A program made the position numbers and the translations under genes. Below, piece after piece: positions 1 through 64,000 of a stretch of DNA of 64,000 bases (position 1 is its first letter; each line of letters begins with the position of its first letter). This stretch comes from Candidatus Pseudoscillospira faecavium (GTDB taxonomy: Bacteria > Bacillota > Clostridia > Oscillospirales > Oscillospiraceae). Under the pieces are notes generated by a model. The model was not told the DNA's origin, did no database searches, and was given only the letters and a program-made list of their open reading frames with translations. The stretch is from the NCBI GenBank assembly GCA_904420565.1, contig CAJFVV010000024.1:27111-91110 (forward strand), in the 5' to 3' direction.

Positions 1-20
1 AACCCGGGAAGGAGTCCCGT

Positions 21-1109
21 ATGAAGATTGACATCAAATCCCTGAGCGAATCTGAATTGACGGTACAATTGCGGGAATTGGGAGAGCCCGCTTTCCGGGG
101 TAAACAGATTTTTGTTTGGCTACATAAAGGAGCAGTTTCTTTTGATGAAATGAGTAATTTGTCAAAATCACTACGAGAGCTGCTTAAAGAGCGTTATTTT
201 ATCACTGTACCACAGATTGAGCGCAAACTTGTGTCCAGGATCGATGGAACGGTAAAATATCTGTGGCGTTTGCGGGATGGTAATTGTATTGAAACGGTAT
301 TTATGAAATACCGACACGGAAACTCTGTTTGTATATCTACGGAAGTGGGCTGCAAAATGGGGTGCGTGTTTTGTGCTTCCACGAAGGCCGGATTTATTCG
401 CCGGTTGACACCATCAGAAATCTTGGATCAGGTGCTTTTTACACAAATCGATGCTGGCGCACCCATTTCCAATATTGTTTTGATGGGCATCGGTGAACCG
501 TTGGACAATTATGACAATGTCATCAAATTTTTAGAACTGGTCAATCATCCCGACGGGCTGAATATTGGAATGCGGCATATTTCGCTGTCTACTTGTGGTT
601 TGATAGAGCAAATGGACAGGTTGGCGCAAAGTAATTTGCAATTGACCCTTTCCGTTTCGCTGCATGCTCCGGACGATGCAACGCGCAGTCGATTAATGCC
701 AATCAATCGGGTGGCCAATGTAGAAATGCTGATGAAAGCGTGCCATGCTTATTTTCAAAAAACAAAAAGAAGAATTTCTTTTGAATATGCCATGATTGAT
801 GGGATGAATGACAGCAATTGGCAGGCAGATCTGTTAGCAGAGCATTTGAAAGGAATGCCCGGGCATGTGAATTTGATCGGATTGAATCGCATCAAAGAAA
901 GCCCGCTTCAGCCAAGCCGGCGCATGAGCGTATTTCAAAAACGCCTGGAGCAGCACAGTGTCACTGCGACAGTGCGGCGAAGGCTGGGCACGGATATTGA
1001 TGCCGCCTGCGGACAGCTGCGTCGCAGTGCAATGGAAACCGGCAAAGAAAGGAATGAGGTGATGCGCAATGAGAATTTGGCAAAAAACAGATCAGGGCGC
1101 AATCCGTAA
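21..1109 (+). CDS. rlmN: 23S rRNA (adenine2503-C2)-methyltransferase RlmN
   Basis: Radical-SAM methylase that modifies A2503 of 23S rRNA, and A37 of some tRNAs in characterised members. The 362-residue product has the usual family length. The radical-SAM cysteines lie in CKMGCVFC near residue 112. The C-terminal catalytic cysteine lies in DIDAACGQLRR near residue 330. The ATG is preceded by AAGGAG. The last 41 bases overlap the phosphatase gene, so the two are translationally coupled. In Bacillus subtilis rlmN also lies directly upstream of prpC-prkC-rsgA, and that order is kept here. Confidence 0.96.
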   Translation: MKIDIKSLSESELTVQLRELGEPAFRGKQIFVWLHKGAVSFDEMSNLSKSLRELLKERYFITVPQIERKLVSRIDGTVKYLWRLRDGNCIETVFMKYRHGNSVCISTEVGCKMGCVFCASTKAGFIRRLTPSEILDQVLFTQIDAGAPISNIVLMGIGEPLDNYDNVIKFLELVNHPDGLNIGMRHISLSTCGLIEQMDRLAQSNLQLTLSVSLHAPDDATRSRLMPINRVANVEMLMKACHAYFQKTKRRISFEYAMIDGMNDSNWQADLLAEHLKGMPGHVNLIGLNRIKESPLQPSRRMSVFQKRLEQHSVTATVRRRLGTDIDAACGQLRRSAMETGKERNEVMRNENLAKNRSGRNP

Positions 1110-1815
1110 AGAAAATCAGGACGCTTATGCGGTCAGAGCAATAAACGGGTATACGTTGGCGGTGGTCTGTGATGGCATGGGCGGTGCCAGAGCCGGGGCG
1201 GTAGCATCATCCGTCGGGAGCCAGACTTTTATAGATACATTGTCGCAGTCCCTTGTGCCGGAGCTTACAGAAGAACAACTTTGCACTGCTGGTTTAACAG
1301 CTGTTGAGAAAGCGAATGCTGCTGTTTATCAACGCTCTCAGCAGGAAGAAAGCTGCCGCGGCATGGGAACCACATTGGTAGCTGCTGTATGCAAAAAAAA
1401 TAAGGCATTGTTTTTAAATGTAGGGGACAGCCGCGCATATTTAATCAACGAAAGCGGTATTCGTGTTGTTACAAGAGATCATTCCTGGGTGCAGGATATG
1501 TTGGAAAACGGGGATATTACAGAAGATGAAGCGCGCAAACATCCAAATCGGAATTTAATCACCCGGGCATTGGGAACAGAAAAGACCGTATGCTGTGATG
1601 ATTTTTCCGTGGAACTTGCAGAAGGCGATTTTATTCTGTTGTGTTCTGATGGTTTAGTCAATACCGTCGGCGACCAGGAAATGCTATATGAGGTTATTCA
1701 CGAAAGCAATATTGACACCTGTTTGGATCGAATGATGGAAATTGCAATGGACCGCGGCGCGCCGGACAATGTAACGATGGTGCTGCTGAAGTATGAAAAG
1801 GAGGCGGAAGCGTAA
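1069..1815 (+). CDS. prpC: PP2C-family Ser/Thr protein phosphatase PrpC/Stp
   Basis: Soluble metal-dependent phosphatase that reverses phosphorylation by the Hanks-type kinase encoded next. The 248-residue protein shows the PP2C metal-binding motifs in order: an N-terminal RKENQDA segment, DGMGG near residue 37, GDSRAYL near 124, SDGLVNT near 195 and GAPDNVTM near 230. It overlaps rlmN at its start and prkC at its end. That tight coupling of phosphatase and kinase is typical of Gram-positive prpC-prkC loci controlling cell-wall, translation and spore-germination signals. Confidence 0.95.
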   Translation: MRIWQKTDQGAIRKENQDAYAVRAINGYTLAVVCDGMGGARAGAVASSVGSQTFIDTLSQSLVPELTEEQLCTAGLTAVEKANAAVYQRSQQEESCRGMGTTLVAAVCKKNKALFLNVGDSRAYLINESGIRVVTRDHSWVQDMLENGDITEDEARKHPNRNLITRALGTEKTVCCDDFSVELAEGDFILLCSDGLVNTVGDQEMLYEVIHESNIDTCLDRMMEIAMDRGAPDNVTMVLLKYEKEAEA

Positions 1816-1816
1816 C

Positions 1817-3808
1817 ATGGATGCATATATCGGCAAAACGCTGGATGGCCGCTATGAAATTTTAGAAGTGATCGGAACGGGCGGTATGGCGATCGTATAC
1901 AAGGCCATGGATCACCGCTTGAACCGGCAGGTGGCTGTAAAAGTACTCAAAAGTGATCTCGCGCAAAATGCAGACTTCCGCCGGCGCTTTCATGACGAAG
2001 CCCAGACGGTGGCTATGCTGTCCCATCCTAATATTGTATCGGTTTATGATGTTTCCCACGATGGAGACGCCGAATACATGGTTATGGAGTTGATTGATGG
2101 TATCACGCTCAAACAGTATATGGAGCGGCGTGGTCAGCTGAATTGGAGGGAAGCCCTTCATTTCATTACCCAAATTATGAAGGGCTTGGGGCACGCACAC
2201 AGCCGTGGTATTATTCACCGGGATATTAAGCCGCACAATGTGATGATTCTGCGCGATGGCAGTGTGAAGGTTGCTGATTTTGGCATTGCATATTTGATTG
2301 CTTCTGCTGACAATACGCTGACACAAGAAGCTTTGGGCTCAGTGCACTACATTTCTCCGGAACAGGCAAAAGGCGGCCATACCGATGCAAGAACAGATAT
2401 TTATTCCGCTGGTGTTGTGCTTTATGAAATGCTGACAAACCGACTTCCCTTTGAGGGAGACAGTGCGGTGTCCATTGCCATTCAACATATCAGTTCAGTT
2501 CCGCTTTCCCCCAGAGAAATCAATCCTGAAATTCCTGAGGCATTGGAATTGATTACCATGAGAGCCATGGCGCCGGACATGGAGAAGCGTTACCCATCTG
2601 CGGAAGCAATGCTGCACGATTTGGATGAATTTCGTAAGAATCCCAGCATTAATTTTGATTATGTGCTGTCGGATTTTGCAGTACACGAAACCAGTGAACC
2701 TACCCAATACCTTGCTGCGGATGAACTTCCAGAACGACAGCACCGGCAATACCTTGCGCGGCACGAAGAACACCGTGTGGCAAGAAATGCTTATGATGAG
2801 GATGATTACGAGGAAGATGAATATCCTTCTGTCAGCCGCCGCAGAAAGAACAAGAAATGGATGGCAGGGGCGATTATTGCAGCTGTTGCCGTCATTGCAG
2901 TTTTATTTATTTTCATTTTTTCCAGTTTTATGGGAGGCGGGCAGGAAGAATACACAGTGCCGAATTTGCTGGGAAAAACCCTGGAAGAGGTCCAGGCTGA
3001 TCCGGAAATCACAGAGAATTATTCCATTGAAGTATCCAGTTCTGAATTCAGTGATGAATATGAAGAGGGGCAAATTATGTCCCAGGATCCTGAGGGCGGC
3101 CGCACAAAGAAAGGACCTAAAGATGAGCTTCATGTGATTACCGTTGTGCTCAGTGCAGGTCCCAAAACCGATGTTATGCCGGATTTGACAAAAGATTACA
3201 ACCAGACCAGCGCTACAAGGCTTCTGCGGGAAATGGATCTCAATCTAAGTATTGTAGTTGAAGAAGAATACAGCGATGATGTGGAAGCGGGCGCAATTAT
3301 ATCAACAGATCCTGTTGCTGGCACAGAGCTGCAAAACGGAGATACCGTAACATTGGTGATCAGCCTGGGCCCTGAGATCAAAATGGTGACAGTGGATTCC
3401 TATATTGGCATGAATATCGACACAGTCCGGTCGCAGTTGAGCGGTTTGTCCATTGGCACTGTTACAGAAGCTGAGGATGAATCTGAAGTAGGGACGATCC
3501 TTGAGCAAAGTCTCGATGTGGGCACTGAAGTTGAGGAAGGCACAAAAATTAATTTTGTTGTTTCCAAAGGAATTGAAGAACCGGAACAGCCGACAACAGG
3601 ATCTGTGAGAAAATCCTACGTATTGCCAGAAGGAGAAGGAACCGTCCATGTAGTGATTTCTGTCGGTAATGAGGTGCAATTTGATAGTTATGTCGATAAA
3701 TCTCTGGGAGAGATTACTTGCACATTAACGGGAACCGGCACGCAGGATGTTTACGTTTACTTTGATGGTGCTGTGCGGTATTCGGAAACGATTGATTTTT
3801 CATCATGA
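1817..3808 (+). CDS. prkC: PASTA-domain Ser/Thr protein kinase PrkC
   Basis: Membrane kinase that senses muropeptides or lipid II and phosphorylates cell-wall, translation and germination targets. Kinase motifs appear in order: GTGGMA glycine loop, VAVKVLK lysine, HRDIKPHN catalytic loop, DFGIA, and the HYISPEQ activation-segment end. One transmembrane helix follows a KNKKWMAG stretch near residue 345. The extracellular part holds three PASTA repeats, starting with VPNLLGKTLEEV, and a short non-PASTA tail. An in-frame ATG at 1793 exists, but its codons encode the AAAGGAGGCGG ribosome-binding site of the ATG at 1817. I therefore start the gene at 1817. Confidence 0.95.
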   Translation: MDAYIGKTLDGRYEILEVIGTGGMAIVYKAMDHRLNRQVAVKVLKSDLAQNADFRRRFHDEAQTVAMLSHPNIVSVYDVSHDGDAEYMVMELIDGITLKQYMERRGQLNWREALHFITQIMKGLGHAHSRGIIHRDIKPHNVMILRDGSVKVADFGIAYLIASADNTLTQEALGSVHYISPEQAKGGHTDARTDIYSAGVVLYEMLTNRLPFEGDSAVSIAIQHISSVPLSPREINPEIPEALELITMRAMAPDMEKRYPSAEAMLHDLDEFRKNPSINFDYVLSDFAVHETSEPTQYLAADELPERQHRQYLARHEEHRVARNAYDEDDYEEDEYPSVSRRRKNKKWMAGAIIAAVAVIAVLFIFIFSSFMGGGQEEYTVPNLLGKTLEEVQADPEITENYSIEVSSSEFSDEYEEGQIMSQDPEGGRTKKGPKDELHVITVVLSAGPKTDVMPDLTKDYNQTSATRLLREMDLNLSIVVEEEYSDDVEAGAIISTDPVAGTELQNGDTVTLVISLGPEIKMVTVDSYIGMNIDTVRSQLSGLSIGTVTEAEDESEVGTILEQSLDVGTEVEEGTKINFVVSKGIEEPEQPTTGSVRKSYVLPEGEGTVHVVISVGNEVQFDSYVDKSLGEITCTLTGTGTQDVYVYFDGAVRYSETIDFSS

Positions 3809-4698
3809 TGAGTCGCGGAATTATTGAAAAAGCACTGAGCGGATTTTACTATGTCAATACCGGCCGGCAAGTGATAGCCTGTCGGGCCCGAGGAAAATTC
3901 CGCAAAGACAAAATTTCTCCGTTGGTGGGTGATTGGGTCCAAATTCAGGAGCTAAATGACGGGACTGGCTATGTGGAAGCCATTGAGCCGCGCAAATGCT
4001 TTTTTGTACGGCCGTCTGTTGCCAATATTGACCAATTGATAGTGATTGCATCTGAGGCCATTCCGTGCAGTGACCCGTATTTGATCGATCGTGTGTGTGC
4101 GATTGCCGAACTGAAGGGCTGCGGCGTTGTTATCTGCATTAATAAATGCGATCTGTCCAGCGGTGAGTCACTGGCGCGCATTTATGAGCAGGTGGGATAT
4201 CCGACGGTACGTGTCAGTGCACAAACCGGTGAGGGCATAGCACAGCTGCGCGCCTTAATTTCCGGGAAAATTTCCGCTTTTACAGGGAATTCAGGTGTGG
4301 GCAAATCCAGTATTCTCAATCGTTTGCACCCTGATTTCGGCATTGAGACCAATGCTGTCAGCGATAAATTAGGGCGCGGAAAGCACACTACGCGGCATGT
4401 GGAGTTGTTCCGTTTGGATGAAACAACCTTGGTAGCAGATACGCCCGGCTTTTCTTCTTTTGATACGGCGGAAATGAATTTGGACCTGAAAAAAGTTCTG
4501 CCAGAAACCTTTCGTGAATTTGTTCCTTTTCTGAATCAGTGCCGCTTTGTTGGGTGCAGTCATACAAAGGAAAAAGGGTGCGCTGTTCTGGAGGCTTTGA
4601 AAAACGGAGAGATTGCTCCATCGCGTCATGCCAGTTATGTGAAGCTTTATGAAGAATTAAAACCGCTTAAGGAATGGGAAGTCCGGAAAAATTCATAA
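3805..4698 (+). CDS. rsgA: Ribosome small-subunit-dependent GTPase RsgA (CpgA)
   Basis: Circularly permuted GTPase that assists late 30S subunit maturation. An N-terminal OB-fold segment is followed by the G4 motif NKCD near residue 113, then G1 GNSGVGKSS near 165 and G3 DTPGFSS near 214. This permuted order defines the YjeQ/RsgA family. The C-terminal zinc knuckle is visible as CRFVGCSH followed by GC. The start overlaps the prkC stop by four bases (ATGA). A strong terminator follows, so this is the last gene of the rlmN-prpC-prkC-rsgA unit. Confidence 0.95.
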   Translation: MMSRGIIEKALSGFYYVNTGRQVIACRARGKFRKDKISPLVGDWVQIQELNDGTGYVEAIEPRKCFFVRPSVANIDQLIVIASEAIPCSDPYLIDRVCAIAELKGCGVVICINKCDLSSGESLARIYEQVGYPTVRVSAQTGEGIAQLRALISGKISAFTGNSGVGKSSILNRLHPDFGIETNAVSDKLGRGKHTTRHVELFRLDETTLVADTPGFSSFDTAEMNLDLKKVLPETFREFVPFLNQCRFVGCSHTKEKGCAVLEALKNGEIAPSRHASYVKLYEELKPLKEWEVRKNS

Positions 4699-4705
4699 GA
4701 GTAAA

Positions 4706-4732
4706 AGAGGGATCGAAGGATCCCTCTTTTTT
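4706..4732 (+). terminator. Intrinsic terminator after rsgA
   Basis: A perfect 9-bp stem (AGAGGGATC with GATCCCTCT, four-base loop) is followed directly by a T run. It closes the rlmN-rsgA operon and separates it from the sporulation genes downstream. Confidence 0.9.
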
Positions 4733-4818
4733 CTTTGTGTTCTCCATAGGATAGGAACGGGAAAGTCGTTTCCTGTATATACTGTTATAGAACAAAAACG
4801 CGCAAGGGAGAGGATGCT

Positions 4819-4968
4819 ATGTGTGGTAGAAATCTTTTTTTCATCGGCCTGTGCGCGCTGGCCCTGGGTCTTGGTATTTTAATCACAGCGATATTTCCCG
4901 TTGGTGCGCTGTTGTTCTTAATTGCGTTTTTGCTGATTGCATGCGGCATTGGCTGTATGCGGCGGTGA
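4819..4968 (+). CDS. Small hydrophobic membrane protein (49 aa), unknown function
   Basis: The ATG is preceded by AAGGGAGAGG and the reading frame runs 49 codons to a TGA. The product begins MCGRNLFFIG and is almost entirely hydrophobic up to a C-terminal CMRR. It would form one hairpin of two transmembrane segments, broken near a Phe-Pro-Val at residues 26-28. It ends 25 bases before spoVM and probably shares a transcript with it. I do not recognise the family. A role in the mother-cell or spore membrane is suggested only by its neighbours. The good ribosome-binding site and coherent membrane composition argue that it is real. Confidence 0.55.
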   Translation: MCGRNLFFIGLCALALGLGILITAIFPVGALLFLIAFLLIACGIGCMRR

Positions 4969-4993
4969 GAGTGAAAGGAGATCGTGTTCCAAT

Positions 4994-5065
4994 ATGAAAA
5001 TTGTGGTTGTCAAGTCCCCGAAATTTCTTTGCGGTGTATTAAAGAGAATTTTTCATATCAAATGA
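4994..5065 (+). CDS. spoVM: Stage V sporulation protein M, SpoVM (23 aa)
   Basis: Tiny amphipathic protein that binds the convex forespore membrane and anchors the SpoIVA coat basement layer. The frame encodes 23 residues starting MKIVVVKSPKF and ending HIK. It aligns without gaps with the first 20-odd residues of B. subtilis SpoVM as I remember it: Met1, Lys2, Lys7, Pro9, Lys10, Phe11, Leu12 and Gly14 coincide, and the helix that follows is similar. AAAGGAG lies 13 bases upstream of the ATG. In B. subtilis spoVM also lies a short distance downstream of rsgA. Two genes downstream here is spoIVA, whose product SpoVM recruits. Ordinary ORF calling misses it because of its length. Confidence 0.88.
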   Translation: MKIVVVKSPKFLCGVLKRIFHIK

Positions 5066-5071
5066 ATAAAT

Positions 5072-5117
5072 CTCCCCCAATGTTCATAGGTTGGACTGGA
5101 ATTGAACATTGGGGGAG
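5072..5117 (+). promoter_or_regulatory. 15-bp hairpin that buries the sipL ribosome-binding site
   Basis: A perfect inverted repeat (5072-5086 with 5103-5117, 16-base loop) begins six bases after the spoVM stop. Its 3' arm contains the GGGGGAG of the GGGGGAGGAC Shine-Dalgarno sequence of the next gene (ATG at 5125). There is no T run after it, so it is not a typical intrinsic terminator. It should block translation of the SPOCS/LysM gene unless opened, and it may also stabilise the short upstream transcript. Confidence 0.8.
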
Positions 5118-5124
5118 GACAAAT

Positions 5125-6666
5125 ATGGAATTTGAACTTAAAAAGGAAACCCTGCGCTTTTATGAGTTCAGCACGGTTTCAAGCGCTGTTCACGAAGAAT
5201 CCACAGAAACCATCGTTCCGGATTATTGCCCGGATATTGCCCGCATTATTGATGCCAGCGGCAAGGTATTTTTGCGCAGCAAAGATATTCAAGGGGATAA
5301 GGCCATTGTCACGGGCTCTGTAAAAGTCACTGTGCTTTTTACACCAGAAGGTGAAAATGGAATTCGCAATTTGGAATTTGCACTCCCTTTCAATACCTCG
5401 GTTGTCAATCAGGAGTTTGATCGCTGCCAATGTCTCTTTGCAAAAGTCTGTGTGCAAAGTATTGAAACCAGGAGCATGAATCCACGCAAAATTTTTACCA
5501 GAGTCTTACTGACTGTTCAGCTGCGTGGCCTGCGCCATGCAGAAGCGGCTTTTTGCAGCCATATTGCAGCGGATACATCGCTGGGGATTGCGCAGATGGA
5601 GCAGGAAGCTGAGTTGAACCTGATCACGGCATATTCTGAGAAAGATTTTACATTCACAGATGAGATTGCAGTGCCTTCTGTGAAGGATGCTGTACAGGAA
5701 ATTTTGCTTTCCAGAATGATGCCAAGTGTGCAGGAAACCAAGATTTTTGGTACTAAATTGATCATCAAAGGAGTTCTTTTGGCAGAATTGCTTTATCGCA
5801 CAGAACAGCAGGGGATTACGTCTGTCAGCACAGAACTGCCCTTTTCACAGATTATGGAGATTGATGAGGTTCCGGAAACAGCTTCACCAACAATTGTGCT
5901 GCAATTGTCCGGAATGGATTATCATATCGGCAGCGATGAAAACCCGGACGATCGGCATCGTGTGACAATTGCTGTTTACTTAAATGCACAGGCATATCTG
6001 CGCTGTCCGGTTTCCTTCCACTGCATATGCGATGTTTACAGCACGGCTTATGATGTAACACCGGATTTAGCAAATTTGCAGTGCACAGGCAAAATTGATG
6101 TAATGAATCTGCGCCAGAGTATGCGCCAAACCATCGAGGTGGGCGTAGTGCCCTCAACGGTTTTGTCCGCAGCAGTTTCCTTTGATGATGTGAATATCAG
6201 TCGGGAAGAGAATACTGCCGTGTTGCAGACCATGGCCCATGTCAAAATTTTGTTTCTGGACGAGGGCAATGTGCCGCTTGTAGCGGAGCGTCAGCTGGAA
6301 TGCACCTGCAGAACAGAAGTTCCCTCTGATCTGCAGTGCACAGCGCAGGTACAATATGGGGGAGACCTGTCTACTTCTATTTCAGCAAGTGGGATTGAAG
6401 TGCGTTTTTCTGCAGATTTTACGCTAGAAGCGGCGGAGCGGAAACAGCTGTTGGGGCTGACAGGATTGACGGTAGACACGGAGCACCCAAAAGATACCAG
6501 CCAGATTCCGTCTATTGTACTGAAGCTGTTTGACGAAGATGAAAGCTTATGGGAAATTGCAAAGCGCTATTCCACCACAGTGGATGTGATCCGCTCGGCC
6601 AACGACATGCCGGAGGATTGTACCTGCGGTGCCGGGCAGATGCTGCTGATTCCACGCAAGCGGTGA
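5125..6666 (+). CDS. sipL: SPOCS (DUF3794)/LysM spore coat morphogenetic protein, SipL-like
   Basis: Probable functional counterpart of Clostridioides difficile SipL and Bacillus SpoVID: a protein that binds SpoIVA and lets the coat encase the forespore. The 513-residue product has an N-terminal SPOCS-type region with the signature VPDYCPDIARI near residue 30. A second SPOCS-like region follows in the middle. A C-terminal LysM domain (about 465-511) contains SLWEIAKRYS and ends LLIPRKR. A longer frame opening at GTG 4984 overlaps spoVM and lacks the conserved N-terminus. The ATG at 5125 follows GGGGGAGGAC. It lies between spoVM and spoIVA, which fits the assignment. Confidence 0.85.
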   Translation: MEFELKKETLRFYEFSTVSSAVHEESTETIVPDYCPDIARIIDASGKVFLRSKDIQGDKAIVTGSVKVTVLFTPEGENGIRNLEFALPFNTSVVNQEFDRCQCLFAKVCVQSIETRSMNPRKIFTRVLLTVQLRGLRHAEAAFCSHIAADTSLGIAQMEQEAELNLITAYSEKDFTFTDEIAVPSVKDAVQEILLSRMMPSVQETKIFGTKLIIKGVLLAELLYRTEQQGITSVSTELPFSQIMEIDEVPETASPTIVLQLSGMDYHIGSDENPDDRHRVTIAVYLNAQAYLRCPVSFHCICDVYSTAYDVTPDLANLQCTGKIDVMNLRQSMRQTIEVGVVPSTVLSAAVSFDDVNISREENTAVLQTMAHVKILFLDEGNVPLVAERQLECTCRTEVPSDLQCTAQVQYGGDLSTSISASGIEVRFSADFTLEAAERKQLLGLTGLTVDTEHPKDTSQIPSIVLKLFDEDESLWEIAKRYSTTVDVIRSANDMPEDCTCGAGQMLLIPRKR

Positions 6667-6681
6667 GGAGGAAAAAACGAT

Positions 6682-8160
6682 ATGGAAACGGAAAAAATCT
6701 ATGAAGATATTGCCCGGCGCACTGATGGGGATATTTATATCGGCGTGGTTGGGCCTGTTCGGGCGGGAAAGTCCACATTCATCAAACGCTTTATGGAAAC
6801 CCAGGTGCTGCCCAATATTGATAATGTCTATCGGCGGGAGCGCGCCAAGGATGAATTGCCGCAAAGCGGATCCGGACGCATGATTATGACAACGGAACCC
6901 AAATTTGTTCCCGAAGAAGCAGCAGAAATCAAACTGGATGGCGGTGCCTCCTGTTCTGTGCGCCTGATTGACTGTGTGGGCTATTTGGTAGACGGTGCTG
7001 TGGGGCAAACGGATGAAGATAAACCACGCTTGGTCACAACCCCGTGGTTTGACCACGAGATTCCCATGACAGAAGCCGCTGAGGTTGGTACCAGAAAAGT
7101 CATTGCAGAACATTCCACTATTGGGATTGTGGTTACTACAGACGGAACCATTACTGATATTCCGCGTTCCAGCTATGTTCCGGCGGAAGAGCGGGTAATT
7201 CATGAGCTGCAGGAGATTGGGAAACCTTTTTTGGTGCTTCTGAATTCCGCGGCGCCGGAATCGGAAGTCACACGGGCGATTGCCGAAGAGATTCAAGATA
7301 CTTACGGCGTACGCTGTCTTGCGGTCAATTGCCAGACGCTGAATGATGCAGATGTGGCGGCCATTCTCAAAGCGGTGCTTTATGAATTCCCCATGCGGGA
7401 ATTGGACCTTTTCCTTCCGGCCTGGATCGATGCACTGGAATATGCACATCCCATTAAAAATGATATTTTTACTGCAATTAAAAACGGAACACGGGAGATC
7501 CGAAAAATCCGTGACGCGGAAGAAGCGGTGCTGGCTTTGGCGGAAAGTGAGCATATCGACACTGCAGCAATCACAGGAATCGCCCTTGGCACCGGAGTGG
7601 TGCAGGCCTCCATTTCGCTTCCCAAAGAATTGTTCTATCAAACACTGAGTGAACGGTCCGGTTTTGCTGTGGCGGATGACGGCGATTTGATGACGCTTTT
7701 AACAGACTTGGCAGGTATGAAAAACGAGTATGATAAAGTGAAGGATGCCCTGCAGGATGTCCGTGAAACCGGTTATGGCATTGTTTCCCCCAGCATTGAT
7801 GAGCTCAAACTGGAAGAGCCGGAAATTGTGAAACAAGGCGGCCGCTACGGCGTGCGTTTGAAAGCAAGCGCACCTTCTATCCATATGATTCGGGCAGATA
7901 TTGAGACCTCTGTTTCCCCAGTGATCGGGAATGAAAAGCAGAGCGAAGAGATGATGAATTATTTACTGGAAGAATTTGCAGGAGATACCAGCAAAATTTG
8001 GCAGAGCAATATTTTTGGCCGCTCCTTCCACGAACTGGTGAGCGAAGATTTGCAGGGCAAACTCAAACGCATGCCGGACGACGCCAGAAAAAAACTGCAG
8101 GAAACGCTGCAGCGCATTATCAACGAGGGAAGCGGAGGGCTGATCTGCATTATTTTGTAA
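6682..8160 (+). CDS. spoIVA: Stage IV sporulation protein A, SpoIVA
   Basis: ATPase that polymerises on the forespore surface to form the basement layer of the spore coat. The 492-residue length is standard. The N-terminus METEKIYEDIARRTDGD is strongly conserved and is followed by the Walker A loop GPVRAGKST near residue 25. The far C-terminus GGLICIIL matches the conserved tail that contacts SpoVM in Bacillus. GAGGAGG precedes the ATG. It follows the sipL-like gene by 15 bases and is probably in the same mother-cell transcript. A terminator follows. Confidence 0.97.
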   Translation: METEKIYEDIARRTDGDIYIGVVGPVRAGKSTFIKRFMETQVLPNIDNVYRRERAKDELPQSGSGRMIMTTEPKFVPEEAAEIKLDGGASCSVRLIDCVGYLVDGAVGQTDEDKPRLVTTPWFDHEIPMTEAAEVGTRKVIAEHSTIGIVVTTDGTITDIPRSSYVPAEERVIHELQEIGKPFLVLLNSAAPESEVTRAIAEEIQDTYGVRCLAVNCQTLNDADVAAILKAVLYEFPMRELDLFLPAWIDALEYAHPIKNDIFTAIKNGTREIRKIRDAEEAVLALAESEHIDTAAITGIALGTGVVQASISLPKELFYQTLSERSGFAVADDGDLMTLLTDLAGMKNEYDKVKDALQDVRETGYGIVSPSIDELKLEEPEIVKQGGRYGVRLKASAPSIHMIRADIETSVSPVIGNEKQSEEMMNYLLEEFAGDTSKIWQSNIFGRSFHELVSEDLQGKLKRMPDDARKKLQETLQRIINEGSGGLICIIL

Positions 8161-8162
8161 TC

Positions 8163-8215
8163 AAAAAACACCTCTCAAGGATGCATAAATTGCAGTCCTT
8201 GAGGGTGTTTTTTTA
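8163..8215. terminator. Bidirectional terminator between spoIVA and the Crp/Fnr gene
   Basis: A long stem (AAACACC plus CTCAAGGA pairing with TCCTTGAG plus GGTGTTT, one bulged T) is flanked by A and T runs. It can therefore stop both the spoIVA transcript and the convergent regulator transcript. Confidence 0.9.
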
Positions 8216-8869
8216 TTGCAGATATGCCTTTAATGCATCTGGCTGCAGCAAAATAACCGTGCGATACCCCAATGTAACCCAGTGTTTCCTGGCAAGCTGA
8301 TTCAGCACCCGGCTGACAGTGACACGGCTGAGACCGAGCATGTAGCCAAGCTCCTCATGCGTACAGGAAATCGTGTGGTTATTGTCGCCTGTATCCATGT
8401 TTAACAGCAGGCGCACAATCCGTTTATCCGCAGTCAAAAACGAACTGGCATCCAGATGCGTAGAAAGCATGCGCACAGTCGCAGCCAGATATTGAAAGAA
8501 AAAGAAGGCAAGCGCGGGATATGCTTGCAGGCATTGCTCCAGTGCAGGCCGGTCAATGGCGGCTACAGTTGCATCGGTCATCAGCTGTGCAGAAGAGACC
8601 CGCGGTCCGCCATCAAAAAACGAAGCCTCTCCAAGAATATCGCCTCGTTTATAAATGGTGAGTAAATGTTCGTTCCCGTCTACAGAGCTGATAAAACTTT
8701 TGATTCGGCCGGAAACAATGTAATAAAAACAATTTGCAGCATCCCCCTGATGATACAGCAGCTTGTTTTTTTGATAAGTGCGCACCTGACCGGCACGGCG
8801 CAGCGGATGCCAGACATCTTTTGGAAGATCCAACGCTTCTGAGATAAAATATTCATATTGATGTTCCAT
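8213..8869 (-). CDS. Crp/Fnr-family transcriptional regulator
   Basis: A 218-residue regulator with an N-terminal cyclic-nucleotide-binding-like beta barrel (about 15-130; GEASFFDGG is the cradle segment) and a C-terminal winged helix. The recognition part is TISCTHEELGYMLGLSRVTVSRVLNQLARK. The N-terminus has no cysteine cluster, so it is not a classical oxygen-sensing Fnr. The usual cAMP-contacting Arg-Ser pair is replaced by R-V-S-S, so a ligand cannot be predicted. It is divergent from leuC. GGAGG lies upstream of the ATG. Control of the leu genes is possible but unproven. Confidence 0.88.
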   Translation of the reverse strand: MEHQYEYFISEALDLPKDVWHPLRRAGQVRTYQKNKLLYHQGDAANCFYYIVSGRIKSFISSVDGNEHLLTIYKRGDILGEASFFDGGPRVSSAQLMTDATVAAIDRPALEQCLQAYPALAFFFFQYLAATVRMLSTHLDASSFLTADKRIVRLLLNMDTGDNNHTISCTHEELGYMLGLSRVTVSRVLNQLARKHWVTLGYRTVILLQPDALKAYLQ

Positions 8870-8899
8870 AAAACCAGCCTCCGCGTAAGATTTTTATAA

Positions 8900-8928
8900 A
8901 TTGTAACATAGTTTGCATTCTGCTGCAA
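8900..8928 (-). promoter_or_regulatory. Sigma-A type promoter of the Crp/Fnr gene
   Basis: On the minus strand TTGCAG (8928-8923) is followed by a 17-base spacer and TACAAT (8905-8900), about 30 bases before the start codon. The same 110-base interval must also carry the leuC promoter, which I could not place clearly. Confidence 0.65.
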
Positions 8929-8983
8929 GAAAGTATGTCATAATAGCAGTACTTTAGAAATGAAAATGGAGTGTGATGCTTTT

Positions 8984-10246
8984 ATGGGAATGACGATGAG
9001 TCAGAAAATTCTGGCAGCGCATGCGGGATTGGATCACGTGGAGGCTGGACAGCTGATTGAATGCAAGCTGGATCTGGTGCTTGGAAACGATATCACAACC
9101 CCGGTTGCAATCGGCGTGTTTGAGGATGCCGGACTCACACAGGTATTTGATCGCAACAAGATTGCCATTGTGCTGGATCATTACACGCCCTGCAAAGACA
9201 TTAAAGCGGCGCAACTGTGTGCAACAGCACGAAATTTTGCCAAAAAACATGAGATTAAAAACTTTTTTGACGTTGGCACCGTGGGTGTGGAGCATGCGCT
9301 GATTCCGGAAAAGGGATTGGCGATTCCCGGCGACTGCATTATCGGCGCCGATTCCCATACCTGTACTTATGGCGCTTTGGGCGCATTTTCTACCGGTATC
9401 GGCTCTACAGATATGGCGGCTGGTATGGCCACCGGCACAGCGTGGTTTAAGGTGCCGCAGGCAATCAAAGTTGTTTTAACCGGAAAAAAGCAGAAATATG
9501 TCAGCGGCAAAGATGTCATTCTCCATTTGATTGGTCTGATCGGTGTGGATGGTGCGCTTTACCAAAGTTTGGAATTTACAGGCGAAGGTGTCAGTGCACT
9601 TTCTATGGATGATCGTTTCACCATTTCCAATATGGCCATTGAGTGTGGCGCCAAAAACGGTATTTTCCCCGTGGATGAAAAAACCATTGCTTATCTGGCT
9701 GGACGCACGGATCGTCAGTATACAAAGTTCGAAGCAGATCCTGATGCGGTGTATGCCCGCACCATCACCATTGATCTGGATACACTCAAGCCCACTGTGG
9801 CTATGCCGCATTTGCCCTCCAATACCAAAACGGTGGATGAAGTGGCCGGCATGCCGCTGCAGCAGGTTGTCATCGGTTCCTGCACCAACGGGCGTATTCA
9901 GGACTTGCGGGAAGCGGCTGAAATTATGAAGGGCAAAACCGTTGCTTCCAACATCCGCTGCATTGTCATTCCGGCCACGCAGGAAAGCTATCTGCAGGCT
10001 GTAAAAGAAGGTTTGGTGGAAATCTTTATCAACGCCGGCTGCGCGGTGTCCACACCGACCTGCGGTCCCTGTTTGGGCGGCCATATGGGTGTGCTGGCGG
10101 ACAACGAATGGGCTATTTCTACGACCAACCGGAATTTTGTCGGCCGCATGGGGCCCACTTCGTCCATGATCATTTTGGCCAGTCCGGCAGTCGCAGCGGC
10201 ATCTGCGGTAAAAGGCTGCGTGGCTTCGCCTGAAGAAGTGGAATAA
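8984..10246 (+). CDS. leuC: 3-isopropylmalate dehydratase, large subunit
   Basis: Catalytic [4Fe-4S] subunit of isopropylmalate isomerase, the second step from ketoisovalerate to leucine. The sequence is of the shorter LeuC/HacA-like clade (about 420 residues). Cluster cysteines lie in GADSHTC near residue 125, SCTNGR near 306 and CGPCLGGH near 364. An in-frame ATG at 8960 has no ribosome-binding site. The ATG at 8984 has GGAG upstream and yields the normal N-terminus MTMSQKILA. The small subunit follows 14 bases downstream. Confidence 0.95.
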
Positions 10247-10260
10247 AGGAGGAAGAGATT

Positions 10261-10749
10261 ATGGCAAAAGTATATAAATATGGAGATAATGTGGATACGG
10301 ATGTCATCATCCCGGCAAGATATTTGAATGCTCCGGAAAAGAGTGAGCTGGCCAAGCATTGTATGGAAGATATCGATTTGGAATTTGCCAAAACTGTGCA
10401 GCCGGGCGATTTTATTGTGGCAGGTGCCAATTTCGGCTGCGGTTCTTCCAGGGAGCATGCCCCAATTGCCATTCAGGCCTGTGGAGTCAAATGTGTCATC
10501 GCAAAGAGTTTTGCGCGCATTTTCTACCGCAATGCCATTAATATCGGTTTTCCGATTATGGAATGCCCTAAAGCAGCGGAAGACATTGAAGCGGGAGATG
10601 CGGTCAGTGTCAACTTTTCTACCGGTGTGATTACCAATGAAACCAAAGGCAAAACCTATCAAAGCGCACCCTTTCCTGAGTTTGTCAACGGTATTATTGA
10701 AGCCGGCGGATTGATGAACTCTTTGAAAAAACGCGGTTTGGCTAAATAA
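10261..10749 (+). CDS. leuD: 3-isopropylmalate dehydratase, small subunit
   Basis: Swivel subunit that completes the isopropylmalate isomerase active site with LeuC. The 162-residue protein has DNVDTDVIIPARYL at the N-terminus and the substrate-binding loop GANFGCGSSREHAP near residue 60, both hallmarks of the compact LeuD form that pairs with the shorter LeuC type. AGGAGGAAGAG precedes the ATG. It lies between leuC and leuB in one transcription unit. Confidence 0.96.
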   Translation: MAKVYKYGDNVDTDVIIPARYLNAPEKSELAKHCMEDIDLEFAKTVQPGDFIVAGANFGCGSSREHAPIAIQACGVKCVIAKSFARIFYRNAINIGFPIMECPKAAEDIEAGDAVSVNFSTGVITNETKGKTYQSAPFPEFVNGIIEAGGLMNSLKKRGLAK

Positions 10750-10770
10750 AACGGAGAAGAGGAAGCATTT

Positions 10771-11853
10771 ATGGAATATAAAATTGCATTGATTCGGGGT
10801 GATGGCATTGGTCCGGAAATTGTGGAAGAGGCCGTTCATGTCATTAATACGATCGGGAGAAGATATGGTCATCAGTTTATATATACCGATGTCGATTTAG
10901 GTGGTTGCGCTACAGACAAATATGGTGTATCCTATCCTGAGGGGACAGCAGAGAAGTGCAAGGCCTGTGATGCCGTACTGTTGGGCGCGGTCGGTGGCCC
11001 GAAATGGGGACCGGATAAACCTGCCGAACAGCGGCCGGAGACGGCGCTGCTGGCGATTCGGAAAGATCTTGGCCTGTATGCCAATTTGCGCCATGCAACT
11101 TTGCGGCCGGCTTTGGTGGATGCCTCTCCGCTGAAAAAAGAGACAGCGGAAAAGGGCATCGATATCATGATGGTTCGTGAATTGATCGGCGGTATCTACT
11201 TTGGAAAACGCGGCCGTTATGAGACAGAAGACCGCGGCGTGGAATGCACCGATTTGATGGCATACAGCGAAATGGAAATCGAGCGTATCGGCCGCCGTGC
11301 TTTTGAATTGGCGCAGAAGCGTCATAAGCGCGTAGCTTCTGTTGACAAGGCCAATGTTTTGGAAACTTCCCGCCTGTGGCGCGCAACGATGCACCGTATC
11401 GCGGCAGATTACCCAGATGTGGAGCTGGAAGATGTACTGGTGGACAACTGTGCCATGCAGCTGGTACGGGATCCTTCTCAGTTTGATGTGATTGTAACCG
11501 AGAATATGTTCGGTGATATTTTGTCTGACGAGGCCAGCATGGTAACAGGTTCTTTGGGCTTGCTGCCCTCGGCTTCCATCGGAAGTCATGCTCCGGCGCT
11601 GTATGAGCCAATTCATGGCAGTGCCCCTGATATTGCCGGGCAGGACAAGGCCAACCCGATTGCAACGATTCTGTCTGTGGCAATGATGTTTAAGTATTCT
11701 TTTGATCTGCCGCAGGAATCGGAGGCGATTGAGCAGGCTGTTGATGCAGTTTTGGCTGCAGGTTGGCACACCGCAGATACCATGGGAAGTGATGACAAGC
11801 TGGTTGGATGCCAGGAGATGGGGCGCTTGATTTGCGAGGAATTGGAACGATAA
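10771..11853 (+). CDS. leuB: 3-isopropylmalate dehydrogenase
   Basis: NAD-dependent oxidative decarboxylase, the third step of the leucine branch. It is 360 residues long, as expected. GDGIGPE lies at the N-terminus, RELIGGIYFG near residue 138, the catalytic lysine in SVDKANVLE near 190, the metal-binding DNCAMQLVRDP segment near 227, and the NAD-binding GSAPDIAG near 286. The Leu/Val specificity residues were not tested. leuA is absent, so 2-isopropylmalate synthase must be encoded elsewhere. Confidence 0.96.
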   Translation: MEYKIALIRGDGIGPEIVEEAVHVINTIGRRYGHQFIYTDVDLGGCATDKYGVSYPEGTAEKCKACDAVLLGAVGGPKWGPDKPAEQRPETALLAIRKDLGLYANLRHATLRPALVDASPLKKETAEKGIDIMMVRELIGGIYFGKRGRYETEDRGVECTDLMAYSEMEIERIGRRAFELAQKRHKRVASVDKANVLETSRLWRATMHRIAADYPDVELEDVLVDNCAMQLVRDPSQFDVIVTENMFGDILSDEASMVTGSLGLLPSASIGSHAPALYEPIHGSAPDIAGQDKANPIATILSVAMMFKYSFDLPQESEAIEQAVDAVLAAGWHTADTMGSDDKLVGCQEMGRLICEELER

Positions 11854-11885
11854 AAAGCGTTTTTTAATCTGGAAAGGAGTCTATT

Positions 11886-12656
11886 ATGCTGCTTGCTTTG
11901 GATGTGGGCAATCTGACGATGTCCATCGGGTTATTTGACAGAGAGGGGAATTTGAAATTTTTAGCTGTCCTTGACACGGATAAATCCAAAACGGCAGACC
12001 AGATTGCAATTGATCTGATGAATCTTTTTCAGCTATATCACTACGATTTGCGCAGTGTCAGCGGGAGCATTTTCTGCAGCGTTGTGCCGCCAATGGATTT
12101 CGGCATCGAAAAAGCGTTGACACGGCTGTTTGGAAAACCGCCAATCCGGGTGGGTCCCGGTGTGAAAACCGGGCTCAACATTCGCACGGAAATTCATACC
12201 CAGTTGGGTGTGGATCTGGTTTGCGGCGCAGTTGCAGCTATCAACAAGTTTAAACCGCCGATTATTATGATTGTAATGGGAACAGCTACGGTTTTCTGTT
12301 ATATTACAGAAAAAAAGAGCTTTGAAGGTGGGCTGCTGTTCCCGGGGGTAACAGTTTCCATGGAAGCACTTTCCAAACGCACAGCCCAGTTGCCGGATGT
12401 TTCTTTTGTGAAACCGGTTTCTTTAATCGGGAAAAATACCGAGGATTGCATGCAGTCCGGCATTGTCTATGGAACGGCTGCCATGATGGATGGGATTATC
12501 GACCGCATTCAGGCGTTAACCGGAAAAGATGCGTCGATTGTTGTCACTGGACCAAATGCACCGGTGATTGTCCGCTATTGCAACAATCACATTACCTATG
12601 ATAAAAATCTTGTAATGGATGGACTTTACCAGATTTATTGCAAAAACAAAACTTGA
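11886..12656 (+). CDS. coaX: Type III pantothenate kinase-like protein (CoaX family), altered active site
   Basis: Member of the ASKHA-fold CoaX family, which phosphorylates pantothenate at the first step of coenzyme A synthesis. It is 256 residues long, as usual. The PGVKTGL and FPGVTVSMEALSKRTAQLP motifs are intact. Two motifs differ from the family as I know it. The N-terminal D-x-GNT reads DVGNLT. The central D-x-GTATT-x-D reads VMGTATVFC, so both aspartates of that motif are missing. It may be an inactive or repurposed paralogue. It is probably co-transcribed with leuCDB (GGAAAGGAG precedes the ATG) and is followed by a terminator. Confidence 0.85.
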   Translation: MLLALDVGNLTMSIGLFDREGNLKFLAVLDTDKSKTADQIAIDLMNLFQLYHYDLRSVSGSIFCSVVPPMDFGIEKALTRLFGKPPIRVGPGVKTGLNIRTEIHTQLGVDLVCGAVAAINKFKPPIIMIVMGTATVFCYITEKKSFEGGLLFPGVTVSMEALSKRTAQLPDVSFVKPVSLIGKNTEDCMQSGIVYGTAAMMDGIIDRIQALTGKDASIVVTGPNAPVIVRYCNNHITYDKNLVMDGLYQIYCKNKT

Positions 12657-12660
12657 ATGA

Positions 12661-12702
12661 AAAATATCCCATTTATCTGCAAATACATGGGATATTTTTA
12701 TA
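12661..12702 (+). terminator. Intrinsic terminator after coaX
   Basis: A perfect 12-bp stem (AAAATATCCCAT with ATGGGATATTTT, 14-base loop) runs into a short T tract. It ends the leuCDB-coaX unit. Confidence 0.85.
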
Positions 12703-12737
12703 AAAGGAATTTGTTTGAAACGTTTTCCACTTCATTC

Positions 12738-12766
12738 TTGCGCATCAAAACATTCCATATTATAAT
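12738..12766 (+). promoter_or_regulatory. Sigma-A promoter of the aminotransferase gene
   Basis: TTGCGC (12738-12743), a 17-base spacer and a perfect TATAAT (12761-12766) lie 38 bases before the ATG at 12804. Confidence 0.75.
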
Positions 12767-12803
12767 AATATGGCTATCAATAATCAGAGAGGGCTGAGCA
12801 GAG

Positions 12804-14000
12804 ATGAAAGAATTGTCCAGAATCGCATCTGCCATTGCGCCATCCAGCACGCTGGCAATCAATAATCTTTATAAACAGTTGAAAGCAGAGGGAAAAGATG
12901 CTTTGGGATTTGGTGTGGGTGAACCGGATTTTAATACACCTGAACCCATTAAGGCGGCAGGTATTCGGGCTATCAAAGAGAATCAGACGAAGTACACTGC
13001 GGCTTCTGGCACGCAGGAGTTAAAAGAGGCAATCTGCTATAGACTGGAGCAGGATTTTGGTGTGCAGTATACGCCGTCCGAAATTGCCGTAGCCAGCGGC
13101 GCCAAGCACAGCCTCTATATTGCGCTGCAGTGCCTGCTCAATCCGGGCGATGAAGTTATTCTGCCTGCACCATATTGGGTAAGTTATATTGAGATGATCC
13201 GTATGTGCGGGGGGGTGCCGGTGGTCATTCCTACAAGCCATGAGGAGCATTTCAAGATTACACCGGAGCAGTTGCACGCCGCCGTAACAGAAAAGACTAA
13301 AGCGATCATTCTCAATAATCCGTCCAACCCCACCGGCATGATTTACAATAAGGATGAACTTGCCGCACTGGCGGCCGTTTGTGTGGATGCGGATCTTTAT
13401 ATGATTGCTGATGAAATTTATTATTGCCTGGTATATGATGGGCGGCCTTTTACCAGCATGATTTCTTTGGGAGAGGATGTGCGCGCCCGCACAATTCTGG
13501 TTAACGGCGTTTCAAAAGCATATGCGATGACTGGGTGGCGGATCGGTTACACAGCAGCACCAGCTTCTATCACAAAAGTGATGAGTAATTATCTGGGGCA
13601 CTCTACTGCTGCGCCCAGTACGATTTCCCAGGCTGCTGCGGTGGAAGCTTTTCGGGGCAGCCAGGAGAGTGTGTATCAGATGCGCGCCGCTTTTGAAGAG
13701 CGCCGTAACTATATGGTGCAGCGTATGAATGCCATTGCGCATGTCAGTTGTTTGAAACCGGAAGGTGCCTTTTATGTAATGATGAATTTGGATGAAATTC
13801 TGGGTCATACCATCCGCGGGCATCAAATTCACACCTCGGCAGACTTTGCTTCAGCATTTGTACAGGAGGAAATGGTCGCTACAGTTCCAGGCAGTGCCTT
13901 TGGCGCCGATCACTACATCCGCTGGTCCTATGCCACAGATATGGATACCATTCAAAAAGCAATGGATCGACTCGAATCTTTTGTACAAGACATTCAATAA
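12804..14000 (+). CDS. Class I/II pyridoxal-phosphate aminotransferase (aspartate aminotransferase-like)
   Basis: PLP enzyme of fold type I, 398 residues. Visible motifs are GVGEPDFNTPEPI near residue 34, YTAASGTQELKEAI, NNPSNPTGM near 172, the ADEIYYCLVYDG segment, and the PLP lysine in NGVSKAYAMTGWRIGY near 235. These match the Igamma aspartate aminotransferase group (AspC/AspB) that moves amino groups between aspartate and 2-oxoglutarate. Other amino acid substrates cannot be excluded from sequence alone. It has its own promoter and is a single-gene unit upstream of purB. Confidence 0.88.
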   Translation: MKELSRIASAIAPSSTLAINNLYKQLKAEGKDALGFGVGEPDFNTPEPIKAAGIRAIKENQTKYTAASGTQELKEAICYRLEQDFGVQYTPSEIAVASGAKHSLYIALQCLLNPGDEVILPAPYWVSYIEMIRMCGGVPVVIPTSHEEHFKITPEQLHAAVTEKTKAIILNNPSNPTGMIYNKDELAALAAVCVDADLYMIADEIYYCLVYDGRPFTSMISLGEDVRARTILVNGVSKAYAMTGWRIGYTAAPASITKVMSNYLGHSTAAPSTISQAAAVEAFRGSQESVYQMRAAFEERRNYMVQRMNAIAHVSCLKPEGAFYVMMNLDEILGHTIRGHQIHTSADFASAFVQEEMVATVPGSAFGADHYIRWSYATDMDTIQKAMDRLESFVQDIQ

Positions 14001-14005
14001 TCGTA

Positions 14006-14061
14006 CAGCAGAAGTTTCAGTGAAAGGGCGCTTGTTCGCTTCTGCTGCGGTCCTTTCGTTG
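14006..14061 (+). other. Two interleaved inverted repeats after the aminotransferase gene
   Basis: One helix pairs 14006-14014 with 14039-14047 (9 bp, CAGCAGAAG with CTTCTGCTG). A second pairs 14018-14027 with 14052-14061 (10 bp with two G-T pairs). The two overlap and so are alternatives or a pseudoknot. The first could serve as a weak terminator for the upstream gene, although no T run follows it. Confidence 0.45.
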
Positions 14062-14088
14062 ACGATATTTGTACCCGTATGCTATCAT
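14059..14088 (+). promoter_or_regulatory. Sigma-A promoter of purB
   Basis: TTGACG (14059-14064), an 18-base spacer and TATCAT (14083-14088) lie 52 bases before the purB ATG. Confidence 0.65.
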
Positions 14089-14140
14089 ACGCTCAGGAAA
14101 TTTTTTAGAGTAGAATAAGAACAGAAGAGGTTGATACGAG

Positions 14141-15577
14141 ATGAAGAACACTTATGAAAGCCCATTAGCATCGCGCTATGCCAGCGATGAAATGCTGTAT
14201 ATTTTTTCTCCGGACAAAAAATTCTCAACTTGGCGCCGGCTCTGGATAGCTTTAGCCCGTGCCGAAAAAGAACTGGGCCTCACGCAAATCACGGATGAAA
14301 TGATTGCGGAAATGGAAGCCCATGTTGATGATATCAACTATGATGTAGCAGCAGAAGAAGAAAAGCGGCTGCGCCATGATGTGATGGCGCATGTACATGC
14401 ATATGGTGCACAATGCCCCAAAGCAAAAGGAATTATCCATTTGGGTGCCACCAGCTGCTATGTGGGCGACAATACAGATATCATTATTATGCGGGAAGGT
14501 CTTATGCTGATCCGCAGCAAAGTCGTTCGTGTGCTGGCAGCATTGGCTCAGTTTGCAGATACTTATAAAGCTATGCCGACACTTGGTTTCACTCATTTTC
14601 AGGCAGCCCAGATGGTGACGGTTGGAAAACGTGCAACTCTTTGGATGAATGAGCTTCTGATGGACTTAAGTGAGCTGAATTTCCGAATTGAACATATGCA
14701 GCTTTTGGGGTCTAAGGGAACAACTGGCACACAGGCGAGTTTTATGGAGCTTTTTGCCGGGGATACAGATAAAATCAAAGACATGGAGAAGAAAATTGCG
14801 GCAGAAATGGGCTTTGATTCCGTTGTTCCGGTTTCTGGGCAAACTTATTCCCGGAAAGTGGATGCTGCCATTGTATCGACGCTTTCTGGTATTGCGCAGA
14901 GCGCTTCCAAGTTTGCCACAGATATCCGGCTGCTGTGCCATTTAAAAGAAGTGGAAGAACCTTTTGAAAAGAATCAGATCGGATCTTCTGCCATGCCTTA
15001 TAAGCGTAATCCTATGCGGTGTGAGCGTATTTGCTCTCTGGCGCGCTATGTCATTGCAGATGCGGCAAATCCGGCAGTGACTGCTGCAACACAATGGTTT
15101 GAACGGACATTAGACGATTCTGCCAATAAACGTATTTGTATTCCTGAAGCGTTTTTGGCAGTGGATGCTATTTTAAATATCTATTTGAATGTAGCCTCAG
15201 GGCTGATTGTGCATCCGAAAGTGATTGAAAAGCATATTATGGCGGAATTGCCGTTTATGGCTTCCGAAAATATTATGATGGATGCAGTCCTGCGCGGCGG
15301 TGATCGTCAGGAACTTCACGAAGAAATTCGTCTGATGTCCCTTGAAGCTGGTAAAAATGTCAAGGAACGAGGATTGGAAAACAATCTGATTGATTTGATT
15401 TCTGAGAATCCCAAATTCGGCATGAGCAGGGAGGAGCTGATGGTGCATATGAAACCAGAAGCCTATATTGGCCGCTGCCCGCAGCAGGTAGAGGAATTTC
15501 TGGAATATTGTGTGAAACCGGCTATTGCACCATATGCCGATGAATTGAGCAAAGAAGCAACTGCACTGAAGGTGTGA
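14141..15577 (+). CDS. purB: Adenylosuccinate lyase
   Basis: Homotetrameric lyase acting twice in purine synthesis: it releases fumarate from SAICAR and from adenylosuccinate. The 478-residue protein has the fumarase-superfamily signature GSSAMPYKRNPMRCER near residue 285, with the catalytic serine loop. KGIIHLGATSCYVGDNTD near residue 88 and THFQAAQMVT near 150 are active-site segments. AGAGG precedes the ATG. It stands alone between its own promoter and a strong terminator. Confidence 0.95.
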   Translation: MKNTYESPLASRYASDEMLYIFSPDKKFSTWRRLWIALARAEKELGLTQITDEMIAEMEAHVDDINYDVAAEEEKRLRHDVMAHVHAYGAQCPKAKGIIHLGATSCYVGDNTDIIIMREGLMLIRSKVVRVLAALAQFADTYKAMPTLGFTHFQAAQMVTVGKRATLWMNELLMDLSELNFRIEHMQLLGSKGTTGTQASFMELFAGDTDKIKDMEKKIAAEMGFDSVVPVSGQTYSRKVDAAIVSTLSGIAQSASKFATDIRLLCHLKEVEEPFEKNQIGSSAMPYKRNPMRCERICSLARYVIADAANPAVTAATQWFERTLDDSANKRICIPEAFLAVDAILNIYLNVASGLIVHPKVIEKHIMAELPFMASENIMMDAVLRGGDRQELHEEIRLMSLEAGKNVKERGLENNLIDLISENPKFGMSREELMVHMKPEAYIGRCPQQVEEFLEYCVKPAIAPYADELSKEATALKV

Positions 15578-15590
15578 GCACCTGCCATGC

Positions 15591-15628
15591 AAATCCCGCG
15601 AAAACAGTTGTTTTCGCGGGATTTATAT
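15591..15628 (+). terminator. Intrinsic terminator after purB
   Basis: A perfect 15-bp stem (15591-15605 with 15610-15624, loop AGTT) includes CCCGCG paired with CGCGGG. It is flanked by A and T runs. Confidence 0.92.
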
Positions 15629-15656
15629 TGACTTTATTTAGATATCTATCTATAAT
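15628..15656 (+). promoter_or_regulatory. Sigma-A promoter of secDF
   Basis: TTGACT (15628-15633), a 17-base spacer and a perfect TATAAT (15651-15656) lie directly after the purB terminator. Confidence 0.85.
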
Positions 15657-15731
15657 AAAACATTGTACTTATAAGGCCAACAATGATAAGTACGACTCAT
15701 AAAGAAAAATACAGTGATGGGAGATTCGAAA

Positions 15732-17048
15732 ATGAAAAAAAGGTACAACCCGGCCGGCTTTATTGTTATTTTGCTGGTCATTGTGCTGGGTACATGGACG
15801 ATCTTCAACGGCTTGAATTTGGGCATTGCCAAGCTTCCAAATGTTCAGGACGGCGTTGTCTTAGGGCTGGATCTTGTCGGTGGCGCTGAAATTACTTATG
15901 AAGCCGATTTGGAGGATGCCGGTGATATCTCGGCTGAGGAATTGAGCGAAGGTATGCGTTCTGCACAAACGATGCTGCGTCAGCGTTTGACAACATTAGG
16001 TTACACGGAAGCAGACGTGTATCTGTCTGGCGACGATCGTATTGTTGTTGCCATACCTAATATTGACAATCCGGAAGAAGCCGTTCAGATGTTGGGTTCC
16101 ACTGCAGAGGTCACGTTCTCTGATGCGGATGGCAATGTTATTCTGACCGGTGATGACTTGACAGGTGCCAGTGTGGCCTATGGCGATATTGACCAATCCG
16201 GATTTAATCAGTATTATGTTGATGTTGCTTTGAGCAGTGAAGGACAGGCAAAATTTACTGAGGCTACAAAAGAGGTTGCCAGCCGTACCGATGGGAGCAA
16301 TTATATTTCCATCAGCATGGATGACCAGGTTATCAGTTCTCCTTATGTTTCTTCAGAATATGCTGCAACCGGCATCAACAGTGAGCATGTTTCCATTACG
16401 CTGGGCAGCAATGCCACGCAGGAATATGCTTCTCAGCTGGCAGGACTGATTGCATCGGGGCAGCTTCCGTTTTCTTTAACCAATATTCAGTTGGATTCTG
16501 TTTCTGCAACTCTGGGGCTGCAGGCCCTGAATACCAGTATTCAGGCCGCAATTATTGGTCTGATTTTAATTATTCTTTTCATGGTGTTTTATTATCGGGT
16601 GCTCGGCCTTGCATCGGCGATTTCTCTGATTTTCTTTGCCGTTGTTTTTGTAAATGTCATTTCGTTCAGTCATTTGAATTTGACGCTGGCGGGCATTGCT
16701 GGTATTATTTTGACGCTGGGCATGGCTGTGGATGCCAACGTGATTATTTTCGAGCGTATTAAGGAAGAGTTGCAGGCTGGCCGCACTGTGCGCGTTGCAA
16801 TGGATGCGGGATTTAAGAATGCTTTTTCCGCTATTCTTGACTCCAACATTACTACTTGCATTGCAGCATGCTGCTTGTGGTGGCAGGGAACAGGTACGAT
16901 TGTCGGATTTGCCAAGACGCTGTTGATTGGTGTTATTCTGTCGATGTTTACCATGATTGTGATTACACGTGTGATTCTCAGAACCTTCTCCAATCGCACA
17001 CCCAAAAGTTTGGCAGCTTATGGCGTGAAAAAAGGAGGTGCTGAATAA
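15732..17048 (+). CDS. secD: Protein translocase subunit SecD
   Basis: RND-fold membrane protein that uses the proton gradient to help pull preproteins through SecYEG. The N-terminal transmembrane helix (about 9-27) is followed by a P1 domain containing GLDLVGGAEITYE. Five more helices fill the second half, where GMAVDANVIIFERIKEEL is the conserved proton-pathway segment. An in-frame GTG at 15714 lies before the GGGAG site that serves the ATG at 15732 with nine-base spacing. The secF gene starts two bases after the stop codon. yajC lies 32 kb away in this window. Confidence 0.94.
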   Translation: MKKRYNPAGFIVILLVIVLGTWTIFNGLNLGIAKLPNVQDGVVLGLDLVGGAEITYEADLEDAGDISAEELSEGMRSAQTMLRQRLTTLGYTEADVYLSGDDRIVVAIPNIDNPEEAVQMLGSTAEVTFSDADGNVILTGDDLTGASVAYGDIDQSGFNQYYVDVALSSEGQAKFTEATKEVASRTDGSNYISISMDDQVISSPYVSSEYAATGINSEHVSITLGSNATQEYASQLAGLIASGQLPFSLTNIQLDSVSATLGLQALNTSIQAAIIGLILIILFMVFYYRVLGLASAISLIFFAVVFVNVISFSHLNLTLAGIAGIILTLGMAVDANVIIFERIKEELQAGRTVRVAMDAGFKNAFSAILDSNITTCIAACCLWWQGTGTIVGFAKTLLIGVILSMFTMIVITRVILRTFSNRTPKSLAAYGVKKGGAE

Positions 17049-17050
17049 TC

Positions 17051-17980
17051 ATGAAAGATTTTACAAAATCTAAATTCAGTTTTGTGAAAAAATTTAAGAT
17101 TTTCGGCGTTATTTCTCTGATTTTGGCAGGCATCGGTTTGGGTTGCTTTTTGGCTACAGTCTTTGGGGCAAGTCCTTTTAACTTTGATATCGAATTTGCA
17201 GGTGGCGTGAAATCCATCTATGCATTGGGCGTCGACGTTGACCGCACTGTAACGGAACAACTCGATACGATTGTTTATGATGTCACAGGTGCCCATGCCT
17301 CTTCGATTCAGGCAACTGGTACAGACGGACAAAGTGTTCAGATCAAAACCTTAGAGCTCGACAGTGAGACCCGCGATGCCTTGTTTACAGCCATTCAAGA
17401 GGCTTATCCTGGCACAGAAATGACAGATTCGGGTTATATATCTGCAACAGTGGGCGATGATTTGAAAGCTGCTGCGGTTAAAGCATCTCTTTTAGCCATA
17501 TTGCTGATTTTGGTTTATATTACCATTCGGTTTGAATTTCGCTCTGGCTTGGCAGCTGTGGTAACGTTATGCCATGATATCTGTGTCATGATGGCGTTCT
17601 TTGCGATTTTCCAGCTGCCGATTAATATGAATTTCATTGCAGCAGCATTGACCATCCTCGGTTATTCCATCAATGCCACTATTGTTATCTTTGACCGGAT
17701 TCGCGAAAATTCCAAGGGTATCGGAGATAACAAGATTTTTGCCGAGATTACGGATCGCAGTATTTTACAGACAATAGCAAGAAGTATCAATACATCGTTG
17801 ACGACATTAATTCCTATCGTGTTAATTTTAATTTTGGGTGTGCCATCGATTCAGAATTTTGCCATTGCGTTGATTGTCGGTATTGTCAGCGGAACATATT
17901 CTTCGGTATTTATTGCCGGACCGCTGTGGGTTACACTGAAAAAACTCGGTAAAAAGAATGCTGAGAAGGCAAAAGCATAA
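17051..17980 (+). CDS. secF: Protein translocase subunit SecF
   Basis: Partner of SecD in the SecDF(YajC) complex. The 309-residue protein has an N-terminal helix near residues 14-36, a periplasmic-side P1 domain with FNFDIEFAGGVKS, and five C-terminal helices. The conserved GYSINATIVIFDRIREN lies near residue 204. AAAGGAGGTGC lies inside the end of secD, so translation is coupled. A strong terminator follows. Confidence 0.95.
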   Translation: MKDFTKSKFSFVKKFKIFGVISLILAGIGLGCFLATVFGASPFNFDIEFAGGVKSIYALGVDVDRTVTEQLDTIVYDVTGAHASSIQATGTDGQSVQIKTLELDSETRDALFTAIQEAYPGTEMTDSGYISATVGDDLKAAAVKASLLAILLILVYITIRFEFRSGLAAVVTLCHDICVMMAFFAIFQLPINMNFIAAALTILGYSINATIVIFDRIRENSKGIGDNKIFAEITDRSILQTIARSINTSLTTLIPIVLILILGVPSIQNFAIALIVGIVSGTYSSVFIAGPLWVTLKKLGKKNAEKAKA

Positions 17981-17992
17981 ATGTTATTTTCA

Positions 17993-18034
17993 AAACAGAG
18001 CAGATGAAACAAATGTTTCGTCTGCTCTGTTTGC
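17993..18034 (+). terminator. Intrinsic terminator after secF
   Basis: An 18-bp stem with one G-T pair (AAACAGAGCAGATGAAAC with GTTTCGTCTGCTCTGTTT, loop AAAT) lies 12 bases after the secF stop. Confidence 0.9.
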
Positions 18035-18164
18035 AATCAAACGATCTGCGATATTTCTATTAATATCAATAAAATTTGACAATGTCAATGCACAGCTGAA
18101 TCAAAGAAGCAGCGATACGCCGATTTGGAATATCGCTGCTTATTTTTGTCTCTCAAAAAGTATG

Positions 18165-19403
18165 TTATTTTGCCAGAACCTTTTTCAGTTTTGCAAAACG
18201 GGGAAGGGAGTCTACCATCGGCCGGTCAGGTTCGCCTTGAATCAGGGGCAGCACATAATCAATATATTCCTGATTCATACCGTTGCCATCTGCATTGATC
18301 CAGGCAAGGGGCACTTTCTTTTCTGTGTTGGCAACATCCGTCAAATTCAAAAGCTTTGTTTTGCAGATATATTTGCCATCTTCGTAAATACGCTCGAATG
18401 CGATCATCTTATCTGTTACACCAGCTACAGCGTGCTCCACAGCGGCTTTTCCTGCCATATAGGATTCTTCGATATCAGTTTTAGACGCCAAATGTGCGGC
18501 ACAACGCTGCAGAAGGCTCAGTTCAATGCCGCGGACTTTGGCACCGGTGCGCGCTTTTGCCAGGTCTGCCAGCGTAGGTGCCAACCCGCCAAGCTGTGCA
18601 TGGCCAAAACCATCGGTGGCAGAAGTACTCGCTTCAGATACAAAACTCCCGTCTGGGTAATGGATCCCTTCCGAAACAGCTACCAGGCAATTTCCTTTTT
18701 CTTTATAAACGCGATCCACATCGCTCAGAAATTGATCCATGTCGAAATCTGTCTCGGGAAGATAAATCAAATCAGGACCACACCCATAATGAGAGGCCAA
18801 AGCTGCAGAAGCTGCCAGCCAACCGGCGTGTCTGCCCATAATTTCCACGATGACTACCATACCGGTATCATAGACGCGTGCATCATGGTAAACTTCCATG
18901 CAGGAGGTTGCGATATATTTGGCAGCGCTGCCATAGCCGGGGCAGTGATCTGTCCCAAACAGATCGTTGTCGATTGTTTTGGGTACCCCCATAACACGGC
19001 ATTCATAACCGACTTTCTGCATATACTTGCTGATTTTATTGCAGGTATCCATGGAGTCATTTCCGCCGTTATAGAAAAAATAACGGACATCGTATTTTTT
19101 GAAAATTTCCAAAATCCGTTTATAATCAGTATCGTCCACATCAGGGTCTTTCATTTTATAACGACAGGAGCCAAGCGCTGAAGATGGGGTATAACGCAAA
19201 AGCGCCAACTCTTCTGGATCTTCCTGGCTCATATCAAACAGCCGATCATTCAGCACACCGACAATTCCATGCTCAGCTCCCAGAACACGAGTGATGGAAT
19301 TTTCTTTTAATGCGGTTTCAATTACACCCAATGCGCTGGCATTGATCACAGAAGTGGGCCCTCCGGATTGTCCAATGATACATGCGCCTTTCAATTCGCT
19401 CAT
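18165..19403 (-). CDS. pfp: Pyrophosphate-type 6-phosphofructokinase
   Basis: Phosphorylates fructose-6-phosphate, probably with pyrophosphate. GQSGGPTSVINAS near residue 12 is the phosphate-donor loop. The donor-determining segment reads GGNDSMDT, with Asp where ATP enzymes have Gly (GGDGS). PKTIDNDL holds the catalytic aspartate and lysine. MGRHAGWLAA binds the sugar phosphate. An upstream TTG at 19421 lies too close to the GGGAGG that serves the ATG at 19403. The gene is divergent from fba, so two consecutive glycolytic steps face each other across 180 bases. Confidence 0.9.
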   Translation of the reverse strand: MSELKGACIIGQSGGPTSVINASALGVIETALKENSITRVLGAEHGIVGVLNDRLFDMSQEDPEELALLRYTPSSALGSCRYKMKDPDVDDTDYKRILEIFKKYDVRYFFYNGGNDSMDTCNKISKYMQKVGYECRVMGVPKTIDNDLFGTDHCPGYGSAAKYIATSCMEVYHDARVYDTGMVVIVEIMGRHAGWLAASAALASHYGCGPDLIYLPETDFDMDQFLSDVDRVYKEKGNCLVAVSEGIHYPDGSFVSEASTSATDGFGHAQLGGLAPTLADLAKARTGAKVRGIELSLLQRCAAHLASKTDIEESYMAGKAAVEHAVAGVTDKMIAFERIYEDGKYICKTKLLNLTDVANTEKKVPLAWINADGNGMNQEYIDYVLPLIQGEPDRPMVDSLPRFAKLKKVLAK

Positions 19404-19522
19404 TTTCTGATTACCTCCCAAAATTCATGTCTCTCACAAGAAAAACACAATAGAGTAATTTTATTTTACCATGTTTTTTCAAAAAAGTATAGATCGATTG
19501 ACCAAAAAACAGGGAATTAGAC

Positions 19523-19550
19523 TTGCAATTCTTTGTCGATATGATAAAAT
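19523..19550 (+). promoter_or_regulatory. Sigma-A promoter of fba
   Basis: TTGCAA (19523-19528), a 16-base spacer and TAAAAT (19545-19550) lie 32 bases before the fba ATG. Confidence 0.65.
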
Positions 19551-19582
19551 TTAAATACAAATTGTTGAGGAGATGAAATTTC

Positions 19583-20536
19583 ATGGCACTTGTTTCATCC
19601 AGAGAAATGTTCGAAAAAGCATATCAGGGCGGATATGCCATCGGCGCTTTTAATGTGAACAATATGGAAATTGTCCAAGGTATTACAGAGGCGGCACAGG
19701 AAGTAGATGCTCCGCTGATTCTTCAGGTTTCAAAAGGAGCCCGTGCCTATGCCAATCACACATATCTGATGAAGCTGGTAGAAGCTGCCATCATCGAAAC
19801 TGGCTTGCCGATATGTCTGCATCTTGATCATGGTGATACATTTGAACTTTGTAAGAGCTGCATTGACGGTGGTTTTACGTCGGTTATGATTGATGCTTCA
19901 TCCAAGCCTTTTGAAGAGAATATTGCATTGACGAAAAAAGTGGTAGAATATGCGCACGATCACGATGTGGTGGTAGAAGCAGAATTGGGTGCATTGGCCG
20001 GTATTGAAGATGATGTCAATGTTTCTGCAGAGAATTCCCACTATACACGCCCTGAGGAAGTAGAGGAATTTGTCTCCAGAACAGGCTGCGATTCGCTGGC
20101 GATTGCTATCGGAACTTCCCACGGCGCTTATAAATTCAAACCCGGGACAAAGCCGCAGCTTCGTTTTGATATTCTGCACGAAGTTGAAAAGAATCTTCCG
20201 AATTTCCCGATTGTGCTCCACGGTTCATCCTCAGTCCCCCAGGAATATGTCAAGATGATCAATGAAAACGGCGGCGCAATGCCCGGAGCCATCGGGGTGC
20301 CGGAGGATCAGCTCAGAGAAGCGGCCCGCAGTGCTGTCTGTAAAATCAATATTGATTCTGACCTGCGCTTGGCCATGACGGGAACCATCCGTAAATTCTT
20401 TACGGAGCATCCTGACAAATTTGATCCGCGTGAGTATTTGAAGCCGGCACGTGCCAATATTCATGAGTTGGTTAAACATAAACTGGTGGATGTACTGGGC
20501 TGCGCTGGTCACGCTCATGAGCTGTCCAACAAATAA
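19583..20536 (+). CDS. fba: Class II fructose-bisphosphate aldolase
   Basis: Zinc-dependent aldolase that splits fructose-1,6-bisphosphate. The 317-residue protein carries AIGAFNVNNMEI at the N-terminus. CLHLDHGDTFELCKSCI near residue 78 contains the catalytic aspartate and a zinc histidine. VVEAELGALAGIEDD near residue 132, GTSHGAYKF near 177 with a metal histidine, and LHGSSSVP near 211 are further signatures. GAGGAG precedes the ATG. It is a single-gene unit with a strong terminator. Tagatose-bisphosphate activity is possible in this family but less likely beside the phosphofructokinase. Confidence 0.93.
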   Translation: MALVSSREMFEKAYQGGYAIGAFNVNNMEIVQGITEAAQEVDAPLILQVSKGARAYANHTYLMKLVEAAIIETGLPICLHLDHGDTFELCKSCIDGGFTSVMIDASSKPFEENIALTKKVVEYAHDHDVVVEAELGALAGIEDDVNVSAENSHYTRPEEVEEFVSRTGCDSLAIAIGTSHGAYKFKPGTKPQLRFDILHEVEKNLPNFPIVLHGSSSVPQEYVKMINENGGAMPGAIGVPEDQLREAARSAVCKINIDSDLRLAMTGTIRKFFTEHPDKFDPREYLKPARANIHELVKHKLVDVLGCAGHAHELSNK

Positions 20537-20558
20537 TTTGCATAATAAAAGCATGGCA

Positions 20559-20594
20559 AACTGGCTCTGAATTTTCATTCAGAGCCAGTTTTAT
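20559..20594 (+). terminator. Intrinsic terminator after fba
   Basis: A perfect 13-bp stem (AACTGGCTCTGAA with TTCAGAGCCAGTT, six-base loop) is followed by T residues. Confidence 0.9.
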
Positions 20595-20675
20595 GCATAT
20601 GGATATACTATTCGACGCAATTCACCCTTTTTGTTATATGGGCATAGGATAGAGAACAGGGAAGGAGGAATGCGT

Positions 20676-21176
20676 TTGACATTTTATCCATATGATCGGG
20701 AGGCAGCTGTAGCCTATGCACACCGCTGGGCTTTTGCACGCAACCCACGTTTTTATGATTATGAACTTCTTGGCGGTGATTGCACAAACTTTGCATCACA
20801 ATGCATTTATGCCGGAACAGGTATCATGAATTTTTTACCGATATTTGGCTGGTATTATATCGACGCAAATGAGAAATCCCCATCTTGGACGGGCGTTCCA
20901 TATTTGTTCGATTTTTTAACAAGAAGCGAAAAGTCCGTTGGACCGGTGGGCGAAGATGTGCAGATCACGCAACTCGAACCAGGTGATATCTTGCAGCTAT
21001 CGTTTGACGGCATTCAATATAAACATACACCCGTTGTGGTTGCTGTGCGTGCACCGATTACACCGGCAACTGTTTGGGTTGCAGCGCATAGTGACGATGC
21101 AGATTATCGACCATTGAACACCTATCAATATCGTTCTATCCGATATATTCATATTCCTGGGTTCTACAACACATAA
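20676..21176 (+). CDS. Putative amidase-domain (Amidase_6-like) protein
   Basis: About 166 residues that read as one papain-like amidase_6 domain. The core GGDCTNFASQCIYAGTG holds the presumed catalytic cysteine, and a histidine lies in KHTPVVVAV. The N-terminal YDREAAVAYAHRWA is typical of the family. No signal peptide is visible, although related proteins are often linked to cell-wall or spore processes in Clostridia. The ATG at 20670 lies only one base after AAGGAGG. A TTG at 20676 has ideal seven-base spacing, so I start there. The natural substrate is unknown. Confidence 0.8.
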   Translation: MTFYPYDREAAVAYAHRWAFARNPRFYDYELLGGDCTNFASQCIYAGTGIMNFLPIFGWYYIDANEKSPSWTGVPYLFDFLTRSEKSVGPVGEDVQITQLEPGDILQLSFDGIQYKHTPVVVAVRAPITPATVWVAAHSDDADYRPLNTYQYRSIRYIHIPGFYNT

Positions 21177-21186
21177 TGAGTAATTC

Positions 21187-21226
21187 AAAAAACGCGGTTG
21201 GATGAAAAGTCTTTCCGCGTTTTTTC
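21187..21226 (+). terminator. Intrinsic terminator after the amidase gene
   Basis: An 11-bp stem (AAAAAACGCGG with CCGCGTTTTTT, 17-base loop) ends in a T run. Confidence 0.88.
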
Positions 21227-21302
21227 AATCTTTTTTTCTAATATAGCAGGAACGCTGCATATGGGAGTAGGGTTCATATCCCTGAATTCAGATGCGGACG
21301 GC

Positions 21303-21331
21303 TTGACAATGCTTTATATTTATGATATCTT
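21303..21331 (+). promoter_or_regulatory. Sigma-A promoter of the tyrosine recombinase gene
   Basis: A perfect TTGACA (21303-21308), a 17-base spacer and TATCTT (21326-21331). The -10 box touches the tandem palindrome that follows. Confidence 0.75.
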
Positions 21332-21365
21332 TAACTCGGTTAAATTAATATTTAACCGAGTTAAA
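21330..21365 (+). promoter_or_regulatory. Tandem palindromic operator at the recombinase transcription start
   Basis: Two 15-bp dyads, TTTAAC-TCG-GTTAAA (21330-21344) and TTTAAC-CGA-GTTAAA (21351-21365), have centres 21 bp apart. Together they also form a perfect 16-bp inverted repeat around TAAT. They cover the predicted transcription start, the usual place for a repressor bound as two dimers on one face of the helix. The 5' mRNA could also fold as a hairpin, but it has no T run. Confidence 0.7.
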
Positions 21366-21401
21366 TGCGGAATTTTTTGCTTAAAAGGGGTTGAATATAC
21401 T

Positions 21402-22403
21402 ATGACCACCGATTACCGCTTAGAAGCGCCCGAACTTGTGCGTGACTTTTTGCAATACCATGAAACGATTCTCAACCATTCTGTGCGCACTGTGGATAGT
21501 TACTATATTGATTTGCGTCTGTTTTTGCGTTATATCAAATGGAATCACGAATTGGTTCCTGCGGATACTCCATTTGAAGAGATTTCCATTCGAGATGTGG
21601 ACCGCGCTTTTTTAAGTGCCATTAAAAAAGCAGATATCTATAATTTTTTGTCCTGGCTCGCCAGAGACCGGAAAGGAAAAAAACAGATGGGTATTGTCGT
21701 ATCTGCCCGGGCGCGCAAGCTTGTTGCAATTCGATCTTTTTTCAATTATTTAGTATTGAAGCGCAATCTTCTTGAGCAGAATCCAGCCGCAGATATCGAT
21801 GCTCCGCGCATGCGAAAATCATTGCCCATTTATTTGACAGAAAGCAATGCGGTAAAACTTTTGGATGCTGTGCAGGGACCCTATGCAGAACGGGATTTTT
21901 GCATGCTCCTTCTGCTGCTCAGCTGCGGCATGCGTGTTTCTGAACTGGCAGGTTTAAATTTGAAGGATATTACCAGCGATACTGTCCGGGTACTCGGCAA
22001 AGGCAATAAGGAACGTATTTTATACTTGAATCCTGCCTGTCAGGCGGCACTGCGCGATTATTTGGCCGTTCGGGATGGTGCCCATGTCCATCCGAAAGAT
22101 AAAGATGCACTGTTTTTATCACGGAATCATCGCCGCATCAGCGTAGACAGTATTCAAAATCTGGTCAAGAAAACGGCAGCAGCGGCTGGACTGGATGCAG
22201 AACGATATTCTCCTCATAAATTGCGCCACACGGCGGCAACGCTGATGCTGCAAAATGGTGTGGATGTACGCACATTACAGGAAGTCCTTGGACATGAAAG
22301 CTTAAATACAACACAGATTTATACTCATATTGACAACGAAGGGCTCCGTACAGCCGCACGGGCCAATCCTATTGGACACTATAAGAAAAAGACGGAAGCC
22401 TAA
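21402..22403 (+). CDS. Tyrosine recombinase, XerC-like
   Basis: Site-specific recombinase of 333 residues. An N-terminal SAM-like core-binding domain (about 8-125) precedes the catalytic domain. Catalytic residues are visible: Arg in CGMRVSELAGL, Lys in GKGNKERI, His-x-x-Arg in HKLRHTAATLM, His in LGHESLNTTQIYTH, and the tyrosine in that same segment. The length and solitary position fit a housekeeping Xer-type enzyme rather than an integrase, but the operator-controlled promoter is unusual for one. AAAAGGGG lies upstream of the ATG. An upstream frame extension to 21198 runs through the promoter and is rejected. A second Xer gene lies at 45069-45953. Confidence 0.88.
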   Translation: MTTDYRLEAPELVRDFLQYHETILNHSVRTVDSYYIDLRLFLRYIKWNHELVPADTPFEEISIRDVDRAFLSAIKKADIYNFLSWLARDRKGKKQMGIVVSARARKLVAIRSFFNYLVLKRNLLEQNPAADIDAPRMRKSLPIYLTESNAVKLLDAVQGPYAERDFCMLLLLLSCGMRVSELAGLNLKDITSDTVRVLGKGNKERILYLNPACQAALRDYLAVRDGAHVHPKDKDALFLSRNHRRISVDSIQNLVKKTAAAAGLDAERYSPHKLRHTAATLMLQNGVDVRTLQEVLGHESLNTTQIYTHIDNEGLRTAARANPIGHYKKKTEA

Positions 22404-22441
22404 TCAAACGCGCAGCCAATGGCTGCGCGTTTGATTATTTT
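22404..22441. terminator. Bidirectional terminator between the recombinase gene and radA
   Basis: A perfect 14-bp stem (TCAAACGCGCAGCC with GGCTGCGCGTTTGA, three-base loop) starts at the recombinase stop codon and ends next to the radA stop. Confidence 0.88.
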
Positions 22442-23814
22442 CCGAGCACTGTTTGCAGGGCTTGGCCAACATTTTTTACACGAATCAGCTGCATTTCCTG
22501 CATACCAACCAATTTGTCTGTTTTTTGATATGGAACCACACATTGATGAAAGCCCAAACGCTGTACTTCCGATAAACGCTGCCCGATATTCTGCACGCTG
22601 CGCAGTTCCCCGGTCAATCCGACCTCACCAATGGCGGCCAGGTTGCTGCGGACTGGAACATCCAAATAGCTGGATGCCAGCGCGATGAGAATGGCAAGAT
22701 CAGCCGAGGGCTCGTCCAAAGTTAAACCACCAATAACATTCAAATAAACATCACAGTTGGAAATTTTCAATCCTCCGCGTTTTTCGAGAACCGCCATCAG
22801 CATGGCACTGCGATTATAATCCAAGCCGTTGCTCGTGCGGCGCGGGTTGGCATACACCGTCGGGGCAATCAACGCCTGAATTTCGGCCAAAATCGGTCGC
22901 GCGCCCTCCATAGCGCAAGTCACGCAAGTTCCAGGCGCGTCATCCGGCCGCCCGGAAAGCAATGTTTCGGATGGATTCGGCACTTCAGCCAGCCCTTGCT
23001 CCGCCATTTCAAAAACACCGATTTCATTGGTTGCGCCAAACCGGTTTTTTGCTGCCCGCAAAATACGGTAACTCATATGCTGGTCCCCTTCAAAATACAG
23101 CACACAGTCTACCATATGCTCCAAAACCTTTGGGCCGGCAATGGATCCCTCTTTATTGACGTGTCCGATGACAAAAACAGTGATCCCCTCCCCTTTTGCC
23201 AGCTGCATCAGCGCCATAGTGCATTCTTTCACTTGACCAATACTGCCTGGCGGGGTATCCAGCGCATCGCTGAACATGGTTTGGATCGAATCAATAATCA
23301 GAATATTCGGTTTAAGTGTATGAACCGCTTCTATGATATCAGATAAGTTGGTTTCTGAAAGTACATATAAGTTCGGAGTGCACACATTGAGTCGCTCTGC
23401 CCGCATTTTTAATTGATGTTCTGATTCTTCACCGGAAACATACAAAACATCACCTGTATGACATAATTGGGCGCAGATTTGCAGCATCAGTGTAGATTTT
23501 CCAATTCCAGGCGCACCGCCGACCAATACCAGAGAACCTTTAACCGCACCGCCCCCCAGCACACGGTCCAGTTCTCCCATGCCGGTAGCAAAACGCAACT
23601 CCTCTGTACTGGTCAGTTCTGTAATAGGTCTCGCTCTATGGCCAAGTCCGGAGGCAGGCATTTCTCTTCCGCGCCGCCCGGATACAGGACGGCGTTTTTC
23701 TTCTGCAGGACGTTCCACAATGGTATTCCATGCGCCGCAGGCTGTGCATTTGCCGGACCATTTCGGAAACTCATTTCCGCACTCTGTACAAAAAAATACT
23801 GTTTTGGATTTCAT
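22435..23814 (-). CDS. radA: DNA repair protein RadA
   Basis: RecA-like helicase that helps branch migration during recombinational repair. The N-terminal zinc finger CTECGNEFPKWSGKCTACG is complete. Walker A is GAPGIGKST near residue 101. The family-specific KNRFGATNEIG lies near residue 256. A Lon-protease-like C-terminal domain without protease residues follows. It is 459 residues, a normal length. The ATG overlaps the cwlD stop codon by four bases, so the two genes are co-transcribed. Confidence 0.96.
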   Translation of the reverse strand: MKSKTVFFCTECGNEFPKWSGKCTACGAWNTIVERPAEEKRRPVSGRRGREMPASGLGHRARPITELTSTEELRFATGMGELDRVLGGGAVKGSLVLVGGAPGIGKSTLMLQICAQLCHTGDVLYVSGEESEHQLKMRAERLNVCTPNLYVLSETNLSDIIEAVHTLKPNILIIDSIQTMFSDALDTPPGSIGQVKECTMALMQLAKGEGITVFVIGHVNKEGSIAGPKVLEHMVDCVLYFEGDQHMSYRILRAAKNRFGATNEIGVFEMAEQGLAEVPNPSETLLSGRPDDAPGTCVTCAMEGARPILAEIQALIAPTVYANPRRTSNGLDYNRSAMLMAVLEKRGGLKISNCDVYLNVIGGLTLDEPSADLAILIALASSYLDVPVRSNLAAIGEVGLTGELRSVQNIGQRLSEVQRLGFHQCVVPYQKTDKLVGMQEMQLIRVKNVGQALQTVLGK

Positions 23815-24542
23815 GATGATGCTCCATTCGTGGTTTGTAAAATTCCAGAAACAATAACGGCAGCCAACTTTGTCTGATAGTGTACATCCTGCAATAGTTG
23901 TGTTTCAGCGGCGTTGGAAAGGAAACCGCATTCAATTAAAATTGCAGGGCAATTGACATGCTGCATTAAATAAATCGAAGAATCAATTTCCTTGGCCGCT
24001 TTTTCGTTCTCAAGATTGATACTTTGGTTCAGTTGCTGCTGCGTTTGTTCTGCCAAAACTTGTGCTCCTTCGACAGCATTATAAAACACTTGTGCGCCAT
24101 GCACTGCGGGCACAGACGGCAGGAGGCTATTCTGATGAATGCTAATCAATGTGGCATGTGTGTATTCATTGACCATAGAGACCCGATTTTCCAAATCTGA
24201 GCGTTTCTTCTCACGCAGTGTTGCAGCACCATCTGTATAAACTGCATTGCCGTCACTGCGTGTCATGGCCGTATTTTTCCCTAAAAAGGAAAGCAGTTTT
24301 TCGGTTTTGACAGCGATCGACAGATTCAGGTCGCTCTCTGCAATGCCATCGCCTGATACGGCCCCACCATCTTCGCCGCCGTGTCCGGCGTCGATGATAT
24401 AATAATGCGCTTGACCTGTGGCATCTGGCGCAAAAACAGGAACTAAAGTTCGATTACATGTTATGATAATACCGCCAATGGTTAAAATAGTCAAGCATAG
24501 AACCATAAAAATGCGCTTTGCCCGCAGCACTAAAAACATCAA
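23811..24542 (-). CDS. cwlD: N-acetylmuramoyl-L-alanine amidase, CwlD-like
   Basis: Zinc amidase of the Amidase_3 family. CwlD removes stem peptides from muramic acid during spore cortex synthesis, leading to muramic-delta-lactam. The N-terminal membrane anchor (about residues 9-32) is followed by the zinc-binding IIDAGHGGEDGGA near residue 48. Further signatures are ESDLNL, SIHQNS near residue 135, and the catalytic glutamate in AILIECGFLSN near 202. It is 243 residues, the usual CwlD length. GGGGGGGG precedes the two adjacent ATG codons. The identification as CwlD rather than another amidase rests on length and anchor. Confidence 0.85.
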   Translation of the reverse strand: MMFLVLRAKRIFMVLCLTILTIGGIIITCNRTLVPVFAPDATGQAHYYIIDAGHGGEDGGAVSGDGIAESDLNLSIAVKTEKLLSFLGKNTAMTRSDGNAVYTDGAATLREKKRSDLENRVSMVNEYTHATLISIHQNSLLPSVPAVHGAQVFYNAVEGAQVLAEQTQQQLNQSINLENEKAAKEIDSSIYLMQHVNCPAILIECGFLSNAAETQLLQDVHYQTKLAAVIVSGILQTTNGASS

Positions 24543-24600
24543 ATCCCCCCCCTATTTATCCTTATGCAGAAATGGAAAAAATATGTTTTAGCAGCACAAA

Positions 24601-24631
24601 ACCCGCGCTGTCAAAGCAAGGCAGCACGGGT
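24601..24631 (-). terminator. Intrinsic terminator after cotJC
   Basis: ACCCG and GCTG pair with CAGC and CGGGT around an 11-base loop, with one internal mismatch. On the minus strand a TTTT tract follows, so it ends the cotJ transcript before cwlD. Confidence 0.75.
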
Positions 24632-24655
24632 CCTGTATTATGATTGACAAAAACT

Positions 24656-25252
24656 TTAATGATCGAAAGAGGGATTTACAAAATACAGGTTTTTTTGATC
24701 CATTTTCTCTTTGGCCACACGCAGTCCTTCTCCAAAGCGTTGGAAATGGACAATTTCGCGCTCACGCAGAAAACGGATTACATCGTTGACGTCTGGGTCA
24801 TCGCTTAGCCGAAGAATATTGTCATAAGTGACCCGTGCTTTCTGTTCAGCCGCCAAATCTTCCGTCAAGTCGGCAATCAAGTCCCCTTTGCATGCCATGC
24901 TGGCAGCGCTGTATGGAAATCCGGAAGCAGCCGTGGGATAAACACCGGTTGTACGGTCGACAAAATAGGTGTCAAATCCAGCGGTTTTAATTTGTTCATC
25001 GGTCAAATTTCGCGTAAGCTGATGCACAATGGTACCAATCATCTCCAGATGCCCCAGCTCTTCTGTACCAATATCGGTCAGCAGCCCCTTCAATTCAGGA
25101 TAGGGCATAGAAAAACGCTGGCTCAAATACCGAAGAGATGCACCAAGTTCACCATCCGGCCCGCCATACTGGGAAATAATCAAAGATGCCAGCCTTGGAT
25201 TGGTGTTTTTGATTTTGACCGGATATTGCAGCTTCTTTTCATACACAAACAT
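24656..25252 (-). CDS. cotJC: Spore coat protein CotJC (manganese-catalase family)
   Basis: Ferritin-like four-helix protein of the manganese catalase family found in the spore coat. The N-terminus MFVYEKKLQYPVKIK is conserved. Metal-binding pairs are visible as GTEELGHLEM near residue 60, AEQKAR near 142 and EREIVHFQRFGE near 170. It has 198 residues. The longer frame from 25285 overlaps the upstream gene. The ATG at 25252 overlaps the upstream TAA as TAATG, a sign of translational coupling. Confidence 0.92.
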   Translation of the reverse strand: MFVYEKKLQYPVKIKNTNPRLASLIISQYGGPDGELGASLRYLSQRFSMPYPELKGLLTDIGTEELGHLEMIGTIVHQLTRNLTDEQIKTAGFDTYFVDRTTGVYPTAASGFPYSAASMACKGDLIADLTEDLAAEQKARVTYDNILRLSDDPDVNDVIRFLREREIVHFQRFGEGLRVAKEKMDQKNLYFVNPSFDH

Positions 25253-25704
25253 TATGCATTGCCCCCTTCCAGATCCCAGGGCCACGGATCGTTGATCCAG
25301 GTATATTTGCCGTCTTCAGAAACATATCGTTTCGCCAATGATCCATACATTGACTCATATTTTTTTCTTCCCTCTTGGGCCAATTTGATGTAGGAGTTAA
25401 AAAGCTCCAATGCTTCACCGTCGTTGGGATGGGTATCCAAATATAAGCCCATCTCATCAATAGCGAAATCCAAGGCCATCAATTCTGCCAAAGCTGCCGG
25501 AACCGTAGGAAACCGGGACTGCATTTCTGCATGAAAAGGCAAGTGAAGCCCTGGGAACAAAGTGCCGTTTTTCAACGCTTCATTGCTGTCATAGCGCTCC
25601 GCATGCTCGCTTTGCATCGCAATAAAAGGAAATGCCATTGCTGCGCATTTGCCAGGGAGCATTCCTTCTGTTACCTGACAAGTGCCTTCAGGTTTTACAT
25701 TCAA
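25252..25704 (-). CDS. cotJAB: Fused spore coat proteins CotJA-CotJB
   Basis: One 150-residue frame contains what other spore formers encode as two genes. Residues about 24-62 match CotJA, with SNEALKNGTLFPGLHLPF. Residues about 65-150 match CotJB, with ALDFAIDEMGLYLDTHPND and the C-terminal WINDPWPWDLEGG. No stop or frameshift lies between the halves. AGGAGG precedes the ATG. Gene order JA-JB-JC is otherwise conserved and coupled. The products are assumed to assemble in the inner coat, based on B. subtilis. Confidence 0.88.
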   Translation of the reverse strand: MNVKPEGTCQVTEGMLPGKCAAMAFPFIAMQSEHAERYDSNEALKNGTLFPGLHLPFHAEMQSRFPTVPAALAELMALDFAIDEMGLYLDTHPNDGEALELFNSYIKLAQEGRKKYESMYGSLAKRYVSEDGKYTWINDPWPWDLEGGNA

Positions 25705-25797
25705 ATTCGATTCCTCCTATGACTCATATGGGGTACGATCATACCCGTATCAGTCTATGTTGAAGAAATCAGATCTGTGTCGAAAGAGGCATGCAAA

Positions 25798-25826
25798 AAG
25801 GGACTGTCTGAACAAGACAGTCCCTT
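25798..25826 (-). terminator. Intrinsic terminator after the P-type ATPase gene
   Basis: A perfect 12-bp stem (AAGGGACTGTCT with AGACAGTCCCTT, five-base loop). On the minus strand it is followed by a T run. Confidence 0.9.
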
Positions 25827-25862
25827 CGCAAAAGCAATATCAGAATAAAGATTATGGAGTGT

Positions 25863-28505
25863 TTATTTCTTTCTATTGCGGATACTAGTGCGAATGGCTT
25901 TGATCAATTGAATTTCGACTACGTTCATTGCAGCACATCCGACTACGACACCATACAGCATCGGTGTTAACGTGGCAGTCTGGAACAAGGGCTCCAGCGG
26001 AGGAACCAGCAGAACTGCACTGAGCAGCAGCACGCCTACAAAGAAAGAAATATTCAGATAACGGTTATTAAACATCTCTTTTTTGAAGAGCACCGGATGA
26101 TCTGCTTTATTGTTAAAACCATGCATCAACCGAGACAAACACAGTGTTGCAAATGCCATTGTGCTGCCCACAGATGCTGCTCCTGCTGCCATAGCGGCAC
26201 CAGAGTTCAGACCCACATGGAATGCAACCATGGTGTTGAGTGCAATGACGGCACCTTCGATTAAAATGCCAAACAGAAAATCTTTTGTCAGGATCGGCTC
26301 GTTTTTAGGCCGCGGCTTCTCCCTCATCACTTCGCTGCTATGCGGATCCAAGCCCAGCGAAATTGCAGGAAGACTGTCTGTCAGCAAGTTAATGAACAAC
26401 AGGTGTACTGCGGCAAACGGCACAGGAAGCGCAACAATGCACGCATACAAAACGGAAATAATTGCGGCTGTATTGCCGGAAAGCAAAAACTTAATCGATT
26501 TTTTGATGTTTGCATAGACGTTTCGGCCATTTTCCACAGCTTTCACAATGGTTGCAAAGTTATCATCTGTCAATACCATGGAAGCAGCATCTTTGGCAAC
26601 TTCAGTGCCTGTAATGCCCATAGCTACACCGATATCCGCCTGTTTCAATGCTGGAGCATCATTTACACCGTCACCAGTCATGGAAACGATGTTTCCCAAA
26701 TCCTGCCATGCACGGACAATGCGGATTTTGTGCTCCGGTGATACCCGGGCATATACGGAAATCTCAGGTACAACGGCCTTGAGCTCTTCATCGCTCATAC
26801 GGTCAATTTCGCTGCCCTCTATGGCATGTGTGCCAGGCTGGAGAATTCCAATTTCCTTTGCAATGGCAGCCGCTGTCACTTTGTGGTCACCTGTAATCAT
26901 AATGGGACGAATGCCGGCTTGGATACATTTGGCAACAGCTTCTTTAGACTCCACGCGGGGAGGATCCATCATGGCAATCAGTCCAATGAATGTCAAATGC
27001 TGCTCTTCGTCATTAGAAAGCGTCCCGGACATCTCTTCCCTGCCGGATTTCTGTGCAAAAGCCAAAACACGCAGTCCGTTCTCAGAGAAATACTCATTAG
27101 CTGCTTTGATCGCTTCCACATCTTCCGGCGTAATGCGCCGCTCCCCAGCACTGGTATCAATGGTATCAATGCGATCTAAAAGCACATCCACGGCACCCTT
27201 GGTAAAGAATACCAATTTACCGCCGCAATTATTGACCGTAGACATCAGTTTGCGGTCGGAATCAAAAGGAATTTCAGCTATGCGGCAGTCATCACAGCGA
27301 ATTTTCTGCCAATCATAGCCGTGTTTTTCTGCCATTGCGATTAACGCAACTTCTGTGGGATCACCGATTTCCTTTCCTTCAGAAATGACAGCATCATTAC
27401 AAAGCACGCAGGCATTCAAAAGATTTTTGGCCACCGGCTCTTCAAAATCTGCGTCCTGGATTTCCAAAGTCTTACCATCGACATAGCATTTTTGAACTGT
27501 CATCTTATTTTGGGTCAGTGTGCCGGTTTTATCGGAGCAAATGATGGATACACTGCCAAGTCCTTCCACGGCCTGCAATTTACGAATAATTGCATTTTCC
27601 CGCACCATTTTCTGCGTGCTGAAAGCCAGAACAATTGTAACAATGGAGCTGAGCGCTTCCGGAATAGCTGCCACAGCCAGTGCCACAGCAAACAGGAATG
27701 CATCCATGATTTCGCCGCCGCGGAACACTTCCAGTCCAAAAACCAGCGCGCAAATCACAATAATTAAAATTGCCAGTTTCTTACCGAAATCATCCAGGTT
27801 TTCCTGTAGCGGTGTTTTCTTTTCGGAAGTTGTTTTCAGCAGCTGGGCAATTTTGCCGACCTCTGTGTCCATACCGATGCTGGTTACCAAAAAACTGCCG
27901 CGGCCATAGGTGACAAAACTGCCGGAATAAACCATATTTTTCCGGTCGCCCAAGGGAACTTCACCCTCAATTACCGTATCCTCTTTTTCTACATTCAAGC
28001 TTTCGCCGGTCAATGCACTTTCATTGATCTTCAAGCTGGCATTTTCCAAAATCCGACCGTCTGCACAAACAGAGTCACCGGCTTCCAAGTAAACGATATC
28101 ACCTACAGTAACTTCCCTGGAGGAAACTACCATAGTTTTGCCATCACGTAAAACCTTTGCTGTCGGCGTTGAAATCTGTTTTAGACTTTCCAGAGAATGC
28201 TCTGCTTTGATTTGCTGCACAGTACCCAAAATTGCATTCATAACGATAACAGCCAAAATAACGGCGGCACTTTCCAGATCGCCAAGGGCAATCGATACAA
28301 TGGCTGCTACAATCAGGATAATGACTAAAAAATCTTTGAACTGCTCCAGGAAAATAAGAAATACAGGCTTTTTCTTTCCTTCAATCAGTTCATTGTAACC
28401 ATACTTTTCTCTGCGAGATTCTACTTCTTGTGAAGTAAGGCCTGCCTTGGAGGATCCAACTTCCTGCAAAACAGCTTCTTTCGTTTTTTGATATACATTT
28501 TCCAT
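25863..28505 (-). CDS. P-type cation-transporting ATPase under Mn2+ riboswitch control
   Basis: P2-type ATPase of about 880 residues. The N-terminal actuator domain has TGES. DKTGTLTQNKMT holds the phosphorylated aspartate near residue 333. TGDGVNDAPALKQADIG is the hinge. About ten transmembrane helices are expected. Helix M4 reads AAIPEALSS, where Ca2+ pumps usually have PEGLP. M5 reads LSGNTAA and M6 NLLTDSLP, which fits a single ion site. By similarity alone this would be called a Ca2+ ATPase. The yybP-ykoY leader argues for Mn2+ export, or for Ca2+/Mn2+ homeostasis as in lactococcal and streptococcal relatives. The start at ATG 28505 is preferred over GTG 28511, with modest certainty. Confidence 0.92.
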   Translation of the reverse strand: MENVYQKTKEAVLQEVGSSKAGLTSQEVESRREKYGYNELIEGKKKPVFLIFLEQFKDFLVIILIVAAIVSIALGDLESAAVILAVIVMNAILGTVQQIKAEHSLESLKQISTPTAKVLRDGKTMVVSSREVTVGDIVYLEAGDSVCADGRILENASLKINESALTGESLNVEKEDTVIEGEVPLGDRKNMVYSGSFVTYGRGSFLVTSIGMDTEVGKIAQLLKTTSEKKTPLQENLDDFGKKLAILIIVICALVFGLEVFRGGEIMDAFLFAVALAVAAIPEALSSIVTIVLAFSTQKMVRENAIIRKLQAVEGLGSVSIICSDKTGTLTQNKMTVQKCYVDGKTLEIQDADFEEPVAKNLLNACVLCNDAVISEGKEIGDPTEVALIAMAEKHGYDWQKIRCDDCRIAEIPFDSDRKLMSTVNNCGGKLVFFTKGAVDVLLDRIDTIDTSAGERRITPEDVEAIKAANEYFSENGLRVLAFAQKSGREEMSGTLSNDEEQHLTFIGLIAMMDPPRVESKEAVAKCIQAGIRPIMITGDHKVTAAAIAKEIGILQPGTHAIEGSEIDRMSDEELKAVVPEISVYARVSPEHKIRIVRAWQDLGNIVSMTGDGVNDAPALKQADIGVAMGITGTEVAKDAASMVLTDDNFATIVKAVENGRNVYANIKKSIKFLLSGNTAAIISVLYACIVALPVPFAAVHLLFINLLTDSLPAISLGLDPHSSEVMREKPRPKNEPILTKDFLFGILIEGAVIALNTMVAFHVGLNSGAAMAAGAASVGSTMAFATLCLSRLMHGFNNKADHPVLFKKEMFNNRYLNISFFVGVLLLSAVLLVPPLEPLFQTATLTPMLYGVVVGCAAMNVVEIQLIKAIRTSIRNRKK

Positions 28506-28566
28506 ACGCACATCAACTCCCTGCTATAGTTTTTACGTTCTTGGGCGCAACTATCAGGATTTGCGC

Positions 28567-28614
28567 AAAAATAAAGCGATCCCTTCGTTGCAACTTGCAA
28601 CAAAAGTCTCGCTT
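28567..28614 (-). terminator. Riboswitch expression-platform terminator
   Basis: On the minus strand AAGCGA (28614-28609) pairs with TCGCTT (28579-28574). An inner stem TTTTGTTG pairs with CAACGAA. TATTTTTG follows. The stem uses the last bases of the aptamer (AGCGAGAC and CTTTTG), so aptamer and terminator exclude each other. This is an ON-switch arrangement. Confidence 0.8.
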
Positions 28615-28701
28615 CTTACTTGTGCTCCGGACACATCAGTCGACGTAATCGGGATGACGAAACACAAACACCTCTTAAAAGATGTGAACTACTCCCTTTT
28701 G
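28601..28701 (-). ncRNA. yybP-ykoY (Mn2+-sensing) riboswitch aptamer
   Basis: On the minus strand the leader has the conserved 5' element CAAAAGGGAGTAG (28701-28689) and the 3' element AGCGAGACTTTTG (28613-28601). P1 forms between CAAAAG and CTTTTG. The interior contains TCGTCATCCCGATTACGTCG, which fits the second arm. This layout matches the yybP-ykoY class, which binds Mn2+ and raises expression of Mn2+ exporters. It sits between a good promoter and a P-type ATPase gene, a typical target. Confidence 0.85.
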
Positions 28702-28711
28702 ATTGGTACAT

Positions 28712-28740
28712 AATATACCAAGCTTTCCCAAAAAAGTCAA
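28712..28740 (-). promoter_or_regulatory. Sigma-A promoter of the riboswitch-ATPase transcript
   Basis: TTGACT (28740-28735), a 17-base spacer and TATATT (28717-28712). Transcription would start just before the aptamer. Confidence 0.82.
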
Positions 28741-28804
28741 TGCTTATTTTGTAATAACATTGCATCAAGGTATCAAATTATTTTGGGGAAGACATATACA
28801 AAAA

Positions 28805-28844
28805 GCGCGATTTTGTCTGCCATTGCAACAAAACAAAACCGCGC
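28805..28844 (-). terminator. Intrinsic terminator after ligA
   Basis: On the minus strand a 12-bp stem with one G-T pair (GCGCGGTTTTGT with ACAAAATCGCGC) is followed by TTTTT. Confidence 0.85.
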
Positions 28845-28855
28845 ATGCACCCCTC

Positions 28856-30826
28856 TCAAAGCATATCCAAAAACGCTTCTTCTGTGAGTATCGGGATTTC
28901 CAATTCCTGTGCTTTTGTCAATTTAGATCCGGCGTTTTCCCCGGCAACTACATAGGTTGTTTTTTTTGAAACCGAAGAAGCCGCTTTTCCGCCGCGTTCC
29001 TCCACCATTTTTCCTGCTTCCTGCCGGCTGAATTTCGTTAAGCTGCCTGTGAACACAAAGGTCATGCCTGCAAAATGATCACTGACCTGCTGCTCTAAAT
29101 ACTCCATATTGACGTTGGCTGATTTTAAACGGCTGATCACATGCTGTGATTGGGGATTCTCCAGCCATTCCAAAATAAATTGAGCTGTAATGGGGCCAAT
29201 ATCCGGAATCTCTGTCAGCTCTTCCAAACTGGCCAGCGCGAGGGCATCAAAGCTTTTAAAATGTGCAGCCAAAACTTTGCCAGCCTTAGCGCCTACCTGA
29301 CGGATACCCAATGCATACAGCAGCCGGGATAAGTCATTTCCCTTGGACTTTTCAATGGCCTTCATAACATTTTGGGCTGATTTTTTTCCCATGCGCTCTA
29401 ATTTGGCAACCGCTTGTTCTTCCAAATAATATAAGTCTGCCGGAGAACGCACCATATCCGCTTCGATCATCTGCTGCAAAACAGCCGGGCCGACACCTTC
29501 GATATCCATAGCATCCCGACTGACAAAATGCATAAGATTACGCAGCAGCTGCGCCGGACATTCTGCACCTGTACAGCGAAAAGCAGCGCCGTCCGGATCG
29601 CGGCGTACCGGCGCCCCACACACCGGACACACCTCCGGCAAATGATAAGGCGCTGTTCCCGCAGGCCGTCTTGCAAAATCCACAGAAACAATCTCCGGAA
29701 TAATTTCCCCGGCTTTCTGTACCAATACAGTATCGCCGATGCGCACATCCTTTTCCGCAATATAATCCTGGTTGTGCAGTGTTGCATTGGTCACCGTCGT
29801 GCCGGCAAGGTGAACAGGTTCTACAATCGCTTTCGGCGTCAATACGCCGGTGCGCCCGACCTGCACCACAATGTTCACCACTTTGGATGCCTTCTGTTCC
29901 GGCGGATATTTATAGGCAACAGCCCAGCGGGGATTTTTAGCAGTACTGCCCAATATATCACGGTCTGTCAAGCTATTTACCTTTACAACCGCCCCGTCCA
30001 TTTCAAAGGGAAATAACTCCCGTTTTTCATTCAAAACAGCGATTTCCTGATTGCACTCGTCAATACCAGAAACAAGTTTATATGGAATTACTTTGAAATT
30101 TTGACTCTTTAAATATTCCAAAGTTTCTGTATGCGTTTCAAAAGTACGCCCTTGAGAAAGCTGCAGATTAAAAATTTGAATATCCAATCGCCGTTGGGCA
30201 GCAATTTTGGAATCCAATTGCCGCAGAGATCCGGCTGCAGCATTGCGTGGATTGGCAAACAGAGATTCTCCATTGAGCTCCCGCATAGCGTTGAGTTCCT
30301 CAAACACTTTGCGGGACATATAAACCTCTCCACGGACAATCAAATGCGGCAGTTTTTCCGGAAGCACCATGGGAATGGACTTGATGGTACGCAAATTTTC
30401 CGTAACATCCTCTCCCACTCTGCCATCTCCGCGGGTTGCTCCGCGGACAAATACACCGTCCCGATATTCCAGCGCTACTGATAAACCATCTACCTTCGGC
30501 TCAACACTGTAAGCAACTGCCGGAAGCGCTTCCAGCATACGGTTTCCAAATTCCTCCACTTCCTCAGGAGAAAAGACATCCTGCAGGCTTTCCAACGGGA
30601 CCTCATGTTCTACCGGAGTGAATTCTTTTAATATTTTTCCGCCAACTCGCTGCGTGGGAGAGTCCGGCGTAATTTCTTCAGGGTGTGCCTTTTCCAGATC
30701 TTCCAATTTTCGCAGCAAATGATCGTATTCATAATCTGAGATTATGGGAGCATCCAACACATAGTAGCGATAGCCGTGCTCATTCAGCGTGTCACGCAGT
30801 GCTTTCATTTCTTCGCGATAATCCAT
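28856..30826 (-). CDS. ligA: NAD+-dependent DNA ligase
   Basis: Joins Okazaki fragments and repair nicks using NAD+. The 656-residue protein shows an N-terminal Ia domain. The adenylated lysine is in SVEPKVDGLSVALEY near residue 112. An OB domain, a zinc finger beginning CPVCGAPV near 407, helix-hairpin-helix repeats and a C-terminal BRCT domain (about 585-656, GMTFVFTGSL) follow. It is the last gene of a murD-mgl-yunB-ligA unit. The start follows the weak site TGGCGG. Confidence 0.97.
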   Translation of the reverse strand: MDYREEMKALRDTLNEHGYRYYVLDAPIISDYEYDHLLRKLEDLEKAHPEEITPDSPTQRVGGKILKEFTPVEHEVPLESLQDVFSPEEVEEFGNRMLEALPAVAYSVEPKVDGLSVALEYRDGVFVRGATRGDGRVGEDVTENLRTIKSIPMVLPEKLPHLIVRGEVYMSRKVFEELNAMRELNGESLFANPRNAAAGSLRQLDSKIAAQRRLDIQIFNLQLSQGRTFETHTETLEYLKSQNFKVIPYKLVSGIDECNQEIAVLNEKRELFPFEMDGAVVKVNSLTDRDILGSTAKNPRWAVAYKYPPEQKASKVVNIVVQVGRTGVLTPKAIVEPVHLAGTTVTNATLHNQDYIAEKDVRIGDTVLVQKAGEIIPEIVSVDFARRPAGTAPYHLPEVCPVCGAPVRRDPDGAAFRCTGAECPAQLLRNLMHFVSRDAMDIEGVGPAVLQQMIEADMVRSPADLYYLEEQAVAKLERMGKKSAQNVMKAIEKSKGNDLSRLLYALGIRQVGAKAGKVLAAHFKSFDALALASLEELTEIPDIGPITAQFILEWLENPQSQHVISRLKSANVNMEYLEQQVSDHFAGMTFVFTGSLTKFSRQEAGKMVEERGGKAASSVSKKTTYVVAGENAGSKLTKAQELEIPILTEEAFLDML

Positions 30827-30839
30827 TTTCCGCCAACTT

Positions 30840-31532
30840 TCATTGATTGGTTACATATTCCTGTACATCATTTGTCGAATCCGAATGAAAATAAGTGTAT
30901 GTATCCGGAACCGATCCCACAATCACTGTCTCTGCAACGGCCAGAGAATGATTTACTGTCGTTGATGTTGTATACCCGGGCATTAAAATGCGCACAGTTA
31001 CTTCTACATTCAAAACGATTTGGTGCTTTGTCTGGTTGATTCCTGCGTCAGTAAAACGGTTTTCAAATTCTGCAGACGGAGTTCCGACAGACAGAATCCT
31101 GACATGCAAATCCGGACCACGCCCCGCCAACAGGGCAATTCCTGTCAAACTGCCGATGGGAATGGAAAGCTCACTGCTTGACACCATTCCCACCTTTTTC
31201 ATCACATTTTCCGAAACTTCAATCTGCAGTTGATTAAATTGAATCATATTACTGGTCAGTGCCGTAATTTTTCCATCTGCATCTTTTTCCAGGGAAATCA
31301 AATCGCTGTAATTATAATTTCCTGTGCCAATGGTTTCAGTTACTGCCTCTGCCACCGCTTTGTGAATGACATTGGAGACCCGGGCAGTAGCCATGCTGCC
31401 CATGATTGGACGCAACTGTGCTGCAGCTGCCGCAATCATCAAAATGAGTACAGAGATAAAAATCAGGCACAGTAGTTTTAAACAGCGTCCTCTCCGGCGC
31501 CCTCTGCGGTATGAACAAAAATGCAAAGCCAT
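30840..31532 (-). CDS. yunB: Sporulation protein YunB
   Basis: Membrane-anchored protein required for normal sporulation in B. subtilis, where it is made in the mother cell. The molecular role is not known to me. A basic N-terminus is followed by one transmembrane helix (about 19-41). The bulk of the 230 residues would lie outside and contain IPIGSLTGIALLAGRGP near residue 124 and a conserved NQTKHQI segment. Its length and motifs fit YunB. It is co-transcribed with housekeeping genes, so an internal sporulation promoter may exist, but I could not identify one. Confidence 0.88.
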   Translation of the reverse strand: MALHFCSYRRGRRRGRCLKLLCLIFISVLILMIAAAAAQLRPIMGSMATARVSNVIHKAVAEAVTETIGTGNYNYSDLISLEKDADGKITALTSNMIQFNQLQIEVSENVMKKVGMVSSSELSIPIGSLTGIALLAGRGPDLHVRILSVGTPSAEFENRFTDAGINQTKHQIVLNVEVTVRILMPGYTTSTTVNHSLAVAETVIVGSVPDTYTYFHSDSTNDVQEYVTNQ

Positions 31533-31558
31533 AAATCCACCCCACAGGGCAGTTTATG

Positions 31559-32827
31559 TCAATCCTGCTTGTTTTGATACCTCAAAATTTCGGAAACTGC
31601 CAGTAAAATACCAGTTTTTCCAGATTCATAGGTAAGACCACCCTGCATATAAGCCACATAAGGTTCCCGCATGGGACCATCGCAGGACAGCTCGATAGAT
31701 GCACCTTGAATAAAGGCACCTGCCGCCATAATGACAGGACAATCATACCCCGGCATATCCCATGGTTCCGGTGTCACATAAGAGTCCACAGGGGAGCCGG
31801 ATTGAATCCCGCGCACAAAAGCCTTCATTGGCTCCGGTGCACCAAATGAGATCATTTGAATAATATCATGGCGCACCACATCAGAAGCTGGTTGCGTTTG
31901 ATATCCCAAAAGCTCCATCATGCGGGCGCAAAAAATAGCTGTTTTCAGCGCTTGGGCAACCGTATGAGGAGCCAGAAACAATCCCTGATACATAAATCGG
32001 TTATTCCCCAATGTGCTGCCGCATTCTTTTCCAATACCAGGTACTGTCAGCCTCGCAGCGGCAGCCTCCACCAAATCATGCCGCCCCGCAATATAGCCGC
32101 CTGTTGGTGCCAGGCCACCGCCTGGATTTTTAATCAGCGAACCGACCACCAGATCTGCTCCCACATCAGTGGGTTCCAGTTCCTCCACAAATTCGCCATA
32201 GCAGTTATCTACCATAATCGCACAGTCAGGATTGGCCTCGTGAATTCGCCGGCAAAGACTCCCAATCTGTGCAACAGAGAGGGATTCCCGGGTGGAATAG
32301 CCGCGGGAGCGCTGAATCATGGCAATTTTCACTTTGGGATCACGTACCGCCTGTGCAACGGCATCCTCATCCGGCAGCCCGCTTTTTAACATATCCACCT
32401 GGCGGTATTCTATGCCATATTGCTTCATATTTCCAGGCTCATTGCCAACAATGCCAATTACACTTTGAATTGTGTCATAAGGCTCGCCTGTCACATAACA
32501 CAGCACATCACCCGGCCGGAGATTGCCAAACAGTGCACAGGTAATGGCATGGGTTCCGTTGACAAATTGAATGCGCACAACAGCGTCTTCGGTATGAAAA
32601 ATATCGGCATAGATCTGCTCAAGAGTATCTCTTCCCCTGTCGTCATAGCCATAACCTGTTGTACCGGCAAACATATGCTCTGCAACGCGATGCGCTTGAA
32701 ATGCTGCAAGCACTTTCTGGGTATTATGTTCAGCAATGCGGTCAATTTGTGCAAACATCGGCGCAATATCTGCTTGAGCCCGATCCCGCAATGCCAAAAT
32801 CTTTTCATCAAAATGTATCGCTTCCAT
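31559..32827 (-). CDS. Methionine gamma-lyase family PLP protein (YnbB-like)
   Basis: PLP-dependent fold type I protein of 422 residues from the family often labelled aluminium resistance or methionine gamma-lyase. The PLP lysine is in VVGSLIKNPGGGLAPTGGY near residue 235. MVDNCYGEFVEEL gives the cofactor-binding aspartate. The N-terminal GTTGYGYDDRGRD and the C-terminal GPMREPYVAYMQGGLT are conserved in the group. The true substrate is not established for this clade. AAGGAG precedes the ATG. It lies between murD and yunB with short gaps. Confidence 0.85.
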   Translation of the reverse strand: MEAIHFDEKILALRDRAQADIAPMFAQIDRIAEHNTQKVLAAFQAHRVAEHMFAGTTGYGYDDRGRDTLEQIYADIFHTEDAVVRIQFVNGTHAITCALFGNLRPGDVLCYVTGEPYDTIQSVIGIVGNEPGNMKQYGIEYRQVDMLKSGLPDEDAVAQAVRDPKVKIAMIQRSRGYSTRESLSVAQIGSLCRRIHEANPDCAIMVDNCYGEFVEELEPTDVGADLVVGSLIKNPGGGLAPTGGYIAGRHDLVEAAAARLTVPGIGKECGSTLGNNRFMYQGLFLAPHTVAQALKTAIFCARMMELLGYQTQPASDVVRHDIIQMISFGAPEPMKAFVRGIQSGSPVDSYVTPEPWDMPGYDCPVIMAAGAFIQGASIELSCDGPMREPYVAYMQGGLTYESGKTGILLAVSEILRYQNKQD

Positions 32828-32838
32828 CTGTTTGCTCC

Positions 32839-34242
32839 TTATTCCAATCGACTTACAATCATTTTAAATTTTTTACCGCGTTCCATAAAATTAGCAAATT
32901 TATCAAAGGAAGTACTGGCGGGAGAAAGCAGCACAATATCGCCCTCCTCTGCGTGAGCCGCCGCTGTGCGGACTGCATTTTCAAAATCATCGATAAATAG
33001 AATCGGGAGCTTGTGACTGTCATACTCCGGTACATTCAGCACTGCAGCACAAATTTTCGCCACGGTGGAACCGAGAACGTCGCCGCCGGTCAGCACTAAA
33101 AATTTTACATGATTTACAATTTCAGGGCCAAGTGCTTCATAAGAGATATCTTTGTCTTTTCCACCAGCAATCAAAATCACTTTTTTCTGAAAGGAACGCA
33201 GGCCCGCAATGGTACGTGTTGGACTGGATGCAATAGAATCATTATAATACTGGACACCGCGGAATTTTCGGACTAATTCGATGCGATGTTCCACCCCGGA
33301 AAAACTGGCTGCAACTTCCTGAAGAATTTCCGGTGAAACCAAATCCCCCACAGCAGCAATTGCTGCCATATAATTTTCTACATTGTGCATTCCGGGAATG
33401 GAAATCGTGCTCTGTAAAAGTACGGATTCCTTTTTTTCGCCCTTTTTGACCATGATGCTACCGTTTTCCAATGTAATATCCGCATGCTCCGGCGATTGCA
33501 AACTGAAAAAGACCACTTGGCCCGGTGCACGTTTTGCAAAATCACGCGTCAACATATTATCATAATTCAAAATAACTTTTTGATCGGCTGTCTGGTGTAA
33601 GAAGATTTGTGCTTTGGCTTCTACATACTCTTCCATATTTTTATGCACATTGAGATGATTTGGCGCAAGATTGGTTACAACGGCAATCTCCGGGCTTTTC
33701 CGCATTGTCAGCAGTTGAAAAGAAGACAACTCCAGCACGGCATAATCGCTTTCTTTCATTTTGCCTGCTTCTGCCAGCAGCGGATGACCGATATTACCGC
33801 CCACATAGACAGTCTTTCCTGCAGCTTTTAAGAGTTCCGCAATAATGGTGGTTGTGGTTGTCTTTCCATCGCTCCCGGTTACTGCAATGGTATGACAGGG
33901 GCAGACATCAAAAAATACTTCCATTTCAGAAGTAATTTCGCTGCCGCGTGATTTTGCTTCCAAAAACTCTGGAATGTCCGGTCGGATGCCGGGGGAGCGA
34001 AAGATTACATCCTGATCCAAATTTTTCAGATAATCTTCGCCAAGTTTTAGCTGGCAGCCCCATTTTTCCAAACGGTCTGCCAGCGTCCCAAAAGCAGATC
34101 GTTCCTTTTGGTCGCAGGCTGTGACAGAAATTCCATAGCCCAGCAGCAATTCAATCAGAGGCGTATTACTGACTCCGATGCCAATGACCGCAACGCGTTT
34201 TCCTTTCAATGAATCCAGATAGGTATTGAGATTTAGATGCAT
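32839..34242 (-). CDS. murD: UDP-N-acetylmuramoylalanine-D-glutamate ligase
   Basis: Cytoplasmic Mur ligase that adds D-glutamate to the peptidoglycan precursor. The UDP-binding N-terminus has AVIGIGVSNTPLI. ATP-binding VTGSDGKTTTTTII lies near residue 110. Central HRIELVRKFRGVQYYNDSIASSPT and the C-terminal LSPASTSFDKFANFMERG are family signatures. It has 467 residues. Upstream in-frame codons to 34266 overlap AAGGAG, which is correctly spaced for the ATG at 34242. It heads a four-gene unit and is divergent from rnpB. Confidence 0.95.
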   Translation of the reverse strand: MHLNLNTYLDSLKGKRVAVIGIGVSNTPLIELLLGYGISVTACDQKERSAFGTLADRLEKWGCQLKLGEDYLKNLDQDVIFRSPGIRPDIPEFLEAKSRGSEITSEMEVFFDVCPCHTIAVTGSDGKTTTTTIIAELLKAAGKTVYVGGNIGHPLLAEAGKMKESDYAVLELSSFQLLTMRKSPEIAVVTNLAPNHLNVHKNMEEYVEAKAQIFLHQTADQKVILNYDNMLTRDFAKRAPGQVVFFSLQSPEHADITLENGSIMVKKGEKKESVLLQSTISIPGMHNVENYMAAIAAVGDLVSPEILQEVAASFSGVEHRIELVRKFRGVQYYNDSIASSPTRTIAGLRSFQKKVILIAGGKDKDISYEALGPEIVNHVKFLVLTGGDVLGSTVAKICAAVLNVPEYDSHKLPILFIDDFENAVRTAAAHAEEGDIVLLSPASTSFDKFANFMERGKKFKMIVSRLE

Positions 34243-34278
34243 GCTCTGCAATCTCCTTTTTTTCATATATCAAGCTGC

Positions 34279-34307
34279 ATTATACCTTAATTGCCATTGT
34301 TTTTCAA
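34279..34307 (-). promoter_or_regulatory. Sigma-A promoter of the murD operon
   Basis: TTGAAA (34307-34302), a 17-base spacer and a perfect TATAAT (34284-34279) on the minus strand. The rnpB promoter starts eight bases away in the opposite direction. Confidence 0.82.
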
Positions 34308-34314
34308 TCAAATA

Positions 34315-34343
34315 TTGACTTTCTGTATATTATCCGATAAAAT
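34315..34343 (+). promoter_or_regulatory. Sigma-A promoter of rnpB
   Basis: TTGACT (34315-34320), a 17-base spacer and TAAAAT (34338-34343). The expected start at about 34350 coincides with the 5' end of the RNase P RNA. Confidence 0.82.
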
Positions 34344-34350
34344 ATTTTTT

Positions 34351-34712
34351 CGAGCAAGCCAGGCGGTCGCGCAAACGAGGCTGAAAAGCCGTTTGTGAGG
34401 AAAGTCCGGGCTCCACAGGGCAAGAATAACGGGTAACGCCCGCCGAGGGTGACCTCAGGAAAAGTGCAACAGAGATATACCGCCCCGTATGCCGGTTGCA
34501 CCGGTACACGGAGTAAGGGTGGAAAGGTGAGGTAAGAGCTCACCCCTCTCCCTGGTAACAGGGAGAGGCTGTAAACTCTATTCGGAGCAACACCGTGGAA
34601 AGGACGCATATGGCCGGCCCGGCCGTCCTTAGGAGGTGGCTTGAGCATATTGGCAACAATGTGCCTAGATAGATGACTGCCAAATACAGAACCCGGCTTA
34701 TAGACTTGCTCC
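34351..34712 (+). ncRNA. rnpB: RNase P RNA
   Basis: Catalytic RNA that matures tRNA 5' ends. The 5' GAGCAAG pairs with the 3' CTTGCTC, closing helix P1. The universal 5' core GAGGAAAGTCCGGGCTCC and the 3' core ACAGAACCCGGCTTATAG are both present at the usual distance. The central ACCGCC and GTAAGGGTGGAAAGGTG segments are further conserved regions. Length is about 360 nt. I read it as the ancestral type A rather than the Bacillus type B, but without a full fold. Confidence 0.97.
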
Positions 34713-34720
34713 ATGAATAT

Positions 34721-34756
34721 GCCCCTTTCCGTGCAGGATGCGGAAAGGGGCTTTTT
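34721..34756 (+). terminator. Intrinsic terminator after rnpB
   Basis: A perfect 10-bp stem (GCCCCTTTCC with GGAAAGGGGC) followed by TTTTTG. Confidence 0.92.
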
Positions 34757-34774
34757 GTATCTGGTATCAATAAG

Positions 34775-34810
34775 AGAGCGTGCTTTGATGAAATTTCAAA
34801 GCACGCTCTT
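34775..34810 (-). terminator. Probable terminator after yebC
   Basis: A perfect 14-bp inverted repeat (AGAGCGTGCTTTGA with TCAAAGCACGCTCT, seven-base loop) lies beyond the yebC stop. Its T tract on the minus strand is weak. Confidence 0.6.
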
Positions 34811-34871
34811 CCCTTGTCGATACGATAAAAATAAGTGGGTGATTTATAGCGTTTTAACTGGGGAGATTACA

Positions 34872-35606
34872 TCAATCCTGCTGCCAATTGTGATAAACAT
34901 TCTGAACATCATCATTGTCTTCCAGTGCATCAATTAACTTTTCCATATTGGTGACATCTTCTTCTTTTTCAAGTGTGATGTAATTTTGCGGCACCATGGA
35001 AATGTTCGCTTCCAGGAATGCATAGCCTTTTCCTTCCAGTGCGGCGCATACTGCAGTGAAATCGTCCGGGTCTGTATAAACCTGGAACACAGGCCCTTCG
35101 TTGGAAAAATCAGAAGCGCCTGCTTCCAATGCATCTTCCATAACCTGATCCTCTTCCAGCTCGCCCTCCTCGTTGTCAATAATCAGCACACCTTTGCGAT
35201 CAAAAGACCAGGAAACGCAGCCGGTAGCACCCAGATTACCGCCGAATTTGTCAAATGCATGGCGCACCGCCGGCGCTGTGCGGTTGCGGTTATCGGTCAA
35301 TGCTTCCACAATGACAGCAACGCCTGCAGGGCCGTATCCTTCATAAACAACGCTCTCGAAATTGTCTGTGTTGCCGGCACCCAGCGCTTTGTCAATGGTC
35401 CGCTTAATGTTATCATTGGGCATATTCACAGCCTTTGCTTTCGCGATAACCGTTGCCAAACGGGAATTGTTGTTGGGATCACCGCTCCCACCTTCTTTAA
35501 CTGCTACGATAATTTCGCGGGCAATTTTGGTAAAAGCTGCGCTGCGCTTTGCATCAGCAGCACCTTTTGTTTTTTGAATGTTATGCCATTTGGAATGTCC
35601 AGACAT
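34872..35606 (-). CDS. yebC: YebC/PmpR/TACO1-family protein
   Basis: A conserved 244-residue protein. The family has been described as DNA-binding transcription regulators and, more recently, as factors that relieve ribosome stalling at proline-rich sequences. The N-terminus MSGHSKWHNIQKTKGAADAKR is nearly invariant. The central DSNEGPVFQ-like acidic region (here SNEGPVFQVYTDPDDF) and the C-terminal ALEDNDDVQNVYHN complete the pattern. Two adjacent ATG codons follow AAAGGAG. I chose the second, which gives the canonical N-terminus. Confidence 0.94.
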   Translation of the reverse strand: MSGHSKWHNIQKTKGAADAKRSAAFTKIAREIIVAVKEGGSGDPNNNSRLATVIAKAKAVNMPNDNIKRTIDKALGAGNTDNFESVVYEGYGPAGVAVIVEALTDNRNRTAPAVRHAFDKFGGNLGATGCVSWSFDRKGVLIIDNEEGELEEDQVMEDALEAGASDFSNEGPVFQVYTDPDDFTAVCAALEGKGYAFLEANISMVPQNYITLEKEEDVTNMEKLIDALEDNDDVQNVYHNWQQD

Positions 35607-35633
35607 CATTCACATCTCCTTTTATCACTAAAA

Positions 35634-36419
35634 TTATTTATTTAGATAATATTGAAAAACCTCTTTGTGCCGAGTTGATTTTTGAACAATGATCTGTGGG
35701 TAGGCGTGTTTCAACCATGTGATTACCTGTGCGCATACAACATCTTCTGTGGGAAAATGACCTGCATCAATCACATTCAGCCCCATGGCCTTGGCATCCA
35801 AAAAGTTGTGATAACTCAAATCGGATGTTACAAAAGTATCACAACTTTTTTTCAGAGCATCCATGTGATAGTCCCAGCATGCTCCGCCGCCTACGGCAAC
35901 CTTGTGAACAGATTTTCCTGCAGACACATAGCGGAGACCGGAACAACCCAATGCCGCGTATACTTCCGGAAGAAACGCATCCAAAGAAATTTCGTTTTCC
36001 AAAAAGCCGACGCGGCCGCAGCCATCCGCACCGAGGGGCTGCGTTTGTGTCAACTGCAGCGCTTCAGCCAGCACATCGTTTACCCCGCCGGAAGTGATAT
36101 CTAAATTGGTATGCATACAAATTCCGGCGATATCCTTCTGAATCATTTTTATCAACAGCCGTCCTTGATACGTATCATCGCGGACAGACTGCACTGGATG
36201 CCATTTACAATTCATGACAGGGTGGTGAGCAACAATCAGATCTGCACACTGCTCAATTGCCTCATCTACTACGTCTTCTGTAATATCCAGAGCAACCAGA
36301 ATCGAATGAACCTCCTTGTCCACCCGACCAGCCAATAAACCGACATTATCCCAGTCCAGCGCCAGTTCTTTAGGCGCCAAAGAAAACAGGTAACGTTCAA
36401 TTTCTTTTGTCGTTGGCAC
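35634..36419 (-). CDS. Nif3-like dinuclear metal-centre protein
   Basis: 261-residue member of the Nif3/YqfO/YbgI family, which forms toroidal hexamers with a dinuclear metal site. Its cellular role is debated (GTP cyclohydrolase-like in some reports). Metal ligands are visible in DNVGLLAG, IVAHHPVM near residue 64 with the two histidines, MHTNLD near 102, and the C-terminal DAGHFPTEDVVC. The start is GTG, placed by AGGAGG nine bases upstream. The first 23 bases lie inside trmK, a pairing also seen in B. subtilis (yqfN-yqfO). Confidence 0.92.
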   Translation of the reverse strand: MPTTKEIERYLFSLAPKELALDWDNVGLLAGRVDKEVHSILVALDITEDVVDEAIEQCADLIVAHHPVMNCKWHPVQSVRDDTYQGRLLIKMIQKDIAGICMHTNLDITSGGVNDVLAEALQLTQTQPLGADGCGRVGFLENEISLDAFLPEVYAALGCSGLRYVSAGKSVHKVAVGGGACWDYHMDALKKSCDTFVTSDLSYHNFLDAKAMGLNVIDAGHFPTEDVVCAQVITWLKHAYPQIIVQKSTRHKEVFQYYLNK

Positions 36420-37125
36420 GATGCCACTCCTCCTTCATTTGCTGAAGCTGTGCAATCAATGCATGCTGCGCGCACGCTTTCGCCCTATTTTCAGGATGGT
36501 TAGACTGCATCAAACCTGTCAGCGCAGCAGATAAATGACGCAACAGCAGCTCCAGAGCTTTTCCTTGCAGCGGATCGTGCAGCAGGGAAACACCGCCCCA
36601 GCACTGTCCGGCCGTCAATGTTTCCGGGGTATTTCCGCCGGAAACAACCATCACCGGGAAATATGTGTGATTCTCATACACAAGATGCTCCTCAACGAAC
36701 CGATACCCCTGCTCCGCCAGCCACGGACGCAAAACCTCTGCTTTGGTCATAGGCTGAAGAAGAACGCGGTATGCCGGAGCATTGACCCATGGAGCAGCAC
36801 CCAAAATAGAAAGAATAGTTTCACCACCCATACCCGCGATGATAATGGTGTCTACTTCCTGCGGCTGAATGCAGGAAAGACCATTGCCCAGACGAAAAGA
36901 CAGTTTTTCTTTCACACCATATTGTACAGCAGAGCGCTGTGCATGACCCAAAGGCCCTTCTCTGACATCGCAGGCTATGGCAGAAAGAATTTTATTTTTC
37001 TGTATCAGCCATAAAGGCAAATAGCCGTGGTCTGTGCCGATATCTGCAATGCAGCTTCCCTGCGGCACGAGATCTGCCAAAAGCTGCAGACGTGGGGATA
37101 AACATACCTGTTTTTCCTTTTCCAT
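36397..37125 (-). CDS. trmK: tRNA (adenine22-N1)-methyltransferase TrmK
   Basis: SAM-dependent methylase that makes m1A22 in tRNA. The Rossmann motif I is IADIGTDHGYLP near residue 21. It is followed by IACDVREGPL and the catalytic-region IIIAGMGGETI near residue 95. LLQPMTKAEVLRPWL is also typical. It has 242 residues. GGGGAGGGCG precedes the ATG. It lies upstream of, and overlaps, the Nif3-like gene. In B. subtilis these two genes follow sigA. Confidence 0.93.
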   Translation of the reverse strand: MEKEKQVCLSPRLQLLADLVPQGSCIADIGTDHGYLPLWLIQKNKILSAIACDVREGPLGHAQRSAVQYGVKEKLSFRLGNGLSCIQPQEVDTIIIAGMGGETILSILGAAPWVNAPAYRVLLQPMTKAEVLRPWLAEQGYRFVEEHLVYENHTYFPVMVVSGGNTPETLTAGQCWGGVSLLHDPLQGKALELLLRHLSAALTGLMQSNHPENRAKACAQHALIAQLQQMKEEWHRANDKRN

Positions 37126-37152
37126 GACGGCACGCCCTCCCCTCTTGCAGAC

Positions 37153-37199
37153 AAATCAAAGCACGGGTCTTGTACAGGACAAAAACCGTGCTTTGATTT
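37153..37199 (-). terminator. Intrinsic terminator after the DUF1858 gene
   Basis: A perfect 14-bp stem (AAATCAAAGCACGG with CCGTGCTTTGATTT) around a 19-base loop, nine bases beyond the stop codon. Confidence 0.78.
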
Positions 37200-37207
37200 T
37201 TGTGTTC

Positions 37208-37417
37208 TTATTTTGCAGCCTTGTTTGCTTCTTCGTTAACCAGTGCCAAAAGCTTGTCCACCTCTACACCATGAACCATGCAAGCCTCTTCCACCGTTTC
37301 ACCGCGGGAAGAAGGGCAACCCAAGCAATGCATGCCGATAGACAGGAAGATGGGGGCCGTCTGAGGTGCAATATCGAGAATATCACCGATAATGGTGTCT
37401 TTTGTAATCTCAATCAT
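37208..37417 (-). CDS. DUF1858 / hybrid-cluster-associated redox disulfide domain protein
   Basis: A 69-residue protein with the DUF1858 fold. TIGDI-like start (here DTIIGDILDIAPQTAPIFLS) is followed by GMHCLGCPSSRGETVEEAC. The CLGC pair and the third cysteine are the presumed redox site. Such small proteins are common in anaerobes and are linked by name to hybrid-cluster proteins, but a partner is not visible here. AAAGGAGG precedes the ATG. Monocistronic. Confidence 0.88.
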   Translation of the reverse strand: MIEITKDTIIGDILDIAPQTAPIFLSIGMHCLGCPSSRGETVEEACMVHGVEVDKLLALVNEEANKAAK

Positions 37418-37675
37418 ACTGAAAATGCCTCCTTTTTAAGATTTGCGTAGATAGTATATCCTAAATGTAATCTTTTTTCAATATCAAACTGTATATTTTC
37501 TATGGGAAAAATCCGATTTTTACCGTTTTAGTCATGCTGAAAATACCTATTGATAGTCCAACAAATAGTGAAAACTGTGAAATTCCGTTTGCAGAAAATC
37601 GTATATAATAAAAAATTAAGATTGGTGTTTTACAATTATCTGCGTACTCAGCCAAAATCCGAGGGAGTGAATTAT

Positions 37676-38923
37676 ATGGGAATTGCAATTACACCATTGG
37701 AGCGGCCGATTCATATCGGAAAACGTCTTGCCAAAAACCGCTTTTTGATTCAGCCGATGGAATGCATTGACGGCGACCTCCGCGGCAGATTTTCGGAAAG
37801 CACATTGCAGCGCTATGAAAATCTGTTTCGCGGCGGAGCTGGTGTGGTCGTCATGGAAGCAATTACACTGCAGTATGAAAGCCGTGCCCGGCGAAATCAG
37901 CTCCTGCTGGATGTGGACGACCCCGACAACCGCGACCAATGGGAACGGTTTTTGTTCCAAAAACGGATGCAGTACCCAGATACGCTCCTGATCGTGCAAC
38001 TGCATCACAGCGGTGAGCTTTCTGACGACTCCTTTTCTCGCAGGGTTTGTGTCAAACCTCTTCCTGGTTATGGCGGCGATTTGATTGACGAGGAATATAT
38101 GGAAAAGACCATCGAATCATATGTCAAAGCGGCCCATTTCCTCGCTTGCAGCGGGGCCGACGGCGTAGATCTGAAGTTCTGCCACGGTTATCTGTTCTCT
38201 CAAATCCTTCGTCCCTATAACGACCGCCGCTGGAAATACGGCGGATCTTTTGAAAACCGCGCCCGTTTTGCGTATGAGCTTTGTGAAAAAGTACGCCGCG
38301 CTGTGCCGGATGAACGCTTCTTGATTGGTGCTAAAGTAAGCGTTTATGATGAGATGCCCGGAGGCCAGGGGCACGACGGCCCTTACAGCCCAGTGATTGA
38401 TCCGACAGAATCCATTGCACTTTGCAAAGGCTTGGAAGCCAGGGGTGCAAGCTATTTCATTGAAACACTCGGAAACGCTGGGTGCGGCTGGAGCCTCATG
38501 TGCCCGGATCGGTACTCGGCAGGAAATGTCTTCCAGCATATGACTATGGCAAAATTATTACGAAAAAATCTCCGTCCGGAAACAACAGTCATCTGCGGCG
38601 GATTGTCCGTGCTGAGAGACGGAAACAACAATGGTTTGAGCGGGTTGGATGCAAAGAAAAACAGCCTTTTTTACTGGGGCAATACTTGTATTGAACGAGG
38701 CGATTTCGACATGATTGCTCTGGGCAGGCAGTCCCTGGCAGATCCCTTCCTGCCGCAAAAATATTTGGAGAAAAGAGAAAAAGACATCCACTGGTGTGTC
38801 TGCTGCAACCGGTGCGGAGAATTGGAAGCAGCGCAGGAGCGCTGCGGCTGTGCTATTTATAATAAACCGTATGTCAAACTGTATCAGAACTTGAAACAGA
38901 AACGGCTTCCCTGTGACATATGA
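37676..38923 (+). CDS. Old-yellow-enzyme family NADH:flavin oxidoreductase with C-terminal cysteine cluster
   Basis: A 415-residue TIM-barrel flavoprotein. FMN-domain segments include NRFLIQPMECIDG near residue 20, VQLHHSGE near 107, the GADGVDLKFCHGYL segment with GG(S/F)-ENRARF near 180, and GRQSLADPF. After the barrel come CVCCNRCGEL and CGC, a probable [4Fe-4S] site as in 2,4-dienoyl-CoA reductase and BaiCD-type enzymes. The FAD/NAD domain those enzymes carry is absent, so electrons must come from a separate partner. The frame opens earlier (37550), but GAGGGAG fits the ATG at 37676. The substrate is unknown. Confidence 0.88.
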   Translation: MGIAITPLERPIHIGKRLAKNRFLIQPMECIDGDLRGRFSESTLQRYENLFRGGAGVVVMEAITLQYESRARRNQLLLDVDDPDNRDQWERFLFQKRMQYPDTLLIVQLHHSGELSDDSFSRRVCVKPLPGYGGDLIDEEYMEKTIESYVKAAHFLACSGADGVDLKFCHGYLFSQILRPYNDRRWKYGGSFENRARFAYELCEKVRRAVPDERFLIGAKVSVYDEMPGGQGHDGPYSPVIDPTESIALCKGLEARGASYFIETLGNAGCGWSLMCPDRYSAGNVFQHMTMAKLLRKNLRPETTVICGGLSVLRDGNNNGLSGLDAKKNSLFYWGNTCIERGDFDMIALGRQSLADPFLPQKYLEKREKDIHWCVCCNRCGELEAAQERCGCAIYNKPYVKLYQNLKQKRLPCDI

Positions 38924-38927
38924 CAGA

Positions 38928-38968
38928 TGCTCCCCGCCAGAGTATGATCCGGCGGGGAGCACTTTTTT
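38928..38968 (+). terminator. Intrinsic terminator after the oxidoreductase gene
   Basis: A perfect 11-bp GC-rich stem (TGCTCCCCGCC with GGCGGGGAGCA) followed by CTTTTTT. Confidence 0.93.
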
Positions 38969-38987
38969 CAATATTTTGAAAGAAATA

Positions 38988-39019
38988 AAAAAGAGAGCAG
39001 ATCAATCTGCTCTCTTTTT
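38988..39019. terminator. Bidirectional terminator
   Basis: A 15-bp perfect repeat (AAAAAGAGAGCAGAT with ATCTGCTCTCTTTTT) around CA. It ends the minus-strand sigH-zinc ribbon unit and backs up the plus-strand terminator. Confidence 0.88.
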
Positions 39020-39036
39020 CATTTCTTCTAACTATT

Positions 39037-39318
39037 TCAGCCTTCCTGATTATGCATTTTAGCAAAGCATTCGCTGCAGTATACAGGGCGGTCAGACTTC
39101 GGCTCAAAAGGAACCTTTGCTTCACCGCCGCAAGCAGCACAAACAGCAGTAAAATACTGACGAGGACCGCGGGCGGCATTCTTGCGCGCATCGCGGCAAG
39201 CCTTGCAGCGCTGGGGCTCATTCTGGAATCCACGCTCAGCATAAAACTCCTGCTCACCTGCAGTGAACACAAATTCCTGACCACATTCTTTGCATACCAA
39301 TGTCTTGTCTTCGTACAT
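39037..39318 (-). CDS. Small zinc-ribbon protein
   Basis: A 93-residue protein with two zinc-binding halves. The first runs from CKECGQEFVFTAGEQ to RCKACRDAR. The second runs from CAACGGEA to PVYCSECF. The conserved GEQEFYAERGFQNEPQRC and VPFEPKSDRPVYCSECF segments are those of a widespread bacterial zinc-ribbon family with no assigned function. It lies 36 bases after sigH with its own GAGAGGG site and probably shares the sigH transcript. Confidence 0.85.
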   Translation of the reverse strand: MYEDKTLVCKECGQEFVFTAGEQEFYAERGFQNEPQRCKACRDARKNAARGPRQYFTAVCAACGGEAKVPFEPKSDRPVYCSECFAKMHNQEG

Positions 39319-39354
39319 GATTTTACCCTCTCTTTGATAGAAAAATATATGCGT

Positions 39355-39972
39355 TCAGCTTTTGCTGACTTCGCCGGGATGAATTTGCCGTGCTACTTTG
39401 CGCCGAATGCGCTGCACAGCGTTGTCCACCGATTTCGGGGACTTGCGCACTTTGACTGCTATCTCCTGATAAGACAGTCCATCCAAATAGAACCCTAAAA
39501 TCTTCGCTTCGAACTCGGACAACTGATTCTGGACCTGTTTCCACATCTCGTTGAAACTTTCCTGCAGAATGATTAAATCTTCAGGATTGGACTGCGAAAT
39601 GTCAAAACTTCCCGCGGTGTAGGAATTACTATCAAAGAAGGGTGCTTCTACAGTGACGGAATGATTGAGCGCTGCATTCTTGTTCAAATTCTGGTTGCGC
39701 ACAACGCTATACAGGCGGCTGCGGATGCAGATTTCCGCAAAAGTACGAAAAGACGCGTCTTTTGATGCATCATATCCACGGATTGCTTTGAGCAGGCCGA
39801 CCATTCCTTCCTGGATCAGATCCTCATTATCCCCACCCACCAGGAAAAACGGGCGTGTACAAATGCGAACCAGGCGATTATATCGTACGACCAGCAACTC
39901 TTCTGCCTCACGGTTGCCTTGGGCAACCAATTGACACAGAAAACCATCTGACATCTCCGCAATATTTTGCAT
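39355..39972 (-). CDS. sigH: RNA polymerase sporulation/stationary-phase sigma factor SigH
   Basis: Sigma-70 family factor of 205 residues that opens the sporulation programme (spo0A, spoIIA and others in model species). Region 2 contains DLIQEGMVGLLKAIRGYD with the -10 recognition helix FRTFAEICIRSRLYSVVR. Region 4 contains LSYQEIAVKVRKSPKSVDNAVQRIRRK. Length and the conserved N-terminus DGFLCQLVAQGN fit SigH rather than an ECF factor. A sigma-A promoter lies just upstream. Confidence 0.93.
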   Translation of the reverse strand: MQNIAEMSDGFLCQLVAQGNREAEELLVVRYNRLVRICTRPFFLVGGDNEDLIQEGMVGLLKAIRGYDASKDASFRTFAEICIRSRLYSVVRNQNLNKNAALNHSVTVEAPFFDSNSYTAGSFDISQSNPEDLIILQESFNEMWKQVQNQLSEFEAKILGFYLDGLSYQEIAVKVRKSPKSVDNAVQRIRRKVARQIHPGEVSKS

Positions 39973-40002
39973 AGCACAACCTCAAATTCTATTGCACCTC
40001 AT

Positions 40003-40031
40003 AGTATACAGGCAAAATAATTTTTCGTCAA
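40003..40031 (-). promoter_or_regulatory. Sigma-A promoter of sigH
   Basis: TTGACG (40031-40026), a 17-base spacer and TATACT (40008-40003) on the minus strand, 31 bases before the start codon. Confidence 0.8.
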
Positions 40032-40058
40032 GAAAAAGTGAGAAATTTTTTGCTATTT

Positions 40059-41417
40059 TCAAGAAATTTTTAGTGATTTTACCACCTTGACCAATTCTTC
40101 TGCATAAGAATTCGCCATTTCTTCCGTTTTTGCTTCTACCATAACACGAATCAGCGCCTCTGTTCCAGAAGGGCGCAATAAAATGCGTCCGTTTTCACCA
40201 AGCAGTTCCTCCTGTTTCCGCACAGCTGCAGCCAAACGCTCAGAAGCCATAATCGCTTCTTTTGTACCGCGCTGCGGAGAAACCGGTACATTGATCAAAA
40301 CCTGCGGATATTGTGCGCAGCAGGAAACCAGTTCGGACGCCCGTTTTCCACTCCGTTTCAGAATTTGCAAAAACTGCAGGCTGGTCAGTTCCCCGTCTCC
40401 TGTTGTTGCATATTCCGTGTAAATCATATGTCCCGATTGCTCTCCGCCAATACGATAGCCATGCTTTACCATTTCTTCCAGCACATGGCGATCACCAACA
40501 TCGGTGCATATCAATTGAATCCCTTCATTTTTGCAATACTCATGCAATCCCAAATTCGACATAACTGTGGCAACAATGGTATTTCCGTCCAATTTTCCCT
40601 GGCTGCGCATATCAGCTGCGCAAACTGCCATAATTTTATCCCCGTCAATCACATGCCCTTTTTCATCTACGAGCAGGCACCGATCCGCATCGCCGTCATA
40701 AGCAACGCCGATATCATAACCATCATTCAGCACAGTCTCACACAGAGATTCCAAATGAGTGGAACCACAGCAATGGTTGATATTAACGCCGTTAGGCGCT
40801 GCATGCATAATGTCCACATGGGCTTTATACCTCGAAAAAAGTTCGGGTGCGGTTGCAGAAGCCGCACCATTTGCACAGTCTACACAAATCCGCAGGCCGG
40901 AAAGATCATCGTTAATGGTAGCACATAAATGGTCGATGTAACGATTGCGTGCTTCTTTCATACCGCGAATCATAGTTCCGATCTCTGCTCCGGTTTTTTC
41001 TGCAATGGCAGTTTCGCCCAAAACCAGCGCTTCAATGCGCGCCTCGGTTTCGTCCGGCAATTTATAGCCTTTTCCGTTAAATATTTTGATGCCATTATGT
41101 TCATATGGGTTGTGTGATGCCGAGATCACAATGCCTGCATCTGCATTGCGTTCCACTGTCAGATAAGCGACCGCAGGCGTTGGAATCACACCCAGCGGCA
41201 CAACATTGCCGCCAACGGAGCATATTCCGGCGATCAGTGCAGATTCCAGCATATCGGAAGAAATACGCGTATCCTTGCCAATTGTAATTTCGCTGCGGCC
41301 CTGCTTTTCCTCGGCAAGAATTGTGGCAGCTGCCTGCCCTATGCGGTAGGCCATATCCGCTGTTAAAGTCTGTCCAACAATACCGCGGATACCGTCTGTT
41401 CCGAATAATTTACCCAT
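40059..41417 (-). CDS. glmM: Phosphoglucosamine mutase
   Basis: Converts glucosamine-6-phosphate to glucosamine-1-phosphate for peptidoglycan precursors. The 452-residue protein has GTDGIRG at the N-terminus and the phosphoserine loop ISASHNPYEHNGIK near residue 99. The metal-binding DGDADR lies near residue 242, the sugar-binding GGEQSGH near 326 and the phosphate-binding RPSGTEALIRV near 413. It lies 37 bases downstream of ruvB, so it is probably co-transcribed with the ruv genes. Confidence 0.96.
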   Translation of the reverse strand: MGKLFGTDGIRGIVGQTLTADMAYRIGQAAATILAEEKQGRSEITIGKDTRISSDMLESALIAGICSVGGNVVPLGVIPTPAVAYLTVERNADAGIVISASHNPYEHNGIKIFNGKGYKLPDETEARIEALVLGETAIAEKTGAEIGTMIRGMKEARNRYIDHLCATINDDLSGLRICVDCANGAASATAPELFSRYKAHVDIMHAAPNGVNINHCCGSTHLESLCETVLNDGYDIGVAYDGDADRCLLVDEKGHVIDGDKIMAVCAADMRSQGKLDGNTIVATVMSNLGLHEYCKNEGIQLICTDVGDRHVLEEMVKHGYRIGGEQSGHMIYTEYATTGDGELTSLQFLQILKRSGKRASELVSCCAQYPQVLINVPVSPQRGTKEAIMASERLAAAVRKQEELLGENGRILLRPSGTEALIRVMVEAKTEEMANSYAEELVKVVKSLKIS

Positions 41418-41454
41418 TGATTCAATCGTCCCTTCTGTTCAATTCCTGTGATTA

Positions 41455-42513
41455 TCACAGGGAAAGTTGGCCCATATCATTGGAATTGCTTCCTGGAAAG
41501 GGCATGTGCAGATGTTCATAGGCTTTCCTGGTAACACAACGGCCGCGCGGCGTGCGTGTGAGAAATCCCATTTGCATTAAATAAGGCTCATAAACATCTT
41601 CCAGTGTTACAGCTTCTTCGCCAATGGTGGCTGCCAGCGTTTCAAGTCCCACCGGGCCTCCGCCATAATTTTCAATGATCGCAGTCATCATACGACGATC
41701 AACGGCATCCAGGCCCAAATAATCAATTTCCAATGCAGTCAGCGCCATATCTGCAATCTCTTTTGTGATAACACCGTCCCCACGTACCTGGGCAAAATCG
41801 CGGACACGCCGGAGCATCCGGTTTGCGATGCGGGGCGTTCCCCGGGAACGCGAAGCAATTTCCATGGCGCCCTGCGGCTCAATCGGCACATCTAAAATAC
41901 CGGCGCTGCGCGTCACAATGCCGGCCAATTCTTCCGGTGTATACAGTTCCAGGCGCAATGTTACACCAAAACGATCCCTCAGCGGAGCAGACAGCTGTCC
42001 CGCTCTGGTTGTTGCACCAATTAAGGTGAATTTGGGCAAATCCAGCCGAATAGAATTGGCTGAAGGGCCCTTGCCGATGATAATATCAATGGCATAATCC
42101 TCCATAGCTGGATATAAAATTTCCTCGACACTGCGGTTCAGACGATGAATTTCATCCACAAAAAGGATGTCATTTTCGTTTAAGTTTGTCAACAGCGCCG
42201 CTAAATCTCCCGCCTTTTCAATGGCCGGGCCAGAGGTGATGCGAATATTGACGCCCATTTCTGCAGCAATAATCCCTGCCAGTGTTGTTTTACCCAAACC
42301 GGGTGGACCGTGCAGCAACACATGATCCAGCGGCTCCGTCCGCTGTTTTGCCGCTTCGATAAAAATGCGCAGGTTTTCCTTTGCTTTGCTTTGTCCCACA
42401 TATTCTTCCAGAGAGTGCGGGCGCAGGGAAACCTCGTTGCGCAAATCTTCATTGAGCAGCGTTTTAGTGACAAGAGGTTCCTCCATCATCTCGTTGCCGT
42501 AATCAATGCTCAT
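41455..42513 (-). CDS. ruvB: Holliday junction branch-migration ATPase RuvB
   Basis: Hexameric motor that moves Holliday junctions with RuvA. The 352-residue protein has [11 protein letters not shown] at the N-terminus, Walker [10 protein letters not shown] near residue 66, Walker B DEIHR near 120, GATTRAG sensor near 167, and the C-terminal winged helix with [20 protein letters not shown] precedes the ATG. It follows ruvA by 17 bases. Confidence 0.97.
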
Positions 42514-42530
42514 GTGCCTTCACTCCCTTA

Positions 42531-43121
42531 TTACTTCACCATTTTGCGCAGTGCCTGCCGGATGATCTCTTCTAACGGCAAGTTCTCCATGTCAATATTT
42601 TTCAAAGCGCCACCGATCTCCTGCTGGGAATACCCTAACACCATCAGCGCAGACAGCGCTTCGGACATTTTCTGCCCGCTCTGCACGGTGCGCTTGCCTG
42701 TTTGCATGCCGGACAAATCTTCTTTGGCCAGCTTATCTTTCAGTTCCAAAATAATACGCTGCGCAATTTTTTTGCCAATGCCCGGCGCAGTCATCAGCGC
42801 TTTTTCATCTCCGGAAACAATCGCCAAGGCCAGCTGTTCCGGCGTATTAGCGGACAAAATCGCCAAAGCGGCCTTTGGGCCAACGCCGGAAATACCAATT
42901 AACATCTTAAAGCTGTTTAATTCATTCTTACTGAAAAAACCATAAAGGTCCATGGCATCTTCTTTCACATTTAAATACGTATACAGTTTTGCACGGCTTC
43001 CACGCTTTAAACGGGCCAACGTGGCATTGGTTGTAGCACAGGCATATCCCACGCCGCCGCAGTCAATGACTGCAAGGTTTGCTTCCAATTCTGCCACCGT
43101 TCCTTCCAAATAGTAAAACAA
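42531..43121 (-). CDS. ruvA: Holliday junction DNA-binding protein RuvA
   Basis: Tetramer that binds the four-way junction and loads RuvB. The product is 196 residues with an OB-fold N-terminus (FYYLEGTVAEL), helix-hairpin-helix motifs around GISGVGPKAALAIL and APGIGKKIAQRII, and a C-terminal RuvB-binding domain (about 150-196, EALSALMVLGYSQQEIG). The frame continues upstream to 43196 into ruvC. The TTG at 43121 follows AGGAGGGG by six bases and gives the family N-terminus, so TTG is the start. Confidence 0.93.
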   Translation of the reverse strand: MFYYLEGTVAELEANLAVIDCGGVGYACATTNATLARLKRGSRAKLYTYLNVKEDAMDLYGFFSKNELNSFKMLIGISGVGPKAALAILSANTPEQLALAIVSGDEKALMTAPGIGKKIAQRIILELKDKLAKEDLSGMQTGKRTVQSGQKMSEALSALMVLGYSQQEIGGALKNIDMENLPLEEIIRQALRKMVK

Positions 43122-43132
43122 CCGAACCCCTC

Positions 43133-43642
43133 CTACACTGTCGGTTTGGCAAACGGATTCTGCCGCAGCAAGGATGTTGCACTGCGGGCATGACAAATTG
43201 CCAGAGCCAAAGCATCTGCGGCATCATCCGGCCGCGGCACAGACCGGAGCTTTAATAACCGTTTTGTCATATCCATGACCTGCCGTTTCTCTGCTTTTCC
43301 ATATCCGACCACGGCCTGCTTTACCTGCGACGGCGTATATTCAAATACCGGCACGCCCAGTTTTTCTGCAGTAAATAAAATAATGCCACGGCCATGAGCC
43401 ACAGCAATTCCGGTGGTAATATTCGTATTAAAAAACAGTTCTTCCACCGACATTGCATCTGGACGAAATTTCGTGATCAGCTCTTCCAAATCCTGGTTGA
43501 TCTGATATAGTCTGGTCGCCAGGGGCAGGCCGGCAGCCGTTAAAATTGCACCATATTGCACCATATGCAAAGCAGTTCGCTCAGAATCTACAATGCCGAA
43601 GCCAACCGTAGCAATGCCTGGGTCGATGCCGAGAATGCGCAT
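43133..43642 (-). CDS. ruvC: Holliday junction resolvase RuvC
   Basis: Endonuclease that resolves Holliday junctions. The 169-residue protein has MRILGIDPGIATVGFG with the first catalytic aspartate, MSVEELFFNTN with the glutamate near residue 67, and the C-terminal PRPDDAADALALAICH with the final acidic pair. GGGAGG precedes the ATG. It is the first gene of ruvC-ruvA-ruvB-glmM and has a clear promoter. Confidence 0.96.
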   Translation of the reverse strand: MRILGIDPGIATVGFGIVDSERTALHMVQYGAILTAAGLPLATRLYQINQDLEELITKFRPDAMSVEELFFNTNITTGIAVAHGRGIILFTAEKLGVPVFEYTPSQVKQAVVGYGKAEKRQVMDMTKRLLKLRSVPRPDDAADALALAICHARSATSLLRQNPFAKPTV

Positions 43643-43692
43643 ATTTGCCTCCCATAAAAATTTTTACAAACAATGCTGCAAATATTGGTGCT

Positions 43693-43721
43693 ATTGTACC
43701 AGCATTTTTCAGGAAACGCAA
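43693..43721 (-). promoter_or_regulatory. Sigma-A promoter of ruvCAB-glmM
   Basis: TTGCGT (43721-43716), a 17-base spacer and TACAAT (43698-43693) on the minus strand. Confidence 0.75.
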
Positions 43722-43891
43722 CTCCTGTGTTTTGTTCCACACCATCTATCTTTTACATACAATTTTATTGTAGCATGCTCATTTTTTCTGTGCAAGATAA
43801 GAATATCTTTCTCTGCACAGCAGCACTCTTACAGTCCTGAAAATGTTTTCTGCAGATTCGCATATCATTGTTACCCTGCCCAAAGATATCA

Positions 43892-43920
43892 TTGCGCCTC
43901 TGTTCATTTAGTAGTATACT
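43892..43920 (+). promoter_or_regulatory. Sigma-A promoter of ridA
   Basis: TTGCGC (43892-43897), a 17-base spacer and TATACT (43915-43920), 26 bases before the ridA ATG. Confidence 0.78.
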
Positions 43921-43946
43921 GAAATGCAAAACAAGGAGGAATCATT

Positions 43947-44324
43947 ATGAAAAAAGCCATTACTGCCGAACAGGCCCCCGCTGCAATCGGCCCATATTCC
44001 CATGGCATTTCTGTCGGAACTCTTTTTTTCACTTCAGGGCAAATTCCGCTGGTACCGGAAACAGGGATATTGGCAGGAGAAACCATTGAGGTACAAACGC
44101 AGCAGGTATTGGCCAATCTTTCTGCCATACTTGCCGCAAACAGTATGACGTTTGCAAATGTTGTAAAAACTACAGTTTTTTTAACGGATTTAGCTGATTT
44201 TTCTGTTGTTAATAAAATCTATGCCGCTGAATTTCCGGAAGAGCCCCCTGCCCGTTCCTGCGTGCAGGTTGCGGCGCTTCCGGCTGGTGCCAAAATAGAG
44301 ATTGAACTTGTTGCCGCCAGATAA
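43947..44324 (+). CDS. ridA: RidA-family enamine/imine deaminase
   Basis: Trimeric protein that hydrolyses reactive enamine or imine intermediates released by PLP enzymes such as threonine dehydratase. The 125-residue protein has APAAIGPYSHGISVG at the N-terminus, FTSGQIPL near residue 31 and the C-terminal PARSCVQVAALPAGAKIEIELVA, with the conserved arginine that binds the substrate carboxylate. ACAAGGAGG precedes the ATG. Single-gene unit. Confidence 0.95.
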   Translation: MKKAITAEQAPAAIGPYSHGISVGTLFFTSGQIPLVPETGILAGETIEVQTQQVLANLSAILAANSMTFANVVKTTVFLTDLADFSVVNKIYAAEFPEEPPARSCVQVAALPAGAKIEIELVAAR

Positions 44325-44339
44325 CTGTGCTTTGTGAAA

Positions 44340-44389
44340 GAAAATGAACGCCTGCTGCCGCATAAGCGGACAAGCAGGCGTTCATTTTC
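44340..44389. terminator. Bidirectional terminator between ridA and the XRE gene
   Basis: A perfect 17-bp stem (GAAAATGAACGCCTGCT with AGCAGGCGTTCATTTTC) between two convergent genes. Confidence 0.9.
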
Positions 44390-44395
44390 CTGTTT

Positions 44396-44884
44396 TCAAC
44401 AATCGGAAGAACCAGCGTGTTTCTCTTTGCGCCAACGTTTCAAGGTCGGCAAAAATTTCCTGAGCGCAGTTCGCGCCTCTTCTTTTGTAAGCTGCAGCCC
44501 ATTTGCTTGGTTCCATTCATCCAGATACTGCAAATTGGATTCGATCAGCTCTTCCATAGTAAGCTCCCGCGTGAATGTACCATGCTGATAACAAAATGTG
44601 CAGTATTCATTTGAAAGATGCCCATTCTGTTCTGTGCCTTTATCACTTGCCTGCTGCAAAACCATCCCGCAGCTTTGACAAATTTCAGCGGGGTTTCCCA
44701 GCAGATAATCTACAGATACGCAAAAAGTGCTTGCGATCAGCTGGAGCGTGTCGCTATTGGGAACGGTTTCTCCATTTTCCCAGCGAGACACAGCCTGTCT
44801 TGTCACAAACAATTTGTCCGCAAATTCTTCCTGGGACAATCCTAAACTCTTGCGCAGCTGCAAAATTGCTTCTTTGGTTTTCAT
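44396..44884 (-). CDS. XRE-family HTH regulator with C-terminal zinc ribbon
   Basis: A 162-residue regulator. Residues about 5-60 form a helix-turn-helix: LRKSLGLSQEEFADKLFVTR, then AVSRWENGETVPNSDTLQLIA. The C-terminal half is the putative zinc-ribbon domain, with CQSCGM near residue 77 and EYCTFCYQHGTFT near 102. This combination is frequent in Firmicutes but has no known ligand. The frame extends upstream to 45034, but AAGGAGGGG fits the ATG at 44884. Its target genes are unknown. Confidence 0.88.
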   Translation of the reverse strand: MKTKEAILQLRKSLGLSQEEFADKLFVTRQAVSRWENGETVPNSDTLQLIASTFCVSVDYLLGNPAEICQSCGMVLQQASDKGTEQNGHLSNEYCTFCYQHGTFTRELTMEELIESNLQYLDEWNQANGLQLTKEEARTALRKFLPTLKRWRKEKHAGSSDC

Positions 44885-45068
44885 TGCGCGTCCCCTCCTT
44901 GTTGCTTTCAATGATAACATTTCTGCAAGATATGCACAAGCAACAGGATGTTGCGTCAACAGCCTGTACCGATGTAAAGAAATATTGAGGGAGCACGCAC
45001 AATCTGTAATGCAAAAAAGGCGGGAACTGTTCAAAATCTCAGTTCCCGTCCCATCTGGTCAAATTTTC

Positions 45069-45953
45069 TCACATGGCTCTTGGATGTGCTTTGTTGTAGA
45101 CATCCTTCAGCTTTTGGTTAATCAAATTTGCATAAATCTGCGTAGAAGAAATATCGGCGTGTCCCAACATTTCCTGAATAGAACGCAGATCTGCACCGTT
45201 TTTCAGCAAATGCGCTGCAAAGGAATGACGCAGCGTATGCGGTGTGATATCTTTATCAATCTGCGCTTTTTCCTGGTAGTATTTGATAATTTTCCAAAAT
45301 CCCTGGCGGCTCATGCGCTCACCGTTCATATTCACAAACAGCGCCTTTTCTTCAGGATCCGCAATCATGCTTGGCCGGATATTCTCCATATAATCCCGCA
45401 ATGCTTTCACCGCTGCCGGATAAAGCGGGATCATCCGAACCTTTGCCTTCCCTGCGCAACGAATAATCCCGGCAGCAAGATTTACATCGGTTACATCCAA
45501 AGAGATCAATTCGCTGACCCGGATACCTGTGGCATACAAAAGTTCCAGCATCGCATGATCCCGATACCCTTTCATATCTGTACATTTTGGCTGCTCCAGG
45601 AAAAGTTCGACTTCCTGTCCGGTCAGAATCTGCGGAAGCCGGCGCTCTACTTTCACTGGGACAATATTTTGTGCAGGATTTTTTTGCAAATACCCTTCCA
45701 AAACCAGGTAATGGTAGAAAGACTTCAACGCCGCAACAGACCGCGTTACTGTTGCAGCAGACTTCCCCTTGCCTGTCATCCAGTCCATATACTTCTGGAT
45801 AGTCTCTCGATGAACCTGCAAAATATCTTTGGACACAGATTCCAGATAGGTCTCAAACTGACGTACATCCCTCGTGTAAGAACTCAAAGTATTTGCAGAT
45901 GCATGGCGCTCTCCGACCAAATATGCCTGATATCCCTTGATGTAATCGGTCAC
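45069..45953 (-). CDS. xerD: Tyrosine recombinase XerD
   Basis: Housekeeping recombinase that resolves chromosome dimers at dif. The 294-residue length is that of XerD. An N-terminal SAM-like domain precedes catalytic Arg in TGIRVSELISL, Lys in GKAKVRMIPL, HTLRHSFAAHLL, and LGHADISSTQIYANL with the nucleophilic tyrosine. The frame extends upstream to 46013, but GAGGGAGGG fits the GTG at 45953 and gives the usual N-terminus. spoIIM lies directly upstream, as it does near xerD in B. subtilis. Confidence 0.92.
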   Translation of the reverse strand: MTDYIKGYQAYLVGERHASANTLSSYTRDVRQFETYLESVSKDILQVHRETIQKYMDWMTGKGKSAATVTRSVAALKSFYHYLVLEGYLQKNPAQNIVPVKVERRLPQILTGQEVELFLEQPKCTDMKGYRDHAMLELLYATGIRVSELISLDVTDVNLAAGIIRCAGKAKVRMIPLYPAAVKALRDYMENIRPSMIADPEEKALFVNMNGERMSRQGFWKIIKYYQEKAQIDKDITPHTLRHSFAAHLLKNGADLRSIQEMLGHADISSTQIYANLINQKLKDVYNKAHPRAM

Positions 45954-45991
45954 AGATACACCCTCCCTCTTTTGATAGAACTCTTCTCTCT

Positions 45992-46609
45992 TTATAAAAC
46001 GGCATACAGCCATTCCACCAAAAACAGATGCTCCAACAGAGCCCCGGCAAACAAGATCAATATACAGGCAGCAAACCGTAAAACTGTATATTCCATACGA
46101 ACAGGTTCAGCATGCCTTCTGTTTTGTTTGTTTAACCGTTTTGCTGCGGAAGCCATACCAGCGTTTGCCAGAAAGAAACAGCACGGAAGCGTAACCAAGC
46201 AGCGCAGGCCGAAAAACAGCACCGCCAAAAAAACGCTGTGCTCCCCAGCGGCATAAAGAACTGCAGAAACAGCAAAAGATGTCATGAACCCCTGATATGC
46301 AACAAATGTCGGGATCAAAAATACGCCGACAGGCACAAGTCCCAGGCAAAATAACACAATAGGATATTTACAATATGAAAAAAGCGTATATCCAAACGGG
46401 GCATTTTCAATTTTCCCTTCCTGCAGCAGAAGCAGGAAAGAATGAAAAAATCCCTGCAGCTCTGTGCTTTGATACACAGCTTGCTGCCCGGCTGCATAAT
46501 GACCGGCCAGCGCGCCGAGAAGAAAACACCCCGCCAAAAGCAGCATCACTACAACAGAAGAATCTGCCAAAACAACTCGTCCATGAAAAACTTTGCGGCT
46601 CAACGGCAA
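45992..46609 (-). CDS. spoIIM: Stage II sporulation protein M
   Basis: Membrane component of the DMP complex (with SpoIID and SpoIIP) that drives engulfment of the forespore. The 205-residue protein has about five transmembrane helices: near 19-38, 82-102, 107-125, 128-150 and 176-198. The conserved GLVPVGVFLIPTFVAYQGFMTSFAV lies in the middle. Length, topology and the xerD neighbour support the call. The identification rests more on topology and context than on sharp motifs. Confidence 0.82.
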   Translation of the reverse strand: MPLSRKVFHGRVVLADSSVVVMLLLAGCFLLGALAGHYAAGQQAVYQSTELQGFFHSFLLLLQEGKIENAPFGYTLFSYCKYPIVLFCLGLVPVGVFLIPTFVAYQGFMTSFAVSAVLYAAGEHSVFLAVLFFGLRCLVTLPCCFFLANAGMASAAKRLNKQNRRHAEPVRMEYTVLRFAACILILFAGALLEHLFLVEWLYAVL

Positions 46610-46942
46610 CTCACCTCAAAACAGCATATGCAGTTGCCGCATACCTTAGAATGGACGATTATCCTGAAATCTTTACATATAAAATAATAATTCACAAAGC
46701 ACTTTTTCGCAAGGCAAAATCCGCAGGGCAGTGCAATTTTGTCGATTATGCCAAAATATTATGTAAACATTTTTATGTAAACTTCAGAAACGCTTAAAAG
46801 CCGCCGTATGAGCCTTCTCCGAGCAATGCACAAAATATAGTCCTGTATCCCGGGATACAGGACTATATACAGGATAATTCGTGTTGTCTGACATGTCGCA
46901 CGCGCAATTACGGATTGTATAACCCGAGTGCTCGCCGCTCCC
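46610..46942. other. Intergenic region between scfB and spoIIM
   Basis: About 330 bases. The half next to spoIIM (46640-46800) is AT-rich and should hold its promoter, probably sigma-E type, which I could not define. The half next to scfB carries a perfect palindrome at 46835-46868. No credible ORF. Confidence 0.6.
46835..46868 (-). terminator. Perfect 34-base palindrome, probable terminator after scfB
   Basis: ATATAGTCCTGTATCC is followed at once by its exact reverse complement, with no spacer. On the minus strand a TTTTG tract follows. It lies about 75 bases beyond the scfB stop, and terminator function is likely. Confidence 0.65.
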
Positions 46943-48289
46943 TTACTCTTCTGTCGCTGCAGCTGCTTTTAGTGCAATTGCACACTCAAGACGTTTGCGC
47001 TCCATTTCACAAGCGATGTGATTTGGTGTTTTAATGTCGTGGTTGACCAGCAGATTGGATGCGCTGCAGCCGCCTGTGCAATAAAATTTCGCCCAGCAGT
47101 CGGCACATTCATTTCTGGTGTAGATATTCAAACCCGCAAATTGCTCGGATACTGCCAAATTAAACGCTTGCTGATGCACATTTCCCAATTTGTATTCTTC
47201 TTGTCCCACAAACTGATGGCATGGATATATGTCGCCTTCCGGTGTAACCGCCACATACTCACACCCCGCCCCACAGCCTCTGATTCGTTTAATCACGCAA
47301 GGACCTTGTGTCAGATCTACATTAAAATGGAAAAAGTTGAAATCGTGGCGGTCTTTCATAATCTCGGCCAAACGCTCATACTCAGCACAGATAGCCGGCA
47401 AATCTTCTTCCCTGAGCGCATAATCACAATGCTCGTCTGCAGAAACTGGCTCCACAGAAATTTGCCGGAATCCTTCTTCTGCGATAGCCAAAACATCCTT
47501 GGAAAAATCAAGATTTTCCCTGGTAAATGTGCCGCGCAGATAGAAGTCTTTATCGCCGCGTTTTTCAACCAGCTTCTTAAATTTGGGCAAAATGATATCA
47601 TAACTTCCCCGTCCGTTTGGTGTAACGCGGAAGTGGTCATTCACCTCTTTGCGGCCATCCAGCGAAAGCACACAGTTGTCCATTTCCTGATTGATATAAT
47701 CAATGGTTTCATCATCCAGGAGCACGCCGTTTGTTGTAATGGTAAAACGAAAATGCTTTCCGCTTTCCTTTTCACGGGAACGTGCATAAGCCACAGTTTC
47801 TTTCACAACATCCATCGCCATCAGAGGTTCTCCGCCGAAAAAGTCCACTTCAATATTGCGCCGCTGTCCGGACCGTGCAATGACAAAATCAATGGCCGCT
47901 TTGGCGGTATCCACATCCATCAGCAGCCGACCCGTTCCAAAGTCTCCGGTAGCCGCAAAACAATATTTGCAGCGCAGATTGCAGTCGTGAGACACATGGA
48001 GACACAGCGCTTTGATCGGCGCATTTTTAATGACAGCCATAGCCGGGTCAATGTAATCTGCCGGAGCAAATAGTTCCCCTTTTTTCACCAGTTCCTGCAG
48101 TTCTCCATAGCTTTCCTCCACGGTATCCTGCTCATATTCCGGCAGAGCTGCCGCAATTTCTTCCAGAGGCGTCGTCGGATCTTTCATTTTCTGCAGCACC
48201 GCATAGGTAATATTATCCAAAACATGTACAGCACCGCTGTTCACATCCACAGCCAGATTTTGCCCAAGCAGCGAAAATGTATGTACCAT
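46943..48289 (-). CDS. scfB: SCIFF radical-SAM maturase (thioether-forming)
   Basis: Radical-SAM SPASM enzyme that installs a thioether cross-link in the SCIFF peptide. The 448-residue protein has an N-terminal peptide-binding RRE-like region (about 1-90) and the radical-SAM motif CNLRCKYCFA near 106. The FFGGEP strand follows near 150. The auxiliary-cluster SPASM part contains CGAGCEYVAVTPEGDIYPCH, CADCWAKFYC and GGCSASN. The frame extends upstream to 48469 across scfA. The ATG at 48289 has the conserved MVHTF start. The substrate gene is immediately upstream. Confidence 0.94.
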   Translation of the reverse strand: MVHTFSLLGQNLAVDVNSGAVHVLDNITYAVLQKMKDPTTPLEEIAAALPEYEQDTVEESYGELQELVKKGELFAPADYIDPAMAVIKNAPIKALCLHVSHDCNLRCKYCFAATGDFGTGRLLMDVDTAKAAIDFVIARSGQRRNIEVDFFGGEPLMAMDVVKETVAYARSREKESGKHFRFTITTNGVLLDDETIDYINQEMDNCVLSLDGRKEVNDHFRVTPNGRGSYDIILPKFKKLVEKRGDKDFYLRGTFTRENLDFSKDVLAIAEEGFRQISVEPVSADEHCDYALREEDLPAICAEYERLAEIMKDRHDFNFFHFNVDLTQGPCVIKRIRGCGAGCEYVAVTPEGDIYPCHQFVGQEEYKLGNVHQQAFNLAVSEQFAGLNIYTRNECADCWAKFYCTGGCSASNLLVNHDIKTPNHIACEMERKRLECAIALKAAAATEE

Positions 48290-48315
48290 AAAATTTATCT
48301 CCTTATCACGCAGTA

Positions 48316-48371
48316 GAAAGGACGGACTCCGCGGCCGCTCCTTCCCGGAGCCGCCCAGCAGGTCCGCCCTT
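48316..48371 (-). terminator. Attenuator-like hairpin between scfA and scfB
   Basis: On the minus strand GGGCGGAC pairs with GTCCGTCC, with an inner GGCGGCTCC and GGAGCGGCC stem, followed by TTTCT. It would let part of the transcripts stop after scfA and give more peptide than enzyme. Confidence 0.65.
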
Positions 48372-48393
48372 ATGGTTTCGTTGCGAAAGCAGC

Positions 48394-48537
48394 TTACTGC
48401 TTGTTTTCGCACTTCTGATTCGCAACAGTGCAGGAGGTCTTGCATGCAGACTGGCAAGAAGTCTGGCACTCACCGCAACCGCCCTTTGCCGCGCTGTTCT
48501 TCAGCGTAGCACCATTCAAGGTCTTGATGTGCTTCAT
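48394..48537 (-). CDS. scfA: SCIFF peptide precursor (six cysteines in forty-five)
   Basis: A 47-codon gene encoding the ribosomally made precursor modified by ScfB. It begins MKHIKTLNGATLKNSAAKGG. The core reads CGECQTSCQSACKTSC, then KC, giving six cysteines with the exact C-x2-C-x3-C-x3-C-x3-C spacing of SCIFF. It ends ENKQ. AAGGAGG precedes the ATG. The finished product's role is unknown; it is nearly universal in Clostridia. Confidence 0.96.
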   Translation of the reverse strand: MKHIKTLNGATLKNSAAKGGCGECQTSCQSACKTSCTVANQKCENKQ

Positions 48538-48585
48538 CACTTTTCTCCTCCTTAGTTGAACAATTAGTCTTATTTTACCACAGGG

Positions 48586-49020
48586 TTATCTTTTTTTCAA
48601 TCGTATCGTTGCATTTTTCTTAAATTTCTTCTTTTTCCCGCCGCCAAACAGCAAAATAGCCAAAACTGCCGAAAGCAGCATCACCAGCGCTGTAATGCCA
48701 AGGCTCAGCCAGTTTGTCTGCGCCTCAAAGGCAAGCATACCTGTCAAAAGCAGCACCGCAAGAAAAATCACCTGCGAAAGGATCGCTTTCGGCATCCGTT
48801 GATGTCGGATAAAAAGAGTTGACACTGCAGCCGCTCCAAATGCCGCCAACGCACTGAGTGCGTACAGCAGCATCGAACGGAACGTCCATGGAATCAAACC
48901 CGCATGAATGAGTCCGGAAAAAATTAAAATTCCCGCTGTATAAAAAGCGGCCGTAAAAACAACAGACTTCCAGAGTCCGCGAATCAGTCCAAGCCAGTCA
49001 GACGTCTTTTTCCTTTCCAT
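48586..49020 (-). CDS. TIGR04086-type membrane protein
   Basis: A 144-residue protein with four predicted transmembrane helices (about 18-40, 47-67, 79-98 and 104-126) and a lysine-rich C-terminus ending RLKKR. Membrane proteins of this kind are regularly found between yajC and scfA in Clostridia. The name TIGR04086 is given from memory of that context. Function unknown. GGGGAGG precedes the ATG and is partly buried in a hairpin. Confidence 0.78.
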   Translation of the reverse strand: MERKKTSDWLGLIRGLWKSVVFTAAFYTAGILIFSGLIHAGLIPWTFRSMLLYALSALAAFGAAAVSTLFIRHQRMPKAILSQVIFLAVLLLTGMLAFEAQTNWLSLGITALVMLLSAVLAILLFGGGKKKKFKKNATIRLKKR

Positions 49021-49029
49021 AAAAATCCT

Positions 49030-49062
49030 CCCCTCGCATATGGTAATAACCTATGCAAGGGG
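49030..49062 (-). promoter_or_regulatory. Hairpin overlapping the ribosome-binding site of the TIGR04086 gene
   Basis: On the minus strand CCCCTTGCATA pairs with TATGCGAGGGG (11 bp, one G-T pair). Its 3' arm supplies GGGG of the GGGGAGG site. It could be a yajC terminator, a translational brake, or both. Confidence 0.55.
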
Positions 49063-49092
49063 AGCATTTGAAAGAACCGATTTTGAAAAAGC

Positions 49093-49461
49093 TTACTTGC
49101 TTTCCTCTTCTTCATCAATGCCGAAAGCTTCCGCACGCTCTTCCGGCGTCTGGTTTTTACGGTTTTTCTTATCATTATTGGTGTCTTCAATCTTTTTCTG
49201 AACACCGACCGTGGAGACAGCCCATTTGGCAAATTCCATACGCACACGATCTTCGCTGGTTTCAATAATAATCGTATCCGTATCAATTTTCACAATACGG
49301 CCCACAACGCCGCCGATGGTTGTAATCTGGTCGCCTTTGCGCAGATTGCTGCGCATCTCTTCCTGCTGCTTTTTCCGTTTGCTTTCCGGCCGGATCATAA
49401 ACAAATAGAATACTGCAATCAGGACCACAATCATGATCAGGGTATAACCCGAATTTCCCAT
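49093..49461 (-). CDS. yajC: Preprotein translocase subunit YajC
   Basis: Small membrane protein associated with SecDF. The N-terminal helix (about residues 6-24) is followed by IRPESKRKKQQEEMRSNLRKGDQITTIGGVVGRI, read here in two conserved blocks, and a strand-rich cytoplasmic part. The 122-residue length includes an acidic tail. It lies between tgt and the SCIFF genes, a standard clostridial order. Confidence 0.94.
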   Translation of the reverse strand: MGNSGYTLIMIVVLIAVFYLFMIRPESKRKKQQEEMRSNLRKGDQITTIGGVVGRIVKIDTDTIIIETSEDRVRMEFAKWAVSTVGVQKKIEDTNNDKKNRKNQTPEERAEAFGIDEEEESK

Positions 49462-49567
49462 TTTTCATAACTCCTTTGTGCTTTCATAATATTTTCCCTG
49501 CATCAAAATCGATACTTGTATAAGTATATCGGATATCTGCTGGGATTGCAAGCAATTTTTCCGCGGA

Positions 49568-50698
49568 TTATATGCGTTGATCCAATACACCGCTATAGGC
49601 TCTGCGAAAAGCCTGGAATGTTCCATCTTCCAGCGCATCACGAATGCGCTGCATCAGCATATTGTAAAAATATAAATTGTGCATCACACACAGGCGCAAT
49701 GCCAGAACCTCTTCCGCTTTCATCAAATGGCGCAGATACGCCTTGGAAAAGTTTTTGCATACAGGACAACCGCATGTATCGTCGATAGGGCTGTCATCTG
49801 TTTTGTATTTTTCATTTTTCAAATTGATGGCGCCTTTCCATGTATACAGTTTTCCATGGCGCGCATTGCGCGCAGGCATCACACAGTCGAAGAAATCAAT
49901 GCCCCTGGCAACACCTTCAATGATATTGGACGGTGTGCCGACGCCCATTAAATACCGCGGCTTATTGTGCGGCATATACGGCTCTACAGCATCCAGGATC
50001 TCATACATTACCTCTGTTGGTTCGCCCACTGCCAAACCGCCCACCGCAAAACCGTCACAATCCATATCCGCAATCTGCTTCATATGCCAGATACGAAGAT
50101 CCGGATAAGTACATCCCTGATTGATCCCAAACAGCATTTGTGCAGGATTGACCGTATCCGGCAGCGCATTCAGCCGCTTGTGCTCCCGAATGCATCGCTC
50201 CAGCCATCGGGTAGTGCGTTCAACCGAGGCTTTGGCATATTCATATCGGGCAGGATTTTCAACACATTCGTCAAAGGCCATAGCAATATCAGAACCGAGA
50301 TTACTCTGGATACGCATGCTCTCTTCCGGCCCCATGAAAATTTTCCGGCCGTCCACATGGGATGCAAATGTGACACCTTCTTCTTTAATCTGCCGCAATT
50401 TAGCCAGAGAGAAAACCTGAAATCCACCGCTGTCCGTCAAAATTGGGCCGTCCCAATGCATGAAAGCATGCAAACCGCCCATCGTGCGCACCACATCGTC
50501 ACCCGGACGAACGTGCAGATGGTATGTGTTGGATAATTCAATCTGGCATCCCAATTCTTTCAGATCCAGCGCAGAAACACCGCCTTTGATGGCAGCCTGG
50601 GTTCCCACATTCATAAATACAGGTGTTTGCACTGTCCCGTGTGCACAAGTAAAAACACCTCGCCTTGCGTGGCCATCCGTCTTTATTACTTCAAACAC
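49568..50698 (-). CDS. tgt: Queuine tRNA-ribosyltransferase
   Basis: Exchanges guanine 34 for preQ1 in GUN tRNAs. The 376-residue TIM barrel has GTVQTPVFMNVGTQAAIKG near residue 22, LSNTYHL, the catalytic DSGGFQVFS near 90, GGLAVGEP near 218, and the zinc site CGCPVCKN with a distal histidine near 330. The start is GTG, supported by GGGGAG seven bases upstream. It lies 51 bases downstream of queA in the same unit. Confidence 0.96.
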   Translation of the reverse strand: MFEVIKTDGHARRGVFTCAHGTVQTPVFMNVGTQAAIKGGVSALDLKELGCQIELSNTYHLHVRPGDDVVRTMGGLHAFMHWDGPILTDSGGFQVFSLAKLRQIKEEGVTFASHVDGRKIFMGPEESMRIQSNLGSDIAMAFDECVENPARYEYAKASVERTTRWLERCIREHKRLNALPDTVNPAQMLFGINQGCTYPDLRIWHMKQIADMDCDGFAVGGLAVGEPTEVMYEILDAVEPYMPHNKPRYLMGVGTPSNIIEGVARGIDFFDCVMPARNARHGKLYTWKGAINLKNEKYKTDDSPIDDTCGCPVCKNFSKAYLRHLMKAEEVLALRLCVMHNLYFYNMLMQRIRDALEDGTFQAFRRAYSGVLDQRI

Positions 50699-50749
50699 AG
50701 CCTACTCCCCTATCCATCTCTCCACATAAAACATATTTGTTCTACAAAG

Positions 50750-51775
50750 TTAATAAATAAACATCGCGTCGCCAAAGCTGAAAAAACGGTATTTTTTTTC
50801 AACAGCTTCCCGATAAGCTTCCAAAATATGTTCCCGACCAGCCAATGCAGATACCAGCATAATCAATGTGGACTCCGGCAGATGGAAATTGGTAATCAGG
50901 CAATCCAGCACCTTAAATCGATATCCTGGATAAATATAGATATTTGTCCACCCCGCTGATTCCTGCAAAGTGCCATCCTCCTGCGCCCAGCTTTCAATTG
51001 TGCGGCAGGATGTAGTTCCAACGCAAATCACTCGTCCGCCGGCGCGCTTGGTTTCATTGATGATTTTCGCAGTTTTCTGGGAAATCATGCAATATTCGCT
51101 ATGCATTTCATGCTCTGTAATGTTTTCTTCCTTTACAGGCCGAAACGTCCCCAAACCCACATGAAGGGTTACATAACAAAGTTTCACACCCATAGCTTCA
51201 ATCTGCTGCAAAAGTTCTTCTGTAAAATGCAACCCCGCAGTGGGCGCCGCAGCGGATCCCATTTCCCTGGAGTAAACCGTCTGATAGCGCTCGGGATCCT
51301 GCAGTTCTTTTTTGATATAAGGCGGCAGCGGCATTTTCCCCAGCCGTTCCAGTACTTCCAGGAAAATCCCCTCATAAGAAAACCGCACCAGGCGGTTTCC
51401 GCCAGGCAGTTCCTCTGTGACTTCAGCAGTCAGCTCACCATTGCCGAAAACAACTTGTGCCCCGGGTTTCATTTTCTTGCCCGGGCGCACCAGGCACTCC
51501 CAAGTTTTATTGCCGCGGTCAATCAACAGCAATACTTCACAGGCGCCTCCTCCCGGCAGGCGATGCCCCAAAAGCCGCGCCGGCAGCACCCGGGAATCAT
51601 TCATCACCAGGCAGTCTCCCGGTTTCAGCAGTGTCGGCAGCTCATAAAAATGCATGTGCTGTCTGGCGCCTGTACGTTTGTCCAGCGTCAGCAGCCGGGA
51701 CGCATCCCGCTGATCCAGCGGCGTCTGGGCAATCAGTTCTTCCGGCAAATCATAATAAAAATCATGTGTTTTCAT
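50750..51775 (-). CDS. queA: S-adenosylmethionine:tRNA ribosyltransferase-isomerase
   Basis: Adds the cyclopentene ring to preQ1-modified tRNA. The 341-residue protein has [23 protein letters not shown] at its N-terminus (in two conserved blocks), [13 protein letters not shown] near residue 58, [17 protein letters not shown] near 172 and [19 protein letters not shown] near 293. The ribosome-binding site AGGATGA is modest. It is the first gene of the queA-tgt-yajC-scf unit. Confidence 0.96.
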
Positions 51776-51920
51776 GGAATATAATTCATCCTGTCCTGTG
51801 TATTGTTTTCATGCGCAGCATAAATCATTTTTGCCGCTTGCGCGGAAAGTTCCCCCAAAGACCTGCTTACAATTACTCAAAAAGAACCATGTCAGCATTC
51901 CGGTAAAACCGAGAAGCAAA

Positions 51921-51949
51921 TTGACAGGCTTTCCGAAATATGCTAACAT
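51921..51949 (+). promoter_or_regulatory. Candidate sigma-A promoter of asd
   Basis: A perfect TTGACA (51921-51926), a 17-base spacer and TAACAT (51944-51949). It would give a leader of about 160 bases. A weaker alternative, TTTACA with TAAAAT, lies at 51992-52021. Confidence 0.55.
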
Positions 51950-52008
51950 AAAGAGCAATTTACAGAGATTTTCTCCGCACAATCGCATTTTTTTACAGAC
52001 AATTTTAT

Positions 52009-52037
52009 ATTATAATAAAATTATCCGCATTTTTCAA
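52009..52037 (-). promoter_or_regulatory. Sigma-A promoter of queA
   Basis: TTGAAA (52037-52032), a 17-base spacer and a perfect TATAAT (52014-52009) on the minus strand, leaving a leader of about 225 bases before queA. Confidence 0.7.
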
Positions 52038-52067
52038 CCCAATTTATCGCCTTTTTAGAGAGAACCC

Positions 52068-52090
52068 AGCGCGCTCCAGCGCGCTTTTTA
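52068..52090 (+). terminator. Terminator-like hairpin in the asd leader
   Basis: Two copies of the self-complementary octamer AGCGCGCT separated by CC and followed by TTTTTAG, 25 bases before asd. No plus-strand gene lies upstream for 7.7 kb, so it may act as an attenuator. Confidence 0.6.
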
Positions 52091-52114
52091 GTTTAGTATT
52101 GGAGGCAAAGGACA

Positions 52115-53206
52115 ATGGAAAAATATCGTGTAGGCATTATTGGCGGCACGGGTATGGTGGGGCAGCGGTTTGTCACATTGCTGAAAGAGCATCCTTGGTT
52201 TACCCTGACCGCGGTGGCAGCCAGTGCATCCAGCGCGGGAAAGACCTATGAAGCGGCAGTCAAGGACCGCTGGGCTATGGAAGAAGAAATTCCAGCTCAG
52301 GTCAAGGATATGGTTGTTTTGGACGCTGTGCAGGATGCTGAGAAAATAGCTGCTCTTGTCGACTTCGTATTTTGCGCTGTAAATATGAAAAAAGATGAGA
52401 TTCGCGCTCTGGAAGAACGCTATGCCAAGCTGGAAGTTCCTGTGGTTTCCAATAACAGCGCCAACCGCTGGACACCGGATGTCCCCATGGTCATTCCCGA
52501 GATTAATGCCGACCATCTTCGTATCATTGATATGCAGAAAAAACGCCTTGGCACCAAACGCGGATTCATTGCAGTGAAATCCAACTGTTCTATTCAAAGC
52601 TATGTCCCTGCGTTATCTCCGCTGCGGAAATATGGCCTTGAAAAAGTATTGGTATGTACATATCAGGCAATTTCCGGCGCTGGAAAAACGTTTGCCCGCT
52701 GGCCTGAAATGGTGGATAACTGCATTCCCTATATCGGCGGTGAAGAAGAAAAAAGCGAGCAGGAACCGCTCAAAGTATGGGGACAGGTGGAGGGCGAACA
52801 GATCACGGCAGCCCAGGAGCCTTCCATCACTGCACAGTGTTTTCGTGTTGCCTGTCAGGATGGACATATGGCCGCCGTCTTTATGAAATTTAAAGACGGC
52901 TGCACACCTTCGATGGAGCAAATCAAAGCAGACTGGGCCGCTTACGCTGGTCGGGCCCAGGAGTTGGCGCTTCCTTCTGCACCGAAGCAGTTCCTGCATT
53001 ATTTCGATGAGCCGGATCGGCCCCAAACCAAATTGGATCGCAACCTGGAAGGCGGCATGGCCATCTCTCTCGGTCGTCTGCGCCCGGATACCCAGTATGA
53101 TTACAAGTTTGTCGGGCTCAGCCACAACACCCTGCGCGGCGCTGCCGGCGGCGGCGTGCTCCTGGCGGAACTGTTGTGCGCAGAAGGTTATATAACAAGA
53201 AAATAA
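52115..53206 (+). CDS. asd: Aspartate-semialdehyde dehydrogenase
   Basis: NADPH-dependent reduction of aspartyl phosphate, the branch point to lysine, diaminopimelate, threonine and methionine. The 363-residue protein belongs to the archaeal/fungal-like clade. IIGGTGMVGQRFV is the nucleotide-binding loop. SNNSANR lies near residue 112. The catalytic cysteine is in KSNCSIQSY near 156. The histidine is expected in the C-terminal half. AAAGGAC and GGAGG precede the ATG. Single-gene unit. Confidence 0.94.
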   Translation: MEKYRVGIIGGTGMVGQRFVTLLKEHPWFTLTAVAASASSAGKTYEAAVKDRWAMEEEIPAQVKDMVVLDAVQDAEKIAALVDFVFCAVNMKKDEIRALEERYAKLEVPVVSNNSANRWTPDVPMVIPEINADHLRIIDMQKKRLGTKRGFIAVKSNCSIQSYVPALSPLRKYGLEKVLVCTYQAISGAGKTFARWPEMVDNCIPYIGGEEEKSEQEPLKVWGQVEGEQITAAQEPSITAQCFRVACQDGHMAAVFMKFKDGCTPSMEQIKADWAAYAGRAQELALPSAPKQFLHYFDEPDRPQTKLDRNLEGGMAISLGRLRPDTQYDYKFVGLSHNTLRGAAGGGVLLAELLCAEGYITRK

Positions 53207-53223
53207 ATGCTCCCATAGATAGA

Positions 53224-53260
53224 AAAGGACGGGTTCCCGGATGGAAACCCGTCCTTTTTT
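53224..53260 (+). terminator. Intrinsic terminator after asd
   Basis: A perfect 12-bp stem (AAAGGACGGGTT with AACCCGTCCTTT) followed by T residues. Confidence 0.92.
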
Positions 53261-53294
53261 CTTGCGTTTCTTTTTCGTTCCAGCAATCAGGATC

Positions 53295-53720
53295 TCAGAA
53301 ACATCCATTGAGCGGAGATACTTTTTTCATAAAGATTTCCCTGTCCCGTTCAAATCCATATTTTTCATACAGAGAAAAAGCATCCTCGGTGACCAGAATC
53401 CCCTTGAGCCGGCAAATCGGTTCCTGTTCCAAAATAGTCTGCACCAACGCTTTTCCCAGCCCGCGGCCGCGGTGCTCCGGATGAATCACCACATCTTCCA
53501 GATAAAATACCGTGGTATAATCTGTGACACATCGGGCAAATCCCACCTGCGTTCCATTCAGGTAAAGCCCCATACATAAAGAGTTGCAGATGATACCGTG
53601 AATTATATCCGGCGTATAATGTTTTGCCCACGCCGTGTCCTGCAGGAGTGCAAGTATCGCTTCCGGCTGCAGAAGCTCTTTTTCATCGCTGAGCAGATAT
53701 GCCTGTACCTGTTTCTGCAT
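53295..53720 (-). CDS. GNAT-family N-acetyltransferase
   Basis: A 141-residue acetyl-CoA-dependent acetyltransferase. The core motif A, VVIHPEHRGRGLGKALVQTIL near residues 85-105, holds the R-x-x-G-x-G/A coenzyme-A loop. YEKYGFERDREIFMKK closes the fold. An N-terminal helical part with SDEKELLQPEAILALLQDT resembles the group that acts on small amines or antibiotics, but no substrate can be named. AAAGGGG precedes the ATG. It lies between the asd terminator and tyrS and may share the tyrS transcript. Confidence 0.88.
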   Translation of the reverse strand: MQKQVQAYLLSDEKELLQPEAILALLQDTAWAKHYTPDIIHGIICNSLCMGLYLNGTQVGFARCVTDYTTVFYLEDVVIHPEHRGRGLGKALVQTILEQEPICRLKGILVTEDAFSLYEKYGFERDREIFMKKVSPLNGCF

Positions 53721-53745
53721 TGATTTCCGCCCCTTTGCTCAGTTC

Positions 53746-54981
53746 TTATTGCGCAGCAGTCGTGCGCGCGCGGTGAAATACCTTTTTACCTTTCTTAATC
53801 ACAACACCATCGCCAGAAAAAGCGGAGCACTCCAGCACTGTGTCCACAGCGGTCACCTTTGTATCATTGATGGATATGCCGCCTTGCTGTACCAGCCGAC
53901 GCGCCTCGCCATTGGAAGCACACAACCCACAGGCTGTCAGTAAATTCAACACACCGATTTTACCATCGGTGAACTGTGATTCTGACAACTCCGTGCAAGG
54001 CATTTCTGCGCTGTTTCCTGCTCCAGAGAAAAGGGCACGGGCAGATTGCTGCGCTTTTTCAGCTTCTCCCTCTCCATGCACCATTTTTGTCAATTCATAA
54101 GCCAGAATTTCCTTGGCCTGGTTCAACTGGCTGCCTTCCCAGTGCTCCATATCCTGAATCTGTTCCATGGGCAAGAAGGTCAGCATGCGGATGCATTTAA
54201 GCACGTCTGCATCGTCAACATTGCGCCAATACTGGTAAAAGTCATAAGGTGATGTCTTATTCGCATCCAGCCAAACCGCATTTCCAGCAGTTTTCCCCAT
54301 CTTTTTCCCTTGGGAATCCGTCAGCAGCGTAATAGTCATTGCATGCGCATCTTTGCCCAGCTTACGACGAATCAATTCAGTGCCGCCCAGCATATTGGAC
54401 CATTGGTCATCTCCGCCGAACTGCATATTGCAGCCATAGTGCTGGAACATATAATAAAAGTCATAAGACTGCATGATCATATAATTGAATTCCAGGAAAG
54501 ACAGGCCTTTTTCCATGCGCTGCTTATAGCATTCTGCACGCAGCATATTATTGACGGAAAAGCAGGCGCCCACTTCCCGCAGCAATTCAACATAGTTGAG
54601 ATTCAGCAGCCAGTCGGCATTGTTGAGCATCATGGCCTTATCGTCACCAAATTCGATAAAACGCTCCATCTGACGTTTGAAACACTCTGCGTTGTGAGCA
54701 ATGTCCTCGCGGGTCAGCATCTTTCGCATATCCGTACGGCCGGAGGGATCACCGATCATGGTGGTGCCGCCGCCAATCAGGGCAATGGGCTTGTTGCCCG
54801 CCATCTGCAGGCGTTTCATCAATGTCAGCGCCATAAAATGGCCAGCGGTCAAACTGTCCGCAGTGCAGTCAAAGCCGATATAAAAAACAGCTTTGCCCGC
54901 ATCAATCATTTTGGAAATCTCTTCTTCATTGGTAACCTGGGCAATCAAGCCACGGGCTTTCAGTTCTTCATAGCAGGTCAT
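53746..54981 (-). CDS. tyrS: Tyrosine-tRNA ligase
   Basis: Class Ic synthetase that charges tRNA-Tyr. The 411-residue product has FYIGFDCTADSLTAGHFMAL, the HIGH-equivalent region (TAGH), near residue 40. LEFNYMIMQSYDF near 165 and QFGGDDQWSN near 190 are tyrosine-binding. KMGKTAGN near 230 is the KMSKS equivalent. A C-terminal S4 RNA-binding domain (about 345-405) contains GEARRLVQQGGISIND. The frame extends upstream to 55176 into the leader. AAGGAG with seven-base spacing sets the ATG at 54981. T-box control. Confidence 0.95.
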   Translation of the reverse strand: MTCYEELKARGLIAQVTNEEEISKMIDAGKAVFYIGFDCTADSLTAGHFMALTLMKRLQMAGNKPIALIGGGTTMIGDPSGRTDMRKMLTREDIAHNAECFKRQMERFIEFGDDKAMMLNNADWLLNLNYVELLREVGACFSVNNMLRAECYKQRMEKGLSFLEFNYMIMQSYDFYYMFQHYGCNMQFGGDDQWSNMLGGTELIRRKLGKDAHAMTITLLTDSQGKKMGKTAGNAVWLDANKTSPYDFYQYWRNVDDADVLKCIRMLTFLPMEQIQDMEHWEGSQLNQAKEILAYELTKMVHGEGEAEKAQQSARALFSGAGNSAEMPCTELSESQFTDGKIGVLNLLTACGLCASNGEARRLVQQGGISINDTKVTAVDTVLECSAFSGDGVVIKKGKKVFHRARTTAAQ

Positions 54982-55068
54982 ACGCATTCTCCTTTTTCTT
55001 TTTTTGATTCCTCCGACAGGGCGCATCGGCGATGTCAAAAACCACCACCGTTTCCCAGAGACGCAAAA

Positions 55069-55106
55069 CAAAAAAACGCCCCTGTCCCTATCGGGACAGA
55101 GGGCGT
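55069..55106 (-). terminator. T-box terminator of tyrS
   Basis: On the minus strand ACGCCCTCTGTCCC pairs with GGGACAGGGGCGT with one bulge, followed by a TTTTTTTG run. It is the OFF structure of the T-box. Confidence 0.9.
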
Positions 55107-55345
55107 CAATGGAACGAAACGCGGTACCACCTCTGCTTCGCCGAAAACTCACGTCTTTCGGCCTTACGCCGTGCAATCACACAGGCTGCGCGCTATCGGG
55201 CGCACCCGGCCCACCCTACCGGCAATGGATACGTTCAGGCGGCAGCTCGAGGGTGTATTCACAAAGCACGTCTCTCTTCCTCTCAGCAAACGGAAGCTCT
55301 CTGTGCAGGCAATGACATTGTTACTAATCCCTTTCATCGCTAATG
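55107..55345 (-). promoter_or_regulatory. T-box leader of tyrS (tyrosyl)
   Basis: The invariant T-box sequence GGTGGTACCGCG lies on the minus strand at 55132-55120, directly before the terminator. A long structured Stem I region precedes it. A TAC triplet at 55257-55255, in the context GAATACACC, is a plausible specifier codon for tyrosine. Uncharged tRNA-Tyr would bind and switch on tyrS. Confidence 0.92.
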
Positions 55346-55350
55346 AGAGG

Positions 55351-55380
55351 ACTATACCATATTTCTTTCGGTTTTGTCAA
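55351..55380 (-). promoter_or_regulatory. Sigma-A promoter of tyrS
   Basis: TTGACA (55380-55375), an 18-base spacer and TATAGT (55356-55351), just upstream of the T-box leader. The bases from 55381 to the uraA terminator show nothing I can assign. Confidence 0.8.
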
Positions 55381-55509
55381 CTCCCCTGCTATGATTTATT
55401 TTCAAGCAAGGATACACCTGCCCTCTATTCACCGTTTTCCGCGATATTATGCTGAGCGGGCAGTGGGATTGCTGAAAGGAAATCTTTCCTATCCCATTCA
55501 TTAAAGAAA

Positions 55510-55532
55510 GCGGCAGGCTGGTCGCCTGCCGC
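55510..55532 (-). terminator. Intrinsic terminator after uraA
   Basis: A perfect 9-bp stem (GCGGCAGGC with GCCTGCCGC, five-base loop). On the minus strand TTTCTTT follows. Confidence 0.9.
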
Positions 55533-55540
55533 CTCTGCTT

Positions 55541-56899
55541 TTAATCAGATTCTCTGTCTTCAAAGACATAATCGTTGCCCGGCAAAATCGCGTTGAGCAA
55601 AATCCCAGCAATGGCAGCTACTGCCAAACCGGTCAGTGTAATTGACGTGCCTACCACAGTAAAAGTCAGCCCGGAGGAAAAACCCAAACCGCAAACCAAA
55701 ATCACTGCAGCAATAATCAAATTGCGGGATTTGGTGAAATCCACCTTGCTCTCTACCACATTGCGCACGCCAATAGCTGAAATCATACCGTACAGCATAA
55801 AACTGACGCCGCCAATGATCGAAGCAGGCATGGAAGCAATGACATCTGCAAATTTAGGAATAAAACTTAAAATGATCGCATAAAACGCCGCAAGACGGAT
55901 GACACGGGGATCATATACTCTGGAAAGGACCAAAACGCCTGTGTTTTCGCCATATGTCGTGTTGGCCGGTCCGCCAAACAGTGCGGCCAGGGAAGTCGCA
56001 ATACCGTCCCCGATCAATGTGCGGTGCAGACCGGGGTTGGCTAAAAAGTTCTTTCCAACCGTCGCCGAAATGGCAGACATATCACCGATATGCTCCATCA
56101 TCGTCGCCAACGCAATCGGTGCCATCACAAGGATGGCCGTAATATCAAATTTACACAGTTCCACCGGGGGCAGGCCAATCCAGGAAGCCGCAGCGACATC
56201 TGCAAAATTCAGAATGGCACTGCCGTCCGGGTTCGTCACTCCCATAGTATGCATGATAAGAGCCACGCCATAAGAAATGAGAACACCCATCAAAATGGGG
56301 ATAATCTTGAACATTCCTTTGCCCCAGATATTAAAAACAATAATCACAGCCAAAGCTACCAATGCCAGGAACCAGTTGGTTGAGGCATTGCTCACTGCTG
56401 AAGGCGCCAATGTTAAACCAATGCAAATGATGATCGGCCCGGTAACTACCGGTGGCAAAAAGCGCATTACGCGGTGGACACCAACGGTTTTAATGATCAA
56501 CGCCAGCACCAGATACAGCAGTCCTGCCACAACAATGCCGCCGCAGGCATATGGCAGGCGTTCGCTCATGGGCATGCCTGCAAAAATACCGGTATCCAGT
56601 GTCGCAATGGTTTGGAACCCGCCTAGGAACGCAAAGGATGATCCCAAAAAAGCGGGAACCTGAAACCTGCTGCACAAATGAAAAAACAACGTGCCCAGTC
56701 CTGCAAACAACAGGGTAACCTGGATAGAAAGTCCATAGGAAACGCCGTTTTCCATATAATACATTCCAGTCAAAATGGGTACCAAAACCGTTGCACCGAA
56801 CATGGCAAACATATGCTGCAGGCCCAAAATTGCCATTTTCGGCTTTCCCAGCACACGCGCATCATAGACAGGCTGCTGTCCTGCCGAATTTTCTTTCAT
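55541..56899 (-). CDS. uraA: Uracil permease-like nucleobase transporter (NCS2/UraA family)
   Basis: Proton-coupled nucleobase importer of about 452 residues with 12-14 hydrophobic segments. GLQHMFAMFGATVLVP near residue 26 is the TM1 signature with the QH pair. MMEHIGDMSA carries the substrate glutamate. FGGPANTTYGENTGVLVLSR is the classic uracil-permease motif. The frame extends to 57301 through recN on the same strand, but AAGGGGA fits the ATG at 56899. Uracil is the likely substrate; xanthine cannot be excluded. No PyrR-type leader is obvious. Confidence 0.9.
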   Translation of the reverse strand: MKENSAGQQPVYDARVLGKPKMAILGLQHMFAMFGATVLVPILTGMYYMENGVSYGLSIQVTLLFAGLGTLFFHLCSRFQVPAFLGSSFAFLGGFQTIATLDTGIFAGMPMSERLPYACGGIVVAGLLYLVLALIIKTVGVHRVMRFLPPVVTGPIIICIGLTLAPSAVSNASTNWFLALVALAVIIVFNIWGKGMFKIIPILMGVLISYGVALIMHTMGVTNPDGSAILNFADVAAASWIGLPPVELCKFDITAILVMAPIALATMMEHIGDMSAISATVGKNFLANPGLHRTLIGDGIATSLAALFGGPANTTYGENTGVLVLSRVYDPRVIRLAAFYAIILSFIPKFADVIASMPASIIGGVSFMLYGMISAIGVRNVVESKVDFTKSRNLIIAAVILVCGLGFSSGLTFTVVGTSITLTGLAVAAIAGILLNAILPGNDYVFEDRESD

Positions 56900-57010
56900 A
56901 AAAATCCCCTTTCTTCTCTCTAACATCGCACAAATATCTGAATTCCGATATATGGTATCAAAAAGCTCCCTAAAAAGCAAGGAAAACCAAATGGAAAATG
57001 CTGGGAAGTA

Positions 57011-57060
57011 AAACCAGGCGCAGCAGGTGATTTCAAGTGATCGCCTGCTGCGCCTGGTTT
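57011..57060 (-). terminator. Intrinsic terminator after recN
   Basis: A perfect 17-bp stem (AAACCAGGCGCAGCAGG with CCTGCTGCGCCTGGTTT) directly beyond the recN stop. Confidence 0.9.
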
Positions 57061-57063
57061 CAT

Positions 57064-58758
57064 TTAGCATTGTTTCGACAGAGATGCGCGGTATTGCTCT
57101 GCAGCATCCAGCATTTCCCCGGCGCTTTTCAACAGTGCATCGGTGATTTGCGCACCGCCGGTCAGCCGTGCAAGTTCTGCTTTTCTCTGCTCGTGGTCGA
57201 GACATGTAACCTTTGTATAGGTTCTTCCCTTTGACTCCCCTTTCTCCACAGAAAAATGTGCATCGGCCATCGCCGCAATCTGCGGCAAATGTGTGACACA
57301 CAACACTTGCTTGCGCCGTGAAACAGAAGCCATTTTTTCAGCAACCTTCTGCGCTGCACGCCCGGACACCCCAGTGTCCACTTCGTCAAATACCAATGTG
57401 CCCACACGATCATTTTCCGCCAACACATTTTTCAGTGCCAGCATAATGCGTGCCAGTTCGCCGCCGGATGCAATCTTTTGGATGGGACGCAACGCCTCCC
57501 CTGCATTAGCCGACATCAAAAATTGGACCTGATCCTGCCCATCACGCTCCAAGGATTTTTCCATAAACTGAATTTCAAACTGGACTTTTCCCATATTCAA
57601 ATCCCGCAGTTCCGAGAGAATTCTTGCTTGCAGCTGCTCCGCCGCGGCGTGACGCGCCTGCGAAAGTGCCTCAGCCGCAGCTCTGGCTGTTCGCTCTGCT
57701 GCACGGAATTCTTTCTCCAACCGTGCAAATGTATCGTCTGCGTACTGGATTTCATCCAGCTCTTTCTGAGCATGCGCCAAATATTGAATCATGTCTTCCA
57801 CCGTGGGACCGTATTTTTTCTTCAGACGATAAAGCTGATCAATACGACCTTCCACCTCATCCAATTCTTCCGGTGAAAATTCAAACTGTTCTTTTTGGTC
57901 CCGTACCGTTTCTGCAATATCATACAGCTCATGGCGCACATCCACAAGCCGGCCAAGCAGCTCAGAAAAAGTATCGCCAAATTGGCGCACACTGGAAAGG
58001 GCATTTTCTGCTTCCATCACCAAAGATACCGCACCATTGCTCTCTTCTCCGCCATTCAGGCAATAATCTGCTCCTTCAATGGCAGAAATATATTTCTCGC
58101 TGTTGCGCAGCAAATTGCGCCGCTCCAAAAGCCCTTCCTCTTCTCCTTCCTTTAGCTGCGCATGCTCTAATTCCTCAATTTCGTGCTGCAACACATCAAT
58201 TCTGCGTTCACGCTCAAGATCATCCATGCGGATGCTTTCCATTTTGCGCTGCAGCGTCCGCATGGCTTCATATGCCTGTGTATAATGTTCTTTTTTCTCA
58301 TCCGTCATCCCAAAGCTGTCTAAATAGCGAAGATGCTCCCGCTCATCCAGCAGTTGCTGACTATCATGCTGGCCATGAATATTCAAAAGGCCAGCACCGA
58401 GCTGCTTCAACTGTGAAACAGTGCATGGTCGTCCATTGATTCGGCAAACGGATTTTCCATCTGCCTGGATATCGCGCTGCAGCAATAAAGAGCCTTCCTC
58501 ATCCGGTTCGATTCCCTGCTCAGCAAAAACGGAAAGGCACGGATCCACATTGGAAAAAACTGCACTGACAACAGCATGCTCCGCACCGGTGCGCACCAAA
58601 TCCCGGGAAATGCGCTGTCCTAAAACAGCCCCCAGCGCATCGATCACAATGGATTTTCCGGCGCCAGTCTCACCCGTCAGTGCGTTGAAGCCGTTTTGGA
58701 AGGTAATGTCTGCTTTTTCAATGACCGCAATATTTTCAATATGCAAAAGCATCAGCAT
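57064..58758 (-). CDS. recN: DNA repair protein RecN
   Basis: SMC-like ATPase acting early at DNA double-strand breaks. The product is about 564 residues. Walker A is GETGAGKSIVIDALGAVLG near residue 31. A coiled-coil central part (about 150-370) follows. The ABC signature is KIASGGELARIMLALK near 430. Walker B is LVFDEVDTGVSG near 460. The ATG at 58758 follows AAGGAG by nine bases. It closes the oapA-dxs-tlyA-nadK-argR-recN series. Confidence 0.95.
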   Translation of the reverse strand: MLMLLHIENIAVIEKADITFQNGFNALTGETGAGKSIVIDALGAVLGQRISRDLVRTGAEHAVVSAVFSNVDPCLSVFAEQGIEPDEEGSLLLQRDIQADGKSVCRINGRPCTVSQLKQLGAGLLNIHGQHDSQQLLDEREHLRYLDSFGMTDEKKEHYTQAYEAMRTLQRKMESIRMDDLERERRIDVLQHEIEELEHAQLKEGEEEGLLERRNLLRNSEKYISAIEGADYCLNGGEESNGAVSLVMEAENALSSVRQFGDTFSELLGRLVDVRHELYDIAETVRDQKEQFEFSPEELDEVEGRIDQLYRLKKKYGPTVEDMIQYLAHAQKELDEIQYADDTFARLEKEFRAAERTARAAAEALSQARHAAAEQLQARILSELRDLNMGKVQFEIQFMEKSLERDGQDQVQFLMSANAGEALRPIQKIASGGELARIMLALKNVLAENDRVGTLVFDEVDTGVSGRAAQKVAEKMASVSRRKQVLCVTHLPQIAAMADAHFSVEKGESKGRTYTKVTCLDHEQRKAELARLTGGAQITDALLKSAGEMLDAAEQYRASLSKQC

Positions 58759-58777
58759 GGAGCAGCACTCCTTTCCA

Positions 58778-59230
58778 TCATTCAATCATTTTTCGGATAT
58801 CCTCACAAAAATGAAGAGCGCTTTCATTGTCACGCATAATGAGCAGCACCGTATCATCGCCCGCCAGCGATCCTACCAAAACACTGATATTCATATGATC
58901 CAGCGCCGCGCATGCCGCAGATGCCAAACCGGGCATTGTTTTCAGCACAACGATATTCTGTGCGCAATCAAAACTGCTCACACTCTCCCGGAAAATAGTA
59001 CGGAGCTTTCCAGCGTTATGAAAAGTCGCTTTATGCACGGACGCAACATAATGATAGCTTCCACGGCCGGTTTGCTCTTTGATCAAATGCAGCTCCTTCA
59101 TATCTCTGGAGATGGTTGCCTGTGTTACATGCATACCGGCCTCTTTCAATGCCTCCAATAACTGCTCCTGCGTTTCAATCGGCTTTTCCGCAATAATTTC
59201 CAAGATTTTTTCCTGGCGTTTCGTTTTCAT
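58778..59230 (-). CDS. argR: Arginine repressor ArgR
   Basis: Hexameric arginine-responsive DNA-binding protein of 150 residues. The winged helix is in ITEKPIETQEQLLEAL-like N-terminal residues, with the recognition helix TQATISRDMKELHLIK near residue 36. The C-terminal hexamerisation and arginine-binding part has GLASAACAALDHM and LVGSLAGDDTVLLIM with the conserved acidic pair. GGGAG precedes the ATG. It overlaps nadK by four bases. The argR-recN pairing is conserved in Firmicutes. Confidence 0.95.
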   Translation of the reverse strand: MKTKRQEKILEIIAEKPIETQEQLLEALKEAGMHVTQATISRDMKELHLIKEQTGRGSYHYVASVHKATFHNAGKLRTIFRESVSSFDCAQNIVVLKTMPGLASAACAALDHMNISVLVGSLAGDDTVLLIMRDNESALHFCEDIRKMIE

Positions 59231-60099
59231 GTTCTCATCTCCCGATTTGCCATTTTGCTGCGTAAAATTTCATAAAAACTTCGATTTTTCAATTTCACCA
59301 GCTTCGTCACATATTTCGATTTTCCAATGACCACACGGTCACTCTCTTTGAGCAAAAATGCCTTCCCGCCATCAGCAGATAAATAAACCGTTTTATTTCC
59401 ATTGCGCACAGAGCGAATTTCTACCGTCTGCTCCGGTCCCAGTACATAAGAGGATGCCATCAATGAATGGGCACATATAGGGGTAATCAAAATATTCTGG
59501 GCAACAGGATCCACGATGGGGCCGCCTGCAGATAAAGAATAGGCCGTAGACCCTGTGGGAGTGGCAAAGATCATGCCGTCACCTCCCTGGCAAATAAATT
59601 CTTTTTGATTCAGATACAGCTGCAGTTTGATCACACGTGCTACTGCACCTTTGGTAATAACCGCATCATTCAGCACAGTAGTCGAATAAACCTGCTTTTC
59701 TTCCCGAAAGACACGCACATTCAGCATCATGCGCTCTTCATACTGCAAATCAGCATCATTCAGCCGCCGAAGCAACGGGAGATCCGTACTTTCCAGTTCT
59801 GCAATATATCCGAGATTGCCAAGATTGATGCCAAGAATCGGCAGCCGATGCATGGCAGCTGTCTTTGCCAAATGTAAAATGCTCCCGTCTCCGCCAAAAG
59901 CAATCATAATATCCGCACGTTTCATAGCCGTTTTCAGCGGTTGGTAGACAAGATCTTTCGGCACTTCTGCTGTCTCTTGCGCAAACGGCAGACTAATGGC
60001 GCTTTCAATCCCCATTTCCCGCAAAATTTGAATCACTTCTCTTGTCATATGCAGTTGGCGATCGCGGTAAGGATTCGGACATAAAACGACTTTTTTCAT
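59227..60099 (-). CDS. nadK: NAD kinase
   Basis: Phosphorylates NAD+ to NADP+. The 290-residue protein has FGGDGSILHLAK near residue 70, the catalytic GGDG loop. GINLGNLGYIAEL and DGMIFATPTGSTAYSLSAGGPI, the NAD-binding segment near 175-196, are also present. GAAAGG precedes the ATG. It ends in a four-base overlap with argR. Confidence 0.96.
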   Translation of the reverse strand: MKKVVLCPNPYRDRQLHMTREVIQILREMGIESAISLPFAQETAEVPKDLVYQPLKTAMKRADIMIAFGGDGSILHLAKTAAMHRLPILGINLGNLGYIAELESTDLPLLRRLNDADLQYEERMMLNVRVFREEKQVYSTTVLNDAVITKGAVARVIKLQLYLNQKEFICQGGDGMIFATPTGSTAYSLSAGGPIVDPVAQNILITPICAHSLMASSYVLGPEQTVEIRSVRNGNKTVYLSADGGKAFLLKESDRVVIGKSKYVTKLVKLKNRSFYEILRSKMANREMRT

Positions 60100-60106
60100 A
60101 TGGAAT

Positions 60107-60910
60107 TCAACCTTTCAGCGCAGTATGCGCTGCATCAATGATTTTTGTCAGATCCAGAGATACGGCATCACTGCCAGGTCCCTTTTGCAGAAAACCAAGA
60201 TATTCAATATTTCCTTCCTGCCCGGTGATAGGTGAATAAGTGATATCCAGCACTGAGAATCCTGCATCCGCTGCATTTTTCAGATATTGTTCCAGCACCA
60301 TCAAATGGACTTTGGGATCCCTGACAATTCCTTTTTTCCCCACCAATTCACGTCCTGCTTCAAACTGCGGCTTGACCAGTGTTACCATATGAGCGCCTTC
60401 TTTCATCAGTGCACATACCGCCGGTAAAATCAGTTTCAAAGAGATAAAGGACACGTCAATTGACGCAAAATCCAGCGCATCCGGAATCTGCTCACGATCG
60501 AGATAGCGTGCATTCGTCCGCTCCAAAACGACCACGCGTTCATCGCTGCGCAGTTTCCAGGCAAGCTCTCCATATCCTACATCCACAGAATAGACTTTAG
60601 CCGCACCGTTTTGCAGCATGCAATCCGTAAAGCCTCCAGTGGAAGCGCCAATATCTGCTGTAATTTTTCCATGTAAATCGATGGGAAAAACTTCCATAGC
60701 CTTTTCCAGTTTCAATCCGCCGCGGCCCACATAGCGCAGTGCCTGACCGCGAACCTCCAGCGCAATTGCTTCATCCACAGGCATACCGGCTTTCTCCAGG
60801 CGGCGGTCTCCCGAAAAAATCTGTCCTGCCATAATCATCGCCTGGGCTTTTTGCCTGCTTTCGGCCAATCCACGTTCCGTTACTAATACATCAAGACGTT
60901 TCTTTGCCAC
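60107..60910 (-). CDS. tlyA: TlyA-family rRNA (cytidine-2'-O)-methyltransferase
   Basis: Protein of 267 residues with an N-terminal S4 RNA-binding domain (about 3-60, RLDVLVTERGLAESRQKAQ) and a SAM-binding RrmJ-type domain. ADIGASTGGFTDCML near residue 87 is motif I, and VTLVKPQFEAG near 185 carries a catalytic-site lysine. Mycobacterial TlyA methylates 16S and 23S rRNA. Activity here is inferred. The start is GTG, supported by GGAGG upstream. It overlaps the dxs end by 20 bases. Confidence 0.92.
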   Translation of the reverse strand: MAKKRLDVLVTERGLAESRQKAQAMIMAGQIFSGDRRLEKAGMPVDEAIALEVRGQALRYVGRGGLKLEKAMEVFPIDLHGKITADIGASTGGFTDCMLQNGAAKVYSVDVGYGELAWKLRSDERVVVLERTNARYLDREQIPDALDFASIDVSFISLKLILPAVCALMKEGAHMVTLVKPQFEAGRELVGKKGIVRDPKVHLMVLEQYLKNAADAGFSVLDITYSPITGQEGNIEYLGFLQKGPGSDAVSLDLTKIIDAAHTALKG

Positions 60911-62762
60911 GATGCAATGCCTCCTTCACCGCTGCAGCAATACCCGCTCCATTCAATCCCATACTCTGACGCAACAGCGCAACGCTCCCCTGTGCTGTAA
61001 ATGCAGCACCAAGATTTTTTAAAATCAAATGCTCCGGAATACACCCGCGCTGAGAAAGCATCGATGCAATCCGCTGTCCGACACAGCCGCCTTCTACACA
61101 TTCTTCCAGCACCAGCAGTGCATTCGTTTTGCGAACAGAAGCCTCAATCGCGTCTATATCCAAAGGCTGAATAGTATTCAATTTCAGAATTTCTGCAGCA
61201 ATTCCTTCTATCTCCAGAAGGCCGGCTGCTTCCAGAACTTCATTGATCATCGTTCCATAAGTGAGCAAAGTGAAATCTGTTCCCTGCCGGCAGCACTCTG
61301 ACGCACCACGAGACAACCCATGATAAACGCCTTCCCCTCCGCGGGCATAGCGCACAGCCACAGGGCCTCGCTCCTCCAGGACAGCGCGCTCAATCATGTC
61401 GCGCATCTCCGCAAAACTGGATGGGCAATAGATCGTCATACCCGGTACCTGGCTGAGATACCCGACATCAAAGACGCCATGGTGGGTTTCGCCATCCTCT
61501 CCCACCAATCCGGCGCGATCCACTGCGAAAACAACATGCAGCTGCATCAATGCCACATCATGCAGCAGCATATCATAACCACGCTGCAAAAAGCTGGAAT
61601 ACACCGCAAAAACAGGGATCATTCCCTGGGAAGCCATGCCTGCAGCCATGGCAACAGCGTGCCCCTCTGCAATGCCAACATCGAAAAAACGCTCCGGATA
61701 GTGCTGGGCAAAACGATCAAGCCCGGTTCCGGATTCCATAGCAGCTGTAATCGTGCATACCCGCGCATCTCTCTGCGCAAGATCGCAGAGTGTTTTTCCG
61801 CAGATTTTGCTGAAATTTTCACCTGATGGTTTCAGTGTCAAGCCGGTTTGCGGATCAAATGCAGAAATTCCATGAAATTTATCCGGGTTTTCCTCTGCAA
61901 AAGAATAGCCTTTACCCTTAACAGTATTGACATGAACCACAACCGGTGCGTGCAGCTCTTTTGCCCAGCTCAGCACATGAAAAAGCTGGTCCAGGTTGTG
62001 CCCATCCACCGGACCGAGATACTGAAATCCCATATCCTCAAAAAAGCTGCAGGGCCACAGTGCTTTCTTCAGACTCGTTTTACAGCGATGTACAATCCGG
62101 TAAATGGTTTTTCCGCCCGGCAAATGATGCACTGTATTATGATAAATCTTTTTAAACCGATAGTAGCCGGAACGGGTGCGGATCCTTGCAAGATGACTGG
62201 CCACACCGCCCACATTCCGGCTGATGGACATGCCATTGTCATTTAATATGAGAATGAGCGGTTCCCCGGAAGCCCCTGCATTATTCAGTCCTTCATAAGC
62301 CAAGCCGCCGGTTAAGGCACCATCGCCAATCACAGCAAGAACACAATAATCTGCTCCGCGCAGTGTTCTCGCTCTTGCCATTCCCAAAGCTACAGAAACG
62401 GAGTTGGATGCATGCCCGGCAATAAATGCATCATGTATACTCTCATATGGTTTAGGAAATCCAGATAAACCCTCAAATTTCCGAAGCGTTGAAAACAGCT
62501 CGCGCCGCCCCGTTAAAGCTTTATGCACATAACACTGATGCCCAACGTCAAACACCAGGCGATCCCGCGCCGTATCAAAGACACGATGAATTGCAACTGT
62601 CAACTCCACCGCACCTAAATTGGAGGCAAGATGGCCGCCCGTCTTTGAAACGGATGCCAATAAAAAAGCACGCAGCTCTTCACATAGGTGCTGACATTCT
62701 TCCTGTGATAATTTTTTCACATCTTCAGGACCGGAGATGTGTTCCAAAATTTCAGATTTCAT
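60891..62762 (-). CDS. dxs: 1-deoxy-D-xylulose-5-phosphate synthase
   Basis: Thiamine-diphosphate enzyme that makes the first intermediate of the MEP isoprenoid pathway from pyruvate and glyceraldehyde-3-phosphate. The 623-residue protein has GGHLASNLGAVELTVA near residue 43 and VFDVGHQCYVHK. VIGDGALTGGLAYEGLNNAG near 145 is the ThDP/Mg site. FFDVGIAEGHAV near 362 holds the catalytic glutamate. An upstream GTG at 62771 lies inside the AAAGGTGAG site, so I start at ATG 62762. An ispA gene is not in the window. Confidence 0.96.
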   Translation of the reverse strand: MKSEILEHISGPEDVKKLSQEECQHLCEELRAFLLASVSKTGGHLASNLGAVELTVAIHRVFDTARDRLVFDVGHQCYVHKALTGRRELFSTLRKFEGLSGFPKPYESIHDAFIAGHASNSVSVALGMARARTLRGADYCVLAVIGDGALTGGLAYEGLNNAGASGEPLILILNDNGMSISRNVGGVASHLARIRTRSGYYRFKKIYHNTVHHLPGGKTIYRIVHRCKTSLKKALWPCSFFEDMGFQYLGPVDGHNLDQLFHVLSWAKELHAPVVVHVNTVKGKGYSFAEENPDKFHGISAFDPQTGLTLKPSGENFSKICGKTLCDLAQRDARVCTITAAMESGTGLDRFAQHYPERFFDVGIAEGHAVAMAAGMASQGMIPVFAVYSSFLQRGYDMLLHDVALMQLHVVFAVDRAGLVGEDGETHHGVFDVGYLSQVPGMTIYCPSSFAEMRDMIERAVLEERGPVAVRYARGGEGVYHGLSRGASECCRQGTDFTLLTYGTMINEVLEAAGLLEIEGIAAEILKLNTIQPLDIDAIEASVRKTNALLVLEECVEGGCVGQRIASMLSQRGCIPEHLILKNLGAAFTAQGSVALLRQSMGLNGAGIAAAVKEALHRGKETS

Positions 62763-62805
62763 TGCGCTCACCTTTACTGCTTTCCAAAAACATCACTGCA
62801 GTATA

Positions 62806-63381
62806 TCATTTCCGCCGAATTACATGGAGCACGCGTGCAGCTGTATGCACAACCTGTGTACTGTTGTTAATGGCAATCTTCTTGCCAATGGCTTTTCCTC
62901 CGATGGTAAGACCGGATACCAGCGCAGAAATAAACAGAGAAAGCATCACTGAATCCAAACGAAATGCGCTGCACAGTTTGGATACGATGACCGCAGCCGT
63001 GGAACCGCTGACAATACCGGCGATATCGCCCACCACATCGTTGCATACATTGCTGACCTTCTCTGCATTTCGGATCAGCCGCAGCGCACAAGCAGCGCTT
63101 TTTTCTCCGTGTGCCGCCATGGAATGAAAGGGACGTTCATCGGCCACAGTAACCGAAACACCGACAATATCAAATAAAATACCAATCAAAATAAAAGCCG
63201 CCAGCAGCGAAAAAGCAATAAAATAGCCGGCGCCTTCGAGCACATTGGAAGAAACCAGACTGAACATTGCTGAAATAATAATCGACATCAAAAAAATTTT
63301 GGGAACCCAATAGTCCCGTTTTTGCTTTCCCTTTTCTGCCGGTGTCTGCTTTTTCACCTTGCCCGTTTTAGGGTTATCCAC
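62806..63381 (-). CDS. oapA: OLE-associated membrane protein OapA
   Basis: A 190-residue membrane protein encoded directly after the OLE RNA. In Bacillus halodurans OapA binds OLE RNA and carries it to the membrane. A charged N-terminus precedes helices near 26-46, 51-74, 107-127 and 143-165. NDVVGDIAGIVSG gives an Asp-x3-Asp pair in the third. The C-terminus is basic (RVLHVIRRK). The frame opens at 63408, but TAGGAGG lies seven bases before the GTG at 63381, so I use GTG. The identification rests on position beside OLE RNA and dxs, and on topology. Databases may label relatives CorB-like. Confidence 0.85.
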   Translation of the reverse strand: MDNPKTGKVKKQTPAEKGKQKRDYWVPKIFLMSIIISAMFSLVSSNVLEGAGYFIAFSLLAAFILIGILFDIVGVSVTVADERPFHSMAAHGEKSAACALRLIRNAEKVSNVCNDVVGDIAGIVSGSTAAVIVSKLCSAFRLDSVMLSLFISALVSGLTIGGKAIGKKIAINNSTQVVHTAARVLHVIRRK

Positions 63382-63408
63382 TTGAAGTCCTCCTAAATCA
63401 TAAAACAC

Positions 63409-64000
63409 ATGAGAAAACTAAACAGACGGCAACATCAGAAGTAAATCTTACGGCTTAGGTACGGGTAGGATTTCCCCGTGGAGCACCTCGCGTTTCCACT
63501 CGGCGGTTTCCCTTTAAGCCCCGCGTCAATGCGTCACCGACATTGCGACCCGATTGCCACTTAGTCCGCACTGCAATCCTTCTGATGCCCACGAATCGAC
63601 AGCCTAGGTGTTTTCCACGGCAGCCAGCTCATTTCTTAGCCTCTTTTGCAACTGTGGTTTCAGCAAGCAATCGCACGGCCTCCCTGGCCGGGGATTCCAT
63701 GCGTAGATCTCGCATCCACCACACCCACTCAAGGCAGGCTACTCTGCACATAGCGATAGGGGACGGAGTCGTCCCTTCCGCACCACATTGCAGGTTTCAC
63801 CCTGCTTCGTAATGAGTCACAAGCCCATTCCGGGTTTCCCTTGGCTCATCACAAGAGCAGGTCTCCACGGAAAGCGGGTCGAATTTGCATGCCATTGCAA
63901 GTCGCCCGCAAACCTTAACCCCCAGCATCCACCCCAAACTGGGCGTAAGAAGCAAACACCAGGGACTTCATCGATATGCCCTTCAAAGGATTTTTAGGCC
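63409..64000 (-). ncRNA. ole: OLE RNA (ornate, large, extremophilic)
   Basis: About 590 bases on the minus strand without a coherent ORF but with dense complementary segments, ending just before oapA. Sequence blocks fit the OLE consensus as I remember it. These include GGCGACTTGCAATGGCATGC followed by AATTCGACCCGC and TTTCCGTGGAGACC near 63850-63910, and GTGGAAACGCGAGGTGCTCC near 63475-63500. Position beside dxs and a small membrane-protein gene is the known OLE context. OLE RNA forms a membrane-associated ribonucleoprotein linked to Mg2+, cold and alcohol stress. Its 5' end may lie beyond the window. Confidence 0.88.

Follow-up and report, generated by a model that had tools for sequence, protein, structure and literature searches.

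Does this contig end in the gene for an OLE RNA and, if so, does its host retain the protein partners of that RNA? The stretch of DNA analysed, referred to below as the window, comprises 64,000 nt from Candidatus Pseudoscillospira faecavium, and a first-pass annotation had placed an OLE RNA in its last ≈590 bases. OLE is, to our knowledge, among the largest bacterial RNAs, and we know of no activity for it.

The Rfam covariance model for OLE (RF01071, gathering score 50 bits) matched positions 63410–64000 on the minus strand with a score of 420.8 bits (E = 1e-121), which bears out that placement. The match covers model positions 58–616 and is missing the 5′ side; it is cut at 64000 because the contig, like the window, ends exactly there. 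The missing 5′ end was found on another contig of the same genome, C26, the last 73 nt of which overlap exactly with the start of the window contig. The end of C26 matches model positions 1–130 with 103.9 bits. When the two contigs were merged through the 73-nt overlap, the RNA came to 647 nt, spanning model positions 1–616. P7, P8 and P9 were all present in the covariance-model alignment of the window RNA. No other Rfam family gave a meaningful score over this region, and RF01071 had no match in any of 14 control genomes. The RNA and the genes annotated downstream of it are located as follows:

63410..64000, minus strand: OLE RNA, model positions 58–616; the first 57 positions are on contig C26 (L049 3114–3170)
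63389..63394, minus strand: ribosome-binding site of oapA, AGGAGG, read from the sequence
62806..63381, minus strand: oapA, 191 aa, GTG start, CNNM-like membrane protein, 28 nt after the OLE RNA
60891..62771, minus strand: dxs (TIGR00204, 682.7 bits)
60107..60910, minus strand: tlyA-family rRNA methyltransferase gene (TIGR00478)
58778..59230, minus strand: argR (TIGR01529)
57064..58785, minus strand: recN (TIGR00634)

The lack of a coherent reading frame, also remarked upon at first pass, held throughout 99 full-length relatives, in which stop codons occur in all six frames (median 5–8) and the lengths of the RNA are spread over all residues modulo 3. The region is thus non-coding. The complementary blocks described there were recovered as well: among 162 base pairs predicted from an alignment of 26 relatives, 84 had at least one change on each side with pairing kept, a covariation that is supportive only, because this alignment also served to predict the structure, while the Rfam score is independent. 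Mechanical ORF calling does list ORFs here, as would be expected if the region coded for protein or were random sequence complementary by chance, but the E-value of the RF01071 match, the covariation and the absence of any frame open across relatives reduce that explanation to a practically negligible one. The window RNA keeps 246 of the 249 positions that are conserved in ≥95% of relatives and differs at three. Judged by its sequence, 63410–64000 is a genuine OLE RNA and, together with the part on C26, one of the full-length class.

A "mini-OLE" of 314 nt spanning model positions 1–616 in the genus-mate G002 was rejected, since the G002 contig ends inside OLE. Eleven of 80 public contigs carrying OapA also begin inside OLE (L069, L072, L082, L087, L091, L103, L111, L113, L129, L131 and L133), as does the window contig (at window position 64000). 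OLE appears to be a place where metagenome assemblies repeatedly break, perhaps owing to conserved OLE sequence common to relatives.

The published context of OLE, with oapA and dxs, had been recognized from the window alone, and the gene order matches it: OLE is followed by oapA, dxs, tlyA, an NAD kinase gene, argR and recN. The coordinates given for the membrane-protein gene, 62806–63381, proved exact, with the GTG start 7 nt after AGGAGG. Upstream of OLE, the end of xseA, xseB and ispA could be read by inspection in G002, and C26 of the window genome matches this G002 stretch. The locus is the standard Bacillota cluster ispA-ole-oapA-dxs-tlyA-nadK-argR-recN. We are highly confident that it comprises a full-length OLE gene and oapA in this standard cluster, in an uncultured genus of Oscillospiraceae, and that their products act as the particle expected by homology. 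OLE was found in all three genus members of the collection (the window genome G000, G001 and G002, all metagenome-assembled genomes (MAGs), 78–86% complete) and, across the family, in 41 of 151 genomes. The relative G034 agrees with Papillibacter cinnamivorans in coordinates and score. Among named records, the closest belong to Oscillospiraceae and are for the most part MAGs from gut and rumen, with a few cultured anaerobes, so the doubt that had been cast on the "extremophilic" label was fair. Such a host is unsurprising, since OLE in anaerobic, gut-associated Bacillota has already been published (PMC11332333). Two Oscillibacter-like genomes (L122 2552–4891 and L030 2283–3665) carry a lipoprotein-like gene that separates ole from oapA or comes directly after ole; its 779-aa product in L122 has matches among extracellular solute-binding proteins.

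The membrane protein had been named as OapA, the partner of OLE, and its gene does accompany OLE in nearly all relatives. Public genomes were also searched with OapA as the seed, and each of the 80 loci kept contained OLE as well. Aligned with 27 ole-linked homologues, the window protein is 41–80% identical, the upper figure being that between genus species, in which oapA is intact. The alignment of 28 sequences contains conserved CNDVVGD and GGKA blocks, which are not a published signature. The protein has four long predicted helices, and its predicted fold (pLDDT 87) gave CNNM/CorC structures as the top four PDB matches in Foldseek, with weak E-values of 0.004–0.4; the match to PF01595 (CNNM) was likewise weak and below threshold. 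These scores are weak but consistent with a CNNM-like protein, in line with PMC11332333. The Mg2+ transporters MpfA, CorB and CorC are themselves CNNM proteins, with transmembrane domains that resemble the predicted fold of OapA. They differ in carrying CBS and CorC_HlyC domains, and we rejected an identification of OapA as MpfA because its CNNM match is sub-threshold and both of these domains are missing.

The true MpfA-type gene of the window genome, with CNNM, CBS and CorC_HlyC domains, is located on contig C14. Among the 151 family members, 9 of the 41 genomes with OLE had a strong CNNM match, compared to 100 of the 110 without OLE (Fisher p = 4e-16, uncorrected for kinship), a count made on CNNM alone, CBS and CorC_HlyC having been checked in the window genome only. 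Matches that were only weak were confined to OLE-bearing genomes and are presumably OapA itself. The published anticorrelation between OLE and MpfA is thereby repeated within one family, with the window genus among the exceptions. Since the host keeps an MpfA-type transporter, the function of OLE in it could be partly redundant.

Upstream of OLE, the three genus members have CTTGCATATTTTCAAAAATnTGnTAAAATAt in common, while the surrounding sequence has diverged. More widely, 94 of 96 OLE genes are preceded by a site that fits TTGNNN-(15 to 19)-TANNNT, compared to a mean of 13 in base shuffles. OLE is thus preceded by a conserved promoter-like site in this genus, in agreement with the known picture, as ole of H. 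halodurans likewise has a promoter of its own (PMC9723947). The promoter hexamers of G001 enclose a nearly palindromic stretch (GCATATTTTCAAAAATATGC; L003, about 1425–1450). This near-palindrome is a possible operator; the equivalent stretch is less symmetrical in the other two genus species.

Several sites to which published work assigns a role could be located in the RNA:

63966..63975, minus strand: J4a/5 segment AUCGAUGAAG, conserved in relatives, with the P4a palindrome (region of the OapA site in published work) and the 5′ k-turn strand; functional role from PMC9723947 and PMC12265935
63913..63918, minus strand: J5/6 linker UUAAGG, from alignment A3 and counts
63862..63869, minus strand: J6/7 segment CGUGGAGA, conserved in relatives; the 3′ k-turn strand according to the cryo-EM model (PMC12286853)
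63686..63689, minus strand: tetranucleotide GGCC of the L9.3 kissing loop, GGCC in 97 of 99 relatives; dimer bridge B3 (PMC12286853)
63486..63503, minus strand: P13 hairpin, the OapB site in published work (role from PMC12265935), with a GAAA loop and one base fewer than in most relatives

The partner of J4a/5 in the k-turn is debated, being J5/6 in k-turn 1a and J6/7 in k-turn 1b (PMC9723947, PMC12286853, PMC12054373). J4a/5 and J6/7 were conserved across relatives, while J5/6 varied: in 66 of 98 Oscillospiraceae OLE RNAs, a variable hairpin with a median folding energy of −14.3 kcal/mol takes the place of UUAAGG. As far as can be judged from these sequences, such a hairpin is hard to reconcile with k-turn 1a as published, and its tolerance in most members argues that k-turn 1b, with J6/7 as in the cryo-EM model, would be the general one. 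The window genus has UUAAGG and no hairpin. It may have lost the hairpin, because its nearest relatives on the OapA tree, where its placement is weakly supported, carry one. The 3-nt loop of the k-turn is GAU in 30 of 32 RNAs of the UUAAG type and mixed in those of the hairpin type. A link between the J5/6 type and an AUCGAU palindrome (p = 4e-15 from raw counts) was not significant given kinship; with only 2–3 independent changes on the OapA tree, it is unproven.

We looked elsewhere in the genome for the other two protein partners, OapB and OapC, as had been proposed at first pass; OapC was found and OapB was not. A 94-aa ORF of the L7Ae family right after rpoC has YbxF as its best match (E = 2e-16), by which the window genome has an OapC (YbxF) gene. 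In a relative, G114, an ORF flanked by map and infA was recognized as OapB by its match to 7k9b, the solved structure of OapB (E = 7e-7). The gene occupies this location in all 48 other OLE-bearing relatives in which the interval could be read. It was not found between map and infA in G000, where the interval is 125 nt, or in G002; G001 has no readable map-infA region. Nor was OapB found elsewhere in these three incomplete genomes by tblastn or profile. The Pfam Ribosomal_L14e and KOW models did not find it in these genomes either, its detection having needed a purpose-built profile. In the map-infA interval, G000 and G002 have kept TTGACCAGGAGGGATACGCTTGGCAAAA, which matches the last oapB codons of relatives where they run into infA (GACCAGGAGGGATAAC..TTGGCAAAA) and also provides the ribosome-binding site of infA. 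We take a deletion of oapB in an ancestor of the window genus to be most likely. In seven other OLE-bearing genomes OapB was not detected either, but in these no map gene could be read and the P13 loops are normal, so that their lack of OapB looks like assembly gaps.

Absence of OapB as such is not new, since ≈60% of OLE-bearing species carry it (PMC11332333). The added point is its clean loss in an otherwise uniform family, with a full-length OLE retained. A tie between OapB and OLE in the family was rejected: OapB was found in 31 of 41 OLE-bearing and 72 of 110 OLE-free genomes (p = 0.33). No association would be expected if OapB has other roles. The P13 loop is GAAA in G000 and G001, compared to GYRA in 96 of 99 sequences, and P13 has mismatches in G001. 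The GAAA loop was refuted as a mark of OapB loss by L086, its only other carrier, which has oapB at the usual map-infA location; a missing P13 bulge was rejected as a mark in the same way, because L012, L014 and L015 lack the bulge and have OapB. Since L086 keeps OapB, the change in P13 is suggestive at most.

We lean towards the view that a well-conserved, full-length OLE works here with OapA and OapC and without OapB, after a clean lineage-specific deletion and a change in P13. It is somewhat unlikely, in our estimate, that OapB has instead moved elsewhere in the chromosome and been missed, the particle being entirely standard. OapB is essential for OLE function in H. halodurans (PMC9723947), the genus genomes are incomplete, and the usual location is unreadable in G001, all of which would suit a relocated gene. 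Against it, the tblastn and profile searches were negative in all three genomes, a miss with a chance of about 1% if each is ≈80% complete and the gaps are independent, and the map-infA location holds in 48 of 48 relatives. Decay of OLE, the RNA becoming dispensable in a genus that has lost OapB and has MpfA, would also account for the deletion of oapB, the MpfA-type gene and the altered P13 with its mismatches in G001. This we consider improbable, since the OLE RNAs of two species are 90% identical and both score >400 bits, nearly all family-conserved positions are kept, oapA and the promoter are conserved, and other relatives have OLE, MpfA and OapB together.

Retention of a working OLE with OapA and OapC would imply that OapB is dispensable, or replaced, for a full-length OLE. 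The sequences show an OLE RNA with the structure of its family, the genes for OapA and OapC and a promoter that is conserved, and they show no oapB at the location where relatives have it. Whatever goes further than the genes present and the conservation of their sequences is drawn from homology. On this basis, the 647-nt RNA would be made from its own promoter and fold a k-turn bound by OapC. By analogy with H. halodurans and C. acetobutylicum, it would dimerize through the GGCC kissing loop and be held at the membrane by the CNNM-like OapA, and the three components together would form a stress- and Mg2+-responsive membrane particle. In the best-supported published picture, this particle would tune responses to Mg2+, cold, alcohol and carbon source. 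In the window genus it would do so without OapB, in which case domain 2 of the RNA would fold unaided or with the help of some other factor. The added interest of the locus thus lies not in the presence of OLE, but in the apparently OapB-free full-length OLE, together with the J5/6 hairpin of the family. The former provides a natural experiment on whether OapB belongs to the core of the particle or only assists folding.

Compared with known systems, the window RNA is closest in description to the full-length class of RF01071, with which it shares length, sequence, structure over the whole model, the oapA-dxs context and its own promoter; the genus differs from that class (PMC11332333) in lacking OapB at the usual place and in the GAAA loop of P13, which is one base shorter. 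The OLE variant clades (variant 1 and others) are also largely without OapB, and in variant 1 the OapB site in P13 is often missing; in contrast to the variants, the window RNA is full-length with P7–P9, and only OapB is missing, OapC being kept. The H. halodurans OLE complex includes an OapB gene, which was not found in the incomplete genomes of the window genus, and a bS21 site with an anti-Shine-Dalgarno mimic in P6; this mimic, CCUCC in the 3′ strand of P6 (63862–63900), is absent here and in all 60 scorable relatives. The OapA of H. halodurans (PMC12265935, PMC9723947) is, as here, a CNNM-like transmembrane protein of about 21 kDa encoded just after ole, and in these respects no difference was found. 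The OapC gene and the k-turn strands J4a/5 and J6/7 of the H. halodurans complex both have their counterparts in the window genome by sequence.
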